Part shown: one piece after another, positions 1 to 64,000 of the stretch | How the letters are laid out: the number at the start of each line of letters is the position of its first letter | Position numbering within the stretch: position 1 is the stretch's first letter | DNA from: Anaerococcus sp. mt242 | GTDB taxonomy: Bacteria > Bacillota > Clostridia > Tissierellales > Peptoniphilaceae | Reading direction: 5' to 3' | Assembly (NCBI RefSeq): GCF_016798225.1 | Contig: NZ_JAEUYX010000001.1 | Coordinates: forward strand, 1-64,000 | Length of the DNA stretch: 64,000 nt | Position numbers and translations under genes: made by a program | The notes under the pieces: model-generated | Told to the model about the DNA's origin: nothing | Databases searched by the model: none | The model's input: only the letters and a program-made list of their open reading frames with translations

Positions 1-39
1 ATTACATTCCGCTTAAAATATTATTAAGTTATTCCGTGT

Positions 40-375
40 TTATGGGTTCAGCTCAAAAAAGTAACAGCTTTTTTTATTTGCCATGATTTCTATCATAAAA
101 TTTAGAAGTAAGTGCTTATCAAAAACCGAAACAATAGGGCCCATTAAGAAAGCATTTATAACAGTACCTACACCAAGGACTGCTCTTCCTATATATCCTA
201 TAATTACAGAAATAACATCACATATTATTCTAGAATATTTATATTGTAGCGACTTGATTTTATCAGTCATTATTAATTGAATTGCATCATAATCTCCATC
301 AACTGCAATACCATCTATAATCCTACCAAAAAGTCCCATTAATATCCTTGTGATAAATTTTTCTTTATTCCTCAT
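40..375 (-). pseudogene. truncated YczE/YitT-like membrane protein, C-terminal half only
   Basis: The 111-residue product resembles the second half of YczE-type integral membrane proteins. It has a G-D-Y-D-A-I segment followed by a conserved block ending in G-V-G-T-V-I-N-A-F-L-M-G-P. Full YczE proteins are about 210 residues, so the N-terminal transmembrane half is missing. Upstream the frame is closed by a stop at 388-390, and no matching N-terminal half is seen further upstream. A weak AGGA precedes the ATG, so a short peptide could still be made. I read it as a decayed remnant; the family function is unknown and the assignment is moderate. Confidence 0.5.
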
Positions 376-593
376 AATTCCTATTTGTTAAAAATTTCGC
401 TATGTAATTAAACCTGTTTAATACATAAGTGTAATCTTAAATGAATAATTATAATGAAAAGTGAATTTTAAAACACTATAATTATTAGAAAATCAATCAT
501 ACAAGTTAATAACTTATTATATTTCTGCTATGAAGAAAAAGTTAATATTAATTTATGTGAATGATGCATCTATAATAATACTAGGAGGCAACA
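376..593. promoter_or_regulatory. upstream region of the sorbitol operon with an inverted repeat
   Basis: This 218-base AT-rich gap holds a perfect inverted repeat ATTAAAC-ct-GTTTAAT at 407-422. A TATAAT-like hexamer lies at 450-455 but lacks a convincing -35. A strong AGGAGG (583-588) serves the regulator gene. The repeat is a candidate operator by position only. No CcpA cre site was recognised. Confidence 0.3.
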
Positions 594-2459
594 ATGTGGG
601 AGAGCTTAGATGATAGAAAAACTCTTATGCTGTCTGCTCTTGAGAAAAGCAATGTAAGCATAATTGACTTATCAAATGCGCTGTCGGTTTCGGAGAAAAC
701 TATAAAAAATGAAATACAAGTTCTTAATCATGAATTAAAAGACGGAGCCTATATTTATATAAAAAATGGAGTGATATCGTTATTTATCTATAATTTTGAT
801 ATATATGACTCTATTAAAAAGAAAAATGTTGTTTCATCTACAGATTTTACTAATCTCAAAATTAGGATTTTATATATCGTAAAAAGACTTTTAAATGAAA
901 AAAATTTACAGTTGGATGAATTAGCCGATGAAATGAATATATCTAAATCAACTCTAACAAAAGATATAAAATTGGCCAATGAAGGTCTATCTAGTTATCA
1001 ATTAAATATATATGGAAAACCAAATGTTGGAATAAATTTAATAGGTGCTGAACTGGATGAACGTTATTTTATTCTAGAAAATGGCTATGATTATATGCTA
1101 GATAATTCAAAATTCGATGATCAATATAATGAATTTTTACAAAAATTATTAGTAAGCTTTTTTATAAATGAAGATACTTGTAAGGGTGTAACAAGATTTT
1201 TTCATACTACAATGTACAGAATCAGGAATGGTAATTTTCTTATAAAAGAATCAAAGGATTATTCTTTCTATGAGAATAAAGAATATATGGATATTTCATA
1301 TCAAATAAAAGATTTTGTAATTAAATTAGAAGAAATTGAATTATCAGATACGGAGTTAAATTTCATATTAATCCCATTAATGGGAATGAGAACATTCTCT
1401 CATTTAAAAGATAGTTTTAATTCTGCTCAGTTAGATGAAATAAGAATATTAACAAATAAAATCTTTGAAAGAATAAAAACTCAGATGGATATCAATGTAG
1501 ACTTGGGAGAAATAACCGAGAATTTTAATTATCATATTTATTATCTGTTAAATAGAATAAGTTTAAATTACAATATTAAAAATCCACTTAGTGAAAATAT
1601 TAAAAATGAATATAAAGTTGCATATAAAATGAGTGATATAGCTTCGGATGTAATATTTGAACAAAAGAAAAAATTAATTAATGAATCTGAAAAAAGTTAT
1701 CTAGCATCATATTTTCAAATATATCTATTCGATAAGTTAAATTCATCTCCAATAAATAAATTTAAAGTTGGTATTATAAATAAAAATAAGGATGAAGCTG
1801 TACAAATTATCCCTTTGGTACAAGAGAGGTTTTCAAATATTAACGCAATAGACTATTTTGAAGATACTAGTCAACTCAACTTAAAAGAGAATTACGATTT
1901 AATAATTAGCTCGCAAGCAGTTAATCTAGAAAATGCTTTATTCTTACCAGATGGTTTTAAAAATAAAAAGTTAATTCAAAAAGAATTGGATAATTTTTAT
2001 TTTAAACAAAATATTTTCCGAAAAGAAAGAGCACTGAAATCGCTTATTTTTACCGAGCTAAGAGAAGAAACACTTTTTATTGGTAATTATAATGAATATG
2101 AAACTAACTTGGTTAAAATGCTAGAATATTTGGAAAATAAAAAACTTATTGATGTAGAGTTTACTAATTCAATATTATTAAGAGAAACTCAATCCTCAAC
2201 GAAATTCTCCGACAAAGTAGCCTTTCCTCATATCAAGAATGAGAAATTTATTTTAAGCATGGGAATATTCCCTAATTCAGATATAAAGGTCATATTTATT
2301 GTAGGAGTGCCTAATGATGATGACACTTTAATTATTAATTTATATGATGAAATTGTGAGTGTATCATCAGATAGTGATTTCTTAAATCATGTTGAAAAGG
2401 TAGAAAATTACAGGGAACTAATGGAAGTAATAATTAAAGAAACTGAATTATTTAGATAG
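594..2459 (+). CDS. PRD-containing transcriptional regulator of the sorbitol operon (BglG/MtlR type)
   Basis: A 621-residue PTS-responsive activator or antiterminator. Order seen: an N-terminal helix-turn-helix (about 15-60), a second HTH (about 95-150), two PRD-like regions (about 170-380), a divergent EIIB-like stretch (about 390-470) and a C-terminal EIIA-like domain. PRD2 keeps a histidine in the N-Y-H-I-Y segment followed by the typical N-P-L motif. The EIIA-like part has F-P-H, matching the phosphorylatable histidine of fructose/mannitol-type EIIA. Such proteins are switched by phosphoryl transfer from HPr and cognate EII proteins. It is the first gene of the operon, nine bases before gutM. 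AGGAGG fixes the start. I infer that it senses sorbitol through the PTS. Confidence 0.85.
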   Translation: MWESLDDRKTLMLSALEKSNVSIIDLSNALSVSEKTIKNEIQVLNHELKDGAYIYIKNGVISLFIYNFDIYDSIKKKNVVSSTDFTNLKIRILYIVKRLLNEKNLQLDELADEMNISKSTLTKDIKLANEGLSSYQLNIYGKPNVGINLIGAELDERYFILENGYDYMLDNSKFDDQYNEFLQKLLVSFFINEDTCKGVTRFFHTTMYRIRNGNFLIKESKDYSFYENKEYMDISYQIKDFVIKLEEIELSDTELNFILIPLMGMRTFSHLKDSFNSAQLDEIRILTNKIFERIKTQMDINVDLGEITENFNYHIYYLLNRISLNYNIKNPLSENIKNEYKVAYKMSDIASDVIFEQKKKLINESEKSYLASYFQIYLFDKLNSSPINKFKVGIINKNKDEAVQIIPLVQERFSNINAIDYFEDTSQLNLKENYDLIISSQAVNLENALFLPDGFKNKKLIQKELDNFYFKQNIFRKERALKSLIFTELREETLFIGNYNEYETNLVKMLEYLENKKLIDVEFTNSILLRETQSSTKFSDKVAFPHIKNEKFILSMGIFPNSDIKVIFIVGVPNDDDTLIINLYDEIVSVSSDSDFLNHVEKVENYRELMEVIIKETELFR

Positions 2460-2467
2460 GAGCAAAA

Positions 2468-2920
2468 ATGGAAAAGTCTTATATATTTATAATTTTATTT
2501 CTAGGAGCAATGTTTATTCTTCAATATTTTCTAACATTTTTGCAAATGAACTCATTTAAAGAATATTTTAGAAAATTTATTAAAGAAGGCAAGGTTGCTA
2601 TAGGAATAAAAAAAGGAGGTTTTAGGTCTGGATCGATAGTTATGTTCGGTGTTGATGAAAACGGAATTATTAGAAATGCTGCTTTCATAAACGGGATAAC
2701 AGTATTTGCCAGATTTAAAGAAAATTGTGACTTTAATAATATCAATATAAAAGATATTGATAAAGAAGTATTGGCCGGAACGAAATTTCCTAAAAGTTTA
2801 AAGCAAGCTATATTAAATGCCAAAGAAAATTATCTAAGAGCAGAAAGAGGAGAGGAAATCCCAATGGCAAAATCTCCCCTTCAAAAATTTAGCGGGCTGA
2901 TAAGAAAGGAAACAGCATAA
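2468..2920 (+). CDS. gutM: glucitol operon activator protein GutM
   Basis: A 150-residue protein with one N-terminal membrane-type helix (about 5-25) and a small cytoplasmic-type domain rich in I-K-K-G-G and G-V-D-E-N-G turns. This is the GutM/SrlM layout. In enterobacteria GutM activates the glucitol operon together with the repressor SrlR; here it sits between a PRD regulator and the sorbitol PTS genes, as in many Firmicutes. The ribosome site TAGGAGC overlaps the stop codon of the preceding gene, so translation is probably coupled. How an apparently membrane-anchored protein acts on transcription is not settled from sequence. Confidence 0.88.
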   Translation: MEKSYIFIILFLGAMFILQYFLTFLQMNSFKEYFRKFIKEGKVAIGIKKGGFRSGSIVMFGVDENGIIRNAAFINGITVFARFKENCDFNNINIKDIDKEVLAGTKFPKSLKQAILNAKENYLRAERGEEIPMAKSPLQKFSGLIRKETA

Positions 2921-2935
2921 TTATAAGGAGAAGTT

Positions 2936-3487
2936 ATGGATTTTTTAGTTAATTTAGCACAAGGATTTATCCATTTATTTGAATTAGGTGGAGAAACATT
3001 TGTAAGTTGGGTTGGAGGGATTATACCAAAAGTGCTTCTACTTTTAGTGTTTATGAACTCACTTATTGCAATCATTGGACCAGAAAAAATAAATAAATTT
3101 GGAAAATTAGCATCAAAAAATAAATTATTGGCATACGGAATACTACCATTTGTATCAGCTTTTATGCTTGGTAACCCAATGGCTCTTTCTATGGGTAAGT
3201 TTTTACCAGAATATCAAAAGCCATCTTATTACGCATCTGGAGCTTATCACTGCCATACCAACAATGGTATTTTCCCTCACATAAACCCTGGTGAATTATT
3301 CGTATGGCTAGGAATTGCACAAGGAGTTGAGGCGTTAGGTCTAGATACAACACCACTTGCAATTAGATACCTTTTAGTAGGTCTAGTTATGAACTTCTTT
3401 GCAGGATGGATAACTGACTTTACAACTGTATATGTTGAAAAACAGCAAAATAAAAAATTAAGTAGAACATTAAAAGTGGAGGCATAA
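2936..3487 (+). CDS. srlA: PTS glucitol/sorbitol-specific EIIC component
   Basis: A 183-residue polytopic membrane protein, the usual length for SrlA/GutA EIIC2. It carries the family block [13 protein letters not shown] followed by an H-C-H-T-N-N-G motif, then hydrophobic helices. With SrlE it forms the sorbitol channel that couples uptake to phosphorylation. AAGGAG lies just upstream, and the next gene starts one base after its stop, so srlA and srlE are tightly coupled. The family assignment is unambiguous. Confidence 0.95.
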
Positions 3488-3488
3488 A

Positions 3489-4529
3489 ATGGCAAAAATA
3501 AAAGTAGTTAAAGGATCCGCTGGATATGGAGGCCCATTAGTTATAGGTCCTGAAGGTGACAAAAACGTTTTATTATATATCACAGGCGGTGGAGCAAAAC
3601 CACCAGTTGTAGATACAATAAAAGAACTAACAGGATGTGAAATTGTAAATGGTTTTAAAACTTCTATTCCAGAAGAAAGAATTTTTGCGGTAGTGATTGA
3701 CTGTGGTGGGACATTAAGATGTGGAATATATCCTAAAAAAGGAATTCCAACATTAAATATAAAACCAACTGGAAAATCCGGCCCACTTGCTCAGTATATA
3801 AATGAAACAATCTATGTATCAGATGTCGGTCCTAAACAAGTATCGCTTGTTGAAGGAGAAGCAGAATCTATAAATACATCTGCAAAAGAAAGTGATACAG
3901 AAAAAGTTTATGAAGCAAGTGAATCAACTGAAGCTAAAGAAGAAAAAATAACATATACAAAAGATAAAAAAGTTTCTCAAACACTTGCAGAACAAAGCAA
4001 TAATACCTTTATCCAAAAAGTAGGTATGGGTGCAGGAAGAGTCATAGATATATTCTTCCAAGCGGGTAGAGATGCTGTTCAAACAATGATTAATACTATA
4101 ATTCCATTTATGGCCTTTGTAGCAATGCTAATTGGTATTATTCAGGGATCAGGATTTGGTGATTGGTTTGCAAGACTTCTTATCCCACTTACAGGAAATG
4201 TAGTTGGTTTAGTAATTTTAGGATTTATTTGCTCTATTCCAGTTTTATCAGCACTTTTAGGACCTGGAGCTGTAATTGCTCAAGTAATAGGTACCTTAAT
4301 TGGATCAGAAATTGCAAGAGGAAATATTGATCCAAGCTTAGCGCTTCCAGCATTGTTTGCAATTAACACTCAGAATGCTTGCGATTTTATACCAGTTGGT
4401 CTTGGACTTGCTGAAGCAGAAGCAGAGACTGTAGAAGTTGGTGTAGTATCAGTTATGTATTCAAGATTTTTAATTGGAGTACCAAGAGTATTAGTAGCTT
4501 ATTTTGCAAGTATAGGGCTATATGCTTAG
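3489..4529 (+). CDS. srlE: PTS glucitol/sorbitol-specific EIIBC component
   Basis: A 346-residue protein. The N-terminal EIIB domain (about 1-115) contains [13 protein letters not shown], which includes the phosphorylated cysteine of the Gut family. A charged, Ser/Glu/Lys-rich linker (about 120-165) connects to a hydrophobic EIIC region (about 175-346) with G-P-G-A-V and N-A-C-D-F-I-P motifs. It accepts phosphate from SrlB and passes it to sorbitol entering through SrlA/SrlE. The linker is longer and more acidic than I would expect but in frame. The 3' end overlaps the upstream part of the srlB leader. Confidence 0.95.
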
Positions 4530-4548
4530 AAAAAAGGAAGGTTTAGTA

Positions 4549-4911
4549 ATGAAAACAATTTATGAAAATACAGTAAATAATATTGGAAATTCAGTTGATG
4601 AATTTGGCAATGAGATAATAATTTTCTTTGGAGATAACGCACCAGAAGAACTAAGAGATTATTGCTATTCATTAGAATTAAAAGATGTCGATGGATATAT
4701 AGAAGTTGGGGATTATGTAGATATTGACGGGGTAAAAGCTAAAATCCTAGCAGTAGGAGATGAAGCGCAAGCTAATTTAGAAGGATTGGCTCACTTAACT
4801 GTAAATTTAAGTGGAAATGTAGAAGATCTACTACCAGGGGCAGTTATAACAGAAAACGTAGAAATTCCTGAAATAAATGTGGGAACTGAATTCAAAATAT
4901 TGGAGGCATAA
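4549..4911 (+). CDS. srlB: PTS glucitol/sorbitol-specific EIIA component
   Basis: A 120-residue soluble EIIA of the Gut family. The only histidine lies in G-L-A-H-L-T-V, equivalent to G-H-V-T in the E. coli protein, so it is the phosphoacceptor by elimination. An in-frame ATG at 4522 would overlap srlE, but AAGGAAGG at 4534-4541 is correctly spaced for 4549, which I chose. It carries phosphate from HPr to the SrlE EIIB domain. No HPr or Enzyme I gene is in this window. Confidence 0.93.
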   Translation: MKTIYENTVNNIGNSVDEFGNEIIIFFGDNAPEELRDYCYSLELKDVDGYIEVGDYVDIDGVKAKILAVGDEAQANLEGLAHLTVNLSGNVEDLLPGAVITENVEIPEINVGTEFKILEA

Positions 4912-4912
4912 A

Positions 4913-5725
4913 ATGACATGGTTAGGATTAGAAGATAAGGTTGTTTTAGTAACAGGAGCTGCATCTGGTATTGGTAAATCAGTTGTTGAAGGATTGTTAG
5001 AAGCTGGGTCAAATGTTATTGCTACAGATATCAACGATAATAAACCAGAGTATAAAGATGAAAGCGCTGATAATTTATTGTATGTACACCTGGATGTAAC
5101 TAATAAAGAAAACATCAAAACTGCAATCAATGAATCAGTTAAAAAATTTGGACACCTAGATGCTATTGTAAATAATGCAGGAATAAACATCCCAAGATTA
5201 CTTGTTGATCCTAAAGACCCTTATGGAAAATACGAACTTGATGACAGAGTAATTGATTTAGTAATAGATATTAATTTTAAGGGTCTAATCTACTGTGCCC
5301 AAGAAGCAGCGAGAGTTTTTGTAGACCAAGGTCAAGGTGTTATCATAAATATGTCAAGTGAATCAGGATTAGAAGGTAGCGAAGGCCAATCAATATATGC
5401 CGCAACAAAAAATGCAGTAAACTCCTTAACTAGAAGTTGGGCAAAAGAACTTGGAAAACATAATGTAAGAGTTGTGGGTGTTGCTCCCGGAATTTTAGAA
5501 GCTACAGGTCTTAGAACTTTAGAATATGAAGAATCCTTATCTTACACAAGAGATATTACAGTCGAAAAACTTAGAGAAGGTTATGAAAGTACCAAAACTA
5601 CTCCACTTGGTAGAAGTGGAAAACTTACAGAAGTAGCAAATTTGGTTTGCTTCTTAGTAAGTGATCGTTCATCATATATCCATGGTGTTACTATAAATGT
5701 AGCTGGTGGAAAAACTAGAGGTTAA
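4913..5725 (+). CDS. sorbitol-6-phosphate 2-dehydrogenase (short-chain dehydrogenase)
   Basis: A 270-residue SDR enzyme. The N-terminal Rossmann motif T-G-A-A-S-G-I-G binds NAD(H), N-N-A-G is the structural motif, and the catalytic Ser (M-S-S-E-S) and Y-A-A-T-K supply the Ser-Tyr-Lys triad. Length and the loop after N-N-A-G-I match Gram-positive sorbitol-6-phosphate dehydrogenases of gut operons. It oxidises imported sorbitol-6-P to fructose-6-P. GGAGG at 4902-4906 sets the start two bases after the srlB stop. Substrate specificity is inferred from the operon; other SDR sugar-phosphate dehydrogenases look similar. Confidence 0.88.
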   Translation: MTWLGLEDKVVLVTGAASGIGKSVVEGLLEAGSNVIATDINDNKPEYKDESADNLLYVHLDVTNKENIKTAINESVKKFGHLDAIVNNAGINIPRLLVDPKDPYGKYELDDRVIDLVIDINFKGLIYCAQEAARVFVDQGQGVIINMSSESGLEGSEGQSIYAATKNAVNSLTRSWAKELGKHNVRVVGVAPGILEATGLRTLEYEESLSYTRDITVEKLREGYESTKTTPLGRSGKLTEVANLVCFLVSDRSSYIHGVTINVAGGKTRG

Positions 5726-5726
5726 T

Positions 5727-6407
5727 ATGAAATTATTAATAGATGATGCAAATATAAAGAATATAAAATATCTATACGAATATTTTCCAGTATCTGGGGT
5801 AACAACTAATCCCAGCATACTTTTTAAAAATAAAAAAGACCCTATAGAAACTTTAACAGAAATTAGAGAATTCATTGGGGATGATCAGCTCCATATTCAA
5901 GCTTTATCTGACAATGCTGATAATATTGTAAAAGAAGCTAGGCTTTTAAAAGAAAAGTTTGGGGAAAATACTTTTATCAAAGTACCTACAGATAAAGAAG
6001 GTTTAAAAGCTATGAGACTATTAAAAAATGAGAAAACTAAAATAACAGCAACAGCAATTTATAGTCCAACTCAGGCGTTTTTAGCATCTTTGGCTGGTGC
6101 GGATTACCTAGCTCCATATGTAAATAGAATTGATAATCTAGGATATGATGGCATTGAAACAACGATAAAAATTCAAAATATCTTAGATGAGACTAATCCA
6201 AATACAAAAGTTCTTGCAGCTAGTTTTAAAAGTACAAATCAAGTTTTAAAATTAGCGGAATATGGTATTGACACAGCAACATGTTCTTATGAAATATTTG
6301 AGAAATTTCTAGATGATAGTAATGTCAGCAAGGCTGTGGAAGTTTTTGTAAATGACTTCAAATCTATAAATGAAAGCAAAATCTCTTGGATTGACTATTT
6401 AAAATAA
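5727..6407 (+). CDS. fructose-6-phosphate aldolase-like protein (FSA/TalC family)
   Basis: A 226-residue TIM-barrel class I aldolase. Lys85 in I-K-V-P is the Schiff-base lysine, at the same number as in E. coli FSA. Gln58 and Tyr131 (A-P-Y-V-N-R-I-D) match the Gln/Tyr pair that marks FSA, whereas transaldolases have Glu/Phe. The predicted reaction is therefore cleavage of fructose-6-P to dihydroxyacetone and glyceraldehyde-3-P, or its reverse. Its ATG lies one base after the dehydrogenase stop, so it belongs to the sorbitol operon. The start at 5727 rests on family alignment; an ATG at 5706 lies inside the upstream gene. Confidence 0.85.
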   Translation: MKLLIDDANIKNIKYLYEYFPVSGVTTNPSILFKNKKDPIETLTEIREFIGDDQLHIQALSDNADNIVKEARLLKEKFGENTFIKVPTDKEGLKAMRLLKNEKTKITATAIYSPTQAFLASLAGADYLAPYVNRIDNLGYDGIETTIKIQNILDETNPNTKVLAASFKSTNQVLKLAEYGIDTATCSYEIFEKFLDDSNVSKAVEVFVNDFKSINESKISWIDYLK

Positions 6408-6417
6408 ATTGTTTACG

Positions 6418-6446
6418 TTTTCATATAATTCCTATCATGGTATAAT
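6418..6446 (+). promoter_or_regulatory. predicted promoter of the transaldolase gene
   Basis: TTTTCA (6418-6423), 17 bases, then TATAAT (6441-6446). It lies just downstream of the sorbitol operon, with no clear terminator between. The -10 is perfect and the -35 is four of six, so tal can probably be expressed independently of sorbitol genes. Confidence 0.55.
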
Positions 6447-6477
6447 AAATCTAGAATCTTTTTAAAGGAGTTTAACT

Positions 6478-7131
6478 ATGAAATTTTTCTTAGATACTGC
6501 AAATATTGATGAGATTAAAAGAATTAATGACTTAGGGCTTGTTGATGGGGTTACTACTAATCCTTCTTTGATTAATAAAGAGGGGCGTGATTTTAAGGAA
6601 GTTATTTCTGAAATTTCTGATTTAATTGATGGGCCTGTTTCTGCTGAGGTTACTAGCTATGATTATGAGGGTATGGTTGAGCAAGCTCGTGATCTTGCTA
6701 AGTGGGCTGAGAACGTTGTCGTAAAAGTTCCTATGACTGAAGAGGGGCTTAAGGCTATACATACTTTGAGCAAGGAGGGAATTAAAACTAACTGCACATT
6801 GATTTTCTCTGTTTCTCAAGGAATTATGGCTATGAAGGCTGGAGCTACTTTTATTTCTCCATTTATGGGTAGAGTGGATGATATGGGTGAAGATGGAGCT
6901 AGATTAATTGCTGAACTTCGTGATGTTATTGATATTTACGGTTATGAATCAGAAATCATAGCTGCAAGTATCAGACACATCAACCACCTTGAAAAAGCTG
7001 CCCTAGCTGGTGCTCACATTGCGACTATCCCTGGTTCTCTTTTTGAAAAATTGTGGACACATCCTCTTACAACAGCTGGTATTGCAGCATTTGTTAAAGA
7101 CTGGGATGCTTTTGAGGCTAGAAATAAATAA
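6478..7131 (+). CDS. tal: transaldolase (TalC-type)
   Basis: A 217-residue short transaldolase of the same fold as the upstream FSA-like protein. Lys83 in V-K-V-P is the Schiff-base residue. Glu57 (S-A-E-V) and Phe129 (S-P-F-M-G-R-V-D) are the transaldolase-type residues, unlike the Gln/Tyr of its neighbour. It exchanges dihydroxyacetone units between sedoheptulose-7-P and erythrose-4-P/fructose-6-P in the non-oxidative pentose phosphate pathway. AAAGGAG precedes the ATG. Its neighbour is transketolase, the pathway partner. Codons here use more T-ending triplets than the sorbitol genes, which may reflect a different expression level or origin. Confidence 0.93.
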
Positions 7132-7137
7132 TAAATT

Positions 7138-7170
7138 TTGGGTGGGTCCCTAGGCCCTCCCTATTTTTAT
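7138..7170 (+). terminator. GC-rich hairpin between tal and tkt
   Basis: GGGTGGG (7140-7146) pairs with CCCTCCC (7155-7161), with a central T-T mismatch, and is followed by a T-rich run. It plausibly ends the tal transcript. A TATTAT (7188-7193) downstream could serve tkt, although its -35 is poor. Confidence 0.55.
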
Positions 7171-7218
7171 TTAATTATGTTTTATGGTATTATTTTTATA
7201 GAAAGATAAGGAGTGATT

Positions 7219-9213
7219 ATGTTTAACAAAAATGATGAACGTGCAATTAGTGCTATTCGTGCACTTTCTATTGCTCAAATTGAAGCTGCTAATAGTGGGC
7301 ATCCTGGTCTTCCAATGGGAGCGGCTCCTATGGCTTATGTTTTGTGGAATAAGTATTTAAAGGCAAACCCTAAAAATGCTAACTGGTTTAACCGTGACAG
7401 ATTTGTTTTATCAGCTGGCCATGGGTCTTCTATGCTTTATTCACTTTTACATCTAGCAGGATACGATGTAAGTATTGATGATCTAAGAGATTTTAGACAA
7501 CTCGGAGCAAAAACTGCAGGTCACCCTGAACGTGGCCATATTGAAGGTGTAGAAGTTACTACTGGACCTTTAGGTCAAGGTTTTGCCCAAGCTGTTGGGA
7601 TTGCTATGGCAGAAAAACACCTTGCAGCTATCTATAACAAAGATGATGCACAAATTATTGATCACTACACTTACGTACTTTGTGGTGATGGCGACCTTAT
7701 GGAAGGTATTTCCTATGAAGCTATGAGTCTAGCAGGACATTTAAACCTTTCAAAATTAATCGTTTTGTATGATTCAAATGACATTTGCTTAGATGGTGCG
7801 ACTAATACAACTTTCTCAGAAGATATTAAAAAACGTGCTGAATCTTTAAATTGGAATTACATCAAAGTTAAAGATGGAAGAGATCTTGATCAAATTTATG
7901 AAGCAATTAATCATGCTAAGGGTAATTTCCACGGTCCAACTCTTATCGAAGTAAAAACAATTATAGGTTATGGATCAACTAACCAAGGAACAAACAAAGT
8001 TCACGGTGCCCCAATCGGAGCTGAAGAATTTATAAAAGCAAAAGAAATTTATGAATGGACTGAGGATGACTTTAATGTCCCAGATGATATTTACGAAACT
8101 TTTGCTGATGGAATCGGTAGAATAGGTGAGAAAGAAAACCAAAAATGGGATGAGCTTCTAAAAGCCTATGAAGAAAAATACCCAGAAGATTACAAAAATC
8201 TTATGGCAGGTATAAACCGCGAATTGCCAGAAAACTTTATGGATGAAGTTAAAAAATACTCATCAGATGATAAAGCAATAGCAACTCGTGCATCAAATGG
8301 AGAAATCATCCAAGATCTTGCAAAAAATAATCCAAACTTCTGGGGAGGATCTGCAGATTTATTCTCATCAAATAAAACAAATATTAAAGACACAGTTGCA
8401 TTTACAGACATAAGTCCAGAAGGACGCAATGTTTGGTATGGTGTACGTGAATTTGCAATGGCTGCAATAGGAAATGGTATCATTGCCCACGGCGGAACAT
8501 GGCACCATGTTTCAACATTCTTTGTATTTACAGATTATCTAAAACCAGCTATTAGACTATCTGCATTATCAAAATTGCCACTAACCTATGTAATGACTCA
8601 TGATTCAATTGCAGTTGGTGAAGATGGTCCTACCCATGAACCAATTGAGCAGCTCGCAATGATAAGATCTATACCAGATACTATTATGTTAAGACCAGCT
8701 GACGCAAATGAAACAAGACTTGCTTGGAAACTAGCACTTGAGTCAAAAGAAAAACCAGTTGTAATGGCTCTTACTCGTCAAAATATAGGAAATCTTGCTG
8801 AAACAGAAAATATTAGCGATATCAATAAGGGTGCATATGTAATCTCTGATAGTGAAGGAGATGCTGATGCAATTATTATTGCAACAGGTTCAGAAGTAGA
8901 ACTTGCCCTAGAAACTAAGAAAATATTAGCAGAAAATGGCAAAAACATCCGTGTAGTTTCAATGCCATCTATGGAATTATTTAGAGACCAAGATGAAGCT
9001 TACAAAGAAGAAGTTTTACCAAAAGAAGTTACAAACAAAATCTCTCTTGAAATGGGATCTACTTTTGGCTGGGCAGAATGGACTGGTACAGATGGATTAA
9101 ATATCGGTATTGATAAATTTGGCCAATCTGGAAAGGGCGATGAAGTAACTGCAGAGTATGGATTTACTCCAGAAAAAGTAGCTGAAAAAATTAATGAAAA
9201 ATATTTTAACTAG
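7219..9213 (+). CDS. tkt: transketolase
   Basis: A 664-residue thiamine-diphosphate enzyme of normal full length. The N-terminal part has G-H-P-G-L-P-M-G and the TPP/metal motif G-D-G-D-L-M-E-G (about 155-165); the pyrimidine domain has H-D-S-I-A-V-G-E-D-G-P-T-H-E-P near 470. It transfers two-carbon units between ketose and aldose phosphates. AAGGAG at 7207-7212 is well spaced for ATG 7219; a GTG at 7213 abuts the site and was rejected. With tal it forms a complete non-oxidative pentose phosphate core. A strong terminator follows. Confidence 0.98.
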   Translation: MFNKNDERAISAIRALSIAQIEAANSGHPGLPMGAAPMAYVLWNKYLKANPKNANWFNRDRFVLSAGHGSSMLYSLLHLAGYDVSIDDLRDFRQLGAKTAGHPERGHIEGVEVTTGPLGQGFAQAVGIAMAEKHLAAIYNKDDAQIIDHYTYVLCGDGDLMEGISYEAMSLAGHLNLSKLIVLYDSNDICLDGATNTTFSEDIKKRAESLNWNYIKVKDGRDLDQIYEAINHAKGNFHGPTLIEVKTIIGYGSTNQGTNKVHGAPIGAEEFIKAKEIYEWTEDDFNVPDDIYETFADGIGRIGEKENQKWDELLKAYEEKYPEDYKNLMAGINRELPENFMDEVKKYSSDDKAIATRASNGEIIQDLAKNNPNFWGGSADLFSSNKTNIKDTVAFTDISPEGRNVWYGVREFAMAAIGNGIIAHGGTWHHVSTFFVFTDYLKPAIRLSALSKLPLTYVMTHDSIAVGEDGPTHEPIEQLAMIRSIPDTIMLRPADANETRLAWKLALESKEKPVVMALTRQNIGNLAETENISDINKGAYVISDSEGDADAIIIATGSEVELALETKKILAENGKNIRVVSMPSMELFRDQDEAYKEEVLPKEVTNKISLEMGSTFGWAEWTGTDGLNIGIDKFGQSGKGDEVTAEYGFTPEKVAEKINEKYFN

Positions 9214-9233
9214 AAATATTAATTAATAAACTA

Positions 9234-9268
9234 TATCCTCAAATTAATGCAATTTGGGGATATTTTTT
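9234..9268 (+). terminator. rho-independent terminator after tkt
   Basis: TATCCTCAAATT (9234-9245) and AATTTGGGGATA (9251-9262) form a 12-bp stem with one G-U pair and a five-base loop, followed by six T. Confidence 0.9.
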
Positions 9269-9327
9269 GTCTAATTTGAAAGTTTTTATGATATTATATT
9301 AATTAGATAAATAGAAATGAGGAATTG

Positions 9328-9891
9328 ATGCAAAAAGAGAAAAACTTATGGGATTTGTTTAAGTCAACCCTTTATTTGTCAGCCTTTACCTTTGGTGGAG
9401 GATATGTGATTTTATCGCTGATGAAGGAAACATTTGTAGAAAAATTGGGATGGATTAGCAAGGAAGAGATGCTAGATATGACTGCAATTGCCCAATCAGC
9501 ACCAGGAGCAGTTGCGGTAAATGCATCTGTAGTAGTGGGTTTTGAAACACTTGGTTTTCCGGGTATGCTTGTTGCAATCTTAGGAACAATTATCCCGCCA
9601 CTTATAATAATTTCTTTAATATCAATGGCCTATCAAGCTTTTATAACAAATCAATATATTGCTTTGTTTTTAAAGGGTATGCAGGCTGGAGTGGGGGCTT
9701 TGATTATAAAAGTTGTAATTGATATGGCAAAAGATTTGCTAAAGACAAAGTCAAAAATCATCCCACTTATTATGATTTCAAGCTTTGTTTTAGGATTTTT
9801 CTTCGATATAAATGTTGTTTATATAATTGCAGCTCTAATTGTAATTGGTGTAATTTACACATTTGTGAAAAGGGGACAAGATGCTAATTAA
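9328..9891 (+). CDS. chromate transporter family protein, half-size subunit 1 (CHR)
   Basis: A 187-residue membrane protein with one CHR domain: F-T-F-G-G-G-Y-V near residue 20, A-Q-S-A-P-G-A-V-A-V-N near 55, and about five to six hydrophobic helices. Short CHR proteins usually occur as adjacent pairs forming a heterodimer, as here. Chromate export is the family name, but the physiological substrate in anaerobes is unknown. TGAGGA supports ATG 9328 over the TTG three bases earlier. Its last bases overlap the start of the partner by 11 nucleotides, so the pair is translationally coupled. Confidence 0.9.
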   Translation: MQKEKNLWDLFKSTLYLSAFTFGGGYVILSLMKETFVEKLGWISKEEMLDMTAIAQSAPGAVAVNASVVVGFETLGFPGMLVAILGTIIPPLIIISLISMAYQAFITNQYIALFLKGMQAGVGALIIKVVIDMAKDLLKTKSKIIPLIMISSFVLGFFFDINVVYIIAALIVIGVIYTFVKRGQDAN

Positions 9892-10438
9892 ATTGTTTAT
9901 AAGTTTTTTAAAAATTGGACTTTTTTCCTTTGGTGGCGGATATGCGGCCCTACCTATTATCCAAGAAGAAGTCGTTGATCTAAATAATTGGTTAACTTTA
10001 AGTGAGTTTAATGATTTGATTACCATCTCCCAAATGACTCCGGGGCCTATTGCAATAAATTCTGCAACTTTTGTAGGAACACGATTAGCAGGATTTCCTG
10101 GGGCTTTGGCAGCAACATTAGGTTGTGTTTTGCCATCAGCAATTATTGTGGGGACTATTTCCTATTTTTATAAAAAATATAAAAATCTCGATGCGATGAC
10201 AAATATCCTATATTTTTTAAGACCGGCAATCGTGTCAATGATTTTGATAGCAGGTGTGCAAATTTTAAGAACTGCCTTTTTTGATACAAATGCCATTGCT
10301 ATTTCAAATATAGATTATTTGATGGTAATAATTTTTCTTGTAGCACTTTTTGCAATGTTTAAATTTAAAACCGACCCGATAAAGATTATGCTAGCAAGTG
10401 GAGCGGTTTACTTACTCATTTCTCTAGTAATTTTTTAA
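9881..10438 (+). CDS. chromate transporter family protein, half-size subunit 2 (CHR)
   Basis: A 185-residue partner of the preceding CHR protein, with F-S-F-G-G-G-Y-A-A-L-P near residue 17 and T-P-G-P-I-A-I-N near 55. The two differ in the loop after the G-G-G-Y motif, fitting opposite-facing halves of one carrier. The overlapping start implies coupled synthesis. A drug/metabolite permease follows after nine bases and may be cotranscribed. No reductase or sulfate gene is nearby, so the context does not define the ion carried. Confidence 0.9.
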   Translation: MLIKLFISFLKIGLFSFGGGYAALPIIQEEVVDLNNWLTLSEFNDLITISQMTPGPIAINSATFVGTRLAGFPGALAATLGCVLPSAIIVGTISYFYKKYKNLDAMTNILYFLRPAIVSMILIAGVQILRTAFFDTNAIAISNIDYLMVIIFLVALFAMFKFKTDPIKIMLASGAVYLLISLVIF

Positions 10439-10447
10439 GGAAATTTT

Positions 10448-11377
10448 ATGCTAGAAATACTAAAAGATAAAAAAACTGCTATTATTTTTACACTTTTTGC
10501 TATGCTTTTGTGGGGATCAGCTGTACCAACTATAAAAACAACTTATGCTGAAATGAATGTGACTTCTGTTGACACAGGCGCACAAATACTACTTGCAGGA
10601 ATCAGATTTTTTCTTGCAGGAGTATTAGCCTTTGTTTACTATCTGACATTTAACAAAAATAGAGTAAATAAAAAGTCAATCGACTGGAAATATATAATTG
10701 TCCTATCTCTAATTCAAACCATGGTCCAATACTTAATTTATTACATTGGAATGATAAATACAAGTGGTATAAAAGCTTCTATAATCCAGGCTATGAATTC
10801 ATTTATAGTTGTTATTCTTTCTGCTATAATGCTGCCAAAGGAAAAAATAAATAAAGCAACTATATTTGCAATAATTATTGGAACTTTTGGAATTGTTATA
10901 GCAAATGGTGGTTTTGGAAATGTAGGTACAGGATTTACCCTGCTTGGTGAAGGTTTTATCTTACTTGCAACAACATTTAATGCACTTTCTGCAGTTTATG
11001 TTAGAAAATACGGGGCAAATCAAAATGAATTTTTTGTAACTGCAGCCCAATTTGTAATTGGATCTATTCCGCTAATAATAATTGGTCTAATTATGAATAA
11101 GACAAAACTAACTTTTTCGCCCCTTGCAATAGTTTTGCTAATCTATGGGGCCTTTATCTCAGCAACTGCCTATATAACTTGGAATACAGTTTTAAAATAT
11201 CACGCAGCGGGAGAAATGGGCATGTACAAATTATTTATCCCAATATTTGGATCCATGCTTTCAGTCCTAATTCTTAAAGAAAATTTCACAATTAACCTTT
11301 TAATAGGACTTATACTTGTAATTTTTGGTTCTATAATTTTAAATCTTAATAAGAGATATGTTAGAAGAAAAATTTAG
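10448..11377 (+). CDS. DMT-superfamily permease with two EamA domains
   Basis: A 309-residue protein with about ten hydrophobic helices in two EamA repeats (about 12-150 and 165-300). G-S-A-V-P lies in the first helix, and A-F-I-S-A-T-A-Y-I-T-W-N occurs in the second repeat, both usual for drug/metabolite exporters. It is probably an efflux or metabolite carrier in the cytoplasmic membrane; the substrate cannot be told. It is the last gene of the run starting with the CHR pair, ending at a convergent terminator. Confidence 0.9.
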   Translation: MLEILKDKKTAIIFTLFAMLLWGSAVPTIKTTYAEMNVTSVDTGAQILLAGIRFFLAGVLAFVYYLTFNKNRVNKKSIDWKYIIVLSLIQTMVQYLIYYIGMINTSGIKASIIQAMNSFIVVILSAIMLPKEKINKATIFAIIIGTFGIVIANGGFGNVGTGFTLLGEGFILLATTFNALSAVYVRKYGANQNEFFVTAAQFVIGSIPLIIIGLIMNKTKLTFSPLAIVLLIYGAFISATAYITWNTVLKYHAAGEMGMYKLFIPIFGSMLSVLILKENFTINLLIGLILVIFGSIILNLNKRYVRRKI

Positions 11378-11383
11378 AATAAA

Positions 11384-11420
11384 AAAGCTCTACTTTGCTA
11401 AACCAAGTAGAGCTTTACTT
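11384..11420. terminator. bidirectional terminator between convergent genes
   Basis: AAAGCTCTACTT (11384-11395) and AAGTAGAGCTTT (11405-11416) are perfectly complementary over 12 bp with a nine-base loop. T-rich sequence lies on the plus-strand side and A-rich on the other, so it can end both the permease and the phosphofructokinase transcripts. Confidence 0.92.
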
Positions 11421-11421
11421 T

Positions 11422-12642
11422 TTATTTTATAAAATCATTTAGTTTTACAAAAACAGGCATGCCATTTTCATAATTTTGCTCAATACTACCTTCTATAAGG
11501 GGAAGGATGTAGGCGGTGATTTTTTCTTCTAAAGTTTTTTTATCAAATAGCCAATCTTTAGGGATTTTCATTTCCTTATTTGCTATTTCTTCTGGGCTTA
11601 CAGATTCGTAGTAAACTTCATATCCATCAACATATTTTCTTTTTAATACAGGCACAAGATTTGTATTGTCAATGCCAAGTTTTGCTGCCTTATAGCCTAA
11701 TTTATATGCTTCATTTGCATCAGTTTTGCTAATTAGATTGCTTGTTCTTTGTACGATAGAAAGTTCTACTGCACGTGATTTGATTTCAAGTTTATTTCTC
11801 ACCAAATCTGCTAGCCTACTAGCAACTCCAGATACGATTTTGTGTCCAAAGGCATCATTTTGGTTAGAAAAACTTTCTTCATCTAATTTATTGTCTTTAT
11901 CTCTAAAACCCTCTGCAAGGGCAACTATTAAATTGTTTTCGTACTTTAAAGCTTCTTTTATTTCCTCAAATACTTGTTCCAAGGATTTTTGATCCTCTGG
12001 TAGATAAACCAAATTTACTACTTCTTTGTCCATTCCATAATTTGCACTAAGTGCTGATGCAGCCAGCCAGCCAGCGTGTCTGCCCATAATTTCAACAAAG
12101 GTAACTGATTTTAAGTCATAAATATCAACATCGGTTCTAAGAGTTCTTAAGGTAGAAGCTATGTATTTTGCAGCAGATCCAAATCCTGGAGAATGATCCA
12201 TTCCCATTAGGTCATTGTCTATAGTTTTCGGACAGCCAATGATATTTATATCATTAATATTATGTGATTTCATATACTCATTAAGCTTCATAACAGTATC
12301 CATAGAGTCATTTCCACCTATATAGACGAAAGTTGATATTTGGTAAGCTTTTAAAGTTTCAAAAATTTTCTCATAAATTTCATCATCTAAAGATGCCGGT
12401 AGCTTAAAACGACATGAACCTAAGATAGAAGAAGGCCTAGCCATTAACTTTTCTTTTATATTTTTATTTATATACTTTTCCTTATCCACCTCAGCAATTT
12501 CATCATTTATTATCCCCTCAATGCCATGGAGGCTAAGATAAATTTTATCAAAATCATTTTCAATCCCAGCAGAAATCACTCCGGCAAGGGAAGAATTGAT
12601 AACACTAGTAGGACCACCAGACTGCGCAACTATAATATTCAT
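11422..12642 (-). CDS. PPi-dependent 6-phosphofructokinase
   Basis: A 406-residue PfkA-superfamily enzyme, longer than ATP-type bacterial PFK (about 320). The phosphate-donor motif is G-G-N-D-S (109-113): Asp112 replaces the glycine of ATP enzymes. Lys139 in P-K-T-I-D-N-D replaces the second glycine. This Asp/Lys pair is the established signature of PPi-dependent PFK. Asp142 is the catalytic base, and M-G-R-H-A-G-W binds fructose-6-P. It reversibly makes fructose-1,6-bisphosphate using pyrophosphate. It stands alone on the minus strand between two terminators. Donor specificity is inferred from residues. Confidence 0.92.
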   Translation of the reverse strand: MNIIVAQSGGPTSVINSSLAGVISAGIENDFDKIYLSLHGIEGIINDEIAEVDKEKYINKNIKEKLMARPSSILGSCRFKLPASLDDEIYEKIFETLKAYQISTFVYIGGNDSMDTVMKLNEYMKSHNINDINIIGCPKTIDNDLMGMDHSPGFGSAAKYIASTLRTLRTDVDIYDLKSVTFVEIMGRHAGWLAASALSANYGMDKEVVNLVYLPEDQKSLEQVFEEIKEALKYENNLIVALAEGFRDKDNKLDEESFSNQNDAFGHKIVSGVASRLADLVRNKLEIKSRAVELSIVQRTSNLISKTDANEAYKLGYKAAKLGIDNTNLVPVLKRKYVDGYEVYYESVSPEEIANKEMKIPKDWLFDKKTLEEKITAYILPLIEGSIEQNYENGMPVFVKLNDFIK

Positions 12643-12693
12643 TAATTAATCTCCTTATTTTCTACTAATAATACCTTACTATAATTCTTAGGT

Positions 12694-12716
12694 TTTATCT
12701 TATTATATAAGATAAA
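12694..12716. repeat. AT-rich inverted repeat upstream of the phosphofructokinase gene
   Basis: TTTATCTTAT (12694-12703) and ATAAGATAAA (12707-12716) are a perfect 10-bp inverted repeat with a three-base spacer. It lies about 50 bases upstream of the minus-strand start, where an operator or promoter would be expected. No protein can be named. Confidence 0.4.
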
Positions 12717-12748
12717 TAAAAAAACTAGCTTGATGTAAAGCTAGTTTT
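12714..12748 (-). terminator. terminator after the hydrolase gene
   Basis: AAAACTAGCTT (12721-12731) and AAGCTAGTTTT (12738-12748) form a perfect 11-bp stem. Read on the minus strand the stem is followed by a T-rich run. It overlaps the stop codon of the hydrolase gene. Confidence 0.88.
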
Positions 12749-13688
12749 AAATCCCACTTAAAAAATCAAATATTTTGTTATAATAGATTTCTGCATCATA
12801 AAGTTTGCTTTCGGCATGTCCTGCGCCTTTTGCTATATGTATATCCTTTTTCCCCTTGTGGGCAGTGTAGAGTTTTTTGCACATTTCTACTGGTACTAAG
12901 TGGTCTTTTGCACCATTTATAAATAGGGTGGGGATTTTGGTTTTTTGTATGGATTCTATGTTTGATTTAAATAAATCCGCGCCAATTACTGGCTTTATGA
13001 ACAAATTGGCTAGAAGTCCTATTGGTTTGGTTAAAAATTTTAGTCTTTTTGGAAATTGATTGGCATACATTTCAAAATAGCTGGTATATCCGCAATCTTC
13101 AACACATGCTATGACATCTTTTGGATTTTCTGCTATTAGAAACATTGCTGTTGCAGCTCCTAATGATTCGCCTTGCAAAACTATTTTTGCATCTGGATAA
13201 GATTTTTTTATCCAATTTATCCGTGATTTTATATCTTCCTTTTCTTTTATACCGTATGTAGTAAAAATACCAGCACTGTTGCCATGGCCTCTTAAATTTG
13301 GAGCTAAAATTGAGAAACCTCTTTTGTAATATTCATCGGCAATGGTAAACATCGTTTTGTTTGTTGCAGTGTAGCCGTGGATTAATATTGCCCAAAGATT
13401 TGTGTTTTCTCCTAAAAGATAGGAACCGCCAAGACTGGTATTATCATAAGAATTTATAAATATATCATCCATAATCTTAGCGTAATGGTTTACAGTTTTA
13501 AAAACTATATCTCTATCTTCAAAATGATGCTCGCCGGCGTGTTTGTCTATATTTTCTTTTATGTCAGGCCTATAATCCATGTTGCCCATTTTTGCATTTA
13601 GCCGAGTGTTTAACTTGGCAATATGGCTTGTTGTTACAAAAATTGCTGAAACTACAATTATTGCAAGTAATATTTTTATTATTTTCAT
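12747..13688 (-). CDS. membrane-anchored alpha/beta hydrolase
   Basis: A 313-residue protein with one N-terminal hydrophobic helix (about 4-22) that probably anchors it outside the membrane. The fold shows H-G-Y-T near 104, N-L-R-G-H-G near 131, nucleophile Ser175 in G-E-S-L-G, Asp262 in N-G-A-K-D-H and His291 in G-A-G-H-A, a complete Ser-Asp-His triad. It resembles the YqkD-like S9-type hydrolases annotated as esterase or peptidase. The substrate is unknown. It is last in a three-gene minus-strand run behind a HAD phosphatase and a glucose-type EIIA. Confidence 0.88.
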   Translation of the reverse strand: MKIIKILLAIIVVSAIFVTTSHIAKLNTRLNAKMGNMDYRPDIKENIDKHAGEHHFEDRDIVFKTVNHYAKIMDDIFINSYDNTSLGGSYLLGENTNLWAILIHGYTATNKTMFTIADEYYKRGFSILAPNLRGHGNSAGIFTTYGIKEKEDIKSRINWIKKSYPDAKIVLQGESLGAATAMFLIAENPKDVIACVEDCGYTSYFEMYANQFPKRLKFLTKPIGLLANLFIKPVIGADLFKSNIESIQKTKIPTLFINGAKDHLVPVEMCKKLYTAHKGKKDIHIAKGAGHAESKLYDAEIYYNKIFDFLSGI

Positions 13689-13705
13689 AAGCCTCTCCTA
13701 AAGAC

Positions 13706-14506
13706 TTAATTTAGTACAAATTTCTCCAAATAATCAGCTATCCCATCTTCATCATTTGATAATGTAACATAGTCTGCGATTTCTTTTATTTTTTCTACTG
13801 CATTGCCCATGGCTACCCCGGTGCCAGCAATTTCAATCATAGTTTCATCGTTTAGCTCATCCCCAAAGGCAATTATATCTTTTTGATCAATGCCATAATA
13901 TTTTGCTATTTCTAAGAGACTATTTCCTTTTGAAAGGCCTTTTGGCATGATTTCATAATAAAATCTTTGGCTTCTGACTTGGGCTGTATTTTCGCCATAA
14001 GTATCAAACAAAAAATCTAAATGTTCTTCAAGTATCTCAGGATCATTTGCAAAGATTATTTTGTTTGGGGCAAAATTAATATTATCCCTAAGTCCTTCTA
14101 TAGCTTCTACATCTATTTTTAGTAAATCTCTTTCAATATCCAGATATTTATTTTCTGAATCAGAAATAACTTTATCCCCACTTGGGATAAGTATTTCTAA
14201 GGGTAGGTCTTTTGTTTTAGCTAAGATTTCCTTGGCTAAATCTAAATCAAGTGTGTGATTTGAGATTACTTCGCCGGTTTTAAAATCGGTTATTGATCCA
14301 CCGTTATAATTAGAAAGGGGTCCTCCATATTTTTCAAATTCCAATTCTTTTGCAAGATATCCTACCCCTGATGTTGGACGTCCAGTAACTATGGCAACTT
14401 TGTGGCCGGTCTCTCCTGCTCTGATTAAGGCATCTTTAGTTTTTGGGGAGATTTCATTTTTGCTATTTAAAAGAGTCCCGTCTACATCTATTGCAATTAA
14501 TTTCAT
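13706..14506 (-). CDS. Cof-type HAD-IIB sugar-phosphate phosphatase
   Basis: A 266-residue HAD phosphatase. Motif I is D-V-D-G-T-L-L at 7-13, with Asp7 as nucleophile and Asp9 as acid/base. Motif II is in V-T-G-R-P near 40, Lys of motif III is in P-K-G-L-S-K-G near 195, and motif IV is G-D-E-L-N-D-E near 217. The large C2 cap between motifs II and III marks the Cof/YwpJ group that dephosphorylates sugar phosphates or FMN. Substrate unknown. It is ten bases downstream of the EIIA gene and probably in the same transcript. Confidence 0.92.
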   Translation of the reverse strand: MKLIAIDVDGTLLNSKNEISPKTKDALIRAGETGHKVAIVTGRPTSGVGYLAKELEFEKYGGPLSNYNGGSITDFKTGEVISNHTLDLDLAKEILAKTKDLPLEILIPSGDKVISDSENKYLDIERDLLKIDVEAIEGLRDNINFAPNKIIFANDPEILEEHLDFLFDTYGENTAQVRSQRFYYEIMPKGLSKGNSLLEIAKYYGIDQKDIIAFGDELNDETMIEIAGTGVAMGNAVEKIKEIADYVTLSNDEDGIADYLEKFVLN

Positions 14507-14516
14507 AATCTTGCCT

Positions 14517-15005
14517 TCATTTAGCCTCGATTAGCTCATCGCCATGATTCACATTGCCAGTTTTTAGGACAGAAATTTCATAATTATCTGGATTTGTAAT
14601 AATAACTGGTGACTGGGTAGATTTTCCGCTTGATTTTATTTTTTCAATATCAAATTCTAAAAGTAAATCACCTTTTTTTATATCTTGGTCTTGGCTTGCT
14701 ATTATATTAAATGGATCACCATTGAGCTCTACTGTATCAAGACCGATATGGATTAATATTTCAAAACCATTTGTAGATGTAATGCCCACTGCATGTCCTG
14801 TATCAGCAATCATTGAAATTTTTCCATCTACTGGCGCATAAAGTTTTCCTTCACTTGGAATGATCATAGTACCCTTGCCCACAATCTCATCGGCAAAAAC
14901 TGGGTCTTCACACTCTCCTATATTCTTAGCTTCACCAGTCATTGGTGCATAAATCATATTTAAATTTTCGTTATTTTTTGTTTTAAATCTATCAAAAAAT
15001 CCCAT
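14517..15005 (-). CDS. crr: glucose-type PTS EIIA protein
   Basis: A 162-residue free EIIA(Glc) domain. His86 in I-L-I-H-I-G-L-D-T-V is the phosphoacceptor and His71 in G-H-A-V-G the catalytic partner, matching His90 and His75 of E. coli Crr. P-M-T-G and A-P-V-D-G are typical barrel motifs. It accepts phosphate from HPr and passes it to EIIB domains of glucose-family permeases. It is not beside a permease; MurP, about 30 kb away, lacks an EIIA domain and is the evident client in this window. AGGAGGATAAT precedes its ATG. Confidence 0.93.
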   Translation of the reverse strand: MGFFDRFKTKNNENLNMIYAPMTGEAKNIGECEDPVFADEIVGKGTMIIPSEGKLYAPVDGKISMIADTGHAVGITSTNGFEILIHIGLDTVELNGDPFNIIASQDQDIKKGDLLLEFDIEKIKSSGKSTQSPVIITNPDNYEISVLKTGNVNHGDELIEAK

Positions 15006-15084
15006 ATTATCCTCCTAAATTTGTTAACTTTTTTATATTATACCCATAAATTTTTATACATTTATGGTAAAAAAAATCGTATTT

Positions 15085-15126
15085 GTAACATATGTTACCG
15101 ATTTTTAATTTTCTATATTCTATAAT
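15085..15126 (+). promoter_or_regulatory. Crp/Fnr-type operator and -10 element upstream of hcp
   Basis: A perfect 14-bp palindrome GTAACATATGTTAC (15085-15098) lies upstream of a perfect TATAAT (15121-15126) with no recognisable -35. If transcription starts at about 15133, the palindrome centre falls at -41.5, the classical class II position for Crp/Fnr activators. A Crp/Fnr-family regulator is encoded three kilobases downstream. Binding is inferred. Confidence 0.65.
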
Positions 15127-15174
15127 AAGACCATAAGAGATATTTAACATTTGAATTTACAAAAGGAGTAATAT

Positions 15175-16794
15175 ATGTTTTGTTATCAATGTCAAGAAAC
15201 TGCTAAAAACGAAGGATGTACTATCCAAGGTGTTTGTGGTAAAAAAGAAGATACTGCAAATAGCCAAGATTTATTAATATATGTAACAAAAGGACTTGCT
15301 GAAGTTGCTAATAAACTAGGCGAGGATAATGAAAAAGTTTATGAAAAAATTTCAAAAAACTTATTCGTAACAATTACAAATGCAAACTTTGATACAGAAG
15401 CTATCTTTAAAATAGTTAAAGAAACTATTAAAATGAAAGATGAGCTTTTAGAAAAAGTAGAAGATAAAGAAGGTCTATCAAACTTTGCTTTATACTCATC
15501 AATGAATGATAGCGAATTAGAAAGAAAAGCTGTTGAAGTTGGTGTTTTAAATATTATGAATGAAGATGAAAGAAGTCTTACAGAACTTACTACATACGGC
15601 TTAAAAGGAATGGCTGCTTATAACCACCACGCAAATGTATTAGGTTATAGGGATGTGGAAGTTGATAGATTTATCGCGAAAGCCTTAGAAGAAACAACAA
15701 AATCTGACAAAGAAATACCAAATCTAATTGATCTTGTAATGGCAACTGGTGAACACGGTGTAAAAGCTATGGCTCTTTTAGATAAAGCAAATACAACAAG
15801 CTACGGTAACCCAGAAATTACAGAAGTAGACTATTCTGCAGGTAACAAACCAGGAATCCTTATTTCGGGCCACGACCTACACGATATGAAAATGCTTCTA
15901 GAACAAAGTAAAGACAGCGGAGTAGAAATTTATACTCACTCAGAAATGCTTCCTGCAAACTACTATCCAGAATTTAAACAATACGATCACTTCCACGGAA
16001 ATTATGGTTCTAGTTGGTGGCACCAAAATGAAGAATTTGAAGCTTTCAATGGTCCAATCTTAATGACAACTAACTGTATTGTACCAATGAAAAAAGACAA
16101 TACTTACCAAGATAAGATGTTTACATCTGGTCAAGCAGGATATCCAGGTTGCAAACACATCGAAGCTGATGAAAATGGCTACAAAGACTTCTCTGAAATC
16201 ATTGAATTAGCTAAAACTTGTGAAGCTCCAACAAATCTTGAAGATTTAAAAGTAGTAGGTGGTTTTGCCCACAATCAAGTTATCCAATTAGCTGATAAAG
16301 TTGTAGAAGAAGTTAAAGCTGGAAATATTAAAAAGTTCGTAGTAATGGGTGGATGTGACGGTAGATTTAAAGAAAGAAATTACTATTCAGAATTTGCCCA
16401 AGGACTTCCAGAAGATCACGTAATCCTAACAGCTGGTTGTGCAAAATATAGATACAACAAATTAGGACTTGGAGATATAAATGGTATCCCAAGAGTACTA
16501 GATGCTGGTCAATGTAACGACTCATACTCATTAGTACAAATTGCACTAGCATTAAAAGATGCATTTGGATTAGATGATATCAACGATTTACCAATCGAAT
16601 ACAACATTGCTTGGTATGAACAAAAAGCAGTAATAGTTTTACTATCTTTACTAAGCCTAGGAGTAAAAAATATTCACCTAGGACCAACACTACCAGCATT
16701 CCTATCTCCTACAGTTGTAGACTTCTTAGTAGAAAACTTTGGCATTGCTCCAATCTCAACAGTAGAAGAAGATTTAGCAACAATGACAGCTTAA
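15175..16794 (+). CDS. hcp: hydroxylamine reductase / hybrid cluster protein
   Basis: A 539-residue protein of normal Hcp length. The N-terminal cluster motif is C3-x2-C6-x8-C15-x5-C21, the class I spacing of strict anaerobes. Downstream cysteines in T-N-C-I-V-P, Y-P-G-C-K-H, G-G-C-D-G and A-G-C-A-K-Y, with conserved histidine and glutamate, build the 4Fe-2S-2O hybrid cluster. Hcp reduces hydroxylamine in vitro, and NO detoxification and S-nitrosylation roles are known. It acts in the cytoplasm with an Hcr-like or ferredoxin donor; no hcr is adjacent. It has its own activator-type promoter and terminator. AAAGGAG precedes the ATG. Confidence 0.97.
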
Positions 16795-16805
16795 TAAATA
16801 TTTAC

Positions 16806-16837
16806 AAATCAGGTCCTCAAAGGGGCCTGATTTTTTT
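16806..16837 (+). terminator. terminator after hcp
   Basis: AAATCAGGTCC (16806-16816) pairs with GGGCCTGATTT (16823-16833) with one G-U and a six-base loop, followed by T residues. Confidence 0.93.
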
Positions 16838-16934
16838 ATACAAAAAGATTTTCTGTAATATAGCTTAAAATCATATGAAAACCTTTGCCAATTATAAAAA
16901 ATTTTAATATAATTATGGTGAAAGGGGATATTTT

Positions 16935-18230
16935 ATGGATGATATTCAAAGAGAATTGATAAACATAGTTGGGGAAGACTCTACAAAAGCTATTGGATGC
17001 ACAGAGCCAGTAGCTGTTGCCTATGCGGCAAATATTGCTAGTAACTATTTAAATAAAGATGAAATTACAAAAATAAATTTAAAAGTAAGTAATAATATAT
17101 ATAAAAATGGTAAATCTGTAAAAATCCCCAAGACTGGAGATCATGGCTTAGAACTTGCGGCAAGTTTGGGTGCATTTACCAAAAAAACTGATAAAGCATT
17201 TTTGATTTTTTCAAATCTTAGTGATGATGAAATAAAAAAAGCTAGAGAATTTGTTAGTAATAATTTAGTTGTAAATATTAGAGATTTATCTAATGAATAT
17301 TTCAATGAAGATTTACCAGATATATACATAGAAGTTACATTAATGACAGAAAAAGATATAGTAACAACAATTATCTCACATTCTCACTCCCATATAAGTA
17401 AAATCATAAAAAATGGCCATGTTATTTTGGATAATCCATTTGTAAAAAAAGACAAGTCAGACTTTGATATAAAAGAAATGGATTTTGCAGATTTAGAAAA
17501 AATTGTAAGATCGATGGATATTAAAGATATAAATTTTGTCCTAGAAGGAGTGGATGTAAACCTTAAGGCAGCTGAAGAAGGCCTAAAAGGCTATGGTATG
17601 GGTCTTGGTAAAAAATTAAATGAGCTTAAGGAAAATAAAATTTTGCCGGATAATTTTATAAGTCAAACTAGGATTTTAACCGCAGCTGCAGCTGATATGC
17701 GTATGGGTGGTGGACCATTACCAGTTATGACATCAGGTGGCAGCGGCAATCAAGGTGTAGGAATTATTTTGCCAGTATATATGGTAGCTAAACATGAAAA
17801 ATTGGATGATGAAATTTTAGCTCGTGCTTTATTTTTTGCTCATATAATCAATCGTTATGTAAAAGAATACGCTGGAAAACTTTGCGGAATCTGTGGTTGT
17901 GCTATCGGGGCAGCTATTGGATCAACAGCAGCTATAGCCTTTATGCTTGGAGGTAGTCAAAAAGAAATTGCAGGGGCTTGTACAAATGTTTTTGCAAATC
18001 TTACTGGTATGCTTTGTGATGGAGCCAAAGAATCCTGCTCTATGAAACTTTCTACCAGTGCCGAGGAAGCAATAATTGCAGCCTACCTTTCATTAAATGG
18101 TATTGTAAGCGAAGCAAATGTTGGTGTAGTAGGAGAAAATATTGAACAAACTATTGCAAATGTTGGTAAACTTTCCCACCAAGGCTTTAAGTCAGCAGAT
18201 AAGACAATACTTGAGATAATAGAAAAATAA
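16935..18230 (+). CDS. cyuA: L-cysteine desulfidase-like protein (UPF0597/CyuA, YhaM family)
   Basis: A 431-residue protein of the UPF0597 family, related to the alpha subunit of serine dehydratase. Cysteines in A-I-G-C-T-E-P near the N terminus and in C-G-I-C-G-C, G-A-C-T-N and E-S-C-S-M-K in the C-terminal half match the iron-sulfur ligands of this family. Characterised members (CyuA, archaeal desulfidase) split L-cysteine to pyruvate, sulfide and ammonia; others were annotated as serine dehydratases. It lies between hcp and the Crp/Fnr gene, with its own terminator. GGTGAAAGGGG precedes the ATG. The exact substrate is inferred. Confidence 0.85.
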   Translation: MDDIQRELINIVGEDSTKAIGCTEPVAVAYAANIASNYLNKDEITKINLKVSNNIYKNGKSVKIPKTGDHGLELAASLGAFTKKTDKAFLIFSNLSDDEIKKAREFVSNNLVVNIRDLSNEYFNEDLPDIYIEVTLMTEKDIVTTIISHSHSHISKIIKNGHVILDNPFVKKDKSDFDIKEMDFADLEKIVRSMDIKDINFVLEGVDVNLKAAEEGLKGYGMGLGKKLNELKENKILPDNFISQTRILTAAAADMRMGGGPLPVMTSGGSGNQGVGIILPVYMVAKHEKLDDEILARALFFAHIINRYVKEYAGKLCGICGCAIGAAIGSTAAIAFMLGGSQKEIAGACTNVFANLTGMLCDGAKESCSMKLSTSAEEAIIAAYLSLNGIVSEANVGVVGENIEQTIANVGKLSHQGFKSADKTILEIIEK

Positions 18231-18235
18231 AACAT

Positions 18236-18267
18236 AAGGCGCATTGAAAAATATTGCGTCTTTTTTT
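18236..18267 (+). terminator. terminator after the desulfidase gene
   Basis: AAGGCGCA (18236-18243) pairs with TGCGTCTT (18255-18262), one G-U, followed by T7. The Crp/Fnr gene starts 22 bases later, so some readthrough is possible. Confidence 0.8.
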
Positions 18268-18288
18268 ATACTTAAATTGAGGTGAAAT

Positions 18289-18936
18289 ATGAATTTAAGA
18301 GAAATTTCTATTTTTAAAGACTTATCTGATGAAGATTTAAAAATATTGGCCCAAAAAACAAAATTTGAAGAAAAAATCTATCCTAAGAATTCACAAATAT
18401 TTACAGTTGGCGAGGTAACAGGAGCAATGTATTACCTAGTAGAAGGTAGTATTTTAGTTTATAAAATCGATCCAAATGGCAAAAGATTTATAATTAGAAA
18501 ATTTAATAAGCCAGCTATATTTGGAGAAGTTTACTCCTATTTAGACGAACCCTTTGATTTTTCTGCCCAAGCAGAAACTGATTCAAAAGTCCTATTAATC
18601 CATGATTTTAAAAAACTTTTTGCGACTGATACACCTAAGGATTTTTTAATTGCTTACACAAAATTAGTCTCTAAAAAATGCTTGCAATTAAGCAGATCCA
18701 ATCAAATTACATCCCAGCCAACCTTAAGGCAAAAAATAGCAAAATATTTGATAATAAATGAAGAAAATGGAGTGGTAAAAACTAATTTATCTCGCGAAGA
18801 GTGGGCGGATATTTTGGCAACAACAAGACCCTCCCTTTCACGTGAGCTTTCAAATATGGTAGATGATGGGTTGATTGAAATAAAGAATAAAACAATAAAA
18901 ATAAAAAATCGAGCTCTTATAGCAGATATCATTTAG
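18289..18936 (+). CDS. Crp/Fnr-family regulator, probable HcpR
   Basis: A 215-residue regulator with an N-terminal cNMP-binding-type beta roll (about 8-120) and a C-terminal winged helix whose recognition helix reads T-R-P-S-L-S-R-E-L. This R-P-S-x-S-R-E signature is typical of HcpR and related non-CRP regulators. There is no N-terminal cysteine cluster, so it is not an iron-sulfur Fnr; HcpR proteins are reported to sense NO, some through heme. Proximity to hcp and the palindrome upstream of hcp support the name. GAGG precedes the ATG. PPK2 follows after 36 bases. Confidence 0.75.
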   Translation: MNLREISIFKDLSDEDLKILAQKTKFEEKIYPKNSQIFTVGEVTGAMYYLVEGSILVYKIDPNGKRFIIRKFNKPAIFGEVYSYLDEPFDFSAQAETDSKVLLIHDFKKLFATDTPKDFLIAYTKLVSKKCLQLSRSNQITSQPTLRQKIAKYLIINEENGVVKTNLSREEWADILATTRPSLSRELSNMVDDGLIEIKNKTIKIKNRALIADII

Positions 18937-18972
18937 AAAAAAACGGGGTATCAAAGCATTAAGGAGAATAAT

Positions 18973-20451
18973 ATGGATTTAAATAAGAATTATCAAGCAA
19001 ATTTTGATGATATAAGCAAATCAGATTTAAAGACAAGACTTGCAAGACTTTCAAGGATTTGTGAAAACTTGGAAATACCTGTACTTGTTATGATAGATGG
19101 TTTTGAGTCCTCAGGCAAGGGTTATGTAATCAATAATTTAACTGAAGAGCTCAATCCAAAATACTTTGATGTTGAAGTTTTTGAAAAAGATGAGGAATAT
19201 GACAAAAAATATCCTTTTACAAAAAGATTTTTTGACAATATCCCCAAAAAAGGTCACATAAAAATTTTTGACAGGTCATTTTATTACAAATTATTTGATG
19301 ATGTAAATATAGGCGATAAAGAACTAGAAAATAAGATAGAGTCTTTAGAAAAAGTTGAAAAAATCCTCTATGATGATCAGACAATAATTATAAAACTTTT
19401 TTTAAATGTAAGTGAAGATGAGCAGAAAAAACGAATTAAAGAATTAGAAAATAGCAATCAAAAAAGTTTTTATTTAACCCAATCTGATAAAGATCAAAAT
19501 AAAAACTATAAAAAATATCAAAGTCACTTTGAAAATATTTTAGAAAAAACAAATTTTGATTTTAGTCCTTGGACAATTATTGAAAGCGACAATTTGAAAA
19601 AAGCATCCAAACAAGCCCTTTATCAAATGTTAGAAGAGCTTACAATAGGACTAGAGCGCGTATCAACTCAAAGAATTGATAGCAAAAATGAAGTAAGATC
19701 TTATAGCAATCCAGTTCAAGTAATTGAAAATTTAGACCTAAACAAAAATATTTCAGATGAAGAATATGAAGAGAAAAAAGAAAGCCTAGAAAAAGAAATC
19801 AAAGATGTTCTTTTTGAGTTTTATGAAAGAGATATATCGACCGTTTTAGTATTTGAAGGTGTAGATGCAGCTGGAAAAGATGGTGCTATTGAACGTTTGA
19901 TAAAAAAAGTTGACCCAAGACTTTATACTGTTCATGCTATCTCTGCACCAAGCAAAGAAGAAAATGAATATAATTATCTATGGAGATTTTATAATAAATT
20001 ACCAGAAGATGGTTATATAGGGATTTTCTCTAGATCATGGTATGGAAGAGTGATGGTTGAAAGAGTAGAAGGATTTGCGAGTACAAATGAATGGGCTAGA
20101 GCCTATGATGAAATTCTAGGGTTTGAAAAACAAATTGCTGAGCATGGATCATTAATTTTGAAATTTTTTGTAGTAATAGATAAAGATACCCAATATCAAA
20201 GATTTATGGATCGAGAGAACGATCCTGATAAAAACTACAAAATTACAGATGAAGATTGGCGCAATCGTGATAAATGGAATGAATATATAAATGCTATGGA
20301 TGAGATGTTATATCGAACAAATGTCGACTATGCTCCATGGATAATTGTGGAAGGTAATCAGAAACATTATGCACGAATTAAAGTAATGGAAGAGTTTTTA
20401 TTAAGGGCTAAAGCTCATTTAAAAGAATATGATAAGAACAATAATAAATAA
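18973..20451 (+). CDS. tandem-domain polyphosphate kinase 2 (polyphosphate:AMP phosphotransferase type)
   Basis: A 492-residue protein with two PPK2 domains. The N-terminal one (about 15-220) has a Walker A-like D-G-F-E-S-S-G-K-G and F-D-R-S-F-Y. The C-terminal one (about 265-485) has G-V-D-A-A-G-K-D-G, F-S-R-S-W-Y-G-R and a lid rich in Asp/Arg with D-Y-A-P-W. Two-domain class II PPK2 enzymes phosphorylate AMP to ADP with polyphosphate. The Walker B Asp in the C-terminal half is Ser here; the N-terminal half keeps it. It follows the Crp/Fnr gene and may be cotranscribed. No polyphosphate synthase is in the window. Confidence 0.9.
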   Translation: MDLNKNYQANFDDISKSDLKTRLARLSRICENLEIPVLVMIDGFESSGKGYVINNLTEELNPKYFDVEVFEKDEEYDKKYPFTKRFFDNIPKKGHIKIFDRSFYYKLFDDVNIGDKELENKIESLEKVEKILYDDQTIIIKLFLNVSEDEQKKRIKELENSNQKSFYLTQSDKDQNKNYKKYQSHFENILEKTNFDFSPWTIIESDNLKKASKQALYQMLEELTIGLERVSTQRIDSKNEVRSYSNPVQVIENLDLNKNISDEEYEEKKESLEKEIKDVLFEFYERDISTVLVFEGVDAAGKDGAIERLIKKVDPRLYTVHAISAPSKEENEYNYLWRFYNKLPEDGYIGIFSRSWYGRVMVERVEGFASTNEWARAYDEILGFEKQIAEHGSLILKFFVVIDKDTQYQRFMDRENDPDKNYKITDEDWRNRDKWNEYINAMDEMLYRTNVDYAPWIIVEGNQKHYARIKVMEEFLLRAKAHLKEYDKNNNK

Positions 20452-20455
20452 ATTT

Positions 20456-20480
20456 TTATTTTTAAAAATAATAGTATAAT
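20456..20480 (+). promoter_or_regulatory. palindrome and -10 element before the lipoprotein gene
   Basis: A perfect palindrome TTATTTTTAAAAATAA (20456-20471) is followed by TATAAT (20475-20480). It could act as a weak terminator for the PPK2 gene, although it lacks GC pairs, or as an operator in the promoter of the lipoprotein gene. Confidence 0.35.
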
Positions 20481-20508
20481 TATCCTTGTATCAAAAAGGG
20501 GAGAGGTT

Positions 20509-21042
20509 ATGAAAAATAAAAAATATTTATCACTAGCTTTGATTTTAGCTTTATTAACACCACTTATAGCTTGTGGCAATACAAGGCCAGCGGAAGAAAA
20601 ACCAGCTAATGAAGTTAGCGAAGAAGTAAAAGAAGCTGAAAATACAGAAGATGTAGCAGTAGAACCAGATCCTGCAAGTGAAGTAGAAAACAAAGACTCT
20701 GGAGAAAAAGGAATCTATGATCTAGAATTTGGATACCTACCAGAAAAATTTGTAGAAAATTTTAAAGATGAAAAAAAGGATTTGAGAACTGTAGAATATA
20801 TGGCAGAAAATAATCCAGCTAAAAAAATCACCATACAAATTACTCCAAAAGATGAAAGATTAGAAGAAATTGTAATAGTGCCAGAAGATGCTGAAGACAT
20901 TACAATTGGAGAAAATACAGGAAAATTCTGGGATGATGGATCATTTAACTACATCGTAATAAAAAATGGGCAAAACCACATATACACAAGAAGCACAATT
21001 GAAAAAGATGAAGCTGTCAAAATCATTGAAGAAATTAAATAA
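20509..21042 (+). CDS. lipoprotein of unknown function
   Basis: A 177-residue secreted protein. A Lys-rich start, a hydrophobic stretch and a lipobox L-I-A-C place the lipid-modified cysteine at 22. Residues 25-65 are acidic and Glu/Pro-rich, a flexible tether. The remainder (about 70-177) is a small alpha/beta domain that resembles the DUF4367-like fold in outline, but I do not recognise a family with confidence. GGGGAGAGG precedes the ATG and a terminator follows, so it is monocistronic. Function not assigned. Confidence 0.8.
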   Translation: MKNKKYLSLALILALLTPLIACGNTRPAEEKPANEVSEEVKEAENTEDVAVEPDPASEVENKDSGEKGIYDLEFGYLPEKFVENFKDEKKDLRTVEYMAENNPAKKITIQITPKDERLEEIVIVPEDAEDITIGENTGKFWDDGSFNYIVIKNGQNHIYTRSTIEKDEAVKIIEEIK

Positions 21043-21054
21043 ATATGTAAAATT

Positions 21055-21087
21055 ACTCTTAAGAAGCAATTCTTAGGAGTTTTTTTA
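21055..21087 (+). terminator. terminator after the lipoprotein gene
   Basis: ACTCTTAAGAA (21055-21065) pairs with TTCTTAGGAGT (21070-21080), one G-U, followed by T7. The ribosome site of the next gene lies directly behind the T run. Confidence 0.9.
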
Positions 21088-21100
21088 TTTAGGAGCTAAA

Positions 21101-21880
21101 ATGCTAATTGTCTACTACATAATATATTTTTTTATCTATGCAATAATTGGCTGGGCTATAGAAGTTACATACAATGGGATTCGTGAAGGAAAATACATCA
21201 ACTGCGGAGTTTTAAATGGTCCGTGGTGTCCGATTTATGGTTTTGCAGCTATTTCTATATTATTTATGCTTGGTAAGGTTAATACATATAGCAAGCTATT
21301 TTTATTTTTCGCTTCCATGATTGTAGCATCTATAATAGAGCTAATCACAGGATTTATCTTAGAAAAAGTTTTTCATAAAAAATGGTGGGACTATTCAGAT
21401 AAAAGATTTAATATTGCTGGCTATATTTGTGCAGAATATTCTCTAATCTGGGGAGCGCTTTGCTTTATCCTCTACGAAGCAATCCACCCAATGATAGTAA
21501 AATTGATATCACCATTCCCAATTAAAATTTTAATAATTATAAATTCTGTATTTGCAATAATTTTTATAGTTGATACAGTTGCGACAATCAATACTATCTT
21601 AGGTATCAATAAGAAATTTAAAGAAATAGAAAAATCAAAAACAAAATTAGGAGAAGTTACAACAGAAATTGGTGAAAGAATTGCTCAAAAAGGCATAAAA
21701 ACTGCAGAAAAAACAAGCGATAGAAGAAAAGAATTTGATGAACGCAGCCAAGAATTTAAAAATAATTTCCAAAAATACGGAGAAAAACGTCTGCTAAAAG
21801 CCTTCCCAAATTTAATTCATGATTTGGAAGATAAAGCTTATGATTTTGAAAATTTGAAAAATAGAATAAGTAAGAAATAA
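21101..21880 (+). CDS. PF06541-type putative ABC-transporter permease (CmpB-like)
   Basis: A 259-residue protein. The first 165 residues form about four to five membrane helices with the family motifs G-W-x-I-E-V near 20, N-C-G-V-L-N-G-P-W-C-P-I-Y-G near 42 and W-D-Y-S near 97. The C-terminal 90 residues are charged and predicted helical. The Pfam name suggests an ABC permease, but there is no adjacent ATPase paired with it and the function is unproven. TAGGAGC, just after the previous terminator's T run, starts it. A strong terminator follows. Confidence 0.85.
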   Translation: MLIVYYIIYFFIYAIIGWAIEVTYNGIREGKYINCGVLNGPWCPIYGFAAISILFMLGKVNTYSKLFLFFASMIVASIIELITGFILEKVFHKKWWDYSDKRFNIAGYICAEYSLIWGALCFILYEAIHPMIVKLISPFPIKILIIINSVFAIIFIVDTVATINTILGINKKFKEIEKSKTKLGEVTTEIGERIAQKGIKTAEKTSDRRKEFDERSQEFKNNFQKYGEKRLLKAFPNLIHDLEDKAYDFENLKNRISKK

Positions 21881-21882
21881 TA

Positions 21883-21908
21883 AGCCGCCTTTTGGGCGGT
21901 TTTATTTT
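21883..21908 (+). terminator. terminator after the PF06541 gene
   Basis: AGCCGCC (21883-21889) and GGCGGTT (21895-21901) form a GC-rich stem with a five-base loop, followed by TTTATTTTTT. Confidence 0.92.
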
Positions 21909-21950
21909 TTGATTTTTAATTTATAATTATAGTTAAGAAAGCAGGTAATT

Positions 21951-22637
21951 ATGAATCCGATAAAAATATTTATAGTTGAAGATGATGAAGTTATATCAAA
22001 TGCTTTAAAAAAGTTTTTGCAAAATTGGTCTTATGATGTTTATTTTCCGGAAGATTTTTCTAATGTTTATGATAGTTTTATAAAAATAAATCCAGATTTG
22101 ATTTTACTGGATGTTTCTTTGCCTTTTTTTAATGGTTATTATTGGTGTGAACAGATTAGAAAAACATCAAATGTACCTATTATTTTCATATCTTCTGCGG
22201 ATGAGAATTTAAATAAAATTATGGCCATGAATATGGGAGCTGATGATTATATAACAAAGCCTTTTGATTTGGAATTGCTCCTTGCAAAGATAAAAGCGAT
22301 TTTAAGACGTACTTTTGAATATACTGAATCTTTGGATAATATCGCCTATAAGGATGTAATTATTGATAGGGACAGGATGATTTTAAAATTTGCTAATGAG
22401 GAAATATCTTTATCTAAAAACGAGTATCTAATCTTAGAAATGATGTTTGAATATCCTGAAAAAGTTTTTAGACGTGAAGAATTTATGGATAAGATTTGGC
22501 AAACTAATGAGTTTATCGATGATAATACCTTGACAGTAAATGTTATGAGACTAAGAAATAAATTGGATCAAATTGGACTAAAAGATTTTATAAAAACTAA
22601 GAAAAAGGTGGGATATTATATTGAAAGAAATATCTAA
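21951..22637 (+). CDS. OmpR-family response regulator (BceR-like)
   Basis: A 228-residue regulator. The receiver domain has acidic residues E10-D11-D12, phosphoacceptor Asp54 in L-L-D-V-S-L-P and Lys103 in T-K-P-F-D. The C-terminal winged helix (about 130-226) is OmpR/PhoB type. It is followed by an intramembrane-sensing kinase with overlapping frames and then a BceAB-type transporter. That order is the hallmark of antimicrobial peptide sensing modules such as BceRSAB. The target is probably the inverted repeat before the ATPase gene. Confidence 0.93.
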   Translation: MNPIKIFIVEDDEVISNALKKFLQNWSYDVYFPEDFSNVYDSFIKINPDLILLDVSLPFFNGYYWCEQIRKTSNVPIIFISSADENLNKIMAMNMGADDYITKPFDLELLLAKIKAILRRTFEYTESLDNIAYKDVIIDRDRMILKFANEEISLSKNEYLILEMMFEYPEKVFRREEFMDKIWQTNEFIDDNTLTVNVMRLRNKLDQIGLKDFIKTKKKVGYYIERNI

Positions 22638-23577
22638 GTTTTTAAGATTTAAAAGCCATATTCTAATAATGTTTCTAATCTACATCCTAGCCTTGTTTGC
22701 AAGTACTTGGTTTGGCTTAGATAAAAATTATGTTTTATATATCATTTTATTTTCGATTTTGGTATTTACTGCTAGTATGGCTATATCTTTTTTTAAATTT
22801 AAAAAAGCAATCCAAGAATTAAATGACTGGTCTAGGGATATTTACCTAAAGAAGCCTGATTTAATTAAGGATACAAAATTTGCTGAAAAAATTGTAAGTC
22901 TTAATGAAGAAAATAAAGAAATGGCCAATGCTTTTGAGCTAAAAATGAAAGAATTTAAAGAATACATCACCCTATGGACTCATCAAATAAAAACCCCTTT
23001 GTTTTCACTAGATTTAATTTTAAATGATCACCCTGTGGATAGCCATGGAGCAAAAAATGAAGTCTTTGAAATTGAGCAATACATAGATAGCCTTTTGTCT
23101 TATATGAGACTTGAGTCACTTTCAACAGATTTTGTTTTTGAGAAAGCTAATCTTGATCAGCTGGTTAGCTCTTCTATAAAAAAATATGCTAAAGTCTTTA
23201 TAAAAAAGAAAAATAAGGCTGACTTTACCCCTACAAATCTAATGATAACTACTGATAAAAAATGGTTTGGCTTAATACTGGATCAAATATTATCAAACTC
23301 AAATAAATACACTGAAAACGGAAGTATTTCTATATATATGAGTGGAAAAAATTTGATAATTGAAGATACGGGTATTGGGATTAGAAGCGAAGATTTGCCT
23401 AGGGTTTTTGATAAATCTTATACTGGGTATAATGGACGTATTTACAAAAAATCAACAGGTATTGGTTTAAATTTGGTAAAGACAGCTGCTACAAATTTGT
23501 CCATAGATGTGGGCATAGAATCAGAAGTTGATATGGGAACAAAAGTGATTTTAAATCTTAGCCGAGTGTTAAACTAA
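22621..23577 (+). CDS. intramembrane-sensing histidine kinase (BceS-like)
   Basis: A 318-residue kinase. Two transmembrane helices (about 13-30 and 38-57) are separated by only a few residues, so there is no extracellular sensor domain. His121 in T-H-Q-I-K-T-P is the phosphorylated residue, with N box S-N-S-N-K-Y near 230 and G box E-D-T-G-I-G-I near 262. Kinases of this type sense through the partner ABC transporter. The TTG start overlaps the regulator gene by 17 bases, with AAGGTGG upstream, indicating coupling. An ATG start is not available nearby. Confidence 0.92.
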   Translation: MKEISKFLRFKSHILIMFLIYILALFASTWFGLDKNYVLYIILFSILVFTASMAISFFKFKKAIQELNDWSRDIYLKKPDLIKDTKFAEKIVSLNEENKEMANAFELKMKEFKEYITLWTHQIKTPLFSLDLILNDHPVDSHGAKNEVFEIEQYIDSLLSYMRLESLSTDFVFEKANLDQLVSSSIKKYAKVFIKKKNKADFTPTNLMITTDKKWFGLILDQILSNSNKYTENGSISIYMSGKNLIIEDTGIGIRSEDLPRVFDKSYTGYNGRIYKKSTGIGLNLVKTAATNLSIDVGIESEVDMGTKVILNLSRVLN

Positions 23578-23608
23578 CAAATTGTCACTTTAAGATTATA
23601 TTTGTTAG
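23574..23608 (+). promoter_or_regulatory. inverted repeat upstream of the Bce-type ABC genes
   Basis: CTAACAAAT (23574-23582) and ATTTGTTAG (23600-23608) form a perfect 9-bp inverted repeat across a 17-base spacer in the gap between the kinase and ATPase genes. The position fits an operator for the adjacent response regulator; a hairpin is also possible. Confidence 0.45.
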
Positions 23609-23676
23609 CTTAATCCAAGGATTTTTATTTTTTTCTATTGTATTATATAGAAAAGATAAGAAAGGAAAGAGATTTT

Positions 23677-24435
23677 ATGTTACTTGAAGTTTCAAATTTA
23701 GAAAAAATATATAAGACAAGATTATCAGACAATAAAGTTGTGGCCCTAGATAATGTAAATTTTTCTGTAGAAGAGGGAGAATATATAGCCATAATGGGAG
23801 AGTCTGGATCAGGTAAAACGACACTTTTAAATTTATTAGCACTTTTAGATAGACCTACTAAAGGACAAATAATTTTACAAGGAAAAGACCTTTCAAAAAT
23901 AGCTGATGCTGAAATATCCAAATTTAGACGTGATCACTTGGGTTTTGTATTTCAAGATTTTAATTTATTAGATACCCTAACCCTTAAAGAAAATATATTA
24001 TTACCTCTGATACTTGCAGAAGAAAATCCAAAAACTTTTGATAAGAGAGTAGATGATGTTGCTAAACCCTTAAGAATTGATAAAATTTTAAATAAATATC
24101 CCTACGAGGTATCTGGGGGACAAAAGCAAAGATGTGCAGTAGCCCGTGCTTTAATCACCAATCCAAAATTACTTTTAGCAGATGAGCCAACAGGAGCCCT
24201 TGATTCTAATTCGTCAAGAGAATTGATGGAAGTATTTAGAGAGTTAAATAATGTTGGCCAAACCATAATAATGGTTACTCATTCAGTTCAAGCAGCTTCT
24301 GAAGCAAAAAGAGTACTCTTTATAAAAGATGGTAAAATTTTCCACCAACTTTATAATTCTGGCTTTTCAAATTATGAAATGGGCGAAAAAATTGCAAATA
24401 CTATGCAAATGCTTCAAAGAGGTGATGTAAAATGA
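23677..24435 (+). CDS. ABC transporter ATPase (BceA-like, MacB/LolD class)
   Basis: A 252-residue ATPase with Walker A G-E-S-G-S-G-K-T-T near 42, Q-loop F-V-F-Q-D near 92, signature S-G-G-Q-K-Q-R near 147 and Walker B L-L-L-A-D-E-P-T-G-A-L-D near 166. The E-x-G-E-Y start and short length are typical of peptide-resistance transporters. It energises the following permease for bacitracin-like or lantibiotic detoxification and signalling. The start at 23677 has AGGAAAG upstream; an in-frame TTG 39 bases earlier has none. It overlaps the permease start by four bases (ATGA). Confidence 0.94.
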   Translation: MLLEVSNLEKIYKTRLSDNKVVALDNVNFSVEEGEYIAIMGESGSGKTTLLNLLALLDRPTKGQIILQGKDLSKIADAEISKFRRDHLGFVFQDFNLLDTLTLKENILLPLILAEENPKTFDKRVDDVAKPLRIDKILNKYPYEVSGGQKQRCAVARALITNPKLLLADEPTGALDSNSSRELMEVFRELNNVGQTIIMVTHSVQAASEAKRVLFIKDGKIFHQLYNSGFSNYEMGEKIANTMQMLQRGDVK

Positions 24436-26393
24436 AATCACTCTACCATAGGCTAGCCATAGATGGGATAAGAAGACACAAGAGACTTTATTTACCCTTT
24501 ATTGGGACAACAGTATTTTTTATTGTTTTGATAAATTTATGCTTATCTATTATGCAAGATCCCTTGATAAAACAGTTTTTTGGAGCTACAACTATAGGAA
24601 GCTTAATGAAATTAGGCTCTATAATATTGTCAATATTTGCCCTAATTACAATTTTGACCAATTATAATTTTATTCAGAAAAATAAGTCTGAAGAATCTGG
24701 TCTATACTTAATGCTGGGTATGGAAAAAAGGCACTTAACAAAAATATATTTCCATGAGCTTTTAAATTTATACTTAAAATCAGTTATTATAGGAACTATA
24801 ATTTCTGCGGTCATTTACAAATTGGTTTTAGCAGGCCTATTTAAACTTATGGAGTCTGATGTAAATGTTTTGGAAAATGGAATATTAGCAGATTTTGCTC
24901 CCCTACTTTTAACTGCATTAATTATGCTAGGGATATTTATAGTATTACTAGTAAAACAAAGTATAAAAAGCAAAAATTTTACTCCCTTAAGCTTTATGCA
25001 GGAGGGAAGAGCTGGGCAAAAAGCGCCGAGATTTCCAATTTTGCTTGGGATTTTTGGAATTATCTGTATAGGCGCTGGTTATTATATAAGCCTAACAACC
25101 CAAAATCCAATACAAGCCTTTAAATTATTTTTCTTGGCTGTAATACTTGTAATTATAGGAACTTATGCGGCTTTTTCTGTAATAGTTTCTGGTATTTTAA
25201 AACTGTTGCAAAAAAACAAAAACTTTTATTATAAAAAATCAAATTTTACTGCAGTTTCTGGCCTTATTTATAGGGTTAAAAACTCTGCAAATACCCTTGC
25301 TAGTATTGCAATACTATCAACCATGGTTATTGTAGTTTTAACATCAGGTTTTTCCTTATACTTTGCTACAAGTGAAATCCAAGAATCCGTTTATAGGACC
25401 GATTACAAATTATCTTTTCCAGCTGATAAAGAAATAGATTATTATAAAAATAAAGTAGAGGAAATTTTAACTGAAAATAACAAAAAAGGTAAAATCTGGA
25501 CCTATAAAAGTACTTTACTACCTGTTGATAGGGCTGGTTCTACAATAAGAAAGAAAATTACAGATGACCAATCCTTAGATGGTAGCGAGATAGATATGGT
25601 TTATTTTGTTTTAGATGAGGATTCAACTTATGATTTTGCTGGAAATGATGCTGTCTTCATCCAAACTAATGAAAATAGGCAAATAGAAAAAATAGATGGA
25701 TTAGATATTAAGGTTAAAAAAGAATTGAAAGAAAATTATCCAAGTCCAATTTCAATAACTGATATTTCATTAAATGACACAGACCAGCTTATCTTTAAAG
25801 ATCCTAAAGTTTTTGATCAGGCTATCAAAGCATTTGCTACAGAGTGGTTTGGGGATGGTCCAGTTAATAATGTAAATTTTGATGTTGATGGTGACTACGA
25901 TCCGTATTTAAGAGATAAGATGTGGGATGAGTTGAAAAATAATTTTGACGATGATTGGTTTAGTTTTTATGATAGTCAAGCAGAAAAACACGACCTATTA
26001 GCCATATATGCTGGTATATTTGTTGTGGGCATTATCTTAGGTTTAGGATTTTTGGTATCAACAGTTCTAGCAATATATTACAAGCAACTTTCAGAAGGTA
26101 TGGAAGATAAATCTAGATTTAAAACTATGAGACAGCTTGGTATGACAGATAGGGAAGCTAAAAAGTCAATTTCAAAGCAAATGGGACTTGTATTTTTCTT
26201 GCCGCTAGCTTTTGCATTTATGCATTCACTTTTTGCTATACCGATTATTACCAAATTCTTACAAATGCTAAGCTTAAATAATGTTAAACTATATATACTA
26301 TGCTTAGTTTCCGTATTTGTAGCCTATATTATTTTTTATCTAATAACATTTAAAATGACAGAAAAGACTTATAATGACATAGTTCTAGAATAA
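24432..26393 (+). CDS. BceB-type FtsX ABC permease
   Basis: A 653-residue permease with about ten transmembrane helices. Helix 1 is near 20-40, helices 2-4 (FtsX domain 1) lie at about 55-170, and a large extracellular domain (about 320-520) is followed by FtsX domain 2 (about 530-640). The large loop between helices 7 and 8 is the diagnostic feature of BceB proteins and binds the peptide-lipid target. Together with the ATPase it probably removes cell-wall antibiotics from undecaprenyl targets and signals to the kinase. The drug specificity cannot be read. Confidence 0.93.
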   Translation: MKSLYHRLAIDGIRRHKRLYLPFIGTTVFFIVLINLCLSIMQDPLIKQFFGATTIGSLMKLGSIILSIFALITILTNYNFIQKNKSEESGLYLMLGMEKRHLTKIYFHELLNLYLKSVIIGTIISAVIYKLVLAGLFKLMESDVNVLENGILADFAPLLLTALIMLGIFIVLLVKQSIKSKNFTPLSFMQEGRAGQKAPRFPILLGIFGIICIGAGYYISLTTQNPIQAFKLFFLAVILVIIGTYAAFSVIVSGILKLLQKNKNFYYKKSNFTAVSGLIYRVKNSANTLASIAILSTMVIVVLTSGFSLYFATSEIQESVYRTDYKLSFPADKEIDYYKNKVEEILTENNKKGKIWTYKSTLLPVDRAGSTIRKKITDDQSLDGSEIDMVYFVLDEDSTYDFAGNDAVFIQTNENRQIEKIDGLDIKVKKELKENYPSPISITDISLNDTDQLIFKDPKVFDQAIKAFATEWFGDGPVNNVNFDVDGDYDPYLRDKMWDELKNNFDDDWFSFYDSQAEKHDLLAIYAGIFVVGIILGLGFLVSTVLAIYYKQLSEGMEDKSRFKTMRQLGMTDREAKKSISKQMGLVFFLPLAFAFMHSLFAIPIITKFLQMLSLNNVKLYILCLVSVFVAYIIFYLITFKMTEKTYNDIVLE

Positions 26394-26426
26394 AAAAACT
26401 GCAGGAAGCAAAATCCTGCAGTTTTT
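26394..26426. terminator. bidirectional terminator between bceB-like and lrgB
   Basis: AAAAACTGCAGGA (26394-26406) and TCCTGCAGTTTTT (26414-26426) are a perfect 13-bp inverted repeat with a seven-base loop. It overlaps the ends of two convergent transcription units. Confidence 0.95.
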
Positions 26427-26427
26427 C

Positions 26428-27129
26428 TTATATTGAATTTAAAATTAAAACCATAAGTGGCATTAAAATAACTGTCACAATTCCAGCTACGGCTATGGAT
26501 AAGCCGGCCATGGCTCCTTGAACATTACCCATATCGCGGGCTTTTGTTGTACCTAGGGCGTGGGCAGCTGTTCCAAGGCCTATACCTTGGGCAACTGGAT
26601 TGTAAATTTTAAACACTTTTATAATTATAGGTGCGATTATTATACCAATAATACCACGAATAATTACTGCTATTGCAGCAAGGGCAGCAATACCTCCGTA
26701 TTCTTCGGAAAGACCTACGGCTATGGCAGTTGTTACTGATTCAGGAAGCATGGTGATAATCATCATATCATCCACACCCATAACTTTTGAAAGTAGGGCG
26801 GTAACAAGCATTGAAACAAAGCTTCCAACAAAAATACCAATCATAATCGCAGCAAAATTTTTCTTTAATATATGTATGTTATCATAAAGACTTACCATTA
26901 AGGCTACTGTTGCAGGGCCTATAAAAAATGATATTAGCGACCCTCCTAAGTTATAATCTTGATAAGAAATTCCAGCGACAGATAGGATAATGGATATTAC
27001 AATTATTGAAACTAAAAGTGGATTTAGGATAGATCTTAGAATACCGTTATGTATTTTGTTTGTTAATTTTTTTGATAATTGGAATATAACAAATGATAAG
27101 ACAATACCAAAATATGCATTACTAAACAT
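26428..27129 (-). CDS. lrgB: LrgB family membrane protein
   Basis: A 233-residue membrane protein with about seven helices. L-P-E-S-V-T-T-A-I-A near 120 and A-A-H-A-L-G-T-x-x-A near 190 are the LrgB/CidB/YohK motifs. LrgAB-type proteins influence murein hydrolase activity, and in several bacteria act as pyruvate or glycolate transporters. The minus-strand ATG at 27129 has AAGGAGC upstream; an in-frame start nine codons earlier lies inside lrgA and was rejected. The coding regions overlap by eight bases. Confidence 0.95.
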   Translation of the reverse strand: MFSNAYFGIVLSFVIFQLSKKLTNKIHNGILRSILNPLLVSIIVISIILSVAGISYQDYNLGGSLISFFIGPATVALMVSLYDNIHILKKNFAAIMIGIFVGSFVSMLVTALLSKVMGVDDMMIITMLPESVTTAIAVGLSEEYGGIAALAAIAVIIRGIIGIIIAPIIIKVFKIYNPVAQGIGLGTAAHALGTTKARDMGNVQGAMAGLSIAVAGIVTVILMPLMVLILNSI

Positions 27130-27475
27130 GTTTGCTCCTTTTTTGTACAAATTCAACTACAATCATAGTTACTGCCATTGCAACAGTACAAGCTATTATG
27201 GTAACTACAAACATAGCAACAAAATTTTGGGTAAATAAATCAAAGTTTTCGATGATACCAACCCCAACAGGTACAAATAAAAAGCTCATATTATCTAAAA
27301 TTACATTTGAAGCTCTTCTTACATCATCAGTTTTTATTTTCTTTGTGACAAATAAAATAAATAGTATCGCCATACCGTAGATTGTATCAGGAATAGGTAA
27401 TGGGATAAGATACTTTAGAATGCTGCCAATGAGTAAACAAGCGCATAGGATTACAAATTCTTTTAAGATTTTCAT
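27122..27475 (-). CDS. lrgA: LrgA/CidA family membrane protein
   Basis: A 117-residue holin-like membrane protein with four helices. P-L-P-I-P-x-T-I-Y-G-M near 30 and F-L-F-V-P-V-G-V-G near 68 are family motifs. It forms a unit with LrgB, and a role in pyruvate uptake or autolysis control is known for the family. GAGGAG (minus strand, 27480-27485) is just before the ATG. A TTG 12 bases earlier would lie over the ribosome site, so I excluded it. No LytSR-type two-component pair is adjacent. Confidence 0.93.
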   Translation of the reverse strand: MKILKEFVILCACLLIGSILKYLIPLPIPDTIYGMAILFILFVTKKIKTDDVRRASNVILDNMSFLFVPVGVGIIENFDLFTQNFVAMFVVTIIACTVAMAVTMIVVEFVQKRSKHV

Positions 27476-27550
27476 TATTCTCCTCAAATTCTTTCTATAT
27501 ATAATATAGTTTCTATTATAATTTAAATAAAATATTTTACAAATTTTTAT

Positions 27551-27578
27551 TTGACATAAGCTAATTAGCCGGTATATT
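27551..27578 (+). promoter_or_regulatory. S10 operon promoter P1
   Basis: A perfect TTGACA (27551-27556), 16 bases, then TATATT (27573-27578). It would give an untranslated leader of about 270 bases before rpsJ. Confidence 0.65.
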
Positions 27579-27660
27579 AATGAAACGTTGCAAAAGAAAT
27601 GCTGGAAAACTCAGGTTTATAGAAGCTATTTAGCAATATTTATAAATTTATATAAAATAT

Positions 27661-27710
27661 TGTAAAATGTTTATTTTACACTTGATTTTATGGTGTTTTT
27701 ATTGTATTAT
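27661..27710 (+). promoter_or_regulatory. S10 operon promoter P2 with an upstream inverted repeat
   Basis: TTGATT (27682-27687), 17 bases, TATTAT (27705-27710). Directly upstream, TGTAAAAT (27661-27668) and ATTTTACA (27673-27680) form a perfect 8-bp inverted repeat that could be an operator or a P1 attenuating hairpin. P2 gives a leader of about 140 bases. Confidence 0.6.
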
Positions 27711-27716
27711 TATATG

Positions 27717-27855
27717 GTGCTTTGAAGCAAGATGTTGCTTGTGACTTAGGCCAAAATCACAAGGGAACTTTTGCCTAGCAAGTTTAGAAATCATTCTAAG
27801 CGGTTTCCACACATATCAAACGCCCGGAGGCGTGGTAAAGAAAGAGAGAGGAAAA
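27717..27855 (+). ncRNA. structured leader of the S10 operon with a predicted pseudoknot
   Basis: The 5' untranslated region before rpsJ is dense in complementarity. Seen: AAGCAA-gatg-TTGCTT (27725-27740); CTTGTGA (27738-27744) with TCACAAG (27757-27763); the loop of that hairpin, TAGGCcAAAA (27747-27756), with downstream TTTTGCCTA (27769-27777), an H-type pseudoknot; TTAGAA-atca-TTCTAA (27784-27799); ACGCC-cgga-GGCGT (27819-27832) just before the ribosome site. The arrangement suggests autogenous control by a ribosomal protein of the operon; the identity is unknown. I do not match it to a known leader family. Confidence 0.55.
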
Positions 27856-28167
27856 ATGGCTAATCAACAAAAAATCAGAATTAGACTAAGAGCTTACGAT
27901 CATGAAGTAATCGATAGCTCAGCAGAAAAAATCGTAGAAGCGGTTAAAAGAAGCGGAGCAGAAGTATCTGGACCAATTCCACTTCCAACAGAAGTAGAAA
28001 AAATTACAATTTTAAGAGCGGTTCACAAATACAAAGACTCTAGAGAACAGTTTGAACAAAGAACACACAAAAGATTAATCGATATCTTAGGACCAAATGC
28101 TAAAACACTAGATGCACTTAAGAAGTTAAACTTACCTGCAGGTGTTGATATCGAAATTAAGTTATAA
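27856..28167 (+). CDS. rpsJ: 30S ribosomal protein S10
   Basis: A 103-residue S10, the usual length, starting [16 protein letters not shown]. It binds the 3' domain of 16S rRNA in the 30S head and is also NusE in antitermination. It opens the S10-spc-alpha cluster. The in-frame GTG at 27832 sits in a hairpin with no proper ribosome site; GAGAGAGGA supports the ATG used. Confidence 0.98.
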
Positions 28168-28221
28168 TAACTGTAATTAGAATGATTGGATAATCAATCC
28201 GCTGTAATTAAGGAGGTACTC

Positions 28222-28857
28222 ATGAAGAGTATATTTACAACAAAAGTAGGCATGACTCAAGTCATCGATGAAGATGGAGTTATCACTCCAGTTACTGTTC
28301 TAAAAGCTGATGAAAATGTAGTTGTACAAATTAAAACAGATGAAACAGATGGTTACAACGCAGTACAAATCGGTTATATGGACAAAAAAGAAAAAAATGT
28401 TAAAAAACCTATCAAAGGACATTTTGACAAAGCAGGCGCATCTTACAAAAGATATTTAAAAGAAGTTAACTACGGAAATGACCCGATCGACCTAGTAGTT
28501 GGTGATAAAGTAGCGGTAGACATCTTTGAAGAAGGCGAAATCGTAGATGTTGTTGCAACAAGCAAGGGTAAAGGTACCCAAGGTGCTATCAAAAGATGGA
28601 ACTATGGTAGAGGTCCACAATCTCACGGTTCTAAATCTCACAGAGTAGCAGGTGCTCGTGCAGCAGGTTCAGATCCAGCAAGAGTATTCAAAGGTAGAAA
28701 AGGCTCAGGAAAAATGGGAAATGAAAGAGTTACAATCCAAAATTTACAAGTAGTTAAAGTAAATACAGAAGACTCTTACATCCTAGTTAAAGGTGCGGTT
28801 CCAGGACCTAAAGGCGGACTTGTTCAAATTAAACAAGCAGTCAAAGGCCAAAACTAA
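28222..28857 (+). CDS. rplC: 50S ribosomal protein L3
   Basis: A 211-residue L3 with K-V-G-M-T-Q near residue 8 and G-S-K-S-H-R-V-A-G near 135, the loop that reaches the peptidyl transferase centre and holds the glutamine methylated in some bacteria. One of the earliest assembly proteins of the large subunit. AAGGAGG supports ATG 28222 over an in-frame start 36 bases earlier, which would add a non-homologous stretch. Confidence 0.98.
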   Translation: MKSIFTTKVGMTQVIDEDGVITPVTVLKADENVVVQIKTDETDGYNAVQIGYMDKKEKNVKKPIKGHFDKAGASYKRYLKEVNYGNDPIDLVVGDKVAVDIFEEGEIVDVVATSKGKGTQGAIKRWNYGRGPQSHGSKSHRVAGARAAGSDPARVFKGRKGSGKMGNERVTIQNLQVVKVNTEDSYILVKGAVPGPKGGLVQIKQAVKGQN

Positions 28858-28868
28858 GGAGGAGTTAG

Positions 28869-29492
28869 ATGCCTAAAGTTAATGTTTTAAACATAAAAGG
28901 AGAAAATGTTGGAGAATTAGAGTTAAACGAAACTCTATTTAACACTGAAATTAGCGAACACGCTGTATACGAAGTAGTTAAAAACCAACTTGCAAATAAA
29001 AGACAAGGTACACAATCTGCTAGAACACGTGCTGAAGTACGTGGAGGTGGACGTAAACCATTTAGACAAAAAGGAACAGGTAGAGCTCGTCAAGGTTCAA
29101 TTAGAGCACCACACTATACAGGCGGTGGAGTTGTATTTGCACCAAAACCAAGAGACTACAGCTATCAAGTTCCTAAAAAACTAAGAAGAAAAGCACTTTA
29201 CTCAGTTCTTACTTCAAAAGTAAACGAAAATGAATTAATCGTTTTAGATAGCCTATCATTTGAAGCTCCTAAAACAAAAGAAGCAGCAAACATCTTAAAT
29301 ACAATCGATGCTGGTAAAAAAGCTTATGTAGTAACAGCAGAAAATGATAACTTAGTTTATAGATCATTTAGAAATATCGAAGGTGTAGATGTATCAGCTG
29401 CAAACCTAATCAATGTTTATGACTTAGTAAGACATAACAAGCTAGTAATTACAAAAGATGCAATTGCTAAACTTGAGGAGGTATTTATATAA
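28869..29492 (+). CDS. rplD: 50S ribosomal protein L4
   Basis: A 207-residue L4. The extended loop [17 protein letters not shown] (about 58-75) lines the peptide exit tunnel, where macrolide resistance changes occur; it looks wild type. In E. coli L4 represses its own operon through the S10 leader, relevant to the structured leader here. Its stop shares a base with the rplW start (TAATG), implying coupled translation. Confidence 0.98.
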
Positions 29493-29785
29493 TGAAATCA
29501 CCTTATGAAATAATTAAAAGACCAATTATTACAGAAAAATCAATGAGCTTACTTGATGAAAACAAATACACTTTTGAAGTAGACAAAAATGCAAACAAAC
29601 CAGAAATCAAAGCTGCAATCGAACAAATCTTTGATGGCGTAAAAGTTCAAAAAGTTAGAACAATGAATTACGAAGGTAAAAAAGTAAGAACACGTCATGG
29701 TATCGGTAAAAAAGCTGACTGGAAAAAAGCTGTAGTTACATTAACAGCAGACAGTGCAGAAATTGAATACTTCGAAGGTTTATAA
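29492..29785 (+). CDS. rplW: 50S ribosomal protein L23
   Basis: A 97-residue L23 with I-I-K-R-P-I-I-T-E-K-S near the N terminus, diagnostic for the family. It sits at the tunnel exit and docks trigger factor and SRP. The ATG overlaps the rplD stop. The ribosome site GAGGAGG lies within the end of rplD. Confidence 0.98.
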   Translation: MKSPYEIIKRPIITEKSMSLLDENKYTFEVDKNANKPEIKAAIEQIFDGVKVQKVRTMNYEGKKVRTRHGIGKKADWKKAVVTLTADSAEIEYFEGL

Positions 29786-29796
29786 GGAGGATTTAA

Positions 29797-30630
29797 ATGC
29801 CTATTAGAAAATTAAAACCAACCTCAAACGGCCATAGAAATATGTCTGTTTCAACATTCGAAGAAATCACAACAAACAAACCAGAAAAATCACTTTTAAC
29901 AGACCTAAAAAGCAAAGGTGGACGTAACAATACAGGTAGAACAACTGTTCGCTTTAGAGGCGGCGGAGTAAAAAGAAAATACAGAATCATCGACTTTAAA
30001 AGAAACAAAGACGATATCCCAGCAACAGTAAAAACTATCGAATACGATCCAAACAGATCAGCAAATATCGCTCTACTTGCATATGCAGATGGAGAAAAAA
30101 GATATATCCTAGCACCAAGAGGACTTAAAGTTAACGATAAAGTTATCTCAGGAGAAAATGCAGATATCAAACCGGGTAATGCATTAGAACTTAAAGATAT
30201 CCCGGTAGGTACAACAGTTCACAATATCGAAATGAGACCAGGACAAGGTGGTGTCCTTGTAAGATCAGCAGGAACTGGTGCACAACTAATGGCTAAAGAA
30301 GGTAACTTTGCAACATTAAGACTACCAAGTGGTGAAGTTAGACTTATCCACTTAAACTGTAAAGCAACAATAGGTGTTGTAGGAAACCAAGAACACGAAT
30401 TAATCAGACTAGGAAAAGCTGGTAAATCTAGATATCTAGGACGTAGACCACACGTAAGAGGATCAGTAATGAACCCAGTAGATCACCCACACGGTGGTGG
30501 TGAAGGTAGAACACCAATCGGTCGTCCATCACCAATGACACCATGGGGTAAAAAAGCTATCGGTGTTAAAACACGTAATAAGAAAAAAGCTTCTACACAA
30601 TACATTGTAAGAAGAAGAGACGAAAAATAG
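29797..30630 (+). CDS. rplB: 50S ribosomal protein L2
   Basis: A 277-residue L2 of standard length. The C-terminal [17 protein letters not shown] (about 220-236) includes the conserved histidine near the peptidyl transferase centre. The protein helps subunit association and tRNA binding. AAGGAGG precedes it. Gene order after rplW is the canonical bacterial one. Confidence 0.99.
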
Positions 30631-30639
30631 GGGGATATA

Positions 30640-30927
30640 ATGGCTAGATCACTTAAAAAAGGACCATTTGTCGATGATCATTTAATGAAAAAAATTGACG
30701 AATTAAATGAAAAAAATGAGAAAAAAGTTGTAAAAACTTGGTCAAGACGTTCTACAATATTCCCTGAATTTGTAGAACATACAATAGCAGTTCACGATGG
30801 TAGAAAACACGTGCCAATCTATATCACAGAAGATATGGTAGGACACAAACTAGGTGAATTTGTACCAACAAGAACTTTCAGAGGCCATGCTAAAAAAGCT
30901 ACTGAAATGAAATCAAAAATGCGTTAG
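30640..30927 (+). CDS. rpsS: 30S ribosomal protein S19
   Basis: A 95-residue S19 with the start S-L-K-K-G-P-F-V-D and [10 protein letters not shown] near 36. It forms a complex with S13 in the 30S head and contacts tRNA and bridge B1a. GGGGG precedes the ATG, a less usual ribosome site in this cluster. Confidence 0.98.
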
Positions 30928-30936
30928 GAGATGACA

Positions 30937-31275
30937 ATGGAAGTAAAAGCAACAGCTAAATATCAAAGAATATCTCCTCTTAAAGTAAACTATATTTGCA
31001 AAGAAATTAGAGGTAAACAAGTAGACGAAGCACTAAATATTTTAAGATTTACAAACAAAAAAGGTGCAAGATTACTTGAAGATGTACTAAAAAGCGCTAT
31101 CGCAAATGCAGAAAACAACAACGGACTTGACAGAGAAGACTTGTTTGTTAAAAACGCATTTGCTAATGATGCTCCAACAATGAAAAGATGGCATCCAAAA
31201 GCTAAAGGTGCAGCATACCCAATACTAAAAAGAAGCAGCCACATCGGTGTTGTTCTTGAAAATATAGAGGCATAG
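30937..31275 (+). CDS. rplV: 50S ribosomal protein L22
   Basis: A 112-residue L22; the hairpin near 80-95 (P-K-A-K-G-A-A-Y-P-I-L-K-R) reaches the tunnel. S-P-L-K near residue 13 is typical. TAGGAG abuts an ATG at 30931, so the second ATG, six bases on, is better placed and was chosen; the difference is two residues. Confidence 0.97.
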   Translation: MEVKATAKYQRISPLKVNYICKEIRGKQVDEALNILRFTNKKGARLLEDVLKSAIANAENNNGLDREDLFVKNAFANDAPTMKRWHPKAKGAAYPILKRSSHIGVVLENIEA

Positions 31276-31284
31276 GAGGAAAAG

Positions 31285-32034
31285 ATGGGCCAAAAAGTAA
31301 ACCCAAAAGGATTTAGAGTTGGTGTTATTAAAGATTGGGATTCAAAATGGTTTGCAGACAAAGAAGAATTCTCAGATCTTTTAGTAGAAGACTATAACAT
31401 CAGAAAAGTAATAAAAAAAGAAGTTTATGATGCAGGTATTGCAGATATCGAAATCGAAAGAGCTGTAAACAACCTTAAAATCACCATCTATGCTGGAAAA
31501 CCAGGAATGGTAATCGGTAAAGGTGGAGCTGGTATTGAAGAACTTAAGAAAAAAATCGAAAAAGTTGCACCAGGTAAAAGAACAATCATAAACGTTGAAG
31601 AAATCAAATACCAAGACCTAAATGCACAACTAGTAGCAGAAAATATTGCATCAGCACTAGAAAATAGGGTTGCATTTAGACGTGCTATGAAACAACCAAT
31701 CCAAAGAACAATGAGAGCTGGAGCAAAAGGTATCAAAACTATGGTATCAGGTAGACTTGGTGGAGCTGATATGGCAAGAAGCGAAGGATATTCAGAAGGA
31801 ACAATTCCACTTCAAACACTAAGAGCAGACATTGACTACGGATTTGCAGAAGCAGATACAGAATACGGTAAAATTGGTTGTAAAGTTTGGATCTACAAAG
31901 GCGAAATCCTACCAGGAGAAAAGGCAGTTCGCGAACCAAAAATGAAACAAAGACCAAACAACAGAAACAACAAAAAAAGAAGAAACAATAACAGACGTCC
32001 TAACAGAAACGCAAACGAAAATACTAACAAATAG
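31285..32034 (+). CDS. rpsC: 30S ribosomal protein S3 with an Asn/Arg-rich tail
   Basis: A 249-residue S3. G-Q-K-V-N-P at the start, the KH-domain motif V-I-G-K-G-G-A-G-I near 80 and [10 protein letters not shown] near 155 are normal. The last 35 residues or so are an Asn/Arg/Lys-rich extension beyond the usual 215-220 residues. S3 binds at the mRNA entry channel and has helicase activity with S4 and S5. The tail may contact RNA, but its role is unknown. Confidence 0.98.
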
Positions 32035-32057
32035 TATTTGAATAAGGAGAAAAACTT

Positions 32058-32486
32058 ATGTTAATGCCTAAAAGAGTTAAATATCGTAGACAACATAGGG
32101 GCAGAATGAAAGGTGAAGCTCAAAGAGGAAACCAACTAGCTTACGGTGAATACGGTTTACAAGCCCTTGAAGCTACTTGGATGACAGCTAACCAAATCGA
32201 GGCTGCTCGTCGTGCGATGACAAGATATATCAAAAGAGGTGGTCAAATCTGGATTAAAGTATTCCCAGATAAACCAGTATCTAAAAAACCTGCAGAAGTA
32301 AGAATGGGTTCTGGTAAAGGTGCTCCAGAATATTGGGTAGCAGTAATCAAACCAGGCCGTGTACTATTTGAAATGAGTGGGGTTAGCGAAGAAGTTGCAA
32401 GAGAAGCAATGAGACTTGCTGCAAACAAACTTCCAGTAAAAACCAAATTCATACAAAGACTTGAAGTTACAGGTACGGAGGAATAA
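32058..32486 (+). CDS. rplP: 50S ribosomal protein L16
   Basis: A 142-residue L16 beginning [11 protein letters not shown], as in other Firmicutes. It lies near the A site and stabilises tRNA binding. The conserved arginine hydroxylated in E. coli lies in the region K-V-F-P-D-K-P near 75. AAGGAG precedes it at normal spacing. Confidence 0.98.
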
Positions 32487-32488
32487 TA

Positions 32489-32695
32489 ATGAAAGCAAAA
32501 GAAATCAGAAATTTATCAGACCATGATTTAGATAAACAATTATATGATTTACAAAGTGAGCTTTTTAATCTTCGTTTCAGACTTGCAACTGGACAATTAG
32601 AAAATCCATCAGCAATTGGAAATGTCAAAAAAGACATCGCAAGAGTTAAAACAATTCAAACTGAAAGAAAGCTTAATATAAATAGGGAGGCTTAA
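32489..32695 (+). CDS. rpmC: 50S ribosomal protein L29
   Basis: A 68-residue L29, a helical hairpin with the conserved [16 protein letters not shown] block. It sits beside L23 at the tunnel exit. GGAGG of the ribosome site falls in the last codons of rplP, so the genes are tightly coupled. Confidence 0.98.
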
Positions 32696-32700
32696 ATTTC

Positions 32701-32961
32701 ATGGAAAGAAACAGTAGAAGAGTAGAACGTGGTGTTGTAGTATCTGATGCGATGGATAAAACAATTACAGTTTTAGTTGAAGAAAAAATTTCACACCCAG
32801 TTTACAAAAAAAGAATCAACAGAAGTAAAAAATATAAAGCTCATGATGAAAAAAATGAAGCTAAAGTAGGCGATACAGTAGTAATTATGGAAACTCGTCC
32901 TCTATCAAAAACAAAAAGATGGAGACTTGTAAGAGTAGCCGAAGCTGCTGAAATTGTTTAA
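32701..32961 (+). CDS. rpsQ: 30S ribosomal protein S17
   Basis: An 86-residue S17, an OB-fold protein with [11 protein letters not shown] near 12 and R-P-L-S-K-T-K-R-W near 67. It is an early 16S binder that stabilises helices 7 and 11. The gap from rpmC is only five bases. Confidence 0.98.
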
Positions 32962-32979
32962 TAAGTTAAGGAGATATTC

Positions 32980-33348
32980 ATGATACAACAAGAAACTCGC
33001 ATGAGAGTTGCAGATAACTCCGGAGCACGTGAATTATTAGTAATCAAAGTTCTAGGCGGAACTGGAAGTAGATATGCAAACATCGGTGATGTTGTTACTT
33101 GTTCAGTAAAAAGTGCAACACCCGGAGGAGCGGTAAAAAAAGGTGACGTTGTAAAAGCTGTAATCGTTAGAAGCAAAAGAGGATTAAAAAGAGCTGACGG
33201 ATCAAAAATCAACTTTGACGAAAACGCAGCAGTAATCATAAAAGAAGACAAATCACCAGTAGGAACTCGTATATTTGGACCAGTAACTAGAGAATTAAGA
33301 GGGGAAGGATTCATGAGAATTATATCCCTAGCTCCAGAAGTATTATAG
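32980..33348 (+). CDS. rplN: 50S ribosomal protein L14
   Basis: A 122-residue L14 with the start [15 protein letters not shown] near 12 and G-P-V-T-R-E-L-R near 103. It forms bridge B8 and the docking site of the silencing factor RsfS. AAGGAG precedes it. Confidence 0.99.
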
Positions 33349-33357
33349 GAGGAAGTT

Positions 33358-33666
33358 ATGCACGTTAAAAAAGGCGATAAAGTTCAAATTATATCAGGCT
33401 CATACAAGGGTCATGTTGGAGAAGTAATCGAAGCTTATCCAAGAGAAAATAAAGTAGTAGTTCAAGGTGCTAATGTAAGAATCAAACACCAAAAAGCAAC
33501 ACAAATGGGCGAAGAAAGCGGAAGAATCGAAAAAGAATGCCCAATTGATGCTTCAAAAGTACTTTTATACTCAGAAGAACTTAAAAAAGGTGTAAGAACA
33601 AGCAAAGTACTTGAAGATGGCAGAAAAATCAGAGTAAGCCATAAAACAAACGAAAAATTCGATTGA
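33358..33666 (+). CDS. rplX: 50S ribosomal protein L24
   Basis: A 102-residue L24 with an N-terminal KOW motif, K-K-G-D-K-V-Q-I-I-S-G-S-Y-K-G-H-V-G. It initiates large-subunit assembly and lies at the tunnel exit. GGAGG precedes the ATG with short spacing from rplN. Confidence 0.98.
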   Translation: MHVKKGDKVQIISGSYKGHVGEVIEAYPRENKVVVQGANVRIKHQKATQMGEESGRIEKECPIDASKVLLYSEELKKGVRTSKVLEDGRKIRVSHKTNEKFD

Positions 33667-33681
33667 GTTTAAGGAGAAATT

Positions 33682-34227
33682 ATGGCAAACAGCAGACTAA
33701 GAGAAAAATACGAAAATGAAGTAGTAAAAGCATTAATAGATCAATTTGGCTATGAAAATGTAATGCAAGTACCAAAACTTGAAAAAATCGTAATTAACGT
33801 TGGTCTTGGAGAAGCAAAAGATAACCAAAATCTATTAAACGCAGTTAAAAATGAACTTGCATTAATTACAGGTCAACAACCTATTGAAGCAAAAGCTAAA
33901 AAGTCAGTAGCTAACTTCAAACTTAGAGAAGGCCAAGCAATTGGTGCAAAAGTAACATTAAGACGTGAAAAAATGTATGATTTCCTAGATAAACTAATCT
34001 CAATTTCACTACCACGTGTTAGAGACTTTAGAGGAATTAATCCAAACTCATTTGATGGACGTGGAAACTATTCACTAGGAATCAAAGAACAATTAATTTT
34101 CCCAGAAATCAAATACGATGATGTAGATTTCCTACACGGAATGGATATAACAATAGTTACTACAGCAAACACAGATGAAGAAGCTAAAGCATTCTTACAA
34201 TTAATGGGAATGCCATTTACAAAATAA
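33682..34227 (+). CDS. rplE: 50S ribosomal protein L5
   Basis: A 181-residue L5 with V-I-N-V-G-L-G-E near 37 and R-D-F-R-G-I-N near 112. It binds 5S rRNA in the central protuberance and contacts P-site tRNA. Length and motifs are standard; AAGGAG is upstream. Confidence 0.99.
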
Positions 34228-34238
34228 AGGAGCGCTTA

Positions 34239-34424
34239 ATGGCTAGAAAGTCAATGATAGCTAAACAAAAAAAACATCACAAATATTCAACACAAGAATA
34301 TAGCAGATGTAAAATTTGTGGTAGACCACACGGCTACCTTAGAAAATATGGAATTTGCCGTATTTGCTTTAGAGAATTAGCAAATGAAGGAAAAATTCCA
34401 GGAGTTAGAAAATCAAGCTGGTAA
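34239..34424 (+). CDS. rpsN: 30S ribosomal protein S14, zinc-binding type
   Basis: A 61-residue S14 of the short zinc type. Cys24, Cys27, Cys40 and Cys43 form the zinc ribbon. Bacteria with zinc shortage control often carry a second, cysteine-free S14 elsewhere; none is in this window. It helps assemble the 30S head. AAGGAG precedes it. Confidence 0.98.
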
Positions 34425-34442
34425 TTAGGGAGGATATTAATT

Positions 34443-34838
34443 ATGATGACAGATCCAATAGCGGATATGCTAACAAGAATTAGAAATGCAGTAAAAGCTA
34501 ACCACAAATCAGTAAGCTTACCATCTTCTAATGAAAAAAAAGCTATTGCACAAATTCTTCTTGATGAAGGCTTCATAAACGGATTTAATGTTGAAGAAGA
34601 CAACAAACAAGGAATTCTTACAATAGACTTAAAATATACTGAAAACGGTGAGAGAGTAATCTCAGGACTAAGAAGAATAAGTAAACCAGGCCTAAGAGTT
34701 TATGTAAAATCAAACGAAGTACCAAAAGTACTAAACGGTCTAGGAACAGCAATTATTTCAACATCAAAAGGACTTTTAACTGACAAAGCTGCAAGAACAG
34801 AAAATGTAGGTGGCGAAGTTATTTGTTACGTATGGTAA
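34443..34838 (+). CDS. rpsH: 30S ribosomal protein S8
   Basis: A 131-residue S8 with [14 protein letters not shown] at the start and S-T-S-K-G-L-L-T-D near 103. In E. coli S8 is the translational repressor of the spc genes. Two ATG codons stand in tandem; the first, at better distance from AGGGAGG, was used. The end of the gene adjoins the rplF ribosome site. Confidence 0.98.
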
Positions 34839-34848
34839 GGAGAAATAT

Positions 34849-35388
34849 ATGTCAAGAATAGGTAAACAACCAATTGAAATACCAAACGGAGTTTCAGTTG
34901 TTATTGAAGGACAAAATATCAGAGTAGAAGGCCCAAAAGGTAACCTAACTCAAGATTTTCCAAAAACAATTGAAGTAGTTGAAGAAGATAATCAAATCCT
35001 AATCAACATTCCAGAAAATTATACAAAACAACAAAACATCGACCACGGTTTATTTAGATCACTTATTGCAAATATGGTAGCAGGTGTAACTGAAGGATTT
35101 AGCAAAACACTTCAAATCGAAGGTACAGGTTACAGAGCAAGCAAACAAGGAAATAACTTAGTTATGAACCTAGGCTTCTCACACCAAGTAACTATGGAAG
35201 ATCCTGAAGGTATCGAAACTGAAGTACCAAATGATAGAACAATAATCGTAAAAGGTATCGATAAACAATTAGTAGGCTTACACGCAGCTAATATCAGAAA
35301 ATGGAGAAAACCAGAACCTTACAAAGGTAAAGGTATCAGATATGAAGGCGAATATGTAAGACGTAAAGTTGGTAAGACAGGTAAGTAG
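34849..35388 (+). CDS. rplF: 50S ribosomal protein L6
   Basis: A 179-residue L6 starting M-S-R-I-G-K-Q-P-I-E-I-P, with two duplicated domains and the C-terminal P-E-P-Y-K-G-K-G-I-R-Y motif. It lies near the factor-binding site. An in-frame ATG at 34810 lies inside rpsH and lacks a ribosome site, so it was rejected in favour of the one behind AAGGAG. Confidence 0.98.
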   Translation: MSRIGKQPIEIPNGVSVVIEGQNIRVEGPKGNLTQDFPKTIEVVEEDNQILINIPENYTKQQNIDHGLFRSLIANMVAGVTEGFSKTLQIEGTGYRASKQGNNLVMNLGFSHQVTMEDPEGIETEVPNDRTIIVKGIDKQLVGLHAANIRKWRKPEPYKGKGIRYEGEYVRRKVGKTGK

Positions 35389-35397
35389 GAGATATAA

Positions 35398-35763
35398 ATG
35401 GCTAAAGATAATAAAAAACAAAGACTTCAAACTCGTAAAAGAAGAGTTAGAGCAAAAATCAGCGGTACTCCTGAAAGACCAAGACTTTCCGTATACAAAT
35501 CAAATGCTAACATTTACGCTCAAATTATTGATGATGTAAATGGTCTAACACTAGCAAGTGCAAACACACTACAAAGTGATATAGCAGACGGACTAGAAAG
35601 CAAATCAAATATCGATGCAGCAAGCAAAGTTGGCGAAGCTATTGCAAAAAGAGCGATCGATGCTGGTATAACAGAAGTTGCCTTTGATAGAAATGGTAAC
35701 CTATACCACGGAAAAGTTAAAGCTTTAGCAGAGGCAGCAAGAGAAGCTGGTCTTAAGTTTTAA
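35398..35763 (+). CDS. rplR: 50S ribosomal protein L18
   Basis: A 121-residue L18 with [16 protein letters not shown] near 16 and the end [12 protein letters not shown]. It binds 5S rRNA with L5. TAGGAG of the ribosome site overlaps the rplF stop codon. Confidence 0.98.
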
Positions 35764-35776
35764 TAGGAGGTATTAG

Positions 35777-36286
35777 ATGAATTATTTATTAAGAAGTGAA
35801 GTAGAAAAACTAAACCTCGAAGATAGAGTAGTTGCTATTAACAGAGTTGCTAAAACTGTAAAAGGTGGACGTAACATGAGATTTGCAGCACTTGTAGTAG
35901 TTGGTGATTCTAACGGAGTAGTTGGAGTTGGAACAGGAAAAGCTACAGAAGTACCAGAAGCAATCAGAAAAGCAACAGAAGATGCAAAAAAACACATGAT
36001 CCACGTTCCACTAGTAGGAACAACAATTCCTCACAGAGTTCAAGGACAAAAAGGAGCAGGTCATGTATTACTAATGCCTGCAGTAGAAGGTACAGGAGTT
36101 ATCGCTGGAGGTCCAGTACGTGCTATCTGTGAACTTGCAGGGTATAAAGACATTAGAGCTAAAAACCTAGGTTCAAGTAACCCTAGAAATATCATCAATG
36201 CATGTCTAGATGCATTTTCTAACATGAAAACTGTAGAAGAAGTTGCTAAACTTCGTGGTAAATCGGTAGAAGAATTCGATTATTAA
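35777..36286 (+). CDS. rpsE: 30S ribosomal protein S5
   Basis: A 169-residue S5 with the double-stranded RNA-binding N-terminal domain (V-K-G-G-R-N-M-R-F near 29) and G-S-S-N-P-R-N-I near 135. Contributes to decoding fidelity; the spectinomycin-site loop near V-A-K-T-V-K-G-G looks unaltered. GGAGG precedes it. Confidence 0.98.
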
Positions 36287-36295
36287 GGAGAGAGT

Positions 36296-36478
36296 ATGGC
36301 ACAATTAGAAATCAAACTTAAAAGATCTTTTATCGGTAGAAAAGATGATCAAATTGCAACAGCAAAAGCCCTTGGACTTAAAAAAATCGGCCAAAGCGTT
36401 GTAAAAGAAGATAATCCAGCAGTAAGAGGAATGATCAATAAAATTCCATTTATGCTAGAAGTAAAAGAATTAAACTAG
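36296..36478 (+). CDS. rpmD: 50S ribosomal protein L30
   Basis: A 60-residue L30 with L-K-R-S-F-I-G-R near 8 and G-L-K-K-I-G-Q near 27, typical of the short bacterial form. Peripheral 50S protein. Short spacing on both sides, inside the spc operon. Confidence 0.97.
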
Positions 36479-36487
36479 GAGTGTAAG

Positions 36488-36982
36488 ATGAAATTACATG
36501 AATTACAACCTAATCAACCTCTAAAAAAGAGAAAAAGAAAAGGTAGAGGTCCAGGTTCAGGAAATGGTACTCGCGCAGGTCGTGGTCAAGATGGTCAAAA
36601 CTCAAGAAGCGGCGGTGGCGTAAGACCAGGTTTTGAAGGTGGACAAATGCCACTATACAGACGTCTTCCAAAAAGAGGATTTAAAAATATCAACAAAAAA
36701 CAATACGAAGTTATCAATGTTGAAACATTAAATGCTTTTGAAGATGGTACAGAAGTAACACCAGAATTACTATTTGAAAACGGAATATTAAATAAAAATA
36801 AAGCAAAAGATGGAGTTAAAATCCTTGGTGATGGAGAACTTACATCAAAACTAACGGTTAAAGCTCACAAATTCACAGCAAGTGCAAAAGAAAAAATTGA
36901 GGCTGCTGGTGGATCAGTAGAAGAAATTGAAGTTAAAAAATGGGTAAAACCATCTAAGAAAGAAACTACACAAGAAAATTAA
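36488..36982 (+). CDS. rplO: 50S ribosomal protein L15
   Basis: A 164-residue L15 with an N-terminal glycine-rich segment G-R-G-P-G-S-G-N-G and R-L-P-K-R-G-F near 60. The C terminus is about 15-18 residues longer than the usual 146 and is Lys/Glu rich. It organises several domains of 23S rRNA. Eleven bases separate it from secY. Confidence 0.98.
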
Positions 36983-36993
36983 GAAGGTGAGCA

Positions 36994-38268
36994 ATGCTAG
37001 AAACAATAAAAAAAGCATCTAAAGAGCCAGAGATTAGGAAGAGATTTTGGTTTACTATCCTAATGCTAGTTATCTATAGACTTGGAAATAATATTCCAAT
37101 ACCATTTATAGATCAAGAAACTCTTAGAAATGCTTACTCATCTGTTGAAGGAACCCTAGTTGACTACCTAAATATGCTAACAGGTGGTGGACTATCAACC
37201 CTTTCAATATTTGCCCTAGGAGTACAACCTTACATTACATCTAGTATCGTAATGCAGCTTTTAACAGTTGTAATACCAAGACTGGAAGAGTTAACCCGTG
37301 AAGGTGAGCAAGGACGTAAACAAATCCAAAAATACACTAGATATGTAACAATCATTCTTGCAATATTCCAAGCAGTAGCAGTAACAAACGGTTTATACGG
37401 AGCAGCACTTGCAAATGCAACAGGATTTCAAAAACTTGCAATGAATGTCATACTAATCGGCGGAACAATGTTTGTAACTTGGATGGGTGAAACCATAACA
37501 GAAAAAGGACTGGGAAATGGAACAAGTCTTTTAATATTTATGGGTATTATAGCATCCTTCCCAAGAACAATTGCAAGATGGGGTGATCAAGTTCACTATG
37601 GATTAGTAAACTACCTACCAATTATCATCATGGTTATACTAATAATCTTAATTGTAATGGCAGTAGTACTAATCTCAGAAGGTGAACGTAAAATTCCAAT
37701 CCAATATGCAAAAAGAGTTGTAGGACGCAAAATGTATGGTGGCCAATCAACTCACATCCCAGTTAAAGTAAACATGGGTGGAGTAATGCCAATAGTATTT
37801 GCATCAGCAGTACTTGCAATACCATCAACAATTGGACTTTTCTTTGGAAACGGTGGAAAAAGTGGGATAACAGATTTCTTCCAAAATACAACTGGAGGAT
37901 TTATCCTATACTTAATTATCCAATCAGCGTTAATCTTAATATTTGCATATTTTTATAACCAAATCCAATTTAATACTGTAGAATACGCTAAGCAATTACA
38001 ACAAAATGGTGGATTTATCCCAGGCATTAGACCAGGAAAACCAACTAGTGAGTATTTGGCAAAAGTTGCAACAAGAATAACCTTTATAGGATCAATTGCA
38101 CTAGCTCTACTAACAATCATTCCAGCAATTGCATCAAAATTATTAGGATTATCCCTATCATTTGGTGGTTCATCAGTAATCATCGTAGTAGGAGTAATAA
38201 TCGAGACAATTAAACAATTAGAAGCAATGATGACAATGAAGCAATACAAAGGGTTTTTAAATAGGTAA
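36994..38268 (+). CDS. secY: protein translocase subunit SecY
   Basis: A 424-residue translocon channel with ten membrane helices; helix 2a plug region near 65-75, G-V-Q-P-Y-I-T-S-S-I near 75 and cytoplasmic loop R-x-I-P-I-Q-Y-A-K-R near 235 are typical. It forms SecYEG for export and membrane insertion. GAAGGTGAGC precedes the ATG. It is followed after three bases by adk, the usual order. Confidence 0.99.
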   Translation: MLETIKKASKEPEIRKRFWFTILMLVIYRLGNNIPIPFIDQETLRNAYSSVEGTLVDYLNMLTGGGLSTLSIFALGVQPYITSSIVMQLLTVVIPRLEELTREGEQGRKQIQKYTRYVTIILAIFQAVAVTNGLYGAALANATGFQKLAMNVILIGGTMFVTWMGETITEKGLGNGTSLLIFMGIIASFPRTIARWGDQVHYGLVNYLPIIIMVILIILIVMAVVLISEGERKIPIQYAKRVVGRKMYGGQSTHIPVKVNMGGVMPIVFASAVLAIPSTIGLFFGNGGKSGITDFFQNTTGGFILYLIIQSALILIFAYFYNQIQFNTVEYAKQLQQNGGFIPGIRPGKPTSEYLAKVATRITFIGSIALALLTIIPAIASKLLGLSLSFGGSSVIIVVGVIIETIKQLEAMMTMKQYKGFLNR

Positions 38269-38271
38269 AAG

Positions 38272-38934
38272 ATGAATATTATATTGTTAGGACCCCCAGG
38301 AGCAGGTAAGGGTACACTTTCAAAAAAAATTATAGAAAACTTAAATGCAGTTCAAATTTCCACAGGAGACATTTTTAGATACAATATCAAAAATGAAACT
38401 CCTCTAGGACTTAAAGCAAAAGGATATATGGACAAGGGTGATCTTGTTCCAGATGAAGTAACCATCGACCTACTTTGGGATTATTTTGATAAATTAGAAA
38501 ATAACGAAGATAGCGAACTAATCGTATTATTTGATGGATTCCCAAGAACAATCAATCAAGCAAAATCGCTTGATAGCGGAATGGATCAAAGAAATCAAAA
38601 AATAGATGGCGTAATCTACTTTGATGTTGACTATGATACACTTATCAAAAGAACAACAGGTAGACGTGTATGCCCAAACTGTGGAGCAACATATCATATA
38701 GAAAATCATCCACCAAAAGTGGAAGGCATCTGTGATAAATGCGATACAGAATTAATTCAAAGAAAAGACGATAAACTAGAAACAGTAAAAAACAGAATCG
38801 ATGTTTACAACGAACAAACCGCAGTACTTATTGATTATTACACCCAAAAAGGTATATTAAAGAGTATTGACGGCACAAAATCTGTTGATGAAATATTTGA
38901 TGAATTTAACAATAAATTAGGAGAATTTAACTAA
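38272..38934 (+). CDS. adk: adenylate kinase
   Basis: A 220-residue long-form adenylate kinase. G-loop G-P-P-G-A-G-K-G-T at 7-15, the NMP-binding region T-G-D-I-F-R near 31 and the LID domain with Cys134, Cys137, Cys154 and Cys157 as a structural zinc site, as in Gram-positive enzymes. It interconverts ATP, AMP and ADP. No separate ribosome site is obvious in the three-base gap after secY; it probably relies on coupling. Confidence 0.98.
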   Translation: MNIILLGPPGAGKGTLSKKIIENLNAVQISTGDIFRYNIKNETPLGLKAKGYMDKGDLVPDEVTIDLLWDYFDKLENNEDSELIVLFDGFPRTINQAKSLDSGMDQRNQKIDGVIYFDVDYDTLIKRTTGRRVCPNCGATYHIENHPPKVEGICDKCDTELIQRKDDKLETVKNRIDVYNEQTAVLIDYYTQKGILKSIDGTKSVDEIFDEFNNKLGEFN

Positions 38935-39045
38935 TTTATGGTTAAAAAAAGAGAAAATAAAGAATCTCTTTAGGCCAATATGTCTTAAAAAAGAGATGAA
39001 CGTTGCTAAACAAGACATATTAGATAAGATAAGGAGGTTCTATAT
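38935..39045 (+). other. structured gap between adk and infA, lacking map
   Basis: This 111-base gap is where map usually lies in Firmicutes. It contains AAAGAGA (38948-38954) that can pair with TCTCTTT (38965-38971), which can alternatively pair with AAAGAGA (38989-38995), so the two hairpins exclude each other. A further 10-bp stem AATATGTCTT/AAGACATATT (38977-38986, 39012-39021) follows. A tiny open frame of 11 codons starts at 38938. It resembles an attenuator or regulatory leader; function unknown. Confidence 0.45.
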
Positions 39046-39264
39046 ATGTCAAAAAAAGATGCTATAGAAGTTACAGGAGTAGTAAAAGAAGCACTCCCAA
39101 ATGCAATATTTAAAGTAGAACTAGAAAATGGACACGAAATCCAAGCCCATATCTCAGGAAAACTACGCATGAACAGCATAAGAATATTAGAAGGAGATAA
39201 AGTAACAGTAGAACTATCTCCATATGACCTTACACAGGGAAGAATTACTTGGCGACGCAAGTAG
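39046..39264 (+). CDS. infA: translation initiation factor IF-1
   Basis: A 72-residue IF-1 (OB fold) with L-P-N-A-x-F-x-V-E-L near 20 and H-I-S-G-K-L-R-M-N-x-I-R-I near 35. Standard length. It blocks the A site during initiation. AAGGAGG upstream. Unusually it follows adk directly with a structured gap rather than map. Confidence 0.99.
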
Positions 39265-39278
39265 ACAAGGAGAAATAA

Positions 39279-39392
39279 ATGAAAGTTAGAGCATCAGTAA
39301 AAAAAATGTGCGATAAATGCAAAATTATCAAAAGAAACGGAAAAGTTATGGTAATTTGCGAAAATCCAAAACATAAACAAAGACAAGGTTAG
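39279..39392 (+). CDS. rpmJ: 50S ribosomal protein L36
   Basis: A 37-residue L36, M-K-V-R-A-S-V-K-K at the start. Cys11, Cys14, Cys27 and His32 form its zinc ribbon. AAGGAG precedes it. It lies between infA and rpsM, its canonical place. Confidence 0.98.
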
Positions 39393-39401
39393 GAGGGTTT
39401 A

Positions 39402-39746
39402 ATGCCAAGATTAGCTGGTATAGATTTACCTAGAGAAAAAAGAGCAGAAATAGGCCTTACTTATATTTACGGAATCGGCCGTGCAACTGCTAATGAAATA
39501 TTAAAAAACACAGGAATCAATCCTGATACAAAAATGAAAGATCTTACTGAAGAAGAATTAGGTCAAATTCGTGAACAACTAAATCAATATACAATCGAAG
39601 GTGATTTACGTCGTGAAACATCAATGAATATTAGAGCTCTTCGCGAAATTAACTCATACAGAGGAAACAGACACAAAGCAGGCCTTCCAGTAAGAGGACA
39701 AAATACTAAAAACAACGCAAGAACAAGAAAAGGAAGAAAGGGTTAA
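39402..39746 (+). CDS. rpsM: 30S ribosomal protein S13
   Basis: A 114-residue S13 with A-G-I-D-L-P, I-Y-G-I-G-R near 23 and R-G[12 protein letters not shown] near 85. The C-terminal tail, which touches P-site tRNA, is a little shorter than the typical 120-121-residue form. GGAGGG precedes the ATG. Confidence 0.98.
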
Positions 39747-39755
39747 GGAGAATAA

Positions 39756-40151
39756 ATGGCACCAAGAGGCAAACAAACTTCTAGAAGAAGAAGAGTTAAG
39801 AAAAATGTTGAACGTGGCCAAGCTCACATTAACTCAACATTCAATAACACAATGGTGACAATTACTGATATGCAAGGTAATGCATTATCATGGGCTTCAG
39901 CAGGTCAATTAGGATTTAGAGGAAGCAGAAAATCTACACCATTTGCAGCTCAAGAAGCAGCAGAAACAGCAGCTAAAAAAGCAATCGATCATGGTTTAAA
40001 AACAGTAGAAGTTTATGTAAAAGGACCAGGTAGCGGACGTGAATCAGCTATCAGAAGCTTACAAGCTGCAGGACTTGAAGTAACAATGATTAAAGATGTT
40101 ACACCAATTCCTCACAATGGATGTAGACCACCAAAAAGAAGAAGAGTTTAA
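39756..40151 (+). CDS. rpsK: 30S ribosomal protein S11
   Basis: A 131-residue S11 with H-I-x-S-T-F-N-N-T near 26 and the C-terminal [16 protein letters not shown]. It forms the platform of the 30S subunit. Opens the alpha operon portion with rpsM. AAGGAG is upstream. Confidence 0.99.
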
Positions 40152-40163
40152 TAAGGAGAAATT

Positions 40164-40757
40164 ATGGCAGTATCAAAAGATCCAGTTTATAAAAGAGCAA
40201 GAGCTTTAGGAATTTCTCCAGCATACCTAGGTTACACAGGTGAATCAAAAAGACAATTACCACAAAGACGTGGAAAAATGTCAGATTACGGTATGCAACA
40301 AAGAGAAAAACAAAAAGCTAAATTCATCTATGGCGTAAGCGAAAAACAATTTAGAGGCTACTATGAAAAAGCTACTAAAATTGAAGGTCAAACAGGTGAA
40401 CAATTAATCGTTCTTTGCGAAAGAAGACTTGATAACATAGCATTTAGATCAGGCCTTGCAAGAACAAGAAGAGAAGCAAGACAAATTGTAACTCACGGAC
40501 ACTTATTAGTAAATGGTAAACAAGTAGACATCCCATCATACCTAGTAGAAGTTGGCGATGTTATCGAAGTACGTGAAAAATCTAGAAATAAAGCTTTATT
40601 TAAAACTATCAAAGAAACAAATGCTACATTTGGAGTAGTTGAATGGATGAGCTCAGATCTAGAAAACCTAAAAGTAACTATTGATAGACTTCCAACAAGA
40701 GAAGAAATTGATATCCCAGTAGAAGAACGTATGATCGTAGAGTTCTACTCTAAATAA
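40164..40757 (+). CDS. rpsD: 30S ribosomal protein S4
   Basis: A 197-residue S4 with an S4 RNA-binding domain (R-L-D-N-I-A-F-R-S-G-L near 91). In many bacteria it represses the alpha operon. It sits between rpsK and rpoA as in Clostridia. There are no Cys pairs in the N-terminal region, so it is the zinc-free form. Confidence 0.98.
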   Translation: MAVSKDPVYKRARALGISPAYLGYTGESKRQLPQRRGKMSDYGMQQREKQKAKFIYGVSEKQFRGYYEKATKIEGQTGEQLIVLCERRLDNIAFRSGLARTRREARQIVTHGHLLVNGKQVDIPSYLVEVGDVIEVREKSRNKALFKTIKETNATFGVVEWMSSDLENLKVTIDRLPTREEIDIPVEERMIVEFYSK

Positions 40758-40791
40758 TTAAGAACTAAAAAGTTAGAACTAAGGAGTTACC

Positions 40792-41748
40792 ATGATCGAA
40801 AAATTAGATACAAATATAGAAATACTCGATATAAACGAAGGCGATCATTATGGCAAATTTGCCCTATATCCACTCGAACGAGGCTATGGTACAACCATAG
40901 GAAACAGTATTAGAAGGGTGCTTTTATCATCCTTACCTGGTTCTAGCGTCTCAAAAATTCTAATTGAAGGAGTCCTTCATGAATTTTCCACTATAGATGG
41001 AGTAGTAGAAGACGTTCCTGAAATAATTTTAAACTTAAAAGGCCTTGACATCAAAAAACATGGTGATGAAGATGTTACCCTATTTTTAGATATTCAAGGA
41101 CCAAAAATTGTAACAGCAAAAGATATTAGCAAAGATAGCTCTATCGAAATTGCAAACCCAGATCATTACATTGCAACAGTAAATGATAAAGCAAATCTAT
41201 TTATCTCTCTTGAAGTTACAAATGGTAAGGGATACCAATTATCAGACCAAAACAAATCTGAATCAGATCCAATAGGTACTATTGCTATAGATTCATCATT
41301 TACACCAGTAGAAAAAGTAAACTACTTTGTAGAAAATACTAGAGTAGGTGAGGCTACTGACTATGATAAATTAATCATAGAAGTGTGGACAAATGGAACT
41401 ATATCACCACAAGAAGCTCTTTCTGAAGGAGCAAATATCTTAATTAATGACTTTAAATACTTTAGAGACCTTCCAAATGTGTCATTCGTAGAAGAAGAAA
41501 TTAAAGAAGAAAACGAAGAAGTTGTTGTTGAAGATAATACAGACCAACAACTAGAAAAAACAATCGAAGAAATGGACCTATCCCTACGTTCATTTAACTG
41601 TCTAAAAAGAGCAGGATTCGATACAGTAAGTGATATAGTAGAAAAATCTGAATCAGAATTAAAATCAATTAAAAACTTTGGTAAAAAATCACTAGAAGAA
41701 GTAAAAGACAAAGTTCATGAAATGGGACTAAGTCTTAAAGATGAATAG
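40792..41748 (+). CDS. rpoA: DNA-directed RNA polymerase subunit alpha
   Basis: A 318-residue alpha subunit. The N-terminal dimerisation domain has G-N-S-I-R-R-V-L-L-S-S near 37. An acidic linker (about 230-255) joins the C-terminal domain with helix-hairpin motifs L-S-x-R-S-F-N-C-L-K-R-A near 263 and I-K-N-F-G-K-K-S-L near 292, which contacts UP elements and activators. AAGGAG precedes it; the 34-base gap to rpsD has a duplicated AGAACTAA. Confidence 0.99.
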   Translation: MIEKLDTNIEILDINEGDHYGKFALYPLERGYGTTIGNSIRRVLLSSLPGSSVSKILIEGVLHEFSTIDGVVEDVPEIILNLKGLDIKKHGDEDVTLFLDIQGPKIVTAKDISKDSSIEIANPDHYIATVNDKANLFISLEVTNGKGYQLSDQNKSESDPIGTIAIDSSFTPVEKVNYFVENTRVGEATDYDKLIIEVWTNGTISPQEALSEGANILINDFKYFRDLPNVSFVEEEIKEENEEVVVEDNTDQQLEKTIEEMDLSLRSFNCLKRAGFDTVSDIVEKSESELKSIKNFGKKSLEEVKDKVHEMGLSLKDE

Positions 41749-41757
41749 GAGGTAAAA

Positions 41758-42099
41758 ATGGCTAATAAAAGAAAACTTGGCAGAAGAACTGACCATAGAA
41801 ATGCCATGCTTAGAAATCAAGTGACTTCTTTATTCGAAAACGGTAGAATTGAAACTACAGTTACAAGAGCTAAAGAAACACAAAAAATGGCTGAAAAAAT
41901 GATCACTCTTGGCAAAGATGGCTCACTTCATGCAAGAAGACAAGCTGCAAGCTACATTTACAAACCATCTACAGTTCAAAAATTATTTGATGAAATAGCA
42001 CCAGAATATGAAGAACGTAACGGTGGTTACACAAGAGTACTAAAAATGGGACCAAGAAGAGGCGACGGCTCAGAAAGAGCTATACTTGAACTTGTTTAA
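41758..42099 (+). CDS. rplQ: 50S ribosomal protein L17
   Basis: A 113-residue L17, with K-L-G-R-x-T-D-H-R near 5 and the [11 protein letters not shown] end. It closes the ribosomal cluster. No ecfA/truA/rplM genes follow, unlike in Bacillus; instead there is a structured gap and terminator. Confidence 0.98.
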
Positions 42100-42300
42100 T
42101 AACAAGGATACTAAAAAACTTATGTGTAGATTATCTAGAGTACCCACAGTAAATTTTAGCTCTAAAAACTAAATTCACAACAGGTATTACCCTGTGAAAG
42201 GATCACTTTCAGGTAAAACACAGAGAGAATCAATATAGCATATAAGTTAAAAAATCCAACCCATAATAAAATCAATTAATAAATTAATAATAAAACTTCT
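42100..42300 (+). other. unexplained structured region downstream of rplQ
   Basis: About 200 gene-free bases lie before the terminator. Hairpins seen: TTTTA-gctc-TAAAA (42154-42167); CAGG with CCTG (42181-42184, 42191-42194) extended by TTCA (42174-42177) and TGAA (42195-42198); TGAAAG-gatca-CTTTCA (42195-42211). The last two share bases 42195-42198 and cannot coexist, a switch-like layout. No open frame with a ribosome site. Could be a small RNA or a 3' UTR element. Confidence 0.4.
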
Positions 42301-42334
42301 AGCATCTTTGAGCGTGTACAAAGGTGCTTTTTTG
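42301..42334 (+). terminator. terminator of the ribosomal protein cluster
   Basis: AGCATCTTTG (42301-42310) pairs with CAAAGGTGCT (42319-42328), one G-U pair, eight-base loop, followed by T7. Confidence 0.93.
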
Positions 42335-42382
42335 TTTGCCAAAAGTAGGGTAAGAAATCATAGAAATATAAAGGAGTAGATT

Positions 42383-43039
42383 ATGTCTTATAAATTAGTA
42401 ATATTTGATATGGATGGACTGATGTTAGATACAGAAAAATTTTATTATGAGTCGTGGTTTAAGTTTAGTGAAGAATATGGCTTTGAATATAATAATGAAA
42501 AGAGAAAGCAACTTGCGGGCATGTCCGGTAAGAAAATAAAAGAAATTATTGCAAAAGAAATTGGTATCAAGGAAAAAGCAAGTGAATTAAGAAACAAATT
42601 AACAGAATATCGCAAAGAATATTTTTTAAATTATAAGGGTGATATGAAAAAAGAGGGGCTAGTTAATTTGTTAGAATTTTTAAAAGAAAATAAAATTAAA
42701 GTTTGTGTAGCCTCCTCAAGTTCTAGAGAAAAGATCTCATATTTGCTCAAGAATCAAGATATAGATCACTACTTTGATTTTTATGTGTCCGGTCATGAAC
42801 TAGAAAATGGAAAACCACATCCGGATATATTTTTAAAGGCTTTAGAAGAATCTGGACTAAAAAAAGATGAAGCTCTTATATTAGAAGATTCATTTAACGG
42901 CTATAAGGCGGCCAAGGCAAGTGGTATTGATTATTTAATAATTCATGATAATAGTTTTAAAAAAGATTTTGAAGCTGATAAAGAAGCTAGTAATCTAAAT
43001 GAAGTAATTTCATATTTAAATAATAAAATAAATATTTAA
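42383..43039 (+). CDS. HAD-superfamily phosphatase, beta-phosphoglucomutase-like
   Basis: A 218-residue HAD subfamily IA protein. Motif I D-M-D-G-L-M-L-D-T at 9-17, Asp9 as nucleophile; helical cap (about 18-85); motif II Ser in A-S-S-S-S-R near 110; motif III Lys in N-G-K-P-H-P-D near 145; motif IV L-E-D-S-F-N-G near 168. It belongs to the family including beta-phosphoglucomutase and GS1-like sugar phosphatases; the actual substrate is unknown. AAAGGAG upstream. It lies alone between the ribosomal terminator and the MurNAc operon promoter. Confidence 0.88.
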   Translation: MSYKLVIFDMDGLMLDTEKFYYESWFKFSEEYGFEYNNEKRKQLAGMSGKKIKEIIAKEIGIKEKASELRNKLTEYRKEYFLNYKGDMKKEGLVNLLEFLKENKIKVCVASSSSREKISYLLKNQDIDHYFDFYVSGHELENGKPHPDIFLKALEESGLKKDEALILEDSFNGYKAAKASGIDYLIIHDNSFKKDFEADKEASNLNEVISYLNNKINI

Positions 43040-43055
43040 TAAATCAAAAAAATAA

Positions 43056-43103
43056 TTGAAACATTTATTTATAATGATATAATAGTTTTAAGAAAAGCTT
43101 TTC
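43056..43103 (+). promoter_or_regulatory. promoter and palindrome upstream of the MurNAc operon
   Basis: TTGAAA (43056-43061), 16 bases, TATAAT (43078-43083). A perfect 12-bp palindrome GAAAAGCTTTTC (43092-43103) sits at about the start of the transcript. It is a candidate operator for the RpiR-family regulator encoded by the first gene. Assignment by position only. Confidence 0.6.
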
Positions 43104-43118
43104 ACAAAAGAGGTGTTT

Positions 43119-43964
43119 ATGGATTATTTAATAAAAATAAATCAAAGAAAGTCTGAATTTACACCATCTGACAGAAAAATTTCAGATTTTATGGTTGATA
43201 ATCCTAGATTGGTTTTAAATAGCAATACTCAGCAATTAGCTAGTTTGATTGAAACAAGCCAATCAGCCATTATTAGATTTGTAAAAAAAATAGGATATAG
43301 GGGATATGTTGATTTGAAAGTTGATATAGCCAAATCCCTTGAAACAGATACTAATCAGCTTAAAGATGAAGTTATTAAGGGTGGTGAAGCTACTCCAAGC
43401 ATTGTTTCTAAAAGCAAAAACAATGTCTTATCAGCTGTAGAAAAGACCTTTGCTTTGTTAGATGACGAAATTATAGAAAAATCAACAAAATATTTAGTAG
43501 AAGCAAATGATATATACCTAGCAGGAGTAGGAAGCTCTGGACTGGTATGCGAAGATTTTTTATATAAACTTCAAAGGGCTGGGCAAAAAGCTTATTATCA
43601 AAGAGATGCCCATACTAATTTGGCTTTGATTGCAAATATAAAAAAAGATGATGTTTTGGTATGTATAAGCTATTCTGGAAATACTAAGGAAGTAATAATT
43701 GCAGCAGACTTTGCTAAAAGTATTGGTGCAAAAGTTATAACTATAACTAAGGGTGCAAATACTAGCTTATCCAAGCTTTCAGATGAGGTTTTGTTAATAC
43801 CTGAAATTGAAAAAGAAATGAGATTTGGGGCTGTATCATCTAGATTATCATCACAAATAGTAACTGATATCTTATATTATGGATATTTGGCTGAAAACAT
43901 GGATGCTGTTACTGATAATTTAAAAATTTCTAAGCAGTTAACCAATAATTTAAAGGATAAATAA
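43119..43964 (+). CDS. murR: RpiR/MurR-family transcriptional regulator
   Basis: A 281-residue regulator with an N-terminal RpiR helix-turn-helix (about 1-77; S-Q-S-A-I-I-R-F-V-K-K-I-G-Y) and a sugar-isomerase (SIS) domain (about 125-260; A-G-V-G-S-S-G-L, S-Y-S-G-N-T-K-E) that should bind a sugar phosphate. As the first gene before mupG, murQ and murP it probably responds to MurNAc-6-P. A GTG at 43113 lies in the ribosome site AGAGGTG, so ATG 43119 was used. Confidence 0.88.
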   Translation: MDYLIKINQRKSEFTPSDRKISDFMVDNPRLVLNSNTQQLASLIETSQSAIIRFVKKIGYRGYVDLKVDIAKSLETDTNQLKDEVIKGGEATPSIVSKSKNNVLSAVEKTFALLDDEIIEKSTKYLVEANDIYLAGVGSSGLVCEDFLYKLQRAGQKAYYQRDAHTNLALIANIKKDDVLVCISYSGNTKEVIIAADFAKSIGAKVITITKGANTSLSKLSDEVLLIPEIEKEMRFGAVSSRLSSQIVTDILYYGYLAENMDAVTDNLKISKQLTNNLKDK

Positions 43965-43965
43965 A

Positions 43966-44955
43966 ATGTTAGGTTTTTCCATTTACTTTGAGAAAGATAT
44001 TGATATAGAAAAAGAAATAGAAAAAAATAAGGATTTTGACTTAGTATTTACTTCCCTTCACTATCCGACCAGTGATGAAAGTTATAGGCAATTCTTAGAA
44101 TTATATAATTTGTGCAAAGATTATAGTATTAGGGTTTGTGTAGATATCAATAATGAAACTTTAAACAATCATCCAGAACTTATTGATATGGATTTGATTT
44201 TAAGGCTTGATTTTGGTTTTACTTATGAAGAGATATCTAAGCTCTCACATAAAAAATCTTTAGCTATTAATGCATCCACTGTTAATAATGACTTTTTATC
44301 TAAGCTTAAATTAGCAAATACAAAAATGGATAATATAATTGCTATTCATAATTTTTATCCTTTAGAATATAGTGGACTATCTGAAGAATATTTTATTAAG
44401 CAAAACAGTCTTATAAAATCTTATGGATTAAACTTAGGAGGATTTATTCCTGGAAATGGAAATCTAAGAGGTCCAGTCTATAAGGGACTTCCTACTTTGG
44501 AAAATGATAGATACAAAAATCCTTATAGTACTTTTATAAAATTTGAAAGAAAATATAAACTAGATTTAATACTCTTATCAGAAGATGTAAGAACTTTGGA
44601 TAAGGAATATATTTCTAAATTTAACAATGAAAAGATTGTGACCTTACCAGTTTTATTTTTAGAGGATTCTAAATATATAGAAAAAATAAAAGTAAGAGCT
44701 GACATAAGTGACTATTTAATTAGAAATGAAAGGGAAAAGAGAGATGTAGATCCTCAAAATCCTACATTTATTAAACGCGGCGATATAGTTATGTTAAATA
44801 ATTTATCTGGTCGTTATAGAGGTGAAATTGAGATTATTAAAAAAGATTTAGGAGTAAGTCCAGAAAGAAATGTGATTGGTAGAGTAAAAGATGATTATCT
44901 AGAAATTGTAGATTATATAAAAGGAGGCGATTTAGTTGAGTTCAACAGAAGATAG
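43966..44955 (+). CDS. mupG: DUF871 protein, MupG-like 6-phospho-N-acetylmuramidase
   Basis: A 329-residue protein with an N-terminal TIM-barrel type domain (about 1-235) starting G-F-S-I-Y and containing H-N-F-Y-P near 125 and G-x-x-P-G-N-G-N-L-R-G-P near 165. A small C-terminal beta domain (about 240-329) ends in an R-G-E-I-E-I motif. DUF871 members such as MupG split MurNAc-6-P-GlcNAc disaccharides after uptake. Location directly before murQ and murP supports that role. It starts one base after the regulator gene and overlaps murQ by 20 bases. Confidence 0.88.
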   Translation: MLGFSIYFEKDIDIEKEIEKNKDFDLVFTSLHYPTSDESYRQFLELYNLCKDYSIRVCVDINNETLNNHPELIDMDLILRLDFGFTYEEISKLSHKKSLAINASTVNNDFLSKLKLANTKMDNIIAIHNFYPLEYSGLSEEYFIKQNSLIKSYGLNLGGFIPGNGNLRGPVYKGLPTLENDRYKNPYSTFIKFERKYKLDLILLSEDVRTLDKEYISKFNNEKIVTLPVLFLEDSKYIEKIKVRADISDYLIRNEREKRDVDPQNPTFIKRGDIVMLNNLSGRYRGEIEIIKKDLGVSPERNVIGRVKDDYLEIVDYIKGGDLVEFNRR

Positions 44956-45811
44956 AAATCCTAGAAGCTATGATTTGGATATAAAATCGACTAGAGAAAT
45001 ACTAGAGATTATAAACCAAGAAGATCAAACTATAGCAAAAAAAGTATACGAAGCTATGGATCAAATAGAGGCACTTGTAGATAAAGTTATCGAAACTTTT
45101 ACAAATGGGGGCAGATTATTTTATCTAGGAGCAGGTACCAGTGGTAGGCTTGGAGTATTAGATGCATCAGAGACAGTCCCAACATTTTCAGTAGATCCTA
45201 AAATGGTAACAGGACTTATAGCAGGCGGAGATGATGCTCTAAGAAATCCTATTGAAAACGCAGAAGACTCTAAGGAAGCTGCCAAAGAAGATTTACAAAA
45301 AGAAAATCTTACAGAAAATGATTTTGTAATAGGAATTGCTGCCAGTGGTCGTACGCCATATTCTATAGGAGCAGTAGAATATGCTAAAGAATTAGGAGCT
45401 AGCACAGGATCTATTGCTTGTAATAAAAATGCAAAAATTTCTTCATATGTAGATTTTCCAATCGAGATTGAAACAGGTGCAGAAGTTTTAAGTGGTTCAA
45501 CTCGTATGAAAGCAGGAACAGCCACAAAGCTCGTTTTAAATATGATTACTACTACTGCCATGATTAAGATAGGAAAAGTTTATGACAATCTGATGGTAGA
45601 TGTTAGACCTACAAATGAAAAATTAGTAGATAGGGCTACAAAAATTATTAGCGAAATAAGTGGTTGTGATTATGATAGATCAAATAAACTACTAAAAGAA
45701 GCTAATAACAATGTAAAGGCAGCTATAATAATGGCTATAAAAGATGTGGATTATGAAAAAGCAAGTGAAATCTTGGAAAAAAATAAAGGCTTTATAAGAG
45801 AGGAAATATAA
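44936..45811 (+). CDS. murQ: N-acetylmuramic acid 6-phosphate etherase
   Basis: A 291-residue SIS-domain lyase with G-A-G-T-S-G-R-L-G-V-L-D-A-S-E near 60 and G-S-T-R-M-K-A-G-T-A-T-K near 185, both MurQ signatures. The catalytic Glu is in L-D-A-S-E; the usual C-P-P after it is T-V-P here. It removes D-lactate from MurNAc-6-P to give GlcNAc-6-P. The TTG start eight bases behind AAGGAGG overlaps mupG. Cytoplasmic, second catabolic step of peptidoglycan recovery. Confidence 0.95.
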   Translation: MSSTEDRNPRSYDLDIKSTREILEIINQEDQTIAKKVYEAMDQIEALVDKVIETFTNGGRLFYLGAGTSGRLGVLDASETVPTFSVDPKMVTGLIAGGDDALRNPIENAEDSKEAAKEDLQKENLTENDFVIGIAASGRTPYSIGAVEYAKELGASTGSIACNKNAKISSYVDFPIEIETGAEVLSGSTRMKAGTATKLVLNMITTTAMIKIGKVYDNLMVDVRPTNEKLVDRATKIISEISGCDYDRSNKLLKEANNNVKAAIIMAIKDVDYEKASEILEKNKGFIREEI

Positions 45812-47275
45812 ATGGATAATAATCAATTGGCTAAAATTTTAATTGATGACTTTGGAGGCAGCTCTAACCTTAATGAAGTTATTAATTGCATGACAAGGGT
45901 CAGGGTAAAAGTAAAAGATGATAGCAAAGTCAACTATGATGCTATAAAATCTCGTGAAGGAGTAATGGGAGTAATTGAAGGCGATCAAATCCAAGTAGTC
46001 TTAGGACCAGGTAAAAGCGAAAAAGTAGCAAAGGCTATGGCAGAAATTTCTAATACAAAATTATCTGAAGAAGTAGGAGCAACAAAAAGCCAAGAAACAG
46101 ATAAAGAAAGACTAGAAAGAAGGACAAAAGAAAATAAAGAAGCTTATAAATCTAAACAAAAACAAAGTGGGTTTAAGAAATTTACAGCATCTATAGCCTC
46201 AATATTTGTTCCATTAATTCCTGCTTTCGTAGGTGCAGGTCTTATAGGTGGTATAGCTTCAGTTCTTTCTAATATGGCAACAGCAGGAACTCTTACTGGT
46301 GATAATATAAATAATTTCATTCAAATTTTAAATGTAATGAAAAGTGGACTCTATGCTTATCTAAACATTTTTATAGGGATCAACGCAGCTAAAGTATTTG
46401 GTGCAAATGAAGGGCTCGGTGGTGTTGTAGGTGGCATGGTTTATCTAACAGGAATGAATCCAGATATGCCAATTAATAATATATTCTTAGGATCACCACT
46501 TGCGGCAGGACAAGGTGGAGTAATAGGTGTACTATTATCAGTTTATATTCTCTCAAAAATAGAAAACGCCCTTCATAGAGTAATACCAGATTCTTTAGAT
46601 ATTATTTTAGTACCAATGCTATCATTACTTGCAGTAGGTATATTGACAATGTTTATCATAATGCCTTTTGCCGGGGTAATTTCTAATGGATTAATTGGAT
46701 TTATAAATGCTGTAATAAATATGGGTGGAGCAGTTTCTGGATTTATCCTAGGCGCAGTATTTTTACCAATGGTAATGCTAGGACTTCATCAGATATTAAC
46801 ACCAATCCATGTAGCGATGATCGAGCAACAAGGTGCAACATATTTACTTCCAATTCTTGCTATGGCAGGAGCTGGCCAAGTTGGTGCAGCTTTAGCAATC
46901 CTTGTTAAATGTAGAAAAAATAAACAAATCACAACTATAGCAAAAGGTGGACTTCCAGTAGGATTTTTAGGTATTGGAGAACCATTAATTTACGCTTTAA
47001 CCTTACCGATGGGTAAAGCCTTTATAACAGCTTGCCTAGGTGGAGGTATCGGTGGTGCAGTGATTGGTTTATTTGGAGGTATTGGTGCAACTGCAATTGG
47101 ACCTTCAGGTATAGCCTTAATCCCACTTATTTATAAAAGTAGATGGATAGGATATCTAGCAGGTCTAATTGCTGGATATATCGGTGGCTTTGTATTAACA
47201 TATTTCTTTGGCGTAGATGAAAAATATGTAAATGGAGCAGAACTAGATAATTCAAATAAATTTGAATTTAGATAG
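45812..47275 (+). CDS. murP: PTS N-acetylmuramic acid-type EIIBC permease
   Basis: A 487-residue permease of the glucose family. EIIB domain (about 1-85) has Cys26 in I-N-C-M-T-R-V-R. After a charged linker (about 86-125), ten hydrophobic segments of EIIC follow, with G-I-G-E-P-L-I-Y-A near 390. There is no EIIA domain, as in MurP of B. subtilis and E. coli. It imports and phosphorylates MurNAc or a MurNAc-GlcNAc disaccharide. It starts directly after the murQ stop. The EIIA protein at 14517-15005 is the likely phosphate donor. Confidence 0.93.
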   Translation: MDNNQLAKILIDDFGGSSNLNEVINCMTRVRVKVKDDSKVNYDAIKSREGVMGVIEGDQIQVVLGPGKSEKVAKAMAEISNTKLSEEVGATKSQETDKERLERRTKENKEAYKSKQKQSGFKKFTASIASIFVPLIPAFVGAGLIGGIASVLSNMATAGTLTGDNINNFIQILNVMKSGLYAYLNIFIGINAAKVFGANEGLGGVVGGMVYLTGMNPDMPINNIFLGSPLAAGQGGVIGVLLSVYILSKIENALHRVIPDSLDIILVPMLSLLAVGILTMFIIMPFAGVISNGLIGFINAVINMGGAVSGFILGAVFLPMVMLGLHQILTPIHVAMIEQQGATYLLPILAMAGAGQVGAALAILVKCRKNKQITTIAKGGLPVGFLGIGEPLIYALTLPMGKAFITACLGGGIGGAVIGLFGGIGATAIGPSGIALIPLIYKSRWIGYLAGLIAGYIGGFVLTYFFGVDEKYVNGAELDNSNKFEFR

Positions 47276-47302
47276 CAGAAAGTAAATTTAAAAATAAAAA
47301 TT

Positions 47303-47340
47303 AAAAGGCCAAAACATATTTTATATGTGGGCCTTTTATT
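47303..47340 (+). terminator. terminator of the MurNAc operon
   Basis: AAAAGGCC (47303-47310) with GGCCTTTT (47330-47337), and an inner ACATAT/ATATGT pair, form a two-part hairpin with a T-rich tail. Confidence 0.88.
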
Positions 47341-47368
47341 TATTAAAGCAAAAAATATAAAAATATTT

Positions 47369-47424
47369 AAATTTTAAAGTTAAGGGAAAACACTTCACTT
47401 TTTTAGTTTCCTAATTTAAAATTT
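47369..47424. repeat. imperfect long inverted repeat in the gap after murP
   Basis: The left arm (47369-47389) and right arm (47407-47424) are complementary along their length with three single-base bulges, and the loop contains a T7 run. It lies between the murP terminator and the next promoter. It could be a hairpin RNA element or a mobile-element scar; nothing identifies it. Confidence 0.4.
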
Positions 47425-47472
47425 ATTGTTAATAAACGTTAAAATTTCAAGCTTTAGTACATTCGGATTTAT

Positions 47473-47501
47473 TTGCCAATTAAATAATTAAATGATATAG
47501 T
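47473..47501 (+). promoter_or_regulatory. promoter of the PAS-phosphatase gene
   Basis: TTGCCA (47473-47478), 17 bases, TATAGT (47496-47501). Both hexamers are five of six to the sigma-A consensus. It probably drives the run to the RNase HI gene. Confidence 0.65.
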
Positions 47502-47546
47502 TATAAGAAAGAAAGTTTAGCTTATTAAACAAAAGGGATGGATTTT

Positions 47547-48641
47547 ATGGGAAAAACACTCGTAGATAGACTGCAAGAAACAAATTTTGCAGTATTAAAT
47601 TCAATGGATGATTGGGTTCGTATTGTCGATCCTAGCGGTGCGACCATTTTTATTAATCAATCCTTAGCTGAAGCAAAAAACAATTCTAAAGACTTAGAAA
47701 TATATTTAAATGAAAATCTTCCCCTTAATTTATCCTCCGAAAATGAAGCCATTAGAGATACGACAGTTGTCGAAGAAAAACTTATTTCCAATAGATATTA
47801 CAGTATCAAGGCTTCTCCTATTTTTATGAACAATACTTATACTGGCATAGTTGAAGTATTCCGTGATATTACCCGTGAAACGATGATGAAAATCGAACTT
47901 TTTGATGCAAATAGATCTATGCTTGATGATGTAAGATTTGTAAGAAAAGTACAAACATCAATCCTACCTAAGGATAAATTATACGGAAATATTGACCTTT
48001 CGGGTATTTATACTCCAAGTGCAAATGTCTCTGGTGACCTTTATGATATAGTAAAAATTGATGATGACAAATATGCTTTCTACATAGCTGATGTGATGGG
48101 CCATGGTGTTAAAGCATCTATTATGACTATGTTTATAAAAGTTTCTGTATTTTCTATTTTTGATAAACATCCAGATTTTACACCTTCCGAGGCTCTTTTA
48201 AAACTTCGTGAGAGATTTTATGAGCTAGAAATGGATTCTTCGCAATATTTTACAGCTTGGCTGGGTATATTTGATTTTAAGGAAAATACACTAACTTATT
48301 CAAATGCAGGTCATAATTGCCCACCTATGATTTATAAAAATTACAGTGGAGAGTGTGCGTATTTGCACGGTAACGGCAGGATGATTTCAAATATAATCGA
48401 GCCTGATGTCTATAATGAAATAAACATAAAATTAAAAAGTAACGATAAGATTTTATTTTTCACAGATGGAGCTATAGAAGCAACCAATGAAGATAAAAGG
48501 GAATATGGACTTGCTAGACTGGAAGAATCTTTTTGTAAGCACAGGGACTTAGAAAAAGTTTACAAGGAAATTAATGATTATAGCTGGGGTGAGCAACAAG
48601 ATGATATTACTCTAGCTATGATTTCATATAAGGAGAATTAA
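47547..48641 (+). CDS. PAS-domain SpoIIE/PP2C-type serine phosphatase (RsbU-like)
   Basis: A 364-residue protein. The N-terminal PAS domain (about 10-115) reads W-V-R-I-V-D-P-S-G near 25 and ends E-V-F-R-D-I-T-R-E-T. A short helix leads to a PP2C-like SpoIIE domain (about 140-360) with S-G-D-L-Y-D, A-D-V-M-G-H-G-V-K-A-S and F-F-T-D-G-A metal motifs and Q-Q-D-D-I-T near the C terminus. Such phosphatases usually reset anti-anti-sigma proteins; none is seen nearby. An ATG nine bases earlier abuts AAAAGGG, so 47547 was chosen. The next gene follows its stop without a gap. Confidence 0.88.
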   Translation: MGKTLVDRLQETNFAVLNSMDDWVRIVDPSGATIFINQSLAEAKNNSKDLEIYLNENLPLNLSSENEAIRDTTVVEEKLISNRYYSIKASPIFMNNTYTGIVEVFRDITRETMMKIELFDANRSMLDDVRFVRKVQTSILPKDKLYGNIDLSGIYTPSANVSGDLYDIVKIDDDKYAFYIADVMGHGVKASIMTMFIKVSVFSIFDKHPDFTPSEALLKLRERFYELEMDSSQYFTAWLGIFDFKENTLTYSNAGHNCPPMIYKNYSGECAYLHGNGRMISNIIEPDVYNEINIKLKSNDKILFFTDGAIEATNEDKREYGLARLEESFCKHRDLEKVYKEINDYSWGEQQDDITLAMISYKEN

Positions 48642-49274
48642 ATGCAATTAAACAGACTAATTGACCATACAAATTTAAAAGCTGATGCAACAACAGCTGA
48701 TATTAAAAAACTAGTAGATGAAGCAATAGAACACGATTTTTTTAGTGTATGTGTTAACTCATCTTTTGTAAAATTTATCAAAGAATACAATGACCAAGTA
48801 AAAATTGCGACAGTAGTAGGTTTTCCATTAGGAGCAATGTCTACACGTGTAAAGGCCTATGAAACAAAATGTGCTATCGAAGATGGGGCAAGTGAAATAG
48901 ATATGGTTATTGAAATTGGTCGTTTAAAAGAAGGCGATTACGACTATGTCCTAGAAGATATAAAGGCTGTAAAAGAAGCTTGTGGGGATAATGTTTTAAA
49001 AGTTATTATTGAAACATGCTTATTAAATGAAGAAGAAATTGTAAAAGCTTGTGAACTATCAGTAGAAGCTGGTGCAGAATTTGTAAAAACATCAACTGGA
49101 TTTTCAACAGCTGGTGCAAAAGCATCTGATATTGCCCTAATGAGAAAAACAGTTGGACCAGACATTGGAGTAAAAGCATCTGGTGGCATTCATACAAAAG
49201 AAGAAGCACTGGAAATGGTAGAAAATGGTGCAACAAGAATAGGTGCAAGCAAATCAATTGATATTTGTAAATAG
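48642..49274 (+). CDS. deoC: deoxyribose-phosphate aldolase
   Basis: A 210-residue class I aldolase. Lys149 in F-V-K-T-S-T-G-F forms the Schiff base, Asp87 in E-I-D-M-V and Lys178 in G-V-K-A-S-G-G complete the catalytic set. It splits 2-deoxyribose-5-P to glyceraldehyde-3-P and acetaldehyde in nucleoside catabolism. AAGGAG precedes it within the upstream gene. No deo nucleoside phosphorylase is adjacent. Confidence 0.97.
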
Positions 49275-49282
49275 GAATTACT

Positions 49283-50734
49283 ATGGCAAATGAAGTTATG
49301 ATGCAATCTTTCGAGTGGGATACTTGGGGAGATGGCAGTTTTTATAAAAATTTAAGTAAAAATGCTAGAAAATTAAAAGAAAATGGAATAGATGACCTAT
49401 GGCTACCACCAATGACTAAGGGTGGATCAGATATGGATGTAGGTTATGGAGCCTATGACCTTTGGGATTTGGGTGAGTTTGATCAAAAGGGAACAGTTCG
49501 TACAAAATACGGCACCAAAGAAGAACTTCGCCAAGCAATTGATGCCCTTCATCAAGCAGGTATAAAATGCTATGCCGATGTAGTTTTAAATCATAAGGGC
49601 AATGGAGATGAAAAAGAAAAATTCCAAGCGGTAATGGTTGATCAAAATAATCGAACAAATGATGTTTCTGATCCATATGACATTGAAGCTTGGACACATT
49701 TTACATTTCCAGGACGAGCTGGCAAATATTCTGAAATGCAATGGCACTGGTATCACTTTACTGGAGTTGACTATGATGATTTATCAGGTACATCAGCTGT
49801 TTATAGGATAGTTGGAGATGGCAAATACTGGGATGACGATGTTTCAAATGAAAAAGGTAATTTTGACTATTTGATGAACAATGACATCGACCACGATCAT
49901 CCAGAAGTGCGCGAAGAATTATTTAAATGGGCTGATTGGTTTATTGATGAAACAAAAGTAGATGGCTTCCGATACGATGCCCTAAAACATATCTCTGAAG
50001 AATTTATCCGTGATTTATCCTGCCACATTACAGATGAACGCGGAATTGATAACTTTTATTTATTTGGCGAGTTTTGGCAATACTCTAAAGAATCTATGGA
50101 AGAATATTTAGAATCCACATCCTATCAAGTAGATTTATTTGATGTGCCATTACATTTTCATATGGAAGAAGCCAGCAAGTCTATGGGCAATTACGATATG
50201 AGAAAAATATTTGATAATACTATCGTAAAAGATTTCCCAGAACAAGCTGTAACTTTTGTAGACAACCACGACAGTCAACCAGGCCAAGGCTTAGAATCTT
50301 GGGTAGAAGATTGGTTTAAAGAAATTGCCTACGCACTAATATTATTTAGAAAAGATGGCTATCCTTGTATATTTGCAGGAGATTATTATGGTCTATGTGG
50401 GCCTGTAAAAACCGATCCATTAGAAGAAATGATAAATAATATGATAAGTGTCCGCAAAAATTACAATTATGGTGACCAAGATGATTATTTTGATGATCCG
50501 TCAGTAATTGGTTGGGTAAGACGTGGAGATGATGAACATAAACCACTTGCAGTCCTAATCTCTATCAAGGATATGGCAGAAAAACAAATGCATGTGGGAG
50601 AATCTGAGGCGGGGGCAATTTACGTAGATCTTTCTGGAAAAAATGAAGATGTAACAATCAATGAAGAGGGAAACGGAGTATTCACAGTTGGTCCAGGCCA
50701 AGTAACATATTGGGCAAACAAAGAAACATTATGA
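49283..50734 (+). CDS. cytoplasmic alpha-amylase (GH13)
   Basis: A 483-residue GH13 enzyme of the liquefying AmyS/MalS type. It starts M-M-Q-S-F-E-W and has A-D-V-V-L-N-H-K near 98, Asp232 in G-F-R-Y-D-A-L-K-H as nucleophile, Glu263 in F-G-E-F-W as acid/base and Asp330 in F-V-D-N-H-D. There is no signal peptide, so it acts inside the cell, probably on glycogen or imported maltodextrin. The nucleophile motif has Tyr where Leu or Ile is common. Its end overlaps the RNase HI start by four bases. Confidence 0.93.
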   Translation: MANEVMMQSFEWDTWGDGSFYKNLSKNARKLKENGIDDLWLPPMTKGGSDMDVGYGAYDLWDLGEFDQKGTVRTKYGTKEELRQAIDALHQAGIKCYADVVLNHKGNGDEKEKFQAVMVDQNNRTNDVSDPYDIEAWTHFTFPGRAGKYSEMQWHWYHFTGVDYDDLSGTSAVYRIVGDGKYWDDDVSNEKGNFDYLMNNDIDHDHPEVREELFKWADWFIDETKVDGFRYDALKHISEEFIRDLSCHITDERGIDNFYLFGEFWQYSKESMEEYLESTSYQVDLFDVPLHFHMEEASKSMGNYDMRKIFDNTIVKDFPEQAVTFVDNHDSQPGQGLESWVEDWFKEIAYALILFRKDGYPCIFAGDYYGLCGPVKTDPLEEMINNMISVRKNYNYGDQDDYFDDPSVIGWVRRGDDEHKPLAVLISIKDMAEKQMHVGESEAGAIYVDLSGKNEDVTINEEGNGVFTVGPGQVTYWANKETL

Positions 50735-51315
50735 AATATTACGCAGTAAAAAAAGGCAGAAATCCTGGGATATACACATCCTGGGATTCTTGTTTAGAAG
50801 AAGTAAAAGGATATAGCGGCGCAATTTACAAATCATTTAAGACCCTAGAAGATGCAAATGAATTTATGACAGGGATTAAGGAAGAATTAGAAATTGGAGA
50901 AAATGCTGCAATAGCCTATGTTGATGGTTCCTACAACCAGAAATTAAAAGTATATGGGGCAGGAGTGGTGTATATCTCAGAAGGTGATGAGATAGAACTA
51001 ATGAAATCATTTGATGATGACTATCACATCCACAGAAATGTAGCTGGAGAAGTAAAAGCAAGCGAGCTTGCTATATCAAAGGCTATAAAAGATAAAAAAA
51101 AGCAAATAGTAATCTACCATGACTACCAAGGCATAGCATCATGGGCCACAGGAGATTGGAAAACAAATAATGCTTTGACAAAGTCATATAAAAAATTTAT
51201 AGATGATGCTAAAAAAATCATCGAAATTGACTTTGTAAAAGTAAAGGGTCACTCCAATGATAAATATAATGATAGGGCAGATGGGCTTGCTAAACAGGCA
51301 TGCGGTATAGAATAA
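50731..51315 (+). CDS. ribonuclease HI with N-terminal viroplasmin-like domain
   Basis: A 194-residue protein. Residues 1-46 form the caulimovirus VI/RNase H1 hybrid-binding domain (Y-A-V-K-K-G-R-N-P-G-I-Y). The RNase H domain (about 58-192) has the catalytic residues Asp65 (V-D-G-S-Y), Glu107 (G-E-V-K-A), Asp131 (H-D-Y) and Asp181 (N-D-R-A-D). It cuts RNA in RNA-DNA hybrids. The ATG overlaps the amylase stop (ATGA); a longer in-frame start 21 bases upstream adds unrelated residues. Confidence 0.96.
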   Translation: MKYYAVKKGRNPGIYTSWDSCLEEVKGYSGAIYKSFKTLEDANEFMTGIKEELEIGENAAIAYVDGSYNQKLKVYGAGVVYISEGDEIELMKSFDDDYHIHRNVAGEVKASELAISKAIKDKKKQIVIYHDYQGIASWATGDWKTNNALTKSYKKFIDDAKKIIEIDFVKVKGHSNDKYNDRADGLAKQACGIE

Positions 51316-51357
51316 ATGATGGAGGGACATTTGTCTCCTCCATCATTTATATTTTTA
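51314..51357 (+). terminator. terminator after the RNase HI gene
   Basis: AAATGATGGAGG (51314-51325) and CCTCCATCATTT (51337-51348) form a perfect 12-bp stem, extended inside by GACA/TGTC. The tail is only TATATTTTT. Confidence 0.85.
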
Positions 51358-51494
51358 CAGTAAATAATAAAAATAATATATTAGTTTATAACTTATAAAT
51401 ATGTACTTAATTTATTTCTTACTTACAAATTTGTTAAATTTTCAGATTGATTGTTTATCTTAACTTAAGACTTTTACTAAAATAATAGATACGA
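51349..51494. other. AT-rich gap between convergent transcription units
   Basis: Apart from the terminator at its left edge I see no gene, promoter or repeat of note. A weak ACTTTTA/TAAAAGT pairing near 51473-51507 may help end the minus-strand gene. Confidence 0.3.
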
Positions 51495-52634
51495 TTATAA
51501 AAGTGTAAAAATCAAGTGTGCTGATATTCCTGCCACAATTCCTCCAATTGTGTGAGATAAAATTGCTGGACCTGTTAATTCTTTTGCACCAATAGCATCC
51601 ATCATTGCAACGTGAGTTGATAGATATCCTGACCAGCACATACAAATAGAAGTAAAAACTGCTAAATCGTTTGCAGTTGCAAGATTGTCTGCTACTAAGT
51701 TTTTTACAAGCCCCATTGATGCTCCGGCAGATCCTAAAGCAGTTATTGGTACGGCAATAGATTCTGAATGAGAGAATCCAAATAAAGGATTTAGGATAAA
51801 TGATAACTTATCACCAATCCATGGCAAAACAGGAACTCCTTCATTGGCAGCACCCGTATAAACGCCATTTGGACCAACTGAATTTGTCAGTAGCATTATT
51901 ATAGTACAAATTCCTATTACACCAGGGATAATAGAAAGTCCCATATCTACTCCAGTTTTCCCACCATCTAATAAAGCTTCAATAAATCTACGTCCGAAAG
52001 ATCCATCTCTTACTACTCTTGTATTTTTTGGGATATCTTTTAAACTTTCTACTTCTACCATTTCTTCTGTATTATATACTTTTTTAGTAAAGATTTGCAT
52101 AATCCTAACACTAGCAATAGATCCAATAAAGGCTCCAAGGGTACCAATTAGGGCAGCTTTTCCAGCACCGTCAAGAGGCAGAGATCCTAAAGTTGTAGTA
52201 ACTATAAGCCCCATACCAAATGATGTGCCCAGATTGGTTAAAGAAGGCAGCTGGTATTTTTTAAATAAGGCCTTAAAGTTATCTTCATGCGCTAGTGGAA
52301 GGATAGATGGGTTATCAGATAAATAACAATTTATAATTCCTAGAGATGCCGCTCCAGGTAGATTATAAATAGGTTTCATGATTTTAGATAAGATTAAATC
52401 GACCAAAGATATGAAACCAAATTCTGAAAATATTGCTGACAGAGCACCTGTCAAAACTGATATAGCCATTATGAACAGGCAAGTGTTAATTAACAAGTCA
52501 TAGGCTCCGTTCATCATAGTAGATATCATATTAGAAACGCCCATTACCCTACCAATTGAAGCAAAGATACCAAAAAATATTAAGGCAAACAGCCAGTTTT
52601 CTGCTCCAATTTTCTTTACATATTTCTTATTCAT
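51495..52634 (-). CDS. nucleoside-recognition (Gate) domain membrane protein, YjiH-like
   Basis: A 379-residue polytopic protein with about ten hydrophobic helices. Two stretches of the Gate type, around 40-150 (S-V-L-T-G-A-L-S-A, D-N-P-S-I-L-P-L) and 225-370, are like SpmA/SpmB and YjiH proteins. Substrate and direction of transport are unknown. A conserved block between helices reads G-S-L-P-L-D-G-A-G-K. TAAGGAGAATAAC precedes the minus-strand ATG. It is monocistronic, divergent from the antiporter gene. Confidence 0.78.
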   Translation of the reverse strand: MNKKYVKKIGAENWLFALIFFGIFASIGRVMGVSNMISTMMNGAYDLLINTCLFIMAISVLTGALSAIFSEFGFISLVDLILSKIMKPIYNLPGAASLGIINCYLSDNPSILPLAHEDNFKALFKKYQLPSLTNLGTSFGMGLIVTTTLGSLPLDGAGKAALIGTLGAFIGSIASVRIMQIFTKKVYNTEEMVEVESLKDIPKNTRVVRDGSFGRRFIEALLDGGKTGVDMGLSIIPGVIGICTIIMLLTNSVGPNGVYTGAANEGVPVLPWIGDKLSFILNPLFGFSHSESIAVPITALGSAGASMGLVKNLVADNLATANDLAVFTSICMCWSGYLSTHVAMMDAIGAKELTGPAILSHTIGGIVAGISAHLIFTLL

Positions 52635-52716
52635 GTTATTCTCCTTAAAATCTATAAGTTGAATAAACTACTATATTTTAATTATAGGAAAATAAAAAAA
52701 GATTGTCAAATAATAA

Positions 52717-52744
52717 TTGAAAAACTTTATAATGTTAGTATAAT
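52717..52744 (+). promoter_or_regulatory. promoter of the antiporter gene
   Basis: TTGAAA (52717-52722), 16 bases, TATAAT (52739-52744). It lies in the divergent gap with the Gate-domain gene. Confidence 0.6.
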
Positions 52745-52780
52745 AATAGACGTATTTTTATAAAAATTTAAGGGGGGTTT

Positions 52781-53959
52781 ATGTTAAACGATATTGCTAT
52801 TATCTTTATATTGGGCATTTTTATGGCGCTGATTTTTGAAAAAATAGGGCTTGCTCCAATTATTGGCATGCTTATAGCAGGTATTATTATTAGTCCCAAT
52901 CAAATGAATTTAGTAAGTGAGGATATTATAAATCTTTCTTCTGACCTTAGGCAAATTGCCCTTGTCACAATCTTAACTCGAGCGGGTCTTGCTTTAAGTT
53001 TTGAAAAACTAAAGAAAGTTGGCCGACCAGCTATTTTACTTAGTTTTTTGCCTGCTTCTATTGAAATGCTTGCTATTATTTTCTGTGCTCAGAGATTTTT
53101 TTCAATTGATGTAATTGATGCTGGAATTATGGCAGCAGTCCTAGCTGCAGTTAGCCCTGCCATTGTCGTACCTCGTATGATAAAATTAATCGATGAAGCT
53201 TATGGGGTAGATAAAAATATTCCTGAAATGATTTTAGCTGGGGCTAGTGTGGATGATGTTTTTGTGATTGTATTTTTCTCATCGTTTTTATCCTTAAAAA
53301 CTGGTGGACACTTATCAGCTATGAGTTTTTTGAATGTACCAATTTCTATTATTACTGGTATAATTTTTGGAATTATATATGGGAGAATTCTTTCTGCTTT
53401 ATTTAAACAAATAAATATAAATGAGATCTATAAGACAATGATTTTTATAGGTATTTCATTTTTGGCATTAGACCTTCAAAAACTAATCGAATCTTATATT
53501 GGATTTTCTGCTCTTATTGCTATAATGACTGCGGGAATGACGATCAATAAGCAAAATCCAAAATTAGCTGAAGAATTATTATTTTCTTACAATCGTTTAT
53601 GGAAAGTATTTGAATTATTTTTATTTGTCCTAGTAGGTATATCTGTAGACTTAGCCTATGTAAAAGAAGCTGGATTTTTAGCGGTTATTTTAATTTTTAT
53701 TGGACTCATTTTTAGAATGCTAGGGGTAAATTTAGCACTTATTAGAACAAAGTTAAATAAAAAAGAAAGACTTTTTACATCTTTAGCATATCTGCCAAAG
53801 GCGACTGTCCAAGCAGCTATAGGTCCAGTTGCCCTACAAATGGGACTTGCATCTGGAAATTTAATCCTATCCGTATCTGTAATTGCAATTTTAATTACAG
53901 CTCCCTTAGGAGCTATTTTGACCGATAAATCATATAAAAAGTTATTAAAAAAGAGTTAG
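52781..53959 (+). CDS. cation/proton antiporter (CPA family)
   Basis: A 392-residue membrane protein with about twelve to thirteen helices. The ion-binding helix carries G-A-S-V-D-D-V-F-V near 147-155, with two aspartates typical of electrogenic antiporters. T-R-A-G-L near 68 and S-P-A-I-V-V-P near 125 fit the NhaP/CPA1-like fold. It should exchange Na+ or K+ for protons across the membrane; the ion is unproven. No regulatory RCK domain is fused. AAGGGGGG precedes the ATG. It ends in a terminator that overlaps its stop. Confidence 0.88.
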   Translation: MLNDIAIIFILGIFMALIFEKIGLAPIIGMLIAGIIISPNQMNLVSEDIINLSSDLRQIALVTILTRAGLALSFEKLKKVGRPAILLSFLPASIEMLAIIFCAQRFFSIDVIDAGIMAAVLAAVSPAIVVPRMIKLIDEAYGVDKNIPEMILAGASVDDVFVIVFFSSFLSLKTGGHLSAMSFLNVPISIITGIIFGIIYGRILSALFKQININEIYKTMIFIGISFLALDLQKLIESYIGFSALIAIMTAGMTINKQNPKLAEELLFSYNRLWKVFELFLFVLVGISVDLAYVKEAGFLAVILIFIGLIFRMLGVNLALIRTKLNKKERLFTSLAYLPKATVQAAIGPVALQMGLASGNLILSVSVIAILITAPLGAILTDKSYKKLLKKS

Positions 53960-53974
53960 CTATTGCTAACTCTT
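53951..53974. terminator. bidirectional terminator overlapping two stop codons
   Basis: AAGAGTTAGC (53951-53960) and GCTAACTCTT (53965-53974), a perfect 10-bp stem with a four-base loop. It contains the stop of the antiporter gene and the last codons of the convergent DUF3783 gene. Confidence 0.9.
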
Positions 53975-54539
53975 AATTATTTTCGATTTCTACTCTTTTT
54001 ATTTCTTCAGCTAATTTTTCGTAATAATCTTTTGCTACTTCTAGCTCAAATAGGCTTGAGTCATCAAAATATGCTTGCATTTCATCGATTAGTTTAGTTA
54101 GTTTTTCGTCTTCACCGTATTGGTCTTTTAAGATTGATGCTCTTTCTACTAGGGCATTTATTCTGTGAATTAAGCCCATCATTTTGCCTTCGCGATCATT
54201 TTCTGTTAATAGTTCTCTTAAAGTCCACTTTATATTATTTTCAGTTTCTCCAGCCTTATGTTGTATAGCTAGACCGGCTTGTCTCATTTCGTCTAAGAAA
54301 CTAAATAATTGATCGCGTTCAAAATTTTCAAATAGGATAAAAGGAAAATCAAGGCTTGGATCCTCCTCAAGCTTTTCATCTCTTTTTTCGTAGCCTTCAT
54401 GTCCTACTAGATATCCTACGTATTGGTCAATATCTTCTTTTTCTGCACGGACAATTTGAATCTTGTTTTTTATTGCAAGTATTTCAAATTTTTCTAGGTC
54501 ATAATCTTCTTTAATATTATATAATAAAACTTTTGCCAT
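53973..54539 (-). CDS. DUF3783 domain protein
   Basis: A 188-residue cytoplasmic-type protein. The N-terminal half shows P-F-I-L-F-E-N-F near 67-74 and a short block H-K-A-G-E-T-E-N-N-I-K-W-T-L-R-E-L-L near 94-111, matching the DUF3783 family, where K-A-x-x-T-x-x-N-x-x-W-T is conserved. The remainder is acidic and helical, possibly coiled coil. Function unknown. GTGAGGAATT precedes the minus-strand ATG. It is monocistronic; the next gene is divergent. Confidence 0.7.
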   Translation of the reverse strand: MAKVLLYNIKEDYDLEKFEILAIKNKIQIVRAEKEDIDQYVGYLVGHEGYEKRDEKLEEDPSLDFPFILFENFERDQLFSFLDEMRQAGLAIQHKAGETENNIKWTLRELLTENDREGKMMGLIHRINALVERASILKDQYGEDEKLTKLIDEMQAYFDDSSLFELEVAKDYYEKLAEEIKRVEIENN

Positions 54540-54649
54540 AATTCCTCACTTTTTAAATCACTATACTAAATATTTACTTGATAAACAAACTTATAATTTG
54601 GGTATAAATGTTAAAAATAGATAGCGAAATATTCGTATACGGAGGGACT

Positions 54650-55177
54650 ATGGCAATTAAGACAACAAATCTTTATCAAAGAGAAGATTATAAATTAAAA
54701 TTAAAACAAGTTGAAGCATTACTAAGACAAGCTAAGGATGTTGAGAGTTTATTATCTAGAGCAGAAAGCAAAATAAATGGCAAATATGACTTTTCATCAC
54801 ACCAAGTTTTAAGAGGAAACTTTTTAGGTAATTTGCTAAGAGGCAATAAAGTTAGTGCGGTAAATAACAATATAGATCGTGCCCAACAAGCCCTATTAGA
54901 TTTTCATGCAAATTTATTGTTATTTGATGAAAAATTAGCAAATAAAATTTCTTTACCTAGCAAAATGAGTGAATTTTCTTCTGTTAATGGCAAGGCAAGT
55001 GATATTGCAATTAGAACAAATATGCGTTTAAAAGAATTTGATATTACAAAAGCAAAACGTAGTATGCAAGTTATTGTTAGAAGACTTGAAAGCGAAAGAA
55101 AAAAGGCTTTTTACGAAATATCCAAAGAAAAAGAATTATTTGAATACGCAAAAGATAAAAATAAAGGCGCATTATAG
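54650..55177 (+). CDS. hypothetical coiled-coil protein
   Basis: A 175-residue basic helical protein that I do not recognise. It has heptad-like Leu/Ile spacing in about 10-45 and 125-170 and a middle region with K-x-S-A-V-N-N-N-I-D-R-A. No signal peptide or membrane segment. GGAGGG is well placed before ATG 54650; an in-frame start at 54608 lacks a ribosome site. It sits alone between two terminators, with the divergent DUF3783 gene upstream. The strong ribosome site argues that it is really translated. Confidence 0.75.
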   Translation: MAIKTTNLYQREDYKLKLKQVEALLRQAKDVESLLSRAESKINGKYDFSSHQVLRGNFLGNLLRGNKVSAVNNNIDRAQQALLDFHANLLLFDEKLANKISLPSKMSEFSSVNGKASDIAIRTNMRLKEFDITKAKRSMQVIVRRLESERKKAFYEISKEKELFEYAKDKNKGAL

Positions 55178-55180
55178 AAA

Positions 55181-55206
55181 AAAACTGCAAGATTTCTTGC
55201 AGTTTT
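55181..55206. terminator. bidirectional terminator
   Basis: AAAACTGCAAG (55181-55191) and CTTGCAGTTTT (55196-55206) form a perfect 11-bp stem with a four-base loop, followed by T on the plus side and A-rich on the other. It overlaps the stop codon of the HAD gene. Confidence 0.92.
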
Positions 55207-56033
55207 TATTTATATATTTCTAGATTGTTGGCCAAAAGTTTTTCAATGGCATAGCCCACACCAGATTGTAAATTGTTTTTGGTTATATAATCAGCATAGA
55301 TTTTAAGTTCTGGGACCGCATTTGCCATAGCAACAGCAAAACCTGCTTGCTCCAGCATTGGAATATCATTTTTTTCATTTCCAATGCTCATTATTTCATC
55401 TTGATTGATGTCAAGGTCCTGGGCCATTACAGAAATTGCATAACCCTTATTAGTATTTTTGTTCATAACCTCAATTAAAAATGGAGCGGTTTTTACTGCA
55501 TAATAGTTATCTATTAATTCCTGGGGCATATTTTTATATAGTCTATCCATTTCGGATTTTTTGCCCATGATTAAAATTCTACCAAAAGTTTTATCATCGG
55601 CAAAGTCATCATATTGGATAACTTGCAGAGGAAGTTTTGAAATCTTTGCATCTATTTTGGTATAGATATTTGGATTAGTATGGCGAGTATAGAAGCTCTC
55701 ATGATCCATGGCCGATATCTGTACATTAAAATCTTTTAAAAGATCATCAATTATTTTTAAATCGATAGGATTTTGAAAGGTACCAGATAGAGGTTTATGG
55801 GTATAATTATCAAAAATATAAGACCCATTTTGGCAAACGGAAAAATTACCCTCCTGATTTAAATTTAATCTTTCAACTAAAGGCTTCATTCCAGAATAAG
55901 GCCTACCTGATGCCAAAGCTATATGTACACCGGCTTTCTTGGCTTTTTCAATGGCTAAAATATTTGCTTTTGTTAGTCTTTTTAGTGGAGTGACCAAAGT
56001 CCCATCCACATCAATGGTAATAAGTTTTATCAT
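55206..56033 (-). CDS. Cof-type HAD-IIB phosphatase
   Basis: A 275-residue HAD phosphatase similar in plan to the protein at 13706-14506. Motif I D-V-D-G-T-L-V at 8-14, motif II A-S-G-R-P near 40, Lys in the N-K-G-Y-A region near 210 and motif IV G-N-E-K-N-D near 231 are present. The large cap between motifs II and III places it in the Cof group; the substrate is unknown. It has no close partner gene. Confidence 0.9.
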   Translation of the reverse strand: MIKLITIDVDGTLVTPLKRLTKANILAIEKAKKAGVHIALASGRPYSGMKPLVERLNLNQEGNFSVCQNGSYIFDNYTHKPLSGTFQNPIDLKIIDDLLKDFNVQISAMDHESFYTRHTNPNIYTKIDAKISKLPLQVIQYDDFADDKTFGRILIMGKKSEMDRLYKNMPQELIDNYYAVKTAPFLIEVMNKNTNKGYAISVMAQDLDINQDEIMSIGNEKNDIPMLEQAGFAVAMANAVPELKIYADYITKNNLQSGVGYAIEKLLANNLEIYK

Positions 56034-56217
56034 AAAATTATTATATTATATTATTTAATTTAGTAAATGCTAAAAGTTAGATTTAAATAAAAAATAGTAA
56101 TTACTAATTGTAAATTAAAATTTACATATGAATACTATTTCCTGAAATATATATATACTTAAAAATAGCTAAATATTCGCATATTATAAGTTATTTTTAT
56201 TTTTTTGCAATAAATGT
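56034..56217. other. divergent gap with AT-rich inverted repeats upstream of ald
   Basis: Two short palindromes lie here: TAGTAATTACTA (56095-56106) and TGTAAAT/ATTTACA (56109-56115, 56120-56126). They are about 100 bases upstream of the ald promoter and could be regulator sites. No open frame of note. Confidence 0.35.
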
Positions 56218-56246
56218 TTGACAACGATTTGCAAAGGATTTATAAT
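56218..56246 (+). promoter_or_regulatory. consensus promoter of ald
   Basis: A perfect sigma-A type promoter: TTGACA (56218-56223), exactly 17 bases, TATAAT (56241-56246). It predicts strong constitutive or repressor-controlled expression, with about 70 bases of leader. Confidence 0.85.
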
Positions 56247-56324
56247 GTACATAGAGATACAAAAGAAAAAGAAAATTGCGATTTGTATCTAAACTTTTTG
56301 CAAATATAATAGGAGGAAATTATT

Positions 56325-57437
56325 ATGATTATTGGAGTACCTACAGAGATTAAAAATAACGAAAACCGTGTTTCTGCAACACCAGGTGCAGTATCTGAGT
56401 TCGTTAAAAATAATCACGAAGTTTATGTACAAAAAGGCGCAGGACTAGGTTCTGGTATTACTGATGAAGAATACATAGAAGCTGGTGCGACAATCCTAGA
56501 AACAGCTGAAGAAGTTTGGGATAAAGCTGAAATGATCTACAAAGTTAAAGAACCAATCGAAAGCGAATACAAATATTTCAAAGAAGGTCAAATCATCTAC
56601 ACATACCTTCACTTATCAGCTGACCCAGAATTAACAAAACACTTAGTAGATAAAAAAGTAACAGGTGTTGCATTTGAAACAGTTCAACAAGGACGTTTAC
56701 TTCCATTATTAAGACCAATGAGTGAAGTAGCTGGTAGAATGGCTGTTCAAGAAGGTGCAAAATTCCTATTAAAAACAAATGGTGGTAAAGGTAAATTATT
56801 AAACGGTGTTCCTGGAGTAGCTCCAGCATACGTAGTAATTATCGGTGCAGGTAACGTAGGATCTGCTGCTACACAAATTGCAGTTGGTATGGGAGCAAGA
56901 GTTAAAGTTCTTGATGTAAATATCGATGCACTTGCAAGACTTGAAGATGTATACGGATCAAAAATTGAAACAGAATACTCAAACCCATTAAACATCGAAA
57001 AAGCAGTTAAAGATGCTGACTTAGTAGTATCTACAGTACTAATCCCAGGACGTAAAGCTCCACAATTAGTAAAAGAATACATGGTTGAAGAAATGGAACC
57101 AGGTTCAGTAATCGTTGACGTTGCTATCGACCAAGGTGGTTCAACAGACCTTACAAAAGGTAGACCAACAACACACGATGACCCAGTATTTGTTGAACAC
57201 GATGTAATCCACTACTCAGTAGCAAACATGCCAGGAGCAGCAGCACTTACATCAACATATGCTTTATCAAATGCTACAACAAAATATGGTGTACAAATCG
57301 CAAACTTAGGTACTCTTGAAGCAGCTAAAAAATTCCCAGAACTAATCCCAGGAATCAATACACACGATGGATACGTAACACTTGAAGGTGTAGCAGAGGA
57401 CCTTGGTTACGAATACAAAGATCTTGGACTTAAATAA
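56325..57437 (+). CDS. ald: alanine dehydrogenase
   Basis: A 370-residue NAD-dependent enzyme. Arg15, Lys75 (K-V-K-E-P) and His96 (Y-L-H-L) are the substrate-binding and catalytic residues, and G-A-G-N-V-G near 175 is the NAD motif. It converts alanine to pyruvate and ammonia and back. AGGAGG precedes the ATG. The next gene codes for an alanine-type symporter, so the two form an alanine-use module. Full length, no anomalies. Confidence 0.98.
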   Translation: MIIGVPTEIKNNENRVSATPGAVSEFVKNNHEVYVQKGAGLGSGITDEEYIEAGATILETAEEVWDKAEMIYKVKEPIESEYKYFKEGQIIYTYLHLSADPELTKHLVDKKVTGVAFETVQQGRLLPLLRPMSEVAGRMAVQEGAKFLLKTNGGKGKLLNGVPGVAPAYVVIIGAGNVGSAATQIAVGMGARVKVLDVNIDALARLEDVYGSKIETEYSNPLNIEKAVKDADLVVSTVLIPGRKAPQLVKEYMVEEMEPGSVIVDVAIDQGGSTDLTKGRPTTHDDPVFVEHDVIHYSVANMPGAAALTSTYALSNATTKYGVQIANLGTLEAAKKFPELIPGINTHDGYVTLEGVAEDLGYEYKDLGLK

Positions 57438-57460
57438 GAAATAAATTTAACTAGAAAAAA

Positions 57461-57504
57461 TTAGCATTTAAAAAGACACGCATTAGTCGTGTCTTTTGTG
57501 CTAA
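57461..57504 (+). terminator. terminator after ald
   Basis: AAAAGACACG (57471-57480) and CGTGTCTTTT (57488-57497) form a perfect 10-bp stem, extended outside by TTAGCA/TGCTAA (57461-57466, 57499-57504). The symporter gene follows 50 bases on; whether it depends on readthrough is unclear. Confidence 0.85.
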
Positions 57505-57547
57505 TTAGATATAAATAAAATATTCACAAAATATTATTGGAGGAAAT

Positions 57548-59020
57548 ATGAAAACGTTTATCGACATGGTCGGTTCACTAAGTGACTTTTTATGGGGTGT
57601 CCCTATGATTATAGTTATGTTACTTGGTGGATCATACTTAATTTATAGAACTCGAGCCTGGGTTTTTAGAAACTTTGGATATATATTTGAAAACACATTT
57701 GGTAAATTATTTAAAAAATCAGAAGCAACTGAAGCCGGTGAGAAATCGATTTCACCAGTTCAAGCTGTATCTACCGCACTTGCTGGTACAATTGGAGCTG
57801 GAAATATTGTAGGTGTGGCAACAGCCATCAAACTTGGTGGGCCAGGAGCTATTTTCTGGTTATGGATAGCTGCTTTAGTAAACATGACTACAAAATTTGC
57901 CGAAATCACACTTGCAGTTGCAACACGTGAGAAAAATGAAAAAGGTGAATTTTCAGGTGGGCCTATGTACTATCTAGAAAATGGTCTTAATAAAAGATGG
58001 CTAGCAATTATGTTCTCAATTTTTGGGGCGATAGCTATACTTGGAACGGGTTCTCTTGTTCAGTCAAACGCAATGGCAAACTCAATTCATACGATGACAG
58101 GTATAGATCTTAGGTTTATAGGTGTAGGAATTATGATTCTTATGGTAATAATTATTATCGGAGGTATCAAAAGAATTGGAGCCTTTGCAGAAAAAATTGT
58201 ACCATTAATGAGTATCTTATATCTTGGTGCAACAATAGTTATATTAGTAATATATAGAAACGAATTACTTCCAACCCTTGGATACATAGTAAAAGATGCC
58301 TTTCAACCAACCGCAGCTGTGGGTGGATTTGCAGGTGCAACTGTACTACTAACTATCCGTCATGGACTTGCAAGAGGTATTTTTTCAAATGAAGCAGGAC
58401 TAGGTTCTGCACCAATGGCACACGCCGCTGCACATACTGATCATCCTGTTCGTCAAGGAATGTGGGGGGCTATTGAAGTATTTGTATCATCAGTATTAAT
58501 TTGTACCATGACTGCTCTTGTAATTATTTGCTCAGGCTTGTGGACAGATGGCAATATTGATGCAAACAAACTTACAGCAGCAGCCTTTGAAAAAGCCCTA
58601 CCAGTCGGTGGAGAAATAATCGTAAGCCTTGGCCTTATGTTATTTGCTTTTACTACACTAGTTTCTTGGTATTATTATGGAGATAAATGTATTTCCTATA
58701 TCAGTGAATCAAAAGTAGTACGTGGTATCTATAGGGCTGTATATATTATTTTCTCAGTAGTAGGCTCTTTAGGCGGACTTAAATTTGTTTGGTCAATTTC
58801 AGATGTGGCTAATGCTCTGATGGTAATACCAAACTTTATCGGTTTGATATTACTTTCAAAGCAATTAGTATGGCTTGTACGCGACTTTAATAAAAACTAT
58901 AAAGACTCAGGTAAACTTGGTAATTACAATTGGACCTTTGACAATCATTGGGGAGCAGTTTTTGAAAAGCGTAAGAAAAGAGATACCCAAGTATTTGAAC
59001 TATACGATTATGATAACTAG
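57548..59020 (+). CDS. sodium/alanine symporter (AGCS family)
   Basis: A 490-residue transporter with about eleven helices. A-G-T-I-G-A-G-N-I-V-G-V-A near 80 and G-G-P-G-A-I-F-W near 98 are the AGCS signatures, and G-G-P-M-Y-Y-L-E near 138 is the family N-terminal loop. It imports alanine or glycine with Na+. Neighbour of alanine dehydrogenase. GGAGG lies before the ATG. It ends 14 bases before the radical SAM gene. Confidence 0.95.
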   Translation: MKTFIDMVGSLSDFLWGVPMIIVMLLGGSYLIYRTRAWVFRNFGYIFENTFGKLFKKSEATEAGEKSISPVQAVSTALAGTIGAGNIVGVATAIKLGGPGAIFWLWIAALVNMTTKFAEITLAVATREKNEKGEFSGGPMYYLENGLNKRWLAIMFSIFGAIAILGTGSLVQSNAMANSIHTMTGIDLRFIGVGIMILMVIIIIGGIKRIGAFAEKIVPLMSILYLGATIVILVIYRNELLPTLGYIVKDAFQPTAAVGGFAGATVLLTIRHGLARGIFSNEAGLGSAPMAHAAAHTDHPVRQGMWGAIEVFVSSVLICTMTALVIICSGLWTDGNIDANKLTAAAFEKALPVGGEIIVSLGLMLFAFTTLVSWYYYGDKCISYISESKVVRGIYRAVYIIFSVVGSLGGLKFVWSISDVANALMVIPNFIGLILLSKQLVWLVRDFNKNYKDSGKLGNYNWTFDNHWGAVFEKRKKRDTQVFELYDYDN

Positions 59021-59034
59021 GGTATAATCTCCCT

Positions 59035-59958
59035 ATGGAGCTTAATAAAAAGAGATATAGGGATTTAGATACTTACTATAAAATCATATACAATAAAAAA
59101 ATTATTAAACTCCCACTCGATGGCGGATTTACCTGTCCCAATCGTGATGGGAGTTTGTCATTTAAAGGCTGCATCTATTGCTCAGATGATGGTGCAGGCG
59201 AATGGACTTACAATTCAGCCGGAGATATTAAAAATCAAATAGCATTTCAAAAAAAGAAACTATCAAAGCCCGGCCGAGAAGAAGCCTACATAGCATATTT
59301 TCAAAATTTTACCAATACCTATGGTAATGTAGAAAAGATGCGTCAGATGTTTTTTGCAGCAATAAATGAACCAGACATAGTGGGACTATCCATTGCAACC
59401 AGAGCAGATTGTCTACCTAATGAAGTTTTAAATTTGCTAGATGAATTAAATCAAATTACAGACCTTACAGTAGAACTTGGAATGCAAAGTGTAAATGAAA
59501 AAACTTTAGAATTTATAAATCGTGGATATGACCACAAAACATTTGATCAGGGGGTAGATAAATTAAACAAATTAGGCATAAAATACATTGCTCATATCAT
59601 AGTAGGACTTCCAAATGAATACGAAAATGACTATATAAATAATATTTTATATATAAACAAAAAAAACTTTTGGGGAGTCAAAATTCACAATTTGTATATA
59701 GAAAATGACAGCTACTTAAAATACTATTATGAAAAAAACAAAATAAAATATACAATGAGTAAGGATGATTATGCAAATACAGTCGTAAAAATGCTTAGGT
59801 ATCTAAATCCTAACACAGTAATAAATAGGCTAACGGGAGATGGAATTAATGATAATATTGCCTATCCAGGCTGGTCAAAAAACAAAGCAGCAGTGCTATC
59901 GACTATAGATAAGATCATGAAAAACAATATATATAGGCAGGGGGACTTATTTAGTTAA
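59035..59958 (+). CDS. radical SAM protein, TIGR01212/YtqA family
   Basis: A 307-residue radical SAM protein. Iron-sulfur ligands are Cys34, Cys46 and Cys49 (C-x11-C-x2-C), the unusual long spacing of the YtqA family. E-L-G-M-Q-S near 150 and H-I-I-V-G-L-P near 190 are barrel motifs. Function not established; members are often linked to tRNA or metal handling only by context. The ribosome site is poor (AGGG 12 bases upstream, in a small AGGG/CCCT hairpin), so the start is less certain. Confidence 0.85.
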   Translation: MELNKKRYRDLDTYYKIIYNKKIIKLPLDGGFTCPNRDGSLSFKGCIYCSDDGAGEWTYNSAGDIKNQIAFQKKKLSKPGREEAYIAYFQNFTNTYGNVEKMRQMFFAAINEPDIVGLSIATRADCLPNEVLNLLDELNQITDLTVELGMQSVNEKTLEFINRGYDHKTFDQGVDKLNKLGIKYIAHIIVGLPNEYENDYINNILYINKKNFWGVKIHNLYIENDSYLKYYYEKNKIKYTMSKDDYANTVVKMLRYLNPNTVINRLTGDGINDNIAYPGWSKNKAAVLSTIDKIMKNNIYRQGDLFS

Positions 59959-59982
59959 AACTAGATAAGTTTCTTTTTTTTT
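59945..59982 (+). terminator. terminator after the radical SAM gene
   Basis: ACTTATTTAGT (59945-59955) pairs with ACTAGATAAGT (59960-59970), one U-G pair, four-base loop, followed by a long T tract. It overlaps the stop codon. Confidence 0.9.
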
Positions 59983-59991
59983 ATTTAATAA

Positions 59992-60044
59992 TTAGGTACA
60001 CCTAAAATAATACTTTACAAATTGAAAATAAAGTATTATAATAC
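59992..60044 (+). promoter_or_regulatory. promoter and nested operators of the metal uptake operon
   Basis: TTTACA (60014-60019), 17 bases, TATAAT (60037-60042) is a strong promoter. TTAGGT-ac-ACCTAA (59992-60005) is a DtxR-like inverted repeat just upstream. A second inverted repeat, TAATACTTTA (60008-60017) with TAAAGTATTA (60029-60038), spans the -35 and spacer, and GTATTATAATAC (60033-60044) covers the -10. Metal-dependent control by a DtxR-family protein is expected. Confidence 0.65.
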
Positions 60045-60070
60045 ACATAAAATAATTTAAGGAGGACATA

Positions 60071-61036
60071 ATGTTCAAAAAAATATTATTATTTATGATT
60101 GCATTGCTAAGCTTTACAGCATGTAGTGCTAACAAAGAAGTAAGTGAAACTGAAAATGTCAGTAAAAATGAAGTAGAAAGTAAGGATGATAATAAGAAAA
60201 ATATCACAGCTACAACTACTTTTATTGCTGATATGGTAAATGAACTAATAGCTGATAAGGCAAATGTAGATACGATAATCCCAGCGGGAGAAGACCCACA
60301 TGTTTATGTGGCTAAGCCAGAAGATTATAACAAAATTACAGATGCTGATCTAGTTTTATATCATGGTTTACATTTTGAAGGAAAAATGGTGGATGCTCTT
60401 GAAAGTGCAGGATATGCAGTAGCGTCAACTTTTGATAAAAATAAATTAGGTGAAATGGAAGAAGATGAGGGGACAGTAACAGATCCACATTTTTGGTTTG
60501 ATATTGATCTATACAAAGAAGCATTTACAAATACTGCAAATAAATTAAAAGAACTTTATGAATCGGATGATAAAATGCTTAAATTAATCGATGAGAATTA
60601 TGACAGATATATCAAAGAACTTGATAGCTTAGATAAGTATATTGCAGAAAGACTCAATGAATTACCAGATGGAGATAAATATTTAGTCACTCCTCATGAT
60701 GCTTTCAATTACTTTTCAAGAAGATATAATATATCAGTTATTGCCCCTCAAGGAGTAACAACTGAATCAGAAGTTTCAAACAAGGACTTGGAAGATACTG
60801 CACAATTTATAGCTGATAAAAAAATAAAAGCAATTTTTGCTGAATCTACTACCAATCCAGAAAGAATGGAAAAACTAGCAGATATTGTCAAATCAAAAGG
60901 ATTTGAAACAAAGATTGTACAAGGAGACGGTAAAGAATTATTCTCTGACTCATTAGCTGAAAAAGGACAAAATGGAGATAATTTTATTGATATGTATAAG
61001 CACAATGTAGATTTGATTGTTGATAATCTAAAGTAG
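60071..61036 (+). CDS. metal ABC transporter substrate-binding lipoprotein (TroA/ZnuA cluster)
   Basis: A 321-residue cluster A-I binding lipoprotein. The signal peptide ends in lipobox F-T-A-C with Cys18. Ligand residues His77 (D-P-H-V-Y), His140 (D-P-H-F-W), His209 (T-P-H-D-A-F) and Asp293 (F-S-D-S-L) follow the His3-Asp pattern of TroA, which takes Zn and Mn. There is no His-rich loop like ZnuA. It collects metal outside the membrane for the following ABC transporter. AAGGAGG precedes it. Confidence 0.93.
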   Translation: MFKKILLFMIALLSFTACSANKEVSETENVSKNEVESKDDNKKNITATTTFIADMVNELIADKANVDTIIPAGEDPHVYVAKPEDYNKITDADLVLYHGLHFEGKMVDALESAGYAVASTFDKNKLGEMEEDEGTVTDPHFWFDIDLYKEAFTNTANKLKELYESDDKMLKLIDENYDRYIKELDSLDKYIAERLNELPDGDKYLVTPHDAFNYFSRRYNISVIAPQGVTTESEVSNKDLEDTAQFIADKKIKAIFAESTTNPERMEKLADIVKSKGFETKIVQGDGKELFSDSLAEKGQNGDNFIDMYKHNVDLIVDNLK

Positions 61037-61042
61037 GAAATG

Positions 61043-61750
61043 ATGAGAAATGCGATAGAAGTTAAGGATTTAAGTGTATCTTACGGAAAAAACAAAGTAT
61101 TAGATAATGTGTTCTTAGATATTCCCCTACAATCTAGGACTGCAATAATCGGAGCTAATGGTGCTGGGAAATCCACTTTTATAAAAGCAATATTAGGCTT
61201 AATAAAAAAAGAAAAAGGTGATGTCAAGATTTTAGGCAATCACATAAAAAGCACAAAGCAAAATGTAGCCTATGTTCCACAAAAAGATTCAGTAAATTGG
61301 GACTTTCCAATAAGTGTTTATGATGTAGTTATGATGGGGAGATATCCCCACATGAAATCATTCGCAAAAGCTGATAAAAAAGATCATGATTGTGTAAGTG
61401 ATGCTTTGAATGAAATGGGAATCTTAGACTTAAAAAATAGACAAATTTCAAATCTATCAGGTGGTCAAAAACAAAGGGTGTTTTTGGCCAGAGCCTTAGC
61501 TCAAGATGCTGCTATCTATATCCTTGATGAACCCCTAACGGGAGTAGATGTAAAAACTGAAGATATTATAGCTGATGAATTTAAAAAAATGCAAGAGATG
61601 GGAAAGACTGTCCTTGCAGTCCACCATAATATATATACACTAGAAAAGTACTTTGATAATTTGGTGGTTTTAAACAAAGATATAAAATATTCTGGCAGCC
61701 TTTACATTGATAATATAAAAGATGAAATTGATAAGGGATTTAGGAGTTAG
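61043..61750 (+). CDS. metal ABC transporter ATPase
   Basis: A 235-residue ATPase with Walker A G-A-N-G-A-G-K-S-T near 40, signature L-S-G-G-Q-K-Q-R near 140 and Walker B I-Y-I-L-D-E-P near 160, followed by an H-loop V-H-H-N. The D-S-V-N-W-D-F-P segment is typical of MntA/ZnuC-type ATPases. ATG codons at 61040 and 61043 are both possible; TAGGA suits the second. It powers the two permeases that follow after the stop codon. Confidence 0.93.
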   Translation: MRNAIEVKDLSVSYGKNKVLDNVFLDIPLQSRTAIIGANGAGKSTFIKAILGLIKKEKGDVKILGNHIKSTKQNVAYVPQKDSVNWDFPISVYDVVMMGRYPHMKSFAKADKKDHDCVSDALNEMGILDLKNRQISNLSGGQKQRVFLARALAQDAAIYILDEPLTGVDVKTEDIIADEFKKMQEMGKTVLAVHHNIYTLEKYFDNLVVLNKDIKYSGSLYIDNIKDEIDKGFRS

Positions 61751-61752
61751 AT

Positions 61753-62610
61753 ATGATTGATCTATTTAAGCTATACTCCTTTCAAATAGTTGTCGTAGGA
61801 ATCACACTTCTAGCTTTAGCATCATCTCTTATTGGAACTATTAATATTTACAAGAATCAATCACTAATAGGGGATGCCCTAGGTCATTCTACTTTACCAG
61901 GTATCATAATAGCCTTTATGCTAACTTACAAAAAAGATCCTATTACTCTCCTTTTTGGATCTGTAATAAGTGCAGCAATAAGTTATTTTTTGATAGATTA
62001 CTCAAATAAAAATTCGAAAGTAGGTGCGGATGCTAATATGGCGATTTACTTATCTGGTTTCTTTGGATTGGGTTTGCTTTTAAAATCCTATATCCAAGCT
62101 AACCCTACCTTTGCCAATGCAAGTAAGGCGGGACTGGATAAATATATTTTTGGTCAGGCTGCATATCTAAGAGAGGCTGATATTTTTTTGATATTGTTAG
62201 CCTTTCTATTATGCTTAGGAATAATGATAATTTTCTATAGGGACATAAAGTGTTATTTGTTTGATAGACAATTTGCAAATCAAATCGGGATTAATACGAA
62301 ATTCCTAGATTATCTACTATTGTTTTTGACTATCTTAGTAATTGGAGTTGGAATTAAAGCTGTAGGAGTAATTCTAATTAGTTCACTATTAATTATTCCT
62401 ATAGTTACAGCAAAAAAAATCAGCAATAGCTTCTTAAAAGTTATCGGATTGTCAGCATTATTTTCAATAATAACATCCGTTTTGGGTAGCATGGTATCCA
62501 CCACATACAAGGGTTTTTCTACAGGTCCATCAATAATAATTTTTCAAGGGCTAATTTTTGTTATAGTAACAATAGGGAAAACTTTATTAAAAGGAGCTGA
62601 TACAAAATGA
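61753..62610 (+). CDS. metal ABC transporter permease 1 (ABC-3 family)
   Basis: A 285-residue permease with about eight to nine helices. G-D-A-L-G-H-S-T-L-P-G near 40 and G-V-G-I-K-A-V-G-V-I near 200 are ABC-3 motifs. Its stop overlaps the second permease start by four bases (ATGA). Two non-identical permeases in one operon suggest a heterodimer, as in TroCD-type systems. Confidence 0.93.
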   Translation: MIDLFKLYSFQIVVVGITLLALASSLIGTINIYKNQSLIGDALGHSTLPGIIIAFMLTYKKDPITLLFGSVISAAISYFLIDYSNKNSKVGADANMAIYLSGFFGLGLLLKSYIQANPTFANASKAGLDKYIFGQAAYLREADIFLILLAFLLCLGIMIIFYRDIKCYLFDRQFANQIGINTKFLDYLLLFLTILVIGVGIKAVGVILISSLLIIPIVTAKKISNSFLKVIGLSALFSIITSVLGSMVSTTYKGFSTGPSIIIFQGLIFVIVTIGKTLLKGADTK

Positions 62611-63530
62611 TAATATCTCTATTACTATTAATATTAACATCCATATCTTGCTCTTTATTAGGCGTTTTCCTAGTGCTTAGAAGAGTATCAATGCTCACAG
62701 ATGCGATTAGCCATACAGTATTACTAGGTATAGTTTTGGCTTTTTTTATAATACCAGACTTGTCATCTCCAATCCTGATATTAGGTGCATCGGCTATGGG
62801 ATTTCTCACAGTATTTCTAGTTGAAATTCTAGGTTCAAAAGGCTTGAGTAAATATGATGAAGCAATTGGCGTAGTATTTCCAATACTATTTTCTGCTGCG
62901 ATTATTTTGATAAGCATATTCTTTAGAAATGTTCATTTGGATTCAGATATGGTTTTAGATGGAGAAGTATTATTTGCATCCTTAGTAAAGATAGATATAT
63001 TAGGATTTAAGTTAACACAGGCGATTTTTTATCAAGTAATTTTACTTGTAGTTATATTAATTTTTATAATATCCCAATTTAAAAAATTACAAATTTCAAC
63101 TTTTGATTCAGAATTTGCATATTTGATTGGCGTGCCTACTACACTTATATTTTATATGTTGATGGCATTTACATCATTATCTGCAGTGACATCCTTTACT
63201 AGTGTTGGGGCTATACTTGTCATCTCCTTTTTTATAGGACCAAGCTCAACTGCTCTTTTATTTAGTAAAACATTAAAGCAAACTCTAATATTCAGCAGCC
63301 TTATTGGAAGCATAAACGCAGCAATAGGATTTTATTTAGCATTAAGTTTAAATGTATCTATAGCAGGTACTGTAGCTGCTGTGAATATGTTAGTCTATCT
63401 AGTCCTACTAAGCATAAAGAAGTATACTATTGTTAACAAACTTAACAAGAAAGTTAATGCTAGTAAGGACATGGTAGTAAATGAGAACTTTAAATCCACA
63501 AAAAGACGAATATCTAATAACAATATTTAA
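62607..63530 (+). CDS. metal ABC transporter permease 2 (ABC-3 family)
   Basis: A 307-residue ABC-3 permease with S-M-L-T-D-A-I-S-H-T-V-L-L-G near 34 and the G-A-I-L-V-I motif near 205. The last 40 residues are charged and cytoplasmic. It overlaps the following regulator gene by 50 bases in another frame, so both are probably translated from one transcript. With the other permease it forms the membrane channel. Confidence 0.92.
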   Translation: MIISLLLLILTSISCSLLGVFLVLRRVSMLTDAISHTVLLGIVLAFFIIPDLSSPILILGASAMGFLTVFLVEILGSKGLSKYDEAIGVVFPILFSAAIILISIFFRNVHLDSDMVLDGEVLFASLVKIDILGFKLTQAIFYQVILLVVILIFIISQFKKLQISTFDSEFAYLIGVPTTLIFYMLMAFTSLSAVTSFTSVGAILVISFFIGPSSTALLFSKTLKQTLIFSSLIGSINAAIGFYLALSLNVSIAGTVAAVNMLVYLVLLSIKKYTIVNKLNKKVNASKDMVVNENFKSTKRRISNNNI

Positions 63531-64000
63531 ATTAATGGGAGAATCTGAGAAGGTTACTAATAAATCAATTAGCACACATTTAGACCTGGCTCCTTCTTCT
63601 GTAACTGAAATGCTAAAAAAATTGAAAAAAGAAGGCCTGGTAAGCGATGACAAAGATAATATGCTTACAAAAAAGGGTCTAAAATACACAAAAAAATTAC
63701 TCTCCAAGCATCGACTATGGGAATATTTTTTGGAAAAAGAACTGAAATTTTCACGGAAAGAGGTTCACCCAATAGCTAGTAGTTTGCAATCAGTAACAAA
63801 TGAAAATCTTCTAAATAAATTAAATACGTATTTAGGATATCCTGATTATTGTCCTCACGGATCAATAATTTATATAAATAATGAAGAAACTTCAAAAGAT
63901 TTTATAAAAATGAGCCAAGCAACTCCTGGCAAGGTATATATAATTAGAAGAATTAGAGATGATAATGAATTATTAACCTATTGCGAAGCTATGAAAATGG
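63481..64000 (+). CDS. DtxR/MntR-family metal-dependent regulator (partial, runs off the window)
   Basis: 173 residues are visible. The N-terminal winged helix has S-S-V-T-E-M-L-K-K-L-K-K-E-G-L near 40-53, L-T-K-K-G near 62 and H-R-L-W-E-Y-F-L near 77-84. The dimerisation part has P-D-Y-C-P-H-G near 121. His77, Glu81 and His96 are conserved, but where family members carry an L-E-H ligand triplet this protein has L-Q-S (Gln103, Ser104). The C-terminal SH3-like domain is cut by the window edge. An ATG with AAGGA 11 bases upstream starts it inside the permease gene. Confidence 0.88.
   Translation, partial: MRTLNPQKDEYLITIFKLMGESEKVTNKSISTHLDLAPSSVTEMLKKLKKEGLVSDDKDNMLTKKGLKYTKKLLSKHRLWEYFLEKELKFSRKEVHPIASSLQSVTNENLLNKLNTYLGYPDYCPHGSIIYINNEETSKDFIKMSQATPGKVYIIRRIRDDNELLTYCEAMKM

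Follow-up and report, generated by a model that had tools for sequence, protein, structure and literature searches.

A divergent Firmicutes-type S10 operon leader in Anaerococcus sp. mt242 and a hairpin module that may have moved among S10 leaders

The DNA ahead of rpsJ in Anaerococcus sp. mt242 raises the question of which structure the S10 operon transcript forms before its first gene, and whether that structure regulates the operon. An earlier note on this DNA had placed a candidate autoregulatory pseudoknot there, in a layout different from that of the Escherichia coli leader and possibly a distinct ligand site. In the parts of the literature consulted, control of the E. coli S10 operon by L4 is described as transcriptional plus translational (PMC10931766, in part), S10 r-leaders in Firmicutes, with numerous examples from Clostridia, are described as fundamentally the same as an established motif (PMC7247131, in part), and an rpsJ motif is reported in the Peptostreptococcaceae (PMC11109978, in part). 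Positions below are those of the window, the whole stretch of 64,000 nucleotides that was analysed.

Locus and predicted transcript

The gene order after rpsJ is rplC, rplD (which encodes L4), rplW, and the remaining S10 cluster (Pfam L3, L4, L23). The rpsJ of the window was recovered in all 31 genomes of the genus and in 126 of 130 genomes of the family. Leaders were taken from 111 of these 126 rpsJ-bearing family genomes, giving 112 loci, two of which (L030 and L111) come from one and the same genome. An lrgA-lrgB pair in divergent orientation (26428-27487; Pfam LrgA, LrgB) precedes the S10 operon. The elements flanking the leader are as follows.

27682-27687 and 27705-27710, + strand: predicted promoter, -35 TTGATT and -10 TATTAT with a 17-bp spacer, 9/12 matches
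27845-27851, + strand: Shine-Dalgarno-like AGAGAGG, assigned by sequence, 4 nt before the AUG
27856-28167, + strand: rpsJ (S10), open reading frame with Pfam S10, first gene 3' of the leader

Transcription is predicted to start near 27717, one base before the outermost helix of the leader (P0, below). The stretch scanned holds 6 promoter-like sites, compared to 3.9 in shuffles. All of the 29 aligned upstream regions have T at both -12 and -7 and A at both -11 and -8; the automatic choice of the best -10 element fell at the aligned place in 25 and elsewhere in L007, L016, L022 and L037. Transcripts that start downstream of 27763, a case the earlier note had considered, are without support, since promoter-like sequence common to the 29 leaders lies just upstream, with a predicted start at about 27717. 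A second strong promoter-like match (TTGACA-16-TATATT, 27551-27578, 11/12) is found ~140 nt upstream of the leader, and a start from it would give a longer leader. A candidate upstream open reading frame of five codons, opened by the ATG at 27732, was rejected: by eye, the ATG is gone in those leaders that have GAGG at this place.

A conserved leader core

The folding energy of the single sequence is unremarkable. The segment 27700-27870 is not more stable than its shuffles (z -0.32), 66 of 200 of which equal or surpass it, so the energy provides no argument either way and comparison must decide. The 5' hairpin of the lowest-energy fold, AAGCAA/UUGCUU, is not preserved in congeners, as seen, for example, in L014 (AAGUGA/UUGCUU). 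The genus-clade alignment consists of 29 distinct leaders: 26 belong to the genus, and two neighbouring genera supply the other three. Five duplicate rows (L010, L012, L025, L026 and L029) were left out, and the mean column identity is 77%. The features of the core are listed here, with pairing and changes on both sides of a pair counted over the 29 leaders.

27717-27808, + strand: S10 r-leader core (P0, P1, P2, P3), found with model R2 and a sub-threshold RF03136 match (see below)
27718-27721 / 27777-27780, + strand: P0 closing helix, 99.1% of cells paired, both-sides changes in 1 of 4 pairs
27727-27732 (GCAAGA) / 27769-27774 (UUUUGC), + strand: P1 helix, 98.3% of cells paired, both-sides changes in 3 of 6 pairs
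27738-27744 / 27757-27763, + strand: P2 hairpin, 97.0% of cells paired, both-sides changes in 5 of 7 pairs
27748-27753, + strand: P2 tip motif AGGCCA, assigned by sequence
27782-27789 / 27794-27801, + strand: P3 hairpin, 96.9% of cells paired, both-sides changes in 5 of 8 pairs

RNAalifold, run without hints, gave P0, P1, P2 and P3 together with two additional pairs that lie between P1 and P2, plus three from a further hairpin, P4. Taken together, P0-P3 pair in 97.6% of 720 cells; both partners change in 14 of 25 pairs, and 111 cells are doubly changed. On none of the five measures does any of 500 shuffles reach these values, and when the partners are displaced by 1-3 columns only 33-51% of cells pair. 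The variants of P1 illustrate these changes: GCAAGA/UUUUGC in the window, GUGAGA/UUUCAC in L014, GUGGGA/UUCCAC in L023 and GUUGGA/UCCGAC in L003. In 72 leaders of other genera, in an alignment fitted to the structure, P1 pairs in 97.7% of cells with both-sides changes in 5 of 6 pairs, and P2 (95.6%) and P3 (90.5%) show many double changes, with pairing of P0 falling to 65.5% outside the genus. The P2 tip reads [AG]GCC[AG] in all 29 genus-clade leaders, and a similar, non-identical pattern occurs in 5 of 77 other family leaders.

The central hairpin of the earlier note is borne out as P2, in which CUUGUGA (27738-27744) pairs with UCACAAG (27757-27763), and two more of its hairpins, P3 (27782-27801) and the one before the ribosome site (P4, 27820-27833), are present as well. 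P0 and P1, absent from that note, both carry compensatory changes in the 29 leaders.

The proposed pseudoknot

27747-27756 / 27769-27777, + strand: proposed pseudoknot helix, not supported; 64.5% of cells paired, doubly changed pairs not in excess

The nine-pair complementarity on which the pseudoknot had been proposed is present as letters, UAGG/C/CAAAA at 27747-27756 facing UUUUGCCUA at 27769-27777 with one bulge; the pseudoknot itself is not supported. Over the 29 leaders its helix pairs in 64.5% of 242 cells, compared to 61.2% in shuffles, and individual pairs are broken in up to 20 leaders. Changes on both sides occur in 3 of 9 pairs, where the shuffled mean is 3.2 and 400 of 500 shuffles reach that count. 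Compensatory change in relatives had been the criterion of the earlier note; in these 29 leaders the pseudoknot shows no excess of it, and P1, the helix that excludes the pseudoknot, has such changes. P1 and the pseudoknot are mutually exclusive because both use 27769-27774. A second helix kept by compensatory changes, as expected of an H-type pseudoknot regulator, was not found.

It might be proposed that the pseudoknot is a ligand-bound or alternative state of a switch, with the 3' strand of P1 taken up by the P2 tip. Nine pairs can indeed form in the window, pairing persists in 64.5% of cells over the 29 leaders, and three of five measures stand above most shuffles: the cells paired are equalled by 1 of 500 shuffles, the doubly changed cells by 6 and the covariation score by 27. 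Relatedness alone can produce such values without structure, and the same columns overlap the covarying P1 and P2. Doubly changed pairs are not in excess, and single pairs of the pseudoknot are lost in as many as 20 leaders while P1 and P2 are kept; we regard such a switch as highly improbable. The covariance search in leaders of relatives that the earlier note had suggested gave covariation for P0-P3 and no excess of doubly changed pairs for the pseudoknot.

Relationship to the S10-Clostridia leader

No Rfam family matches the window at Rfam's cut-offs. With relaxed limits, RF03136 (S10-Clostridia) aligns with 27714-27803; the score is 15.3 bits (E 1.8 in a search of all 4227 families), below the curated cut-off of 35.1 bits, and for this reason we term the leader a divergent homologue and not a formal RF03136 hit. 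A congener (L027, 35.7 bits) and a neighbour (L042, 36.6 bits) score over the cut-off. When 17 clade loci were scanned with all of Rfam, RF03136 matched seven at E<=1, two of them over the cut-off. Across the family, 40 of 130 genomes (nine of the genus) have a match at E<=0.001 and 11 (two of the genus) exceed the cut-off; 22 of the 31 genus genomes, the window's own among them, have no match at E<=0.001. In the order, 102 of 199 genomes match and 73 are over the cut-off. Bacillus subtilis and Lactococcus lactis were positive among the 14 control genomes in both the family and order searches.

Two covariance models were built from the leaders themselves. R1, made from the 29 genus-clade leaders including that of the window, was applied to 79 of the 112 family loci and recovers 72 of these 79 other family loci (L037 and L042 are among the model's own rows); it also recovers named Bacillota loci, 63 out of 79 at E<=1, although many of these matches are weak. 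R2 was made from the 72 leaders found with R1 and holds no sequence of the window's genus; its rows having been gathered with R1, which has the window among its 29, it is independent in sequence and not in gathering. Searched against the 64 kb, R2 gives a single match at E<=10, namely 27717-27808 (61.9 bits, E 1.6e-12), and it recovers all 31 genus loci. A model from other genera thus finds the leader of the window, and finds it in the 5' leader of rpsJ, directly upstream of 27856.

The likenesses to RF03136 are the position upstream of rpsJ, a P1-P2 hairpin with a GUUGC...AAGG internal loop followed by P3, and homology that extends over 27714-27803; P1, P2 and P3 are conserved with covariation. 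The differences are the score under the cut-off, a P4 located 3' of the region matched by the 81-position model, a clade-specific GCC in the P2 tip, and a P0 that is mainly a genus-level feature. In its place upstream of rpsJ the leader is also like the rpsJ motif RLC-47-1 (Clostridioides difficile, Peptostreptococcaceae; PMC11109978, in part), a leader candidate upstream of that gene in Clostridia. Judged by alignment and pairing, the leader is a divergent homologue of the RF03136 S10 leader. Its layout is that of the S10 leader described for Firmicutes and Clostridia (RF03136; PMC7247131, in part), and the suggestion of a distinct ligand site is not supported. The conserved P0-P3, the position before rpsJ and the RF03136 homology together uphold the broader suggestion, that the S10 operon has a structured and very probably autoregulatory leader.

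A hairpin module downstream of the core

27818-27833, stem 27820-27824 / 27829-27833, + strand: P4 module, ACRCCCGG hairpin, 3' of the end of the Rfam match

The RF03136 match covers all 81 model positions and ends at P3, with P4 beyond it. P4 (27820-27833) carries AAACGCCCGG, the single match to AAACRCCCGG in the 64 kb, and in the window's genus it adjoins the ribosome site. Its end lies 22 nt before the rpsJ start codon in the window and 19-22 nt before it in the clade. The 18-nt P4 segments form 4-6 pairs in all 29 genus-clade leaders, in a register that is not always equal. Of 67 distinct segments from outside the genus clade, 31 have C-U in place of the C-G pair at the module's second position, in the register tested. 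P4 is kept mainly in sequence, with little compensatory change, and it is therefore probably recognized by sequence as well as by shape.

A loose form of the module, ACNC[ACT][ACG]GG within 200 nt 5' of the S10 match, is present in 109 of 112 family loci; in these loci the backwards motif occurs in 3 and the reverse complement in 2, and block-shuffled leaders give a rate of 0.049. In the 72 family loci placed by R1, the module lies downstream of the core in 70, inside it in none, and is absent from two. The 63 named loci are divided: 26 have it within the core and 28 downstream of it, nine at neither place and none at both, so that none of the 135 placed loci has it twice. The named loci are the best 80 among the matches listed, of which 79 were searched (L113 was left out, its contig being of equal length to that of L036), and are not a balanced sample; 16 of the 79 have no R1 match and stand outside the placement counts, although five of these carry a leader by eye (L116, L134, L145, L158 and L162).

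Where the module is inside the core, it lies within the P2 tip, which reads ACACCCGGCCGCUUUGCCAUGGCAAGGUGU or similar (L162). The 26 loci concerned bear the names of genera that we take to belong to the class Bacilli, and in them 15-22 nt separate the end of the core from the S10 match. The 28 loci with a downstream module are clostridial, Tissierellia-type or unclassed Bacillota metagenome records, and the nine without a module include two Bacilli (L148 and L179).

We read these placements as one module at two addresses in S10 leaders, the alternative being two unrelated hairpins that converged on ACRCCMGG. Tentatively, and at somewhat less than even chances, the ACRCCMGG hairpin may be a portable, probably ligand-contacting module that moved in evolution, located at the P2 tip in Bacilli and 3' of P3 in Clostridia and Tissierellia, with the window as a clear downstream case. 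We found no description of the module or of a permuted S10 leader in the literature text consulted in part, the figures and supplements of PMC7247131 and PMC11109978 aside; the apparently relocated module is worth a specialist's look.

Comparison with 23S rRNA

The Bacilli tip resembles a segment of E. coli 23S rRNA, CCCGG-N7-GCCAUGG. Neither this pattern nor a 23S landmark pattern is matched in the window's genome; the assembly probably lacks the 23S gene, so the negative result for the segment says little. In nine loci of relatives and other Firmicutes that cover a portion of a 23S gene, the corresponding place reads AAACCGGGUGAUCUAUCCAUGG or similar, and the L162 tip has its best match at that place in L200 (14/22) and L204 (13/22). 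This candidate mimic was rejected, since 8 of 60 shuffled tips also reach 14/22, and the other five leader segments fare no better: for the six segments compared to the nine loci, the best identities are matched by 8-34 of 60 shuffles. The resemblance to the 23S of relatives above chance that an rRNA-mimicking r-leader should have was not found.

Probable mechanism and alternatives

The comparison gives a nested P0-P1-P2, then P3, then the ACRCCCGG hairpin P4, and the structure is most likely the autogenous leader of rpsJ-rplC-rplD. We hold with good confidence that it is a divergent Firmicutes-type S10 r-leader acting autogenously, presumably with L4 as its ligand and translation as its target. 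Transcription would start near 27717. An operon protein, most likely L4, the product of the third gene, would bind the leader when it exceeds its rRNA sites; the bound core and P4, at the upstream edge of the ribosome landing zone, would block initiation of rpsJ translation, and the genes behind rpsJ would be repressed by coupling.

The choice of L4 as ligand is inferred. By description only, the locus is like the E. coli leader under L4 control in having the same operon with rplD and a presumed autogenous role (PMC10931766, in part). That the ligand is instead another operon product (S10, L3 or L23), or that the leader has no r-protein ligand, seems rather doubtful to us. Ligand guesses for multi-gene operons are described as uncertain (PMC7247131, in part), but the regulator described for the S10 operon is L4 (PMC10931766, in part; E. 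coli work, by its references), and nothing in the present data favours another protein.

A translational mode is suggested by a P4 that ends 22 nt before the AUG, by the absence of any terminator-like site in 27400-28250 of the window, and by the lack of a U-run in the clade; here the leader would differ from the E. coli one, in which control is transcriptional plus translational (PMC10931766, in part). The leader might instead attenuate transcription, which is one part of how L4 controls the S10 operon (PMC10931766, in part), and outside the genus clade 58 of the 75 leaders that bear the module do have a run of six or more U in the 60 nt that precede it. No such run is found in any of the 35 genus-clade loci (34 genomes), of which 33 have none and 2 have five U, and the two relatives scanned, L081 and L064, have no sense-strand terminator-like site between core and gene. 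With the lack of terminator-like site and U-run in window and clade, an attenuator appears very unlikely. By eye, GGGUUAU ... AUAACCC encloses the module in several leaders outside the clade, L081 and L064 among them.

Within translational control, the invariant GCC of the P2 tip could pair with the start region of rpsJ, AUGGC, and hide the start codon directly. The lowest-energy fold joins 27749-27753 to 27857-27861, and within the alignment of 29 leaders AUGGC is as invariant as the tip motif. AUGGC is common for coding reasons. Since neither side varies, covariation gives no information, the single leader with AUGGCA (L022) retains AGCC, and by pattern the tip motif is absent from 72 of 77 other family leaders, so that we consider this pairing quite unlikely. 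Our preferred reading remains translational control by the ligand-bound core and P4.

Implications

For the genus, a false pseudoknot is removed and the structure of the leader corrected, and leaders mostly missed by the Rfam cut-off are now placed in a described r-leader class. If the module has moved, the same binding surface would be assembled in S10 leaders with the strands in a different order, an instance of natural domain permutation in r-leaders; and if it serves the same ligand from both positions, these leaders would constitute a natural permutation experiment on how an r-protein recognizes mRNA.
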